Shown piece by piece: positions 1 through 23,664 of a stretch of DNA of 23,664 nucleotides (positions within the stretch are counted from its first letter, which is position 1; the number at the start of each line of letters is the position of its first letter). The stretch spans positions 1-23,664 of the IMG/VR virus record IMGVR_UViG_3300028837_000441; one strand, given 5' to 3'. Source of the DNA: a virus. The translations under genes were made by a program, and so were the position numbers. The notes beneath the pieces are model-generated. The model was given only the letters and a program-made list of their open reading frames with translations, had not been told where the DNA came from and did no database searches.

Positions 1-1
1 C

Positions 2-361
2 GCGTACATCGTCAACGAGGGGCATGGACTCTGGTGCGCCCAGGTCCGGCGGCTGCTTGGCCTGCTGGAACGATTGCCCTCTCATGTGGTCTTCATCTTC
101 ACCACTACGTCAGCCGGACAGAAGGATCTTTTCGGCAAACAGATCGACGCAGGGGCCTTGTTGAGCCGCTGCATTACCCTTGAGCTGACAACCGAGGGAG
201 TCAGGCCATTGTTTTCGAGACGGTGCCAAGAGATCGCCGCGGTAGAGGGACTCGACGGCAAGCCACTGTCTGCCTACAAGGAGCTGGCCGAGCGATGTGA
301 GGATGATTTGCGGGCCATGCTCCAGGCCGTGGCGGCGGGGGAGATGCTCAGAGATCAATAA
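2..361 (+). CDS. Clamp-loader-like AAA+ ATPase, C-terminal part (5' truncated)
   Basis: The reading frame is open from the window edge, so only the last 119 residues are seen. The visible part begins AYIVNEGHGL, which matches the Walker B region of DnaX-type clamp loaders (usually a D-E-x-H version), followed by a FIFTTT strand and an ALLSRC segment like the arginine-finger/sensor region of gamma/tau subunits. The remainder is helical and resembles the small lid domain of AAA+ proteins. The family loads the sliding clamp on DNA; here it would serve phage replication or recruit the host clamp. The Walker B aspartate appears as N, which may weaken ATP hydrolysis. Walker A lies outside the window, so another AAA+ role cannot be excluded. 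It ends 37 bases before the next gene. Confidence 0.6.
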   Translation, partial: AYIVNEGHGLWCAQVRRLLGLLERLPSHVVFIFTTTSAGQKDLFGKQIDAGALLSRCITLELTTEGVRPLFSRRCQEIAAVEGLDGKPLSAYKELAERCEDDLRAMLQAVAAGEMLRDQ

Positions 362-398
362 CAATACAGGGAGAAGTCGATAATAAAAGGAGGAAATC

Positions 399-725
399 AT
401 GAAACGTCTAGTTTTGCTACAACTCATGGTGCTGGTCTTGGCAAGCGGCTGTGCACAAACCTGTTACTATAAGCCGGGTGAAACGCTCACTCAGGCGAGG
501 AGGGACTGTCAGGAGTGCATGTACGAAGGCATGAAGGCGACAGCATCGCAGTACGATTCTTTTGCAGCGGCTTGGAACAAAGCTCAGATTGTGGATCAGT
601 GCATGAAGCTTAAAGGTTATGGCCTATACCAAATCGATGCTTCCATGCGCAATTCTGGAAAACTGGCATGGGCAAAGGTCGGTGGGTATCCCCACGCAAC
701 CTATCAAGTGGCCGGCAGGCCGTAG
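399..725 (+). CDS. Small Cys-rich lipoprotein
   Basis: The protein has 108 residues. The first 18 form a lipoprotein signal: MKR, a hydrophobic stretch, then lipobox LASGC with the acylated cysteine at residue 18. The mature part of about 91 residues carries several more cysteines (in CYYKPGETL, DCQEC and DQCMKLKGY), so disulfides or metal binding are possible. A strong GGAGG Shine-Dalgarno site lies 5 bases before the ATG. It sits between a replication gene and a homing-type endonuclease. Phage lipoproteins of this size can act in superinfection exclusion or as lysogenic-conversion genes, but I recognise no specific family and give no firm function. Confidence 0.7.
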   Translation: MKRLVLLQLMVLVLASGCAQTCYYKPGETLTQARRDCQECMYEGMKATASQYDSFAAAWNKAQIVDQCMKLKGYGLYQIDASMRNSGKLAWAKVGGYPHATYQVAGRP

Positions 726-760
726 GGCGACTATCGCCAAGAAGAATGGGAGGTCAAGCG

Positions 761-1498
761 ATGAGTGTGATCTATGAACCGCGAGGACGGGCGAAGAATT
801 CTGCCGTACCCACGCAGGGGAACGATCTGGCGGTCGGGTTATGCGCATGTGGCTGTGGTCAGCGCACATCAATCGCGAAACGCACCGATAAGCGGTATGG
901 AATTGTTGCTGGCCAGCACTATAGATATGTCCGTGGACATCAAGCCCGCGGTGTGCCAAAAACTGAGGAACACAAACAGAAATTGGCTGAAGCTATGACC
1001 GGTAAGCCGGGCTACTGGACAGGGAAGAAAATGCCAGAAGCTGCCTGCGAGAAGATGAGTGAATCTGCTCGCAAAAAGACACTGTCGCGCGAGCACAAAG
1101 CGAAAATTGCAGCAAGCATGAAAGGACGCATTGTTTCAGAAGAGACGCGAGAGAAATTGCGCCAGCATAAGCACTCTGTTGAGGATCGCGTCAAGATGAG
1201 GGAGGCGCAGCGAGGCGATAAGGGTTCAAATTGGCAGGGCGGTGTTAGTTCGGAGATGAATCGCGCTCGTCAATCACTCAAATTCAAGTTGTGGCGAGAG
1301 GCGGTCTTCGCGCGAGATTTGCATACATGCCAGGACTGCGGGAGAACCAAAGAAGAATTGGGTGATATCATCCTTCATCCGCATCACCTCAAGAGCTTCA
1401 CAAAATACCCTGCCTTGAGGTACGAGATCGCAAATGGAATAACCCTATGTTCGGTTTGTCATGCCAAGAGGCATCATCGACGGAGGTTTCCAAAATGA
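761..1498 (+). CDS. HNH homing-type endonuclease with NUMOD3-like motifs
   Basis: The 245-residue protein starts at the ATG at 761 because GGGAGG lies 7 bases upstream; an in-frame GTG at 668 would overlap the lipoprotein gene. Residues 28-34 (CACGCGQ) to RGH at 58-60 form a small Cys-containing module often seen before phage HNH domains. Residues 67-140 hold NUMOD3-like DNA-binding motifs (TEEHKQKLAEAMTGK, SREHKAKIAASMKGR, SEETREKLRQ). Residues 180-240 are the HNH nuclease: CxxC pairs at 190/193 and 230/233, HH at 208-209, N225 and H234. The first 11 residues (MSVIYEPRGRA) resemble the start of the radical SAM protein downstream rather than an endonuclease. The gene looks more AT-rich than its neighbours, which fits a mobile element. 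Its TGA overlaps the next ATG. Confidence 0.85.
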   Translation: MSVIYEPRGRAKNSAVPTQGNDLAVGLCACGCGQRTSIAKRTDKRYGIVAGQHYRYVRGHQARGVPKTEEHKQKLAEAMTGKPGYWTGKKMPEAACEKMSESARKKTLSREHKAKIAASMKGRIVSEETREKLRQHKHSVEDRVKMREAQRGDKGSNWQGGVSSEMNRARQSLKFKLWREAVFARDLHTCQDCGRTKEELGDIILHPHHLKSFTKYPALRYEIANGITLCSVCHAKRHHRRRFPK

Positions 1499-2379
1499 GG
1501 ATAGTCTACAAGCCTTGCGGACGCGCCCTTGAGTATTCCTTGCTCGCCCTGAATGCGTGGGGTCGTAGTTTTTGTGGACATGCGTGCTCCTATTGCTATT
1601 GCCCTCGAATGTTCAGGATGAGTAGGGCGCAATGGGAGCAGCAACCTTTTCGGCCCCGCAAGGATCTACTGCGGTTGCTTCGTTTAGACTGTAAAGAACT
1701 ATGTGGCACTAACATACGGGTACTTTGCTGCTTTGCCGGCGACTTATACAGCCCAGAGGCGGTCAACTCCGGACTGAGTCGTAAGATACTGGAGATCCTG
1801 CGAGAGCACGACATCCCGTTTCAAGTGTTGACCAAGGGCGGTATGCGCGCCGTCGGGGACTTCGATCTGTACGGCCCTCATGACGCGTTTGCCACTACAA
1901 TGACGTTCATCAAGTGGCGCGATAGCGCAGAAGCGGAGCCCCAAGCCGCCCCGCCCATACATCGCATTGGGTCCCTCGTGCAAGCTCACCAATGCTTTCG
2001 CATACAAACATGGGTGAGCCTGGAGCCTGTTCTCGATCCCGAACAATCACTCAAGATCATCGAAGAAACCTGGAATTTCGTTGACCTCTACAAGATCGGC
2101 AAGCTTAATCACGACAAACAGCGGGAAGACCGCATCGACTGGCGGGCGTTCGGCATGGAGGCCATCGCGCTGTGCGAGAAGTACGGGAGGCGCTACTACA
2201 TCAAGAGCGACCTCGCAGGGTATCTCAAAGGGGTTCGGTTCACGAATACCGATACGCGGACGGTGGACCGGCCGGATCGCTCGGCGGCGGGCGGTGCGGG
2301 GGCACCGAAAGAGCGGCACCACAAACCAGCGGTCAGCGACAATGAACCATCGCTGTTCAATGAGGAGAACATACCATGA
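1495..2379 (+). CDS. Radical SAM protein (SPL-like, phage type)
   Basis: The 294-residue protein starts at the ATG at 1495, which overlaps the HNH stop (ATGA) and is preceded by GGAGG. Cysteines 27, 31 and 34 form the CxxxCxxC motif that holds the 4Fe-4S cluster of radical SAM enzymes, inside FCGHACSYCYCP. The sequence before it (VYKPCGRALEYSLLALN) and later segments (VLTKGG, WVSLEPVLDP) fit the group of phage and bacterial proteins related to spore photoproduct lyase. The family cleaves S-adenosylmethionine to a 5'-deoxyadenosyl radical; the substrate here is unknown, with DNA or a modified base plausible from the neighbours. The C-terminus carries PSLF, which loosely resembles a sliding-clamp-binding motif. 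It overlaps the ASCH gene by 4 bases. Confidence 0.8.
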   Translation: MRIVYKPCGRALEYSLLALNAWGRSFCGHACSYCYCPRMFRMSRAQWEQQPFRPRKDLLRLLRLDCKELCGTNIRVLCCFAGDLYSPEAVNSGLSRKILEILREHDIPFQVLTKGGMRAVGDFDLYGPHDAFATTMTFIKWRDSAEAEPQAAPPIHRIGSLVQAHQCFRIQTWVSLEPVLDPEQSLKIIEETWNFVDLYKIGKLNHDKQREDRIDWRAFGMEAIALCEKYGRRYYIKSDLAGYLKGVRFTNTDTRTVDRPDRSAAGGAGAPKERHHKPAVSDNEPSLFNEENIP

Positions 2380-2759
2380 GAGCCTTATCCATTCGCCAGC
2401 CCTGGGCGTGGCTAATCCTGCACGCCGGCAAGGACGTCGAGAACCGCACGTGGCGGACATCCTACCGGGGCCCGATCCTGATACATGCAGCCCAAAAAGG
2501 GGATTCGGAACAGTGGTATCACCTATGGCATACGCGTGTAAATTGGAATCTGCCCCCACTGGCCGAAATGGGTCTCGGCGGCTTCGTGGGCACGGCCACA
2601 ATCGTCGATTGCGTGACGGACTCCGAGAGTGTCTGGTTCGACGGCGCCTACGGTTTCGTGCTGGCAGACGTCAAGCCGTTGCCGAAGTTCATCCCCTATC
2701 GGGGGCGGCTCGGCTTGTTTAATGTGGACGACTCGGTAATTCTCCCGCTTGACAGATAA
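2376..2759 (+). CDS. ASCH-domain protein
   Basis: The 127-residue protein consists almost wholly of an ASCH domain: the N-terminal SIRQPWAWLILHAGKDVENR block, where the family has its conserved QP.a..i..G.K..E.R pattern, then WRTSYRGPILIHAA and the GxVG-like strand GGFVGTATIVDC. ASCH domains share the PUA-like fold and bind RNA or modified nucleotides; the bacterial member YqfB hydrolyses N4-acetylcytidine. The ATGA overlap with the radical SAM gene points to coupled translation and a linked role. I infer a reader, or an enzyme acting on a nucleotide, in a modification pathway. No transmembrane or secretion signal is present, so it should be cytoplasmic. Confidence 0.8.
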   Translation: MRALSIRQPWAWLILHAGKDVENRTWRTSYRGPILIHAAQKGDSEQWYHLWHTRVNWNLPPLAEMGLGGFVGTATIVDCVTDSESVWFDGAYGFVLADVKPLPKFIPYRGRLGLFNVDDSVILPLDR

Positions 2760-2789
2760 CTCTATGTGCTGGTATTTAGGGGCAAGAGC

Positions 2790-3191
2790 ATGAGAAATAG
2801 ACGAACAGATGAACAGAAACCAACGGCGTTCAACATCGGCTACCAGGGCCGAACCGTGGACGATTTGGTCCAAGCCCTCAAGAGCAACGGGGTAACGGTA
2901 CTCATAGACCTGCGGGAAAGGCCAAGGAGCCGGGTCCCCGGTTTCGGGGGCTGGCAGCTCGCCGCGAGCCTGGAAGCTGAGGGTATTGGGTACTGCGCAA
3001 TGGGTCAAACGCTTGGGGGCTTCACTTGTACGCCCCAGATGTGGTGTGAGGGCTGCGTGGTTGTAGCCGAGATGGTGGGTCACGAAACGGTGTGCTTGAT
3101 GTGCATGGAGCGCGACGCGAGCCAATGCCACCGGACCCAAATCGCTGAAATACTGACGGCCGAACACGGAATAACGAGCATCAACCTCTGA
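2790..3191 (+). CDS. DUF488 family protein
   Basis: I chose the ATG at 2790 (133 residues) because AGGGGC lies 6 bases upstream; a GTG at 2766 would add 8 residues without a clear ribosome site. The protein opens with FNIGYQGRTVDDLVQAL and LIDLRERPRSR, and ends with CLMCMERDASQCHR, the typical DUF488 signature in which an arginine-rich loop and a C..E....CHR block come together. The biochemical role of DUF488 is not established; conserved Cys, His and Arg suggest an enzymatic or nucleotide-binding site. It is rich in cysteine. It lies in a tight cluster with the ASCH and methyltransferase-like genes, which suggests a shared pathway. Confidence 0.8.
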   Translation: MRNRRTDEQKPTAFNIGYQGRTVDDLVQALKSNGVTVLIDLRERPRSRVPGFGGWQLAASLEAEGIGYCAMGQTLGGFTCTPQMWCEGCVVVAEMVGHETVCLMCMERDASQCHRTQIAEILTAEHGITSINL

Positions 3192-3203
3192 GGAAACTAG
3201 CTC

Positions 3204-4517
3204 ATGTTTACCGGCTCTGTATGCAGCCAGGTAAGGGAATGGTTCAAGGCCAATGCCAGCGCCTTTGCCGGTAAGCGCATCCTCTCAGGCTGCTGGGGGA
3301 ACTTCACGATAGAGACCGTCCTCTCGCAGGCGGCCGAGCGGCCGGCCGAGATCGTATCAAGCGACGTGTCGCTCTACAGCTCAGCCCTGGGCATCTACTT
3401 CACAGAGGGCCCACCGCTGAAAGTCACGCCTCGCAGCGACGAATGGGACTGGACCAGGCGGTACCTCTCCGACGCCGAAGCGCTTGCCGGGACGATGATC
3501 GTGTTCCTGGAGGCGGCGCCCTACAGCAGCGGACGGACGGCCTATCACCGGCGCATGCTGGGTCATTACCTGGGGGGGTTTGCAGCCATGCACGAGCAGG
3601 CGGTCAAGCGACTGCGGGTCCGCAAGCAGATTCTCGAGATCGCTCGCTACGAAGCCTGCGATGTGCGTGCGTTTGTGGCCGAGCGAGAAGACGGTGATAT
3701 CTTTTTGAGCTTCATGCCCACCTACGCCGGGGGGTACGAGCGACTGTACAAGTTCGTCGATGCCGTATTTGATTGGGACGGCCGGCCCCAGTACGAAGTC
3801 CTCGACGCCAAGAAGAAGGCCTCGCTACTGGAAGATATCAGGCAGGTCGGCCGGTACGTGCACGTAGACGATATGCGGCGAGACGGGATGGGCGTAGTGG
3901 CGATCATAGAGGGGGGCCGGGGCAGACCAGTCTACGTGCACAGCAACTTAGGCGAGGTGCAGGCCGAGGCATACCGGCGAAGTCGCACGGTCCATACCAA
4001 GCCGGACATCGCAATCCTGGGCCCGGAAGAGAGGATCGAATCGACCGAGATCACCTTCGTGATGCTGACGGCAAATGAGTTTGCGTGGGTTCGCGACCAG
4101 CATCTCAATCCGAAGATCATACCGGCGGATCCCTCATGGCGCTTCGGGGTCTGCGTGAGAGGGGTGCTGATAGGGGTGCTGGGCTGGGCCCGCGACAAGG
4201 GGGGCGTGGAATACTACCTGATGTGTGATCTGGCGGTGAAGAGCCAGGTCTACGCGAGACTGAGCAAACTGATCTGCCTGGTGGCCAACACGCGCGAGAT
4301 GCACAAAGTCCTACGACAGCAGACTGGACGGCTTTGGCACACCTTTTCGACCACAGCCTTTACTGACAAGCCAGTATCCATGAAATATCGAGGGGTGCTC
4401 AAATTGCGCAGGCGCAATCAAAAAGAGGGAACCCTCACCTATGAAGGCGATTACTCAGGCACATTGAACAAGGCGGTAAAGAGATGGCGGAAACTGGAGA
4501 AGATCAGGCAGGGCTAA
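3204..4517 (+). CDS. Putative antirestriction methyltransferase-like protein with possible Mom-like C-terminus
   Basis: The 437-residue protein starts at ATG 3204 with GAGG about 10 bases before it. Residues 24-63 look like a Rossmann SAM-binding region: RILSGCWGNFTIE, then SSDVSLYSSALG. Residues 169-179 (SFMPTYAGGYE) occupy the place of the catalytic S/D-PP-Y-like motif of amino-methyltransferases, but the first proline is replaced by M. The C-terminal part, about 275-437, holds ARLSKLICLVANTREMHKVL and TAFTDKPVSMKYRGVLKL, resembling the region of phage proteins compared with the Mu Mom DNA-modifying protein. I infer covalent modification of adenine in phage DNA to evade host restriction. 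The next gene, a ParB-fold protein, overlaps by 34 bases. The family call rests on pattern memory, so substrate and chemistry are uncertain. Confidence 0.55.
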   Translation: MFTGSVCSQVREWFKANASAFAGKRILSGCWGNFTIETVLSQAAERPAEIVSSDVSLYSSALGIYFTEGPPLKVTPRSDEWDWTRRYLSDAEALAGTMIVFLEAAPYSSGRTAYHRRMLGHYLGGFAAMHEQAVKRLRVRKQILEIARYEACDVRAFVAEREDGDIFLSFMPTYAGGYERLYKFVDAVFDWDGRPQYEVLDAKKKASLLEDIRQVGRYVHVDDMRRDGMGVVAIIEGGRGRPVYVHSNLGEVQAEAYRRSRTVHTKPDIAILGPEERIESTEITFVMLTANEFAWVRDQHLNPKIIPADPSWRFGVCVRGVLIGVLGWARDKGGVEYYLMCDLAVKSQVYARLSKLICLVANTREMHKVLRQQTGRLWHTFSTTAFTDKPVSMKYRGVLKLRRRNQKEGTLTYEGDYSGTLNKAVKRWRKLEKIRQG

Positions 4518-5233
4518 AGACCGAGCTGCGGACCGTGGACCCTGGAGAGGTGGAGCTGCTGGAGGTGAACGCCCGCTTCATGAGTCCCGAAACCTACCAG
4601 CGGCTCGTGAAGAACATCCAGCGCGACGGACAATTAACCAGCGTTCCGCTGTGCTATCAGACGCCCAAAGGGAAGCTGCGCTGCATCTGGGGCAATCACC
4701 GCACCAAAGCGGCCGTGGATGCGGGACTCACAGAGATTACCGTGCAGGTCGTTACCACGCCGATCAGCAACGATCGGTTCATCGCCATGCAGTTGAGCCA
4801 CAACGCGCTGGCCGGGGAGGACAACCAGGAAATCCTGGGGCTGTTATGGCATAAGATGCACGATGCCGACATGAAGGCCTACAGCGGCCTCGATAAGGCG
4901 GCGATCCAGCCCCTCGATCAACCCACTATTCCACCCATAGATGCGCGACTGGACTTTGAGCAGGTGACGGTACTGTTCGTGGGTACCGAGAAGGAGGAGG
5001 TGGCCAAGGTGGCGAAAGAGGCCCGGCAACGGGGTATCTTGAACGGGGAGGTGTGGGTCGAGCAGATTGGCAGCTACGAGGAGGTCAGCCGGGCGTTGGG
5101 GGCGGTATGCGAGGCGGAGGGGGTACACAACTTCGCCACCGCATTGCTGTGCATGGCCCGGTACGCCGAGCAGTTCATGGGATCGCAGGTTGCGGGTGAA
5201 GTGACACCGGAGACACGCTCAATGTCCAGTTGA
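4484..5233 (+). CDS. ParB/sulfiredoxin-fold protein
   Basis: The 249-residue protein has a ParB N-terminal-like domain at about residues 15-110: LRTVDPGEVELLEVNARFM, a helix ending NIQRDGQL, and the nucleotide-site motif GNHRTKAA at 70-77, equivalent to the G.hR..A box of ParB/Srx proteins. Residues 150-230 form a second alpha/beta part (VTVLFVGTEKEEVAKVAKEA) that I do not recognise. ParB-fold domains bind CTP or ATP and occur as partition proteins, nucleases and partners of DNA-modification enzymes. No helix-turn-helix follows the fold and no ParA is near, so plasmid-type partition is unlikely. The 34-base overlap with the methyltransferase-like gene suggests they act together. Its last 14 codons overlap a tRNA-like structure. 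Confidence 0.75.
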   Translation: MAETGEDQAGLKTELRTVDPGEVELLEVNARFMSPETYQRLVKNIQRDGQLTSVPLCYQTPKGKLRCIWGNHRTKAAVDAGLTEITVQVVTTPISNDRFIAMQLSHNALAGEDNQEILGLLWHKMHDADMKAYSGLDKAAIQPLDQPTIPPIDARLDFEQVTVLFVGTEKEEVAKVAKEARQRGILNGEVWVEQIGSYEEVSRALGAVCEAEGVHNFATALLCMARYAEQFMGSQVAGEVTPETRSMSS

Positions 5234-5262
5234 GAGAGGCGGTTCGACTCCGTATACCCGCT
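5192..5262 (+). tRNA. tRNA-Gly(TCC)-like cloverleaf, non-canonical
   Basis: The 71 bases fold as a cloverleaf. The acceptor stem is 7 pairs (5192-5198 with 5255-5261, one GU). The D arm has 3 pairs and GG at positions 18-19. The anticodon stem is a perfect 5 pairs (CTCAA/TTGAG) with a 7-base loop TGTCCAG that places TCC at 34-36. The T loop is TTCGACT on a weaker stem. The unpaired base after the acceptor stem is T, as in bacterial tRNA-Gly, and the GCGGG acceptor start is Gly-like. Departures: G at 33 instead of T, A at 8, C at 14, a 3-base variable loop, no encoded CCA. It may be a decayed tRNA, a tRNA mimic or chance; it overlaps the ParB gene end. Confidence 0.4.
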
Positions 5263-5268
5263 TATCGG

Positions 5269-5299
5269 GGGCCGATCATGAGCAGGATCGGCCCTTCTT
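5269..5299 (+). terminator. Hairpin terminator after ParB / tRNA-like element
   Basis: A perfect 9-base-pair stem (GGGCCGATC with GATCGGCCC) closes an 8-base loop and is followed by a short T-rich run TTCTT. It would end the early-gene transcript just before the terminase genes. The T tract is short, so termination may be partial. Confidence 0.55.
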
Positions 5300-5324
5300 G
5301 ACTTAGAAAAACGAAGGCCCAGGG

Positions 5325-5882
5325 ATGGGAAGACCGACTCTCACACCGGAAATTGCGACTGCCCTGGAGAGTTATTGGGAGATTTCTGGCGATACACTCT
5401 CCGACGAGCAGATTTGCGAGCGGGTCATCGTTAAGCGCACGCGCGCAGAGAAAACGTACAAAGAGCACGTAAGATTCGCCCAGCTAAGGGGTTGGCTCCA
5501 GAGGAATACGAAGGTCACACGGGAGAGCGGGATCTGTGAGGGGCTGCGCGATATACGTGCGCGCGCCAAGGCCAAGACCAAGGCGGGGTATTTACAGCGG
5601 ATTGTGTCGATCGTAATGGAGGCCCACGTCGCGGCGCAGGACGCCTTCACCAGGGCCAGGGCAGCCAAAGGGACCCCGCACGATTTTGCCGCGGCGGCCA
5701 AGCTGTTGGATCTCGCCGGCAAGTACACGGCGTGGCTGGCTGAGCGGCAGTTCCCGCTGGACTTCCATCCACAGCGGCTCCAGCCCAAGACCCAGGACGA
5801 ACAATCCGCGATGGACAGGGTCCGCCAGGCGCTGGGCGAGCTTGACGCCATGCACCAGGTCGAGGAGGGCAACGATGAATGA
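5325..5882 (+). CDS. terS: Putative terminase small subunit
   Basis: The 185-residue protein lies directly upstream of the large terminase and overlaps it by 8 bases, the usual place and coupling for the small subunit. Its N-terminus (MGRPTLTPEIATALESYWEI) resembles the helix-turn-helix start of small terminases, with SDEQICERVIVK as a second helix pair, followed by an Arg/Lys-rich helix (RDIRARAKAKTKAGY) and helical segments likely to form the oligomer core. The family recognises phage DNA and regulates the large subunit during packaging. The first block could equally be a general DNA-binding fold, so the call rests mainly on context. GGCCCAGGG precedes the start at 5325. Confidence 0.6.
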   Translation: MGRPTLTPEIATALESYWEISGDTLSDEQICERVIVKRTRAEKTYKEHVRFAQLRGWLQRNTKVTRESGICEGLRDIRARAKAKTKAGYLQRIVSIVMEAHVAAQDAFTRARAAKGTPHDFAAAAKLLDLAGKYTAWLAERQFPLDFHPQRLQPKTQDEQSAMDRVRQALGELDAMHQVEEGNDE

Positions 5883-7236
5883 CCTCTGGCCAGCGCGTTG
5901 GACGGCGTGTCGCCTGGACCCTCGACAACATGCGTTCCTCCGCAGTACCGCGATGATCAACGTGGTCCCCGCTGGCCGCAGATCATGGAAGACGGAAGGT
6001 TCCAAACGACGGCTGGTGAGAAATGCCGTGACCTTCCATCGCTATCCCGATGGGCGCTTCTACGCCGGGGCCCCGACGCACCAGCAGGCCAAGGACATCT
6101 TCTGGGACGATTTGAAGGCACTGGTACCGCGTTGGGCGCTGGCCACGGGCAGTCCGAAGACCGACATCAGCGACGGCGAGTTGAAGATCCGGCTCTGGAA
6201 CGGAGCGATGATTAAAGTGGTCGGGCTCGATGTGCCCGCCCGGATCGAGGGCAAGGACTGGGATGGCGGCGTGGTGGACGAGTACGCCGACTGCAAGAAG
6301 ACCGTCCTGGAGGAGCACGTCCTGCCCATGCTGGTGCGGGGCGGGTACGTGGACGTCATCGGCGTGCCGGGGGGACGCAACCATTACTTCGAGCTGGTGG
6401 AAAAGGTCCGCGCCGGGACCATCCCTGACGCGGCGTATTTCCACTGGACGGCCCAGGAGGTCCTGCACCTCTATCTTGGGCATGAACGCGCCAACACGTT
6501 CCTGGCACAAATGCGAGAGCAGATGGACGAGCTGACGTTCGAGCAGGAGTTCAACGCCAGCTTCATCGTATTCGAGGGGCGCGTGTACTATGCGTTCCGG
6601 CGCGAACTTCACGCATCCGAACGGGTCCGCTATGACCCGACGTTGGCCCTGGTGCTGGCCTTCGACTTCAACGTCTCACCCGGCGTCTGCGTGATTATCC
6701 AGGAGCAAGAATACAGAGGCAAAAATCCCAGGATCGGGAAGGTCGTCACGGCGTGTGTGGATGAAATCTGGATCGCGCGCAACAGCAACACGAAGCGTGT
6801 CTGCCGCGAAATCGTCGAACGATACGGCAAGCACGCCGGCGAGGTGCATTGCTACGGCGACGCGACCGGCGGGGCCAGGGGGACGGCCCGCGTCGAAGGG
6901 TCCGACTGGGACTTAATCAAGGCGGCATTGCGGCCGGTATTCGGGGACCGTCTCCGCTTCGAGGTGCCCAAGGGCAACCCCTACGAGCGCGTGCGGGTCA
7001 ATGCCCTCAACGCCCGGATCGAAAACGCCGACGAAGTGGCACACCTCGTGGTGGATCCCCGCAAGTGCAGGCATACGATCATGGACTTCGAGGGGGTGCT
7101 CTGTACCAATGACGGATCCGGGTCCATCGAAAAAACGCGCGACCTCATGTTGACCCACCTGACTGACGCGATTGGCTACTACATCGCGAGAAAATATCCC
7201 CTGGTTGAGTACGAGACGATCCTACAGCAGATGTGA
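5875..7236 (+). CDS. terL: Terminase large subunit
   Basis: I start it at ATG 5875 (453 residues), which has GAGGAGGG upstream; the frame is open further back but only inside the small-subunit gene. Residues 33-40 (AGRRSWKT) are the Walker A position; it resembles the GRR-x-GKS form of phage motors but has W where G is usual. Walker B is VVDEYA with D135 and E136. The C-terminal RNase H-like nuclease shows the expected acidic residues: D264 in LAFDFN, D329 in CYGDAT and D431 in HLTDAIGYY. The protein pumps DNA into the prohead and cuts it. The length is normal for the family. It is followed by an adenine methylase 28 bases on. Confidence 0.9.
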   Translation: MNDLWPARWTACRLDPRQHAFLRSTAMINVVPAGRRSWKTEGSKRRLVRNAVTFHRYPDGRFYAGAPTHQQAKDIFWDDLKALVPRWALATGSPKTDISDGELKIRLWNGAMIKVVGLDVPARIEGKDWDGGVVDEYADCKKTVLEEHVLPMLVRGGYVDVIGVPGGRNHYFELVEKVRAGTIPDAAYFHWTAQEVLHLYLGHERANTFLAQMREQMDELTFEQEFNASFIVFEGRVYYAFRRELHASERVRYDPTLALVLAFDFNVSPGVCVIIQEQEYRGKNPRIGKVVTACVDEIWIARNSNTKRVCREIVERYGKHAGEVHCYGDATGGARGTARVEGSDWDLIKAALRPVFGDRLRFEVPKGNPYERVRVNALNARIENADEVAHLVVDPRKCRHTIMDFEGVLCTNDGSGSIEKTRDLMLTHLTDAIGYYIARKYPLVEYETILQQM

Positions 7237-7264
7237 TGTAAGGAGTTTGACGGCAGCCATTGCT

Positions 7265-8233
7265 ATGAAGGCCCCATTCCCATATTTCGGTGGCAAAGCG
7301 GCGATAGCGACCCGCGTCTGGGCGGCGCTGGGTGACGTCCGTCATTACATGGAGCCGTTTTGTGGCTCGTGTGCCGTGCTCTTGGCCCGGCCGCGTTACG
7401 ATCCACAGCGGCATGTCGAGACGGTGTGCGACGCCGATGCCCATATCGCCAACGTCTGGCGCGCCCTGCACCTCGGCGACCCGGACGAGGTGGCGAAATG
7501 GTGCGATTGGCCGGTGAACCATGCGGACCTGATCGCGCGCAAGAAGCGCCTCAATATGAACACGGCAGACCTCCTGGAGAAATGCTGTAACGATGAGACT
7601 TACTACGATGCCAGGCTGGCCGGGTACTACATCTGGGCGGCGTCCTGCTGGATCGGGCACGGCCTGATATGCCCGAATCAGATCCCGCGATTGACCCGCG
7701 CCGGCGCGGGCGTTCACGCCAAGGGCCAGATCCCGCACTTGACCCGCGCCGGCGCGGGCGTTCACGCCAAGTACGTGTCGAATATCTATGCGTGGTTTCG
7801 GGAATTGTCAGAGCGATTGCGCCGCGTGCGGGTGGTCTGCGGCGATTGGTCTCGGATCTGCGGTGGCAATTGGCAGACTCGGCCGGGCCGACCGGTGGGT
7901 ATCTTCTTCGACCCGCCCTATTCCGAGGTGGCGACGCGTGATGCACACATCTACGCCGTGGATTCGCTCGACGTCGCTCATGCAGTGCGCGACTGGTGCC
8001 GGTCGCGGGCGGGCGACCCGGACTACCGGATCGTCCTGGCCGGGTACTATGAGGAGCACGTCGAACTGCTGGACGACGGATGGCGCGTGCATCGATGGAA
8101 GACGCGCGGCGGGTACGGGAATCAGGGCAAGGGCCAAGCGAAGCGAAATCGGCATCGCGAGGCATTGTTCCTGTCACCGCACTGTTTGACGAGCGAAAAG
8201 CAAATCGGTCTTTTTGAGAAAGGGGTATCATGA
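7265..8233 (+). CDS. dam: DNA adenine methylase, D12 class
   Basis: The 322-residue enzyme begins MKAPFPYFGGK, the SAM-binding motif I of D12-class N6-adenine methyltransferases, and has the catalytic DPPY at residues 216-219 (IFFDPPYSE). Motifs MEPFCGSCAVL and CDAD (residues 55-58) fit the same family. Residues 139-169 hold a 16-residue segment written twice (I-P-x-L-T-R-A-G-A-G-V-H-A-K), from a 48-bp tandem duplication. The ATG at 7265 has AGGAG about 19 bases upstream, too far to be ideal; a TTG at 7247 is too close to it, so the start is uncertain. It probably methylates phage DNA against restriction. Its stop overlaps the next start (ATGA). Confidence 0.88.
   Translation: MKAPFPYFGGKAAIATRVWAALGDVRHYMEPFCGSCAVLLARPRYDPQRHVETVCDADAHIANVWRALHLGDPDEVAKWCDWPVNHADLIARKKRLNMNTADLLEKCCNDETYYDARLAGYYIWAASCWIGHGLICPNQIPRLTRAGAGVHAKGQIPHLTRAGAGVHAKYVSNIYAWFRELSERLRRVRVVCGDWSRICGGNWQTRPGRPVGIFFDPPYSEVATRDAHIYAVDSLDVAHAVRDWCRSRAGDPDYRIVLAGYYEEHVELLDDGWRVHRWKTRGGYGNQGKGQAKRNRHREALFLSPHCLTSEKQIGLFEKGVS
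7679..7771 (+). repeat. 48-bp tandem duplication with palindromes, inside the adenine methylase
   Basis: Two adjacent copies (7679-7726 and 7727-7771 plus 3 bases) differ at only a few positions. Each contains the perfect 16-base palindrome CCCGCGCCGGCGCGGG at 7695-7710 and 7743-7758. The duplication keeps the reading frame and adds 16 residues. Confidence 0.9.
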
Positions 8234-8607
8234 GCGAAGCAAAATCCACGATCGAATTCCCGTTCGACGCACTGGAGGCGTCACTGATGGTGCTGCGGAC
8301 CCGTGGCTGTGAATTGAACAGCCAGGCCGCCGAGGCCTTTCGGGCGGCACAATACTTCCAGACCCAGGCACGGGGTATCACCACAGCCGACCCATCGGAG
8401 TGTACGCCGAAGCAATGGGCGGCACGGGCGGATCGCGGAGTTGATGACTACCGTCGGCACAGTTTTGCCGCCCTGCTGTACATGCGAATGGCCGCATGGC
8501 TGGAGAGAATCGCTCCCTATCACCAGCAGATCGATGCGCTCGTGTCGGGGGCCGAGGCTGAGGCTGCTGCCCAACCGCAAGGGCCAGGCACGAAGAAATT
8601 GAATTGA
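8230..8607 (+). CDS. Hypothetical phage protein
   Basis: I do not recognise this 125-residue protein. It is predicted helical and soluble: helices around residues 12-50 (FDALEASLMVLRTRGCELN, SQAAEAFRAAQYFQTQA) and 62-105 (KQWAARADRGVDDYRRHSF, LYMRMAAWLERIAPYHQQI), with an Ala/Gln-rich tail ending TKKLN. There is no signal peptide or membrane span. It is coupled to the methylase through an ATGA overlap, which suggests co-translation and perhaps a shared role, and it is the last gene before a strong terminator. Confidence 0.65.
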   Translation: MSEAKSTIEFPFDALEASLMVLRTRGCELNSQAAEAFRAAQYFQTQARGITTADPSECTPKQWAARADRGVDDYRRHSFAALLYMRMAAWLERIAPYHQQIDALVSGAEAEAAAQPQGPGTKKLN

Positions 8608-8638
8608 GACCGCTATGGCCCCATTCCAGATCACACAC

Positions 8639-8665
8639 GGCCCGCTTAGGCGGGCCACTTTTTTT
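8639..8665 (+). terminator. Rho-independent terminator
   Basis: A perfect 7-base-pair stem (GGCCCGC with GCGGGCC) closes a TTAG loop and is followed by AC and seven T residues at 8659-8665. It ends the terminase-methylase unit, 31 bases after the stop of the hypothetical gene. Confidence 0.88.
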
Positions 8666-8675
8666 ATGCGCCGAC

Positions 8676-8704
8676 TTGACAGCAGCCCGTGCCAAGGCCA
8701 TACT
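8676..8704 (+). promoter_or_regulatory. Candidate sigma-70 promoter for the structural genes
   Basis: TTGACA at 8676-8681 is a perfect -35 box. After a 17-base spacer comes CATACT at 8699-8704, which matches the -10 consensus at 4 of 6 positions. It lies 10 bases past the terminator T run and about 118 bases before the lipoprotein gene, so a new transcript is likely to start here. Confidence 0.55.
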
Positions 8705-8821
8705 TCCACATAGAAGCATCCAGAGTCAGGCCCCTGGCACGGTCCTGACGCCCAGCACAGCAGCACCACACCCAGCCCCAAGGGCGGCACAGAAACCCTA
8801 ACGCAATGGAAAGGTGCTGTC

Positions 8822-9490
8822 ATGACAAGGGTAAAGAATCTCTGGTGCGCGTGCCTGTTGGGCCTGCTGCTTCTGTCGGCCGGCTGCAACATGACGTCCG
8901 AGCAACGCTTGGACCTCCTGGAGCGCTACATCGACACGGCGACCGACGCGTCCCAGGACATCGGCCAGGCGCTGGTCGTGCTCGATCACGTGGCCGAGCA
9001 GACACAATTGGCCTTGGAGGATCCCAACCTACCGGCCTCTGAGGTCGAGAATGTACGTGAGATCCTCACCAAGACCAGGGCCGAAATCGTCAAGCTGCAA
9101 GCCCGAAAAACCCAGATCGACGAAGCCTTGGCGCGATGGCAGGAGGTGCTGGTCAAGGCCCAGGCCGGCGAGGTCAATGTGGCCACGGAATTGCAGGTGC
9201 TCGGTGAGGGTACCCGGATATTAGGAGGCGAGATCGGCGGGTCAATCGGCGGATATGTAACGATTGCGGGGATGGTCCTCAGCGGCATCGCCGGGCTGAT
9301 CGGCGGGCTCATCAAGAACGCCAAGACCCAACACACCCTGGAAGACGTGGTCACTTCGGTCAGCGCCCTGCTGAGCAATGGCCTGGTCACTGACGAAGAG
9401 CAGGCGAAAAAGGTGCTCGAACGTACCCAACTACCCCCAACACGAGCGAGCGTGAAGAAGATCATCGGGACCAGCGATAATGCCACATAG
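8822..9490 (+). CDS. Lipoprotein with coiled coil and glycine-zipper membrane segment
   Basis: The 222-residue protein has a lipoprotein signal with lipobox LSAGC, cysteine at residue 22. Residues 25-125 are charged and helical with heptad-like spacing (LDLLERYIDTATDASQDI, VENVREILTKTRAEIVKLQ), suggesting a coiled coil. Residues 135-164 are a Gly-rich hydrophobic stretch (GGEIGGSIGGYVTIAGMVL) of glycine-zipper type, followed by a polar C-terminus. This layout fits a protein anchored in or inserted into the cell envelope, for example in exclusion of other phages, DNA entry or lysis. I cannot choose among these. It is the first gene after the candidate promoter. The ATG at 8822 has an AAGG run about 10 bases upstream. 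Confidence 0.7.
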   Translation: MTRVKNLWCACLLGLLLLSAGCNMTSEQRLDLLERYIDTATDASQDIGQALVVLDHVAEQTQLALEDPNLPASEVENVREILTKTRAEIVKLQARKTQIDEALARWQEVLVKAQAGEVNVATELQVLGEGTRILGGEIGGSIGGYVTIAGMVLSGIAGLIGGLIKNAKTQHTLEDVVTSVSALLSNGLVTDEEQAKKVLERTQLPPTRASVKKIIGTSDNAT

Positions 9491-9534
9491 ACCTGGCACC
9501 ACACACGATCGCCGGCCTTTGAGGTGTCGGCCAA

Positions 9535-9735
9535 ATGGCGAAGCGCGACGAAGTCAAAGAGCTGCTGACTGGCGTGCCAAGCTCTCTGCTGGGCTATCGA
9601 GTCATGCGAAAAATGGTCGAGCGCGGTCTGGTCAAGGGCCAGGACCCCTCCAATCACATCGTCTGGTCGGACGATGCCGCCAGATTGATTGGTGACGATA
9701 TCAAGAGCATCCTTCACCAGATGTTTCACAACTAA
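9535..9735 (+). CDS. Small hypothetical protein, possible winged-helix fold
   Basis: The 66-residue protein reads MAKRDEVKELLTGV, then LLGYRVMRKMVERGLVKGQ and HIVWSDDAARLIGDDI. The helix, a helix-turn-helix-like segment, and the GLVKGQ..NHIVWS turn give a weak impression of a winged-helix DNA-binding domain or a small structural subunit. No family is recognised. GAGGTG lies about 9 bases upstream of the ATG. It sits just before the portal gene, with 13 bases between them. Confidence 0.5.
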   Translation: MAKRDEVKELLTGVPSSLLGYRVMRKMVERGLVKGQDPSNHIVWSDDAARLIGDDIKSILHQMFHN

Positions 9736-9748
9736 AAAGGGCTGAATC

Positions 9749-11161
9749 ATGGCCAGTACCAGCAAACAGGATTCCGTCGATACCCCACATCCCGCCTACA
9801 CGGCCATGCTCGATGCCTGGGCCTTAAGCGATGACCTCATGGGCGGTACGAAGGCCATGAAAGCCGCCGGGACGGCTCGCCTGCCCAAGCACGAGAAGGA
9901 AGAGCAGGCCGTCTATGACACTCGTCTCCAGCGCTCGGTCCTGTGCGACAAGTACCGCGATGCGCTGGTCACGCTGTCTCGGCGGCCCTTCGCCAAGCCG
10001 GTGACTTTGCTCGGCAAAAAACTGCCCGAGCCACTGGATGCCATCGAGGGATCGGTGGACGATGAGCGACGCAATCTGACTCAGTTCTGCCATCTGGTGC
10101 TCAGGACCGGGATCCAGCGCGGGCTGGCGCATATCCTGGTGGACTATCCGGCCGTGACGGCCGAGAACAAGGCGCAGGAGCGCGAGCTGGGGCTTAAACC
10201 GCTGCTGTTGTGCATCGACCCGATCAACGTCATCGGCTGGCGCGATGAAACCGCACCCAACGGCGAGAGGCGTCTCACCCAACTGCGGATTCGCGAATCA
10301 GTGACGGCGAACGATGGACGTTACGGTGCGGTTCACAAGCAGCGCATACGGATGATCGAGCCCGACCAGTGGACTCTCCATGAGCAGGACGACAAGGACA
10401 ACTACGTGCTCATCGAAGAAGGCCCCTGGAGCGTGGGCAAAATCACCCTGGTGACGATCTACTTCGAGGGCGCCGGCTTCATGACCGCGCATTCCCCCCT
10501 GGAGAACCTCGCCGATTTGAACCTCACGCATTGGCAGCTCTACAGTGATTATCTCAATACGCTATGCTTTGCAGGCACAGGCGTTCTGTTCGCCAGCGGG
10601 TTCACCGCGGAAGAGCTTAAGCAATCCATCGTGATCGGCGTCAACCACTGCGTCAAGACCACCAACCCCGAGGCGAACCTGCGGATCGTCGAGCACAGCG
10701 GGGCCGCCATCGGTGCCATGCTGGAAGGGTTGCGCGACCTCGACGGCAAGATGGACCGGGCCAGTAAGGACCCGTTGATCGTGCGGTCCTGGGGCAATGA
10801 GACCGCAATGGGCCGCGCGATCGACGAAGGTAAGGGTCAGTGTGACCTCCAGTCCTGGGTGCGGCTGACCGAGGGCGGCGTCCTGCAAGCCTATGGCTAT
10901 GCCGCCGACTGGATGAAGACCGAGCTATCGGAAGACTTCGGCGTGGACATCTACGACGACTTCGGCCTGGCCCTTCGCTCGGCCGAGGATATGGGCCAAC
11001 TCCTGGAGGCGACGCAGGCGGAGATCATCAGCCACGAGACCTACCGCGAACAGGCCAAGCTTCGGGCGATACTGAGCGAAACCTTCGACGAGGAGGAGGA
11101 AAAACGCCGCTTGGCCCAGCAGGGTGTGGCGTTGGGCATGATTGGACGCGAAGAGAGCTAA
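9749..11161 (+). CDS. Portal protein, DUF4055 type
   Basis: The 470-residue protein matches the DUF4055 portal family by its N-terminus: HPAYTAMLDAWALSDDLMGG, GTKAMKAAGTARLPK, then RSVLCDKYRDALVTLSRRPF. It is followed by the usual wing and stem regions, such as HILVDYPAV, SPLENLADLNLTHWQLYSDY and a C-terminal helical crown. Portal proteins form the dodecameric channel at one head vertex through which the terminase pumps DNA. Its place between terminase and head morphogenesis genes fits. The length of about 470 residues is normal. A GG-containing site precedes the ATG at 9749. Confidence 0.85.
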   Translation: MASTSKQDSVDTPHPAYTAMLDAWALSDDLMGGTKAMKAAGTARLPKHEKEEQAVYDTRLQRSVLCDKYRDALVTLSRRPFAKPVTLLGKKLPEPLDAIEGSVDDERRNLTQFCHLVLRTGIQRGLAHILVDYPAVTAENKAQERELGLKPLLLCIDPINVIGWRDETAPNGERRLTQLRIRESVTANDGRYGAVHKQRIRMIEPDQWTLHEQDDKDNYVLIEEGPWSVGKITLVTIYFEGAGFMTAHSPLENLADLNLTHWQLYSDYLNTLCFAGTGVLFASGFTAEELKQSIVIGVNHCVKTTNPEANLRIVEHSGAAIGAMLEGLRDLDGKMDRASKDPLIVRSWGNETAMGRAIDEGKGQCDLQSWVRLTEGGVLQAYGYAADWMKTELSEDFGVDIYDDFGLALRSAEDMGQLLEATQAEIISHETYREQAKLRAILSETFDEEEEKRRLAQQGVALGMIGREES

Positions 11162-11185
11162 CCTAGAAGAGACGGAGTGAACCGA

Positions 11186-11305
11186 ATGGCGCAGAAAGGT
11201 GTTCCCAAACGAGATGGCAGTGGGCGGGGCGTTCGCGCCAACCGCGGACGCGGGGGCTGCGCAACGACCCGATCAAGCGGACGCGGCAGCAATCGCCGGA
11301 GGTAG
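11186..11305 (+). CDS. Arg/Gly-rich microprotein
   Basis: A 39-codon frame starts with MAQKGVPKRDGSGRGVRANR and ends in SGRGSNRRR. It has a good ribosome site (GGAG, 8 bases before the ATG) and fits exactly between portal and head morphogenesis genes. The product is strongly basic with repeated R-G pairs and one cysteine, and resembles short RG-rich proteins found near portal genes in other phages. It could bind DNA or the scaffold. I assign no function; the spacing and ribosome site make me think it is real. Confidence 0.55.
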   Translation: MAQKGVPKRDGSGRGVRANRGRGGCATTRSSGRGSNRRR

Positions 11306-11317
11306 TGCGATCAGCTA

Positions 11318-12439
11318 ATGGCGAAATCGAAGACAGAACGGGCGGCCGAGACCGTCAATGAGATCATCCAGGATCGAATCATCCGCCACGGCATCTTCCT
11401 GGAGCGATACAAGACTGGCGAGGTCCGCGAGATCGTTGGCTTTCTCAACAACCACGTGGAGAGAGACCTGGTCAGGAAACTGCGCGACGTCGCTGCGGAC
11501 GAATTGACACGCACGCGGGTCAATAAGTTGCGAAGCCAAATCGGCCAGATCGTCCGTGACGGTTATGCCGCCATGCACAAAAAAATCGAGCCCGAGCTGA
11601 TCCAGTTCGGGGCGCAGGAGGCCGCCTGGAATGCCAAGATGCTGCGGCAATCCGTGCCGATAGAATTCAGCGTGGTCTCTCCCTCCGTCGCGGCCGTCCG
11701 GGAGATCGTGCGGAACCAACCCATCCACGGCAAGATGGTCAAGGACTGGTTTGCCGAGCTGGCGCCACGGACGGCGGCGAAGGTCAACCAGCAAATCATG
11801 ATCGGCTTCATCGAGGGCGAAGGGGTCGATGAGATCACCCGACGCATACGGGGCACGCGGGCCAAGAAGTACAGCGACGGCATTCTCAATGCCACCCGCC
11901 ATGAAGTCGAATCGGTCGTCCGCACCAGTATTGCCGGCGTCTCGGACAACGTGCGGCAGGAGACCTACGAGCAAAACGCCGATCTCATCAAGGCCGTCGA
12001 ATGGGTCGCCACTTTGGATGCGCCCCGGCGACGAACCACAAAGAGCGGCAACCGAGGCAAGATCACTCGATCAGGGACGTGTATCGCCTGTGGAGCGCTG
12101 GACGGCCGGGTGTTCGCCCTTGATGAAGGACCGCGTGCACCGCTGCATCCAAATTGTCGCTGTTCGCGCGTGCCCATCACCAAATCCTGGAAGGAGCTGG
12201 GTATCGACGCCAAGGAGGCCCCGGCGGGCACGCGGGCCAGCATGGACGGCCAGGTGCCCGAAGCACTGAGTTACGGCAAATGGCTGCGCCGCCAGGGGGC
12301 CAAGAACCCCCAGATCGTCCACGATGCGCTGGGCAAGACCAAAGGCAACCTGTTCATGCAGGGCAAGCTCAAGATCCGCGATTTCGTGGACGACCGCAGC
12401 CATATCCTGACGCTCAAAGAGCTGGGCTACGCGGATTGA
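11318..12439 (+). CDS. Phage head morphogenesis protein (Mu F / SPP1 gp7-like)
   Basis: The 373-residue protein has the signature of the SPP1 gp7/Mu F minor-head family in its C-terminal half: a helix RTSIAGVSDNVRQETYEQN at about residues 204-222, then GTCIACGALDGRVFALDEGP and HPNCRC, where C..C and HPNCRC may bind metal. The N-terminal 190 residues are helical. Members link portal and capsid and are probably injected or carried in small copy number. It follows the portal and precedes the scaffold, as expected. The ATG at 11318 lies 12 bases after the microprotein stop, and a terminator begins 2 bases after its TGA. Confidence 0.85.
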   Translation: MAKSKTERAAETVNEIIQDRIIRHGIFLERYKTGEVREIVGFLNNHVERDLVRKLRDVAADELTRTRVNKLRSQIGQIVRDGYAAMHKKIEPELIQFGAQEAAWNAKMLRQSVPIEFSVVSPSVAAVREIVRNQPIHGKMVKDWFAELAPRTAAKVNQQIMIGFIEGEGVDEITRRIRGTRAKKYSDGILNATRHEVESVVRTSIAGVSDNVRQETYEQNADLIKAVEWVATLDAPRRRTTKSGNRGKITRSGTCIACGALDGRVFALDEGPRAPLHPNCRCSRVPITKSWKELGIDAKEAPAGTRASMDGQVPEALSYGKWLRRQGAKNPQIVHDALGKTKGNLFMQGKLKIRDFVDDRSHILTLKELGYAD

Positions 12440-12441
12440 AT

Positions 12442-12482
12442 GGGCGGTCTGGAAAAAAAATGCCCAGACTGCCCCATTTTTT
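12442..12482 (+). terminator. Rho-independent terminator after head morphogenesis gene
   Basis: An 11-base-pair stem (12442-12452 with 12464-12474, one GU pair) encloses an A-rich loop and is followed by a C, an A and six T residues at 12477-12482. It separates the portal unit from the scaffold-capsid unit. Confidence 0.85.
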
Positions 12483-12606
12483 CCTTGCCTCTGGATAGAA
12501 GCTCTTAGTAGCATCGAGAAGCATCGACCGACGGTCATGTCCGCCCGAGGGGCGATAATTCATTTCACAGCCGAGGGCTGAAAAACCGAACAGGGAGGTT
12601 CCACAC

Positions 12607-13467
12607 ATGCTCAAAGCCGTTCTAAGCAAAGACGAACACGACGCACTGGCCGAATCGGACAAGCAACACTACAACGTGGGAGAGGATGGGCGATACTACG
12701 CGCAGGTCGAGGCCGTCTCCTGGAAGGACGGCACCGCCACCACGACGTGGGCCCTGGAGAACGTCGGGGCCCTGACCACCACGCTCGCCAAGCTCAAGGA
12801 GCAGCTCGGCCAGGTCAAGACCCAGCACAAGACGGTGCAGGACGCGCTCGGTGAGATCGACCCGCAGGAAGCCGTGGCCGCCTTCCACAAACTCAAAGAG
12901 CTGGGTGAAATCCCCGGTGAGGGCGACTTCAAGAAGGAGCTGGAGCAGCGCACAGCGGCCATTCAGGGGGCGTTGGAGAAAAAGCACATCAACGCACTGG
13001 AGGCGGCCAAGGCCGAGACGGAGAAGGAGCGCAAGCTCCGCGAGCAGCGCGACGCGCAGCTTAAGGCCCAACTGATCGACAATGCGGCGATCCGGGCTAT
13101 CGAGCACGAAAAGGGTAATGTCGAGGTCCTCCTGCCGCACGTCCAGCGGCGATGCCGATGCGTACCGTCGGATCAGGACGGGAAGTTCGTCGTCGAGGTG
13201 CTCGATGGCGAGGGTAATACCGCCTACGGCACCGATGCCAAGCCCATGAACATCGGCCAACTGGTGGAGGAGTTCAAGGGCTCGACCACGTATGCAGTGC
13301 TCTTCGAAGGCACCTCGGCGCGAGGCAGCGGGGCGCCCAGCGGCGGACCCGCCGGCGGCAAGATGTTCACGCTGACACGAGAACAGGCCAAGGACACCGC
13401 CCTTTACCGGCGAACCAAGGAACAGGCCGAAAAGGCCGGACAACAACTCCAGATTTTGGAGAAGTAG
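12607..13467 (+). CDS. Scaffolding-like protein
   Basis: The 286-residue protein directly precedes the coat protein, the usual place of the scaffold. Residues 60-160 are a long, charged helix with coiled-coil character (TTLAKLKEQLGQVKTQHKTV, LEAAKAETEKERKLREQRDA). The C-terminal part has a Gly-rich linker (GAPSGGPAGG) and a short basic helical end (FTLTREQAKDTALYRRTKEQ), which resembles the coat-binding tail of scaffolds. Scaffolds direct coat assembly into the prohead and then leave. GGGAGG stands 9 bases before the ATG. Homologous phages often call such proteins scaffold or minor structural protein; the call rests on fold pattern and context. Confidence 0.65.
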   Translation: MLKAVLSKDEHDALAESDKQHYNVGEDGRYYAQVEAVSWKDGTATTTWALENVGALTTTLAKLKEQLGQVKTQHKTVQDALGEIDPQEAVAAFHKLKELGEIPGEGDFKKELEQRTAAIQGALEKKHINALEAAKAETEKERKLREQRDAQLKAQLIDNAAIRAIEHEKGNVEVLLPHVQRRCRCVPSDQDGKFVVEVLDGEGNTAYGTDAKPMNIGQLVEEFKGSTTYAVLFEGTSARGSGAPSGGPAGGKMFTLTREQAKDTALYRRTKEQAEKAGQQLQILEK

Positions 13468-13471
13468 CGTT

Positions 13472-13547
13472 TCTATCAGGCACAGTGACAGTCCACACAC
13501 CAAGCGGCTCGCAAGACGGAATGACGAGCAACCTGATAGAGAAAGGA
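13472..13547 (+). promoter_or_regulatory. Long-range stem in the coat-protein leader
   Basis: TCTATCAGG at 13472-13480 is perfectly complementary to CCTGATAGA at 13532-13540, and a GU and a UA pair extend the stem to 11 pairs. It encloses 51 bases and its 3' side abuts the AAAGGA ribosome site before the ATG at 13555. It could set translation or stability of the coat mRNA. Confidence 0.4.
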
Positions 13548-13554
13548 TAGTCTC

Positions 13555-14700
13555 ATGGCAAACACGCTTGGTGTGTACAACCCTATTTTTTACGCGCAGG
13601 AAGCGCTCATCGCGCTGGAAAAGGCACTGGGTATGGCGGCCCGCGTCCACCTGGGCTACGACGAGGAGCGGCGAAGCTTTCAGCGGGGCGAGACCGTCAA
13701 CATTCGCAGGCCCAGCACCTTCACCGCCCAGAATGCACCGTCCGCTGCGCAGAACGTCACGACGGGCACGGTCGCCATCACCCTCGATCAGTGGAAAGAG
13801 GTCAAGTTCGCGCTGACCGACAAGGAGCTGGCCTTCACGGGCGAGCGGATCATCAACGATCACATCCGCCCGGCGGCCTACGCGCTGGCCGACAACATCG
13901 ACCAGGCGCTGGCCGGGCTCTACGTCAAAATCCCGTGGTACTACGATCTCCATGCCACGGGCGAGGTCGCGGACCTGACCGGGCCGCGCAAGATCCTGTT
14001 CGACTGCAAAGTGCCATTGGTCGATATCGGCAACGTCCATTATATGATGGACGGCACGCTGGAGCAGCACATGCTCAATCAGGCGGCCTTCTCGCAGCAG
14101 CAGGGGGCCGGCGACGAGGGGGTCACTACGCAGCGGCGCGGGTCGCTGGGTACGAAGTTCGGCTTCGAGTGTTTCAGCAATCAGAACGTCAAGACCCATA
14201 CAGCGGGGACCTTTGCCTGTGCCGCCCCGCTGGTCAAAACGGGCTGGACCGCGGGCGACGTCGCCGGCACGATCTATCACGCCAGCGCCCTGACGGGGAC
14301 CTTGACGGCGGGCGATTCCTTCGTGGTCGCCGGCAACACGCAGCGCTACGTGGTCTTGGCCCTCGCGACGGCGGGTTCCAACGAGATCGCCGTCACGTTC
14401 TATCCGGCCCTGGCCGCCGATGCGGCCGGAGATGCGGCAGTCACGGTTCGGGCCGATAGCCACAGCGCCAACCTGGCTTTCCATCGCAATGCGTTCGCGC
14501 TCGTGACGGCGCCACTGAGTGAGATGGGCAATGAGCTGGGCGCCCGTATCGCCACGGTCCAGGACCCGATCACGGGCCTGAGTCTGCGTAGCCGGCTGTA
14601 CTACATCCCGGACAGCTCGCTCGTGAATGTCGCGCTGGATGTGCTGTATGGGTACACATGCCTGGACCCGAATCTGGCGTGTCGCTGCTGCGGTGCGTAG
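13555..14700 (+). CDS. Major capsid protein, P22 coat-like
   Basis: The 381-residue protein resembles the P22 gp5-type HK97-fold coat: it starts ANTLGVYNPIFYAQEALIAL, continues with RRSFQRGETVNIRRPSTF and VAITLDQWKEVKFALTDKEL, and has IINDHIRPAAYALADNIDQA followed by an inserted region. The part from about residue 215 to 300, with Gly/Thr-rich strands such as GTIYHASALTGTLTAGDSF, is probably an insertion domain. The end carries four cysteines within CLDPNLACRCCGA, unusual for a coat protein. It is the main shell protein. It follows the scaffold, has AAAGGA 7 bases upstream and a structured leader. Confidence 0.85.
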   Translation: MANTLGVYNPIFYAQEALIALEKALGMAARVHLGYDEERRSFQRGETVNIRRPSTFTAQNAPSAAQNVTTGTVAITLDQWKEVKFALTDKELAFTGERIINDHIRPAAYALADNIDQALAGLYVKIPWYYDLHATGEVADLTGPRKILFDCKVPLVDIGNVHYMMDGTLEQHMLNQAAFSQQQGAGDEGVTTQRRGSLGTKFGFECFSNQNVKTHTAGTFACAAPLVKTGWTAGDVAGTIYHASALTGTLTAGDSFVVAGNTQRYVVLALATAGSNEIAVTFYPALAADAAGDAAVTVRADSHSANLAFHRNAFALVTAPLSEMGNELGARIATVQDPITGLSLRSRLYYIPDSSLVNVALDVLYGYTCLDPNLACRCCGA

Positions 14701-14759
14701 AGACCGACCGGCAGCGTGACAACCTGAGAGTGAAGTGAAGTAAAGGAAAGGTGAGCATC

Positions 14760-15086
14760 ATGCCTTATGCCGGACAGAACTTGCCCACGGCCGAGATGAT
14801 GGGGCCGGCTGGCCGAGTCGTGGTCAACGTCTCCGATGTGGAGCAGTATCGCCTGCGAGGGTATCGTCTCGCCAGCGAGGTCAAGGCCGAGCCGGGGCCC
14901 GAGCCCGACGCCGGCGATGGAGCCGGGACCGACCCCGAGACGCCCTCACCAGTCGAGATTCCCGACGATCTCTATGCGCTCAAGGTCCCCGAGTTGAAAG
15001 AGCTGGGCGCCGCCCTGGGAATCGAAGGGGCCGACAATATGAAGAAAGACGACCTCGTCCTCGCGATCGGAGTCAAGCGTCCCTAA
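14760..15086 (+). CDS. Small head protein with C-terminal HeH/SAP-like motif
   Basis: I start at ATG 14760 (108 residues) with AAGGTG six bases upstream; a GTG at 14751 would add 3 residues. The first 45 residues form a small beta-rich part (NLPTAEMMGPAGRVVVNVSD). The middle is a Pro/Glu/Asp-rich linker. The last 38 residues (LYALKVPELKELGAALGIEG then MKKDDLVLAI) match the helix-extended-loop-helix pattern of HeH or Rho-N/SAP-like domains, which bind nucleic acid. It follows the coat gene, where decoration or head-completion proteins are common. The exact role is unknown. Confidence 0.7.
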   Translation: MPYAGQNLPTAEMMGPAGRVVVNVSDVEQYRLRGYRLASEVKAEPGPEPDAGDGAGTDPETPSPVEIPDDLYALKVPELKELGAALGIEGADNMKKDDLVLAIGVKRP

Positions 15087-15197
15087 AAGCAATGCCGTCT
15101 TGCCGGTTCGTGTGTGGTGCCGGTTTTTGTGCCAGAGCTTCGGGGGTAGGCGAGGTCTGCCCCCAACAGCTTACTGCGCCGAGAGAAAGGTCTAACG
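15087..15197 (+). other. Intergenic leader with hairpins
   Basis: No gene is visible here. There is a weak GCCGG...GCCGG inverted repeat followed by TTTTTG near 15103-15128, possibly a poor terminator, and a bulged hairpin at 15136-15171 in which AGCT/AGCT and GGGGG/CCCCC pair. Confidence 0.3.
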
Positions 15198-15263
15198 ATG
15201 GCAGTAGCTAACAATGAAGTTCAGGTAGAGTGGCCCAGTGCGACGTCTAAATCAATGGCGTAA
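15198..15263 (+). CDS. Short leader frame or truncated 5' end of the adhesin
   Basis: An ATG at 15198 opens 21 codons, MAVANNEVQVEWPSATSKSM then A and a TAA at 15261. The frame is the same as that of the adhesin that starts 12 bases after the TAA, so a single stop separates them. AAAGG lies upstream. The sequence resembles the beginnings of small phage structural proteins, so it may be the remnant of a lost gene or a leader peptide. Confidence 0.35.
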   Translation: MAVANNEVQVEWPSATSKSMA

Positions 15264-15275
15264 GCAGGTGCGTTA

Positions 15276-16973
15276 ATGGCTAACGACTTTTCAGGTGACG
15301 GAAACTGCCTGGCTGTGTATCGGCAGGAAAGCGGTGCCCTGACGACCGACTCGAAGGGCTCCAATACCCTGACGAACAGCGGCGGGGTGACGGCCAACGC
15401 GGCGACTTATCGTGAAGGCTCATATTCCGGCGACTACACCTACACGGCACCGGATTACCTGTCGCTCGCCAACGCCAGTCTTCCTGCCACTTGGCCGGGC
15501 AAGGCGTCGCACGATTTCTCAGTGACGGCACATTTCCGGTGTGACAGCTTGAACTATCGCTGCATCGCCGGCGTCTATCACACCGCCGACGATGACCGGT
15601 CCTGGGTGATTGAGATATGGAACGACAGCGGGACCTACAAGATTCGCGTGGTCATCGGAAAATCCAGCGGGGCCGATTGGGACATCTACTCCCACGCCAC
15701 CGGCCTGTCGGTCAACACGTGGTATTTCGTCGCCCTGATCGTGGACATGGACGGCAACATCAAGATCAGGTTGTCCGAATGGAACGGTTCCTCTTACGAC
15801 CACGAGGGCACCGACATTGATACATCGCTCTTGAACGCCATGAGCGCCACGAGTGCAGATTTCAGGATTGGCTCTCGATCTGATTCGGTAAATCCGTGGA
15901 GTGGTCAGATTGATGAAGTGTGCGTCTTCGATGACCTGCTGACGGATCAGGAAGCCGACGACATCCGTGACGGGTCATATAGTCCATCACCGGGAAATCT
16001 AACAGCCGCCGTCTCCGATAGCGTGACGATTGGTGAATCCGTCTCCGCAGAGGTGACGCCCCTGGAGGCGGTAGTTGCAGACGCGCTGTCGATCGGCGAG
16101 GGGGTCGCGTCCAAAGAGACACCACTGGAGGCGGTGGTTGCAGACAGCCTTGACATTGCCGAGTCTGTGGAGGCGAACGCGAATCTCGCAGTGACCATCT
16201 CGGATGGCGTGACGATCGGTGAATCCGTGTCAGCACAGGTAACTCCGCTGCTGGCCGTGGTTGCAGACAGCCTTGACATTGCCGAGTCTGTGGAGGCGAA
16301 CGCGAATCTCGCAGTGACCATCTCGGATGGCGTGACGATCGGTGAATCCGTGTCAGCACAGGTAACTCCGCTGCTGGCCGTGGCTGCGGAAAGCGTGGAC
16401 ATCGCTGAGGCCCTGGAGGCGAACGCGAATCTCGCAGTGACCATCTCGGATGGCGTGGCGATCGGAGAATCCGTGTCAGTGGCAGTGACACCGCTGCTGG
16501 TATCGGTCGCCGACAGTCTTGGCATCGCTGAGGCCGTGGCAGCCAGTAAGAACCCGGTGGCCACCGTCTCCGATAGTATGGGGATCGGAGAATCCGTAGC
16601 GGCCGAGGTGACGCCCCTGCTGGCGGTGGTCGCGGACGCGCTGTCGATCGGCGATGTCGCCGTAGCCCAAGAGACGCTGCTGCTGGTATCGGTCGCCGAC
16701 AGTCTTGGCATCGCTGAGGCCACAGCGATTGAGATACCCGTACTGGAAGTCATGACCAGTGACGTACTGGTGCTGGTCGATCAAGTCCTGGCCACACGAA
16801 TAGGGGGTCTTTCAGCGACACAGGCGGAGGCCTTGCATGTTATCGATCAGTGTATGGCCGAGATCACCCCATTGTTGGCAGTAACCAGCGACTCGCTACA
16901 AATTAGTGACGCGGCGCTCGCCAATAGCAGTATGGCCATCCTGGCATTTCTGATGCTCAAGAAACATCGTTAG
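15276..16973 (+). CDS. LamG-like adhesin with 41-residue repeats
   Basis: The 565-residue protein has a concanavalin/LamG-like domain at about residues 1-235. It shows the family pattern: HDFSVTAHFRCD, SWVIEIWNDSGTYKIRVVIG, NTWYFVALIVDMDGNIKIRL and a closing PWSGQIDEVCVFDDLLTDQE, where the last is the typical D-E-hydrophobic end. From about residue 246 on it has Val/Ala/Asp/Ser-rich repeats (SDGVTIGESVSAQVTPLLAV and ADSLDIAESVEANANLAV), about 41 residues per period, and ends in a hydrophobic stretch plus KKHR. LamG domains bind sugars, so a surface fiber that binds host glycans is likely. It lies in the structural operon after the coat region. AGGTG precedes the ATG by six bases. Confidence 0.75.
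   Translation: MANDFSGDGNCLAVYRQESGALTTDSKGSNTLTNSGGVTANAATYREGSYSGDYTYTAPDYLSLANASLPATWPGKASHDFSVTAHFRCDSLNYRCIAGVYHTADDDRSWVIEIWNDSGTYKIRVVIGKSSGADWDIYSHATGLSVNTWYFVALIVDMDGNIKIRLSEWNGSSYDHEGTDIDTSLLNAMSATSADFRIGSRSDSVNPWSGQIDEVCVFDDLLTDQEADDIRDGSYSPSPGNLTAAVSDSVTIGESVSAEVTPLEAVVADALSIGEGVASKETPLEAVVADSLDIAESVEANANLAVTISDGVTIGESVSAQVTPLLAVVADSLDIAESVEANANLAVTISDGVTIGESVSAQVTPLLAVAAESVDIAEALEANANLAVTISDGVAIGESVSVAVTPLLVSVADSLGIAEAVAASKNPVATVSDSMGIGESVAAEVTPLLAVVADALSIGDVAVAQETLLLVSVADSLGIAEATAIEIPVLEVMTSDVLVLVDQVLATRIGGLSATQAEALHVIDQCMAEITPLLAVTSDSLQISDAALANSSMAILAFLMLKKHR
16012..16730 (+). repeat. Repeat array in the adhesin, 123-bp period
   Basis: The repeats have a period of 123 bases (41 residues). 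The copies at 16134-16256 and 16257-16379 are identical by eye. The one at 16380-16502 is diverged, and a further copy follows. A block near 16500 recurs near 16687. Recombination could change the copy number without breaking the frame. Confidence 0.85.
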
Positions 16974-16983
16974 GAGAATAACT

Positions 16984-17457
16984 ATGGCTCGCAGAAAACA
17001 ACAGCGCGAACGGGTCGCCATCAAGGGCTTTTTCCGGGTCCAGATCCGCGACAAGGCGACCGGCAAGATCGTAGGCGATAGCGGGCTGGTGGAAAATCAG
17101 GTCACGAACTACGGGATGCAGTTTTGCTTTGTCGGGGCCCCAATCAAAGGGACCAGCTCCGTCCAGATCGCCGGGGCCATGCTGGGTAACGGCACGGTTC
17201 CTGCATCGGATGCAACGGAACTCCCGACAGCCAATACGGACTACTACTCCACCGTGGGCCAAGCGATCAACGGGAGCACTCAGGGTCAGTTGACGCAATC
17301 GTTCGACGGCACGCTGGGTGCGGCAACGCTTGCGAATATGGGCCTGCTGGCGGCCTCCGATGGGAGTCTGATTTGCGGCAATACGTTCGCGTCATCCGCC
17401 CTGGCGACGACGCAGGACATCAACATCACCTACAACCTCAACTACTCGACGAGCTGA
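16984..17457 (+). CDS. Phage structural protein, unknown family
   Basis: The 157-residue protein starts with a basic tract (MARRKQQRERVAIKGFFRVQ) and then has a beta-rich body: IRDKATGKIVGDSGLVENQV, QIAGAMLGNGTVP and a Ser/Thr/Ala-rich end (TTQDINITYNLNYSTS). The IKGFFRVQIRDKATGKIV...NQVTNYG opening is common among small phage virion proteins encoded near head-tail fibers. It is co-transcribed with the adhesin (10 bases apart) and with the methyltransferase (6 bases apart). I infer a virion decoration or fiber-attachment protein; no family is firmly recognised. Confidence 0.65.
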   Translation: MARRKQQRERVAIKGFFRVQIRDKATGKIVGDSGLVENQVTNYGMQFCFVGAPIKGTSSVQIAGAMLGNGTVPASDATELPTANTDYYSTVGQAINGSTQGQLTQSFDGTLGAATLANMGLLAASDGSLICGNTFASSALATTQDINITYNLNYSTS

Positions 17458-17463
17458 CCAACG

Positions 17464-18003
17464 ATGGCCAGTCGCGTCAAGAAGAGATTGTTTGCGGGCA
17501 TGATGGGCGTCAAGCTCGACGTGGGCTGCGGTTGCAACAAGCAGTCCGGCTGTATCGGGATCGACTATCTCAAACTGCCGGGCGTGGATATCGTCCACGA
17601 CATTCAGCGATTCCCCTGGCCGGTCCCCAGCAGTGTATGTTCGATGATCCTCATGTCCCATTCCTGGGAGCATGTCGAGCCAAAGTATCGTTCCAGATTG
17701 ATGGACGAATGCTGGCGTATCTGCCGGTGGGACGGGCAACTGTTGATTGCCGCGCCGTATGCCAACAGCTTTCTGGCCAACGCCCATCCGGAGCACTACG
17801 GCTGCCCGAACGAGGCGACATTCCAGTTTTACGACCCGGATTATCCACTGTTCATCTCAGGGTCGTATGGGCTGGTCAAGCCGTGGAAGATCGTCCGCAA
17901 CGAGGCGAACCTGGGCGGTTGTATCGAGGTGATCCTGGAGCCACGCAAAACGAAAGGAGGTCGCCCATGCCTGCCGAAAGGACCGGCATCCATGAAGAAG
18001 TGA
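17464..18003 (+). CDS. SAM-dependent methyltransferase, class I
   Basis: The 179-residue protein contains motif I, KLDVGCGCN (residues 17-25), and the following acidic residue in CIGIDYLK, then SHSWEHVEP (the common H.eHv block) and the strand QLLIAAPYANS. This is the core of a methyltransferase type 11 fold. The C-terminal 20 residues are basic. The substrate cannot be read from sequence; similar small enzymes accompany glycosyltransferases in sugar-modification clusters, and one follows here. It lies 6 bases after the previous stop, inside an otherwise structural operon. Its end overlaps a short frame that starts at 17967. Confidence 0.75.
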   Translation: MASRVKKRLFAGMMGVKLDVGCGCNKQSGCIGIDYLKLPGVDIVHDIQRFPWPVPSSVCSMILMSHSWEHVEPKYRSRLMDECWRICRWDGQLLIAAPYANSFLANAHPEHYGCPNEATFQFYDPDYPLFISGSYGLVKPWKIVRNEANLGGCIEVILEPRKTKGGRPCLPKGPASMKK

Positions 18004-18125
18004 AGGCGGCGATAACGGACAAGAGAACCGATGGTCAAACGAAAGAGCAATCCGAAACACACGACCGAGCAGGTGACGGCGAATACGACGGTGATCCGCA
18101 GCGGCGCCAACGGCAATCCGCGTAA
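17967..18125 (+). CDS. Overlapping 52-codon frame with a perfect ribosome site
   Basis: ATG 17967 is preceded by AAAGGAGGT, the strongest Shine-Dalgarno match in this region, five bases away. The frame (MPAERTGIHEEVKAAITDKR, then a very hydrophilic Glu/Asp/Arg/Gln-rich end) overlaps the methyltransferase end and the first 31 codons of the glycosyltransferase in other frames. It may be a real small protein or a translational lead-in to the glycosyltransferase, whose own ribosome site is weak. The codon content of the second half looks like a shadow of the glycosyltransferase frame, so confidence is low. Confidence 0.35.
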   Translation: MPAERTGIHEEVKAAITDKRTDGQTKEQSETHDRAGDGEYDGDPQRRQRQSA

Positions 18126-18879
18126 GCGATTGCTTATTGCGACGCCGACGCTGGGTCTGATCCGCATGGAATGGGCCCTCATGCGCTATGGGCAGGTGAT
18201 CCCGTGCAATTGGGCCGCGCATGACGTGAACATCGGAGTTGGCTTCACCGTGCCGATGCACTACCTGGTCGCCGACGCACAGAACATCGCTGTTGACCAC
18301 ATGCTCGCGCAGAATTACGAATGGTTGTTATTGTGGGAGGACGATGTCGTAGCGCCACCGGATCTCTTCACGCGCCTTGATGACTACATCACCAGCGCCG
18401 ACATCCCGGTTGTGAGCGGTCTCTACTTTCTCAAAGCAGATCGCTCTGAGCCGATTTGTTATCGCGGACGCGGCACCCGCTGCTTTACGGATTTCACGTT
18501 GGGCAACCGCGTTTGGGTTGATGGTGTTCCGACCGGCCTGTTACTGATTCACCGGGACATCCTCCAATTATTGTCGGACGATTCCGAGCCGTATACGACG
18601 CTGGGGGGAAAGGTGGTTCGCAAGGTGTTCGAGACACCGAGCCGCGTCGTCCAGCAACCGCAGACCGGCAATTGGGACCGGCTCCAGGGAACCAGTGATC
18701 TGGCATGGTGCCGACGTGTGATAGCCGATCGCGTATTGGCCCGCGCCGGCTGGCCGGAAATCCAGCGGCGTCGATACCCGTTCCTGCTCGATACGGGGAT
18801 TCTTTGCCGCCACATTGATTTAAGCAGCGGCCGGCAGTACCCGCCGCCGCAGATTCTTAAACGATACGAAAGGCACTGA
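18031..18879 (+). CDS. Glycosyltransferase, GT-A type
   Basis: The 282-residue protein has a GT-A core beginning at about residue 32 (KRLLIATPTLGLIRMEWAL), a nucleotide-sugar region FTVPMHYLVADAQNIAVDHM, and the metal-binding LLLWEDDVVAPPDLF where EDD equals the DxD motif. Later parts, VSGLYFLKADRSEP and VDGVPTGLLLIHRDIL, fit family-2-like transferases. The first 31 residues are polar and may be disordered or an incorrect start. It would add sugar to phage DNA, virion protein or a host polymer. It is downstream of a methyltransferase and upstream of connector genes, an uncommon site for such an enzyme. Membrane segments are absent. Confidence 0.75.
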   Translation: MVKRKSNPKHTTEQVTANTTVIRSGANGNPRKRLLIATPTLGLIRMEWALMRYGQVIPCNWAAHDVNIGVGFTVPMHYLVADAQNIAVDHMLAQNYEWLLLWEDDVVAPPDLFTRLDDYITSADIPVVSGLYFLKADRSEPICYRGRGTRCFTDFTLGNRVWVDGVPTGLLLIHRDILQLLSDDSEPYTTLGGKVVRKVFETPSRVVQQPQTGNWDRLQGTSDLAWCRRVIADRVLARAGWPEIQRRRYPFLLDTGILCRHIDLSSGRQYPPPQILKRYERH

Positions 18880-18881
18880 CG

Positions 18882-19457
18882 ATGCAATCGGTCATTCCGG
18901 GACAGGCCAATACGCTCATAGCCGATATGGATAAGCGGTCCGACGGCTCACCCATTACCGCGGGCACGGTGACGTTCTATGTGGTCGCCCTGACCGGCAC
19001 CAACGCAGGCAAGTGGTTCAAAACCGCCGACGATAGCTGGTCGGCAACGGAGGAACCAGCCGGGACGGGGACGCACAAGGCCGACGGCCATTGGCTGTCC
19101 TCCATCGACGCGGCGGCGTGGTCCTACGGTGTGCTGTATTTCATGTACGCGAAGGAATCCGGCGACCTGCACCTGCCCTACTCCGACCAGGTGGTGCCAT
19201 CGCTGGCTATCGGGGCTATCGGGACCGGTGAAACCGCGTGGACCTACACGTTGACCGAAACCGGCACGGGCGACCCCATCCCCGATGCGGAAGTGTGGGT
19301 TACGACGGACCTCGCCGGCAACAATATCATCTACGACGGCCAGACCGACGTCAATGGGCAGGTGACGTTCTATTTGACGCCCGGCACGTATTACATCTGG
19401 CGACGCAAGGCGGGATACACATTTGACCCGCAACCTGACGTGGAGGTCATCTCGTAA
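18882..19457 (+). CDS. Structural protein with carboxypeptidase-regulatory-like domain
   Basis: The 191-residue protein has an N-terminal beta-rich domain (MQSVIPGQANTLIADM, TAGTVTFYVVALTGTNAGKW) and, from about residue 118, a carboxypeptidase-regulatory-like/Ig fold: TETGTGDPIPDAEVWVTTDL, then TDVNGQVTFYLTPGTYYIWR, matching the G..V.G.v.f.L.pG.Y pattern of such domains. These folds occur in surface proteins and bind other proteins or sugars. It could be a neck or fiber-like protein; the family is not fixed. It ends in TAATG, overlapping the next start by one base. Confidence 0.65.
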   Translation: MQSVIPGQANTLIADMDKRSDGSPITAGTVTFYVVALTGTNAGKWFKTADDSWSATEEPAGTGTHKADGHWLSSIDAAAWSYGVLYFMYAKESGDLHLPYSDQVVPSLAIGAIGTGETAWTYTLTETGTGDPIPDAEVWVTTDLAGNNIIYDGQTDVNGQVTFYLTPGTYYIWRRKAGYTFDPQPDVEVIS

Positions 19458-20011
19458 TGGCAGGCAGCGGAACAGGCACACCGATTTCGATAGTGACGTC
19501 CTTCGTGGTCGAGGATGGTAGCGGCAAGGCCGACGCCAACAGCTACGTCTCGGTGGCCGAGGCCGATACGTACCACAGCAACGTGACGCAATCGAGCGAC
19601 TGGTCGGCAGCGAGCGGCTCTGACAAGGAAAATGCCCTGATCGTGGCCACCGAGTATCTCGACGCCGAGTACCAGGGCCGGTGGCGAGGTCTCCGGGCGA
19701 GCCAGACTCAGGCGCTGGCGTGGCCGCGGGCATCGGTTGAGAATGACGATGGCTACCTTTTATCACCCACTGAGGTGCCCCAAAAACTCAAGGATGCTTG
19801 CGCTTGGCTGGCTCTGCGTGTCGTGCTGGGAGATGAGCTGCTCGCGGTCGTTGCGGAACCGGGCTCGATCACGTCGGAGAGCATCACGGCTGGCCCGATC
19901 ACTGAATCGAAGACCTATGCCAGCGGAAGACCGCACGGCTATCAATATCCCAAGGTCGAGGGGCTGCTGAGGGAGTTACTGGAAAGCGCCTCGCGGGTCT
20001 ATCGCGGCTGA
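19457..20011 (+). CDS. Head-tail connector, DnaT-like / gp6-type
   Basis: The 184-residue protein begins with a Gly/Ser/Thr-rich leader, then VVEDGSGKADANSYVSVAEA and ADTYHSN. The ADANSYVSVAEAD block is the mark of the phage family listed as DnaT-like or head-tail connector, in which this N-terminal stretch precedes a helical bundle (LKDACAWLALRVVLGDELL, EGLLRELLESASRVYRG). Homologues plug the portal exit. The place before the closure, gp10-like and tail-terminator genes supports this. The DnaT label is only a database family name; replication is not implied. Confidence 0.75.
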   Translation: MAGSGTGTPISIVTSFVVEDGSGKADANSYVSVAEADTYHSNVTQSSDWSAASGSDKENALIVATEYLDAEYQGRWRGLRASQTQALAWPRASVENDDGYLLSPTEVPQKLKDACAWLALRVVLGDELLAVVAEPGSITSESITAGPITESKTYASGRPHGYQYPKVEGLLRELLESASRVYRG

Positions 20012-20030
20012 AACAGAAAGGAGTAGTGAG

Positions 20031-20093
20031 ATGCCCTGCCACGGCGACAAGAAACGAAAAACCAAGAAGCGTAAGAGGGGACGCAAACGCTGA
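20031..20093 (+). CDS. Very basic 20-residue microprotein
   Basis: ATG 20031 follows AAAGGAG by seven bases. The 20-codon frame (MPCHGDKKRKTKKRKRGRKR) is almost all Lys/Arg after its first six residues and ends in TGATG, overlapping the next ATG. Such a strong ribosome site in front of a Lys/Arg-rich peptide suggests a real product, perhaps a nucleic-acid- or virion-binding microprotein. No known family is recognised. Confidence 0.45.
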   Translation: MPCHGDKKRKTKKRKRGRKR

Positions 20094-20369
20094 TGGCGCT
20101 GACGCCCGAGAAAGTCCTGGCGCTGGTGACGCGATTCGGTGTCGATGGGAGCCGGATCGGGTGAGGCCGAACGATACGGCCTAGTCGATGGCGTGACCGA
20201 GGCGGACCTGTTCACCATCGTCAGCTCGTCGGGCATGAGCATTGTGCCCGTCGTGGGCATGGAGCTGCTCTATGACGGTAAAACCTATTCGATCGTGGGC
20301 GTGACGCCCTATCCCTACAAGACGCACATCCTGGGCTGGGGCCTGGCTATCGCAACGAAGGCGGATTGA
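20093..20369 (+). CDS. Head-closure-like protein split across two frames
   Basis: ATG 20093 opens MALTPEKVLALVTRFGVDGS but stops at TGA 20162. The frame one base further along continues without gap: EAERYGLVDGVTEADLF, SSGMSIVPVVGMELLYDGKT and HILGWGLAIATKAD to 20369. Joined by a +1 shift at GGG-TGA, it would give a 91-residue protein of the size and position of a head-closure or stopper protein. The second part has only poor starts of its own (GTG 20139, ATG 20145) with no clear ribosome site. It is either a programmed +1 shift, a frameshift mutation or a sequencing error. Confidence 0.5.
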
Positions 20370-20756
20370 ATGAATGCTGAGCAGTTCAATCAGGTGGTTC
20401 GAGGGTTCGGCGAGCAGGTCGTGCCCAAATTGGTACAGACCGCGCAAAAGAAGATCTGCTTCGATGGCGCGCGCAAGCTGATTAAGCGAACGCCGGTCAA
20501 ACACGGGCGCGCACGCGGCGGCTGGCAAGCGGCCATCGACAACGCGCCTCAGGGCCAAGTGGAGCGGCTCGACCCCGGCGGAGACGCGACGATTGCGGCA
20601 GCCAACGCCGTCATCGACAAACTGCTGGCCTTCTGCGTCTGCTACATCACCAACAACGTGGCCTACATTCTCGATTTGGAGCAGGGTCACAGTGCCCAGG
20701 CGCCCAACGGGATGCTGGCCGTGACGTTTGCGGAACTCGTGAGCAGCCTGAAATGA
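20370..20756 (+). CDS. HK97 gp10-like neck/tail protein
   Basis: The 128-residue protein has the hallmark of the gp10-like family: KLIKRTPVKHGRARGGWQAA in the first half and YITNNVAYILDLEQGHSAQA followed by PNGML in the second, where the pattern T.N..pYA..lE.GhS..aP.G is typical. These proteins join head connector and tail in siphoviruses. It follows the split head-closure frame, abutting its stop, and overlaps the tail-terminator start by 4 bases (ATGA). It is about the usual length. Confidence 0.85.
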   Translation: MNAEQFNQVVRGFGEQVVPKLVQTAQKKICFDGARKLIKRTPVKHGRARGGWQAAIDNAPQGQVERLDPGGDATIAAANAVIDKLLAFCVCYITNNVAYILDLEQGHSAQAPNGMLAVTFAELVSSLK

Positions 20757-21157
20757 CGGACGCAGAGATTCACAACGCGATTCGCACTCGATTCAGCGCC
20801 GAGGTGGCGACCCCCCAGGGCCTGTGGACGATCTACGACAACCAGGACAAGGCCGCCCCTCAGGACGGGACCCGCTGGTGCCGGTTGACCATTCTGCGCG
20901 GTGACAGCGAACGGCGGACCATCGGCACGAGGGAATACCGCGACCGGGGCGTGGCCATCGCACAACTGTTCGACCCGAAGGCCGAGGGAGATGGGTACCT
21001 ATTGGACCTGGGCGGTGCGGTCAAGACGGCGTTCAACGACGTGACGGCCTCCGGTGTGCGGTACGGAGCAGTGACCGTGCGACCGGTGGGCCGCAGAAAG
21101 AGCGATTACCAGATCAATGTGGAGATCCCGTTCCAGGCCGACAGTCAGGAGGCTTGA
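20753..21157 (+). CDS. Tail terminator, DUF4128-like
   Basis: The 134-residue protein begins MTDAEIHNAIRTRFSAEV, has WTIYDNQDKAAP and continues with RLTILRGDSERRTIGT. The G-x-x-Y-R-D/R-G-V...QLF.P strand (REYRDRGVAIAQLFDP) matches the tail-terminator fold (DUF4128 and relatives), in which short strands form a ring capping the tail tube. It ends in IPFQADSQEA. It lies between the gp10-like and tail-tube genes, as in other siphoviruses. Confidence 0.75.
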   Translation: MTDAEIHNAIRTRFSAEVATPQGLWTIYDNQDKAAPQDGTRWCRLTILRGDSERRTIGTREYRDRGVAIAQLFDPKAEGDGYLLDLGGAVKTAFNDVTASGVRYGAVTVRPVGRRKSDYQINVEIPFQADSQEA

Positions 21158-21166
21158 GTTTTTTTT
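21135..21166 (+). terminator. Weak terminator candidate before tail-tube gene
   Basis: A 5-pair stem (AGGCC with GGCTT, one GU) overlaps the end of the tail-terminator gene and is followed after 3 bases by eight T residues at 21159-21166. The T run is strong but the hairpin is weak. Confidence 0.25.
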
Positions 21167-21186
21167 GGTCATCAATACCCCTATTT

Positions 21187-21216
21187 GGAGGCTTCTAGAA
21201 CCAGGCCTCCGGGAGG
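21187..21216 (+). promoter_or_regulatory. Hairpin that may govern the tail-tube ribosome site
   Basis: GGAGGC at 21187-21192 can pair with GCCTCC at 21205-21210. The same CCTCC is next to the ribosome site GGGAGG at 21211-21216, six bases before ATG 21223. The upstream pairing could keep that site free. Confidence 0.3.
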
Positions 21217-21222
21217 TCCAGA

Positions 21223-22386
21223 ATGAGTGATACATCAAGAGTCCAACTGGCGTACATCGCCGAGCCATCAGACGAGTACGGCACCCAGAAGACTGGCAGC
21301 AACCTCCAGCTCCTGCGTCTCAGCGGTGAAAGCCTCAAACAGGAGCACGGAACGACGGTCTCCAATGAGATCCGCTCGGACCGCCAGCGCACCAATGTGC
21401 GCCGGACCCGGATTAGTGCCTCCGGCGCGGTCAATGCCGAATTGAGCTACGGGACCTACGACGACTTCTTGGCGGCGGCGCTGCTGTCCTCGGCGTGGAG
21501 CACTCTGGTGACGGTCGGGCCCGTCATCACGATCAGTGCGGCCGTGTCCGACAACAGCTTCAACGATTCCGGAAGCGGCTTCGGGTCTCTGGTGGCGAAC
21601 CAGTGGATCAACGTCACCGGCTTCACGACGCCGGGCAACAATGGCCTCTTCAAGATCCTCACTGCGGCCGCCGGCAAGATCACCGTCAGCGGCGGCACGC
21701 TCGCCGACGAGGACGCCGGGGAGTCCGTCACGATCAAGATGGGTCCGCAGATCGTCAACGGCACGACGCTGGCCACCTTCAACCTGGAGCGCAAATACAC
21801 GGACCTGGCAAGCGAGCTGTCTCTTTTCCTGGGCATGGCGGCCAATCAGCTCACGCTCAATGTCCCCGTGGAGGGACTCGTGACCGCCAGCTTCGAGTTC
21901 ATGGGAAAGAGTGAAGGCAGCCTCGCCGCCAGCGGCGGCACCGGTTACGACGCCGCCACGAGCAGTCAACCGTTCTCGGCGCTCGATGTGACCGCCATCC
22001 TGGAAAACCAGGCGGCGATGGACGTCGTGGGGTTCTCCCTGGCACTCAACAACAATCTGCGGACACGCATGGTCGTGGGCAGCGCCGGAGTGGTTAGCGT
22101 CGGCCAGGGCCCCATCGACCTGACGGGCGGCTTGCAGGGGTACTACGACTCGAAGACCCTGTACGATAAATTCCTCAATGAGACGGCCAGCTCACTGGCC
22201 CTCTGCCTGACCGACCCCGCCGGCAACAAGATGATCGTGGATATGCCGCAACTGAAATTCACCGCCACACCCAACGGACGAAACGCCGATGGGCCCAGCG
22301 GAGACTGTATGACCGACCTGCAATTCACGGCGTACCGCGATGCGACCGAGGACGTGACACTGCGCATCGCACAGTTTGCAGCTTAA
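21223..22386 (+). CDS. Phage tail tube protein
   Basis: The 387-residue protein matches the tail-tube family with the start SRVQLAYIAEPSDEYGTQKT, SNLQLLRLSGESLKQEHGTT, and SNEIRSDRQRTNVRRTRISA, which correspond to the conserved S.Ei..dR...d..r....s.G blocks. Then come ELSYGTYDDFLAAALLSSAW, an inserted domain of about residues 95-190, and the C-terminal part with SFEFMGKSEGSLAASGGTGY. The ring-shaped product stacks to form the tail lumen. It is longer than the minimal tail tube because of the insertion. GGGAGG precedes its ATG. Confidence 0.85.
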   Translation: MSDTSRVQLAYIAEPSDEYGTQKTGSNLQLLRLSGESLKQEHGTTVSNEIRSDRQRTNVRRTRISASGAVNAELSYGTYDDFLAAALLSSAWSTLVTVGPVITISAAVSDNSFNDSGSGFGSLVANQWINVTGFTTPGNNGLFKILTAAAGKITVSGGTLADEDAGESVTIKMGPQIVNGTTLATFNLERKYTDLASELSLFLGMAANQLTLNVPVEGLVTASFEFMGKSEGSLAASGGTGYDAATSSQPFSALDVTAILENQAAMDVVGFSLALNNNLRTRMVVGSAGVVSVGQGPIDLTGGLQGYYDSKTLYDKFLNETASSLALCLTDPAGNKMIVDMPQLKFTATPNGRNADGPSGDCMTDLQFTAYRDATEDVTLRIAQFAA

Positions 22387-22412
22387 TCCACACCAATAAG
22401 GAGTCTGGCACA

Positions 22413-22817
22413 ATGGCCAATATCAACCTACTGCGCACCGACGCCGAGAAGCTCGAACACGGCGCCTGGGTGCCCTATCATCTCGGCATCCGCCTAAAGA
22501 TCCGCGCGCACATGAACCCAGAGCACATCGTCGCGTTGCGGGCGATCGCACAGCGGCGCCGCAGTGAACTCAATGGGCGCGAATGGACGGACCGCGACGA
22601 GGACGAAGTCAAGCGCGAGGCGGCGGCGGTCGCGCTGCTGGTCGATTGGGAGAACGTCGAAGACGATCAGGGTGAGTCGATCCCCTATTCGCTGGACCAG
22701 GCGCTGGCCTGGTACGCCGAGGGCGACTTCAACCCACTCTGGGACTTCGTAGTGCTCCAGTCGCTGATCGAGCGCAACTTCCGCAAAGCGCAATTGGAGG
22801 CGGACGCAAAAAACTGA
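22413..22817 (+). CDS. Tail assembly chaperone, short form (G-like)
   Basis: The 134-residue protein ends at TGA 22815. It has LGIRLKIRAHMNPEHIVALR, then AAAVALLVDWENVEDDQGES and IPYSLDQALAWYAEGDF, the LLVDWENVEDDQG..IPYS block typical of tail chaperones upstream of tape-measure genes. The family helps the tape measure fold and the tail tube polymerise. Its last codons, GCA AAA AAC TGA, form an A AAA AAC slippery site, so a fraction of ribosomes should shift -1 and make a longer product. GGAG is nine bases before the ATG. Confidence 0.85.
   Translation: MANINLLRTDAEKLEHGAWVPYHLGIRLKIRAHMNPEHIVALRAIAQRRRSELNGREWTDRDEDEVKREAAAVALLVDWENVEDDQGESIPYSLDQALAWYAEGDFNPLWDFVVLQSLIERNFRKAQLEADAKN
22808..22814 (+). 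promoter_or_regulatory. -1 ribosomal frameshift slippery site, A AAA AAC
   Basis: The heptamer fits the X XXY YYZ form in the reading frame and lies immediately before the zero-frame TGA, which the -1 frame passes as CTG AGT. The -1 frame then runs 106 codons without a stop. Confidence 0.8.
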
Positions 22818-23134
22818 GTGACGCCCTGCTGTGGCTGCTCGACTGGGGGCCCTCGGTCAAACGATGGCACCGCCGGCGCTCGCAGGGCAAGGCTTCGCCG
22901 CTGGATTATCGACCGAATCTGCCGGCGAGGCTGACGTGGTATCTCGACGGCTTCATCTTTTTGAGCCGGCGACGGGCCAATACCGGATTCGGTGTCACCC
23001 CGATCAGCCTGGCCGAGATCCAGGCGTATTTGGACCTGGTTGCCGTGACGGAGCCCGAGACCCGCGAGAGTTTCGCACGACTGGCCGGGGCGATGGACGC
23101 GGCGCTGATGGAATGGCTGAATCATCATGGCTGA
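22814..23134 (+). CDS. Tail assembly chaperone long form, -1 frame extension (T part of G-T)
   Basis: Read in the -1 frame after the slip at 22808-22814, this part starts LSDALLWLLDWGPSVKRW and continues through YRPNLPARLTWYLDGFIFL, a segment of RRR-ANTGFGVTPISLAEIQ and LAGAMDAALMEWLNHHG, ending at TGA 23132. The joined product has 240 residues. The frame has no start codon near its beginning, so frameshifting is the natural explanation. In lambda-like phages gpGT binds the tape measure protein and the tail tube. The end overlaps the tape-measure start by 8 bases. Confidence 0.8.
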   Translation: MSDALLWLLDWGPSVKRWHRRRSQGKASPLDYRPNLPARLTWYLDGFIFLSRRRANTGFGVTPISLAEIQAYLDLVAVTEPETRESFARLAGAMDAALMEWLNHHG

Positions 23135-23664
23135 TATGCGGCAAGCGACATTGACGTTGAAGGTGGACAGCCGCCAGGCTGTGAGGGGGTTGCAAGAGTA
23201 TATCCGCACGGCCGACGGCGTGCAGGTGAGCAGCACGCGCACGACCTCGGCGCTGACCAAAGTCACCGGCGCGCTGGGCGGGATGTATCTGGCCTATCGC
23301 GGGGTTTCCTACCTCAAGGGCGCGATTCAAGAGCACGCCAAGTTCGAGCAGAACCTCGCCAACGTCTCCACGATGCTCAGCGAGCAGACGATGCGCCACC
23401 TGCCCGGCTATTCACGGGCGCTGCGCAAGCTTAGTGTGGAGGTCGGTGAGGGCACCGGGACGCTCAGCAAGGGCCTCTACGATATCCTGTCAGCCAGCGT
23501 GGCGGCCGAACACGCGATGGGCCTACTGGAGGTCTCTAGCAAGGCGGCCAAGGCGGGCCTGACCGATACGGGAACGGCGGCGGATGCGCTGACGACGATT
23601 CTCAATTCCTACAAGATGTCGGCGGCCGAAGCCGCCGACGTCAGTGATGTCCTCTTCGCTACCG
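23127..23664 (+). CDS. Tape measure protein, N-terminal part (truncated by window)
   Basis: ATG 23127 opens MADMRQATLTLKVDSRQAV, and the frame stays open to the window end (179 residues seen). The segment IQEHAKFEQNLANVSTML and the following helices (AEHAMGLLEVSSKAAKAG, GTAADALTTILNSYKMSA) match the TP901-type tape-measure core: kFe..lanvstml..., then ALT.ILNSYKMSA. This protein sets tail length, is later expelled during infection and normally exceeds 600 residues. It overlaps the chaperone extension. An alternative ATG is at 23136. Confidence 0.85.
   Translation, partial: MADMRQATLTLKVDSRQAVRGLQEYIRTADGVQVSSTRTTSALTKVTGALGGMYLAYRGVSYLKGAIQEHAKFEQNLANVSTMLSEQTMRHLPGYSRALRKLSVEVGEGTGTLSKGLYDILSASVAAEHAMGLLEVSSKAAKAGLTDTGTAADALTTILNSYKMSAAEAADVSDVLFAT

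Follow-up and report, generated by a model that had tools for sequence, protein, structure and literature searches.

The question raised by this locus is whether five tightly packed genes directly upstream of a phage's terminase genes form one system, and what such a system would do. The window, the whole stretch of 23,664 nucleotides that was analyzed, is a 23.7-kb phage fragment that carries terminase, portal, MuF, capsid and tail genes in its list of open reading frames (ORFs). The same list bears out the five genes of the original prediction, including their order and overlaps, all on the plus strand. A gene for a radical SAM enzyme (DUF5131 / PA0069 / mobile-pair-B-like; 1495-2379) is followed by genes for an ASCH-domain protein (2376-2759, overlapping the radical SAM gene by 4 nt), a DUF488 protein (2766-3191), a DAM-like and GNAT fusion that is the proposed base-modifying enzyme (3204-4517) and a ParB-fold protein (4484-5233, overlapping the DAM/GNAT gene by 34 nt). 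Between a clamp-loader fragment and the cluster lies a NUMOD3/HNH endonuclease gene (668-1498), whose end overlaps the start of the radical SAM gene by 4 nt. The terminase genes, outside the proposed system, follow on the plus strand at 5325-7236 (putative small subunit 5325-5882, large subunit about 5950-7236, from TerL relatives), and clusters in ValentiniPuff, FP_Brigit, L032, L038 and L050 hold the same position. Elsewhere in the window, 7283-8233 encodes a second, Dam-type (D12) methyltransferase with an intact DPPY motif and an in-frame 45-nt direct repeat (7679-7771), and 15276-16976 encodes a repetitive protein with 123-nt tandem repeat units that is probably surface or tail-associated.

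The predicted family assignments hold, through Pfam and PHROG matches for ASCH (Pfam ASCH 7e-4, phrog_3193 2.3e-49), DUF488 (Pfam DUF488 1.5e-16), DAM/GNAT (PF22555 1.6e-49, PF22559 6.5e-37) and ParB (phrog_7405 2.3e-54, ParB_N 0.011). The radical SAM enzyme has weak Pfam scores (DUF5131 E 5e-4, Radical_SAM 0.04) and is placed in its superfamily by a CxxxCxxC motif (C27-C31-C34, nt 1573-1596) whose cysteines are invariant among 30 relatives. The ParB-fold protein has N-terminal ParB similarity only, far under the cut-offs of the ParB partition family, and no parA-like gene, as expected of a canonical ParABS system, was recognized beside its gene in the window. Profile searches of the PDB returned weak ParB matches for this protein, one weak relative only (8vpo) for the radical SAM enzyme, and nothing useful for the DAM/GNAT protein, the DUF488 protein or the small methyltransferase that accompanies radical SAM genes elsewhere.

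Whether the genes belong together was evaluated from the neighborhoods of their relatives. Those of the DAM/GNAT protein comprise 15 phage records, 48 IMG/VR contigs and 49 GTDB genome contigs; a single-sequence scan of IMG/VR with the protein found no relatives, and an alignment-based scan succeeded. Because a short GNAT motif pattern served to pick the loci, the sampling is biased, and near-copies are many. All 53 viral loci collected, which include Mycobacterium, Gordonia, Faecalibacterium and Microbacterium phages, have a ParB gene immediately 3' of DAM/GNAT; in the Faecalibacterium phage FP_Brigit and the Microbacterium phage ValentiniPuff, the terminase genes come next after ParB. Pfam DUF488 is present in 11 of the 53 DAM/GNAT records versus none of 46 random contigs, which were drawn by random 15-mer. 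With an iterated profile the DUF488 count rises to 40/53 loci, in most of them immediately 5' of DAM/GNAT, compared with 0/46 random contigs and 2/81 radical SAM loci. The divergent copies share an LC-E...CHR signature, reach 98.8% in hhalign against canonical copies and match Pfam DUF488-N3a in 12 of 13 cases. The window has this arrangement at 2766-5233, with DUF488 5' and ParB 3' of DAM/GNAT. In FP_Brigit (L005), an S-adenosylmethionine synthetase gene (3963-5141) lies shortly upstream of the DUF488-tRNA-DAM/GNAT-ParB cassette.

The radical SAM gene has 80 relatives in IMG/VR, with a top identity of 65% (L085). Among the 81 radical SAM loci, ParB is present in 52 and a small methyltransferase with weak TRM1 resemblance in 38, and neither occurs in the random contigs. 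The usual order is ParB - methyltransferase - radical SAM, often beside terminase genes; the window's radical SAM gene belongs to this module type. ASCH is occasional. In L088 and L089, clamp loader and radical SAM have ParB and the methyltransferase as neighbors, and L085 has the order clamp loader - radical SAM - ASCH - ParB - ABC-ATPase/GNAT, where the ASCH - ParB - ABC-ATPase/GNAT fusion part (9881-12008) adjoins the radical SAM gene that is closest to the window's. L133 carries DUF488 - ParB - TRM1-like methyltransferase - radical SAM (1346-3604) upstream of terminase genes, the first three genes overlapping.

The original prediction had combined all five genes in a single pathway, and this part of it is rejected. 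The five-gene set occurs only in the window among the DAM/GNAT and radical SAM loci; radical SAM is found in 2/53 DAM/GNAT records, at a distance, and DAM/GNAT in 0/81 radical SAM loci. The five genes are not one conserved pathway but join two module types, both of them ParB-linked, which seem to have been combined in the window at a single swap site. The uniqueness of the full set, along with the varying contents of L085, L088, L089 and L081, would also suit a mere hot spot, in which the genes upstream of terminase are independent cargo with no functional connection. That explanation is rather improbable given the obligate ParB pairing and recurrent DUF488 across unrelated phages and hosts, the fixed ParB - methyltransferase - radical SAM order, and the overlapping DUF488-ParB-methyltransferase genes that accompany radical SAM in L133. 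The association of DUF488, DAM/GNAT and ParB is not chance, nor is that of radical SAM with ParB. For the former three genes the predicted role in modification or anti-restriction is well supported by context, and for radical SAM the recurrent linkage to ParB and methyltransferase makes it likely.

The chemistry of the core module centers on the DAM/GNAT protein. Its AF2 model (pLDDT 86) has E. coli Dam as the top Foldseek match (E 1.6e-5), in agreement with the PF22555 match to a Dam fold with motif I, and GNAT proteins are matched too; the top viral fold match over the whole protein is an amidoligase-DAM-GNAT fusion (phrog_2443; A0A8S5SJK3). At motif IV (3711-3722, plus strand), the window protein has FMPT in place of the catalytic (D/N)PP(Y/F). 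Alignments of relatives give FPPF, YPPF or AAPPT in most, and NPPT in a gut-phage clade, the Lys clade of FP_Brigit and its relatives, and in ValentiniPuff. With its motif IV degenerate, the window's Dam-like domain probably does not methylate in the usual way and might do no more than present the base; ordinary methylation may still take place in the FP_Brigit clade and ValentiniPuff, which keep NPPT. The GNAT domain bears the signature PVSMKYRG (4371-4394, plus strand), the version seen with tRNA-Gly in relatives. The prediction of a Mom-like end survives as an analogy, namely a GNAT domain with a probable charged-tRNA donor. Membership of the Mom family is unsupported, with hhalign probabilities of 0.2% against Mu Mom alone and 28% when a five-member Mom profile is used.

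The donor is suggested by tRNA genes that ARAGORN finds just 5' of DAM/GNAT in many loci, ValentiniPuff included, often between DUF488 and DAM/GNAT. Examples of tRNA-Gly, -Lys or -Arg genes directly 5' include L002 6893-6964, L005 6732-6808 and L050 7790-7867, among others; background tRNA adjacency is 1/607 ORFs in random contigs and 2/1048 ORFs in radical SAM loci. Across the viral and GTDB sets, the GNAT motif PVSMKYRG accompanies tRNA-Gly in 21 cases, PE[AS]KEMRG tRNA-Lys in 8 and PEAKGLRG tRNA-Arg in 8, with no swaps among these pairings, and the pattern is repeated in the GTDB genome set (49 loci). Collapsing at 80% identity leaves 12 groups to which one of these tRNAs is assigned (7 Gly, 3 Lys and 2 Arg); these share ancestry, and one further group (L239/L247) has an upstream tRNA-Met. 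On a maximum-likelihood protein tree, the Gly, Lys and Arg identities each fall in one clade and require only two changes, and a branch supported at 100/100 places the window protein on the Gly side. The Gly tRNAs have three anticodons (tcc, ccc, gcc) and the Arg tRNAs two, so the amino acid and not the codon is conserved. The D-loop GG is absent in 15/35 cassette tRNAs, 6 of which also lack T55, and these sequences suggest poor elongators. Neither the tRNA linkage nor the pattern of amino acid and clade was found described in the literature searched.

The 23.7-kb window, a fragment of a phage genome whose remainder lies outside it, has no tRNA gene, and an Rfam scan of it gave none. Many Gly-clade relatives, above all a Streptomyces group, likewise have no tRNA within reach, and two Streptomyces loci have a tRNA-Met further upstream of DAM/GNAT. 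Relaxed ARAGORN searches at -ps75 gave random calls that were excluded from the evidence, and calls at -ps90 are treated as leads only; the latter include tRNA-Lys in L038, L045, L053 and L248, the first three of which carried a Lys label on the tree. A further -ps90 lead, a tRNA-Pro about 125 bp 5' of DAM/GNAT in L249 and L251, where the GNAT motif is PESKEMRG, is possibly a fourth amino acid.

The same data bear on a simpler account, in which DAM/GNAT methylates adenine in the ordinary way (or uses acetyl-CoA to acetylate bases) and the adjacent tRNA gene serves codon supply or counter-defence. The Dam fold, the NPPT of the Lys clade and ValentiniPuff and the SAM synthetase upstream in FP_Brigit are all compatible with methylation, and tRNA-Lys encoded by a phage can counter the PARIS tRNA nuclease (PMC12707154). 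Set against this are the loss of motif IV, in the window as in most of the Gly clade, and tRNAs whose amino acid follows the enzyme clade while their anticodons vary, whose identities span three amino acids and whose D-loops are often degenerate. The account is on balance unlikely.

ASCH domains have links to RNA, and the cluster might instead modify RNA such as host or phage tRNA, with DUF488, ASCH and radical SAM acting on tRNA and GNAT on RNA or on tRNA itself. The DUF488 protein has conserved C113 and C121-H-R123 (nt 3102-3134), and its AF2 model (pLDDT 83) is Rossmann-like with weak resemblance to cysteine phosphatases, RNA 5'-phosphatases among them; Foldseek gave weak matches that include phosphatases, with none below E 1e-3. 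This resemblance, the tRNA genes inside the cassette and the weakly TRM1-like partner of radical SAM are in keeping with an RNA target. The nearest fold is nevertheless that of a DNA enzyme, Dam, the ParB partner is obligate and the cluster adjoins terminase genes, and in L085 the place of DAM/GNAT is occupied by an ABC-GNAT whose type has a predicted role in DNA-base modification (PMC7824862). An RNA target is quite improbable.

The best reading of the core cluster is a Mom-like anti-restriction system whose GNAT domain would move an amino acid, here glycine, from a charged tRNA to a base. Since relatives almost always pair the same enzymes, often with a tRNA gene for Gly, Lys or Arg, such phages are suggested to decorate their DNA bases with amino acids from charged tRNAs and so to resist bacterial defenses. 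In the proposed process, the ParB-fold protein, probably NTP-gated, would load the system onto phage DNA at about the time when it is packaged. Binding and flipping of the target base, most likely adenine, would fall to the Dam-like domain, with no ordinary methyl transfer given the domain's degenerate motif, and the GNAT domain would pass the amino acid to that base. The predicted donor for the window's clade is glycyl-tRNA, which would be either a host tRNA or the product of a tRNA gene beyond the fragment. DUF488, as a putative Rossmann-like cysteine enzyme, would perform an accessory step, e.g. to process the donor or the product of the modification. Radical SAM and ASCH, presumably borrowed from parallel ParB-linked modification modules, might further tailor or read the modified base, and the outcome would be resistance to restriction enzymes. 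This proposal in full, with the DUF488, DAM/GNAT and ParB genes (2766-5233) as its core and amino-acid transfer included, stands at about an even chance. The broader claim is possible but falls somewhat short of even: that phage systems of one widespread family attach different amino acids (Gly, Lys, Arg and perhaps others) to DNA bases, each with its own phage-encoded and often translation-defective tRNA as donor, a Dam-derived module to present the base, and ParB and DUF488 as fixed partners.

If true, any of several amino acids could decorate DNA, and which one could be read from the neighboring tRNA gene; phage tRNA genes would have a role outside translation, and DUF488, a domain of no known function, would gain a concrete biochemical setting. 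Several carriers are cultured phages, in which the claim is open to a direct mass-spectrometry test; they include Mycobacterium phages Jeon and Taptic and Gordonia phages Clawz and Sting for the Gly clade, FP_Brigit for Lys and ValentiniPuff, probably for Arg.

Parts of this design have precedents. The DAM-like/GNAT architecture is already catalogued in Pfam, with no function assigned to it in the literature searched: the window protein matches DAM-like-phage1 (PF22555) and GNAT-phage-like (PF22559), and DUF488 partners match DUF488-N3a (PF22751). Burroughs and Aravind are reportedly the probable source of the cataloguing of this DAM/GNAT architecture. The amidoligase-DAM-GNAT fusion (phrog_2443) resembles the window protein in fold over its whole length and differs by its extra amidoligase domain, which is likewise an amino-acid-joining enzyme type. 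The ABC-GNAT phage systems of Iyer and Aravind, predicted to modify DNA bases (PMC7824862), share a GNAT domain for acyl modification, and the one in L085 occurs with ParB and ASCH next to the radical SAM gene most closely related to the window's; in these systems an ABC ATPase replaces the Dam-like domain, and no DUF488 or tRNA was seen. A DNA-modifying viral enzyme that uses charged tRNA is on record in ref. 435 of PMC12707154, as cited there for Mu Mom. Mu Mom, which modifies adenine, has in common with the window a phage GNAT-superfamily enzyme and an anti-restriction role, and probably also an aminoacyl-tRNA donor and an adenine target. The window protein differs from it in having no clear sequence relation and a fused Dam-like domain, and the window system in its ParB and DUF488 partners and in relatives that often have their own tRNA gene, with Lys and Arg versions. 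By this analogy, tRNA-dependent DNA modification would be of a kind already reported for Mu Mom, and the window system would be a variant of that kind.
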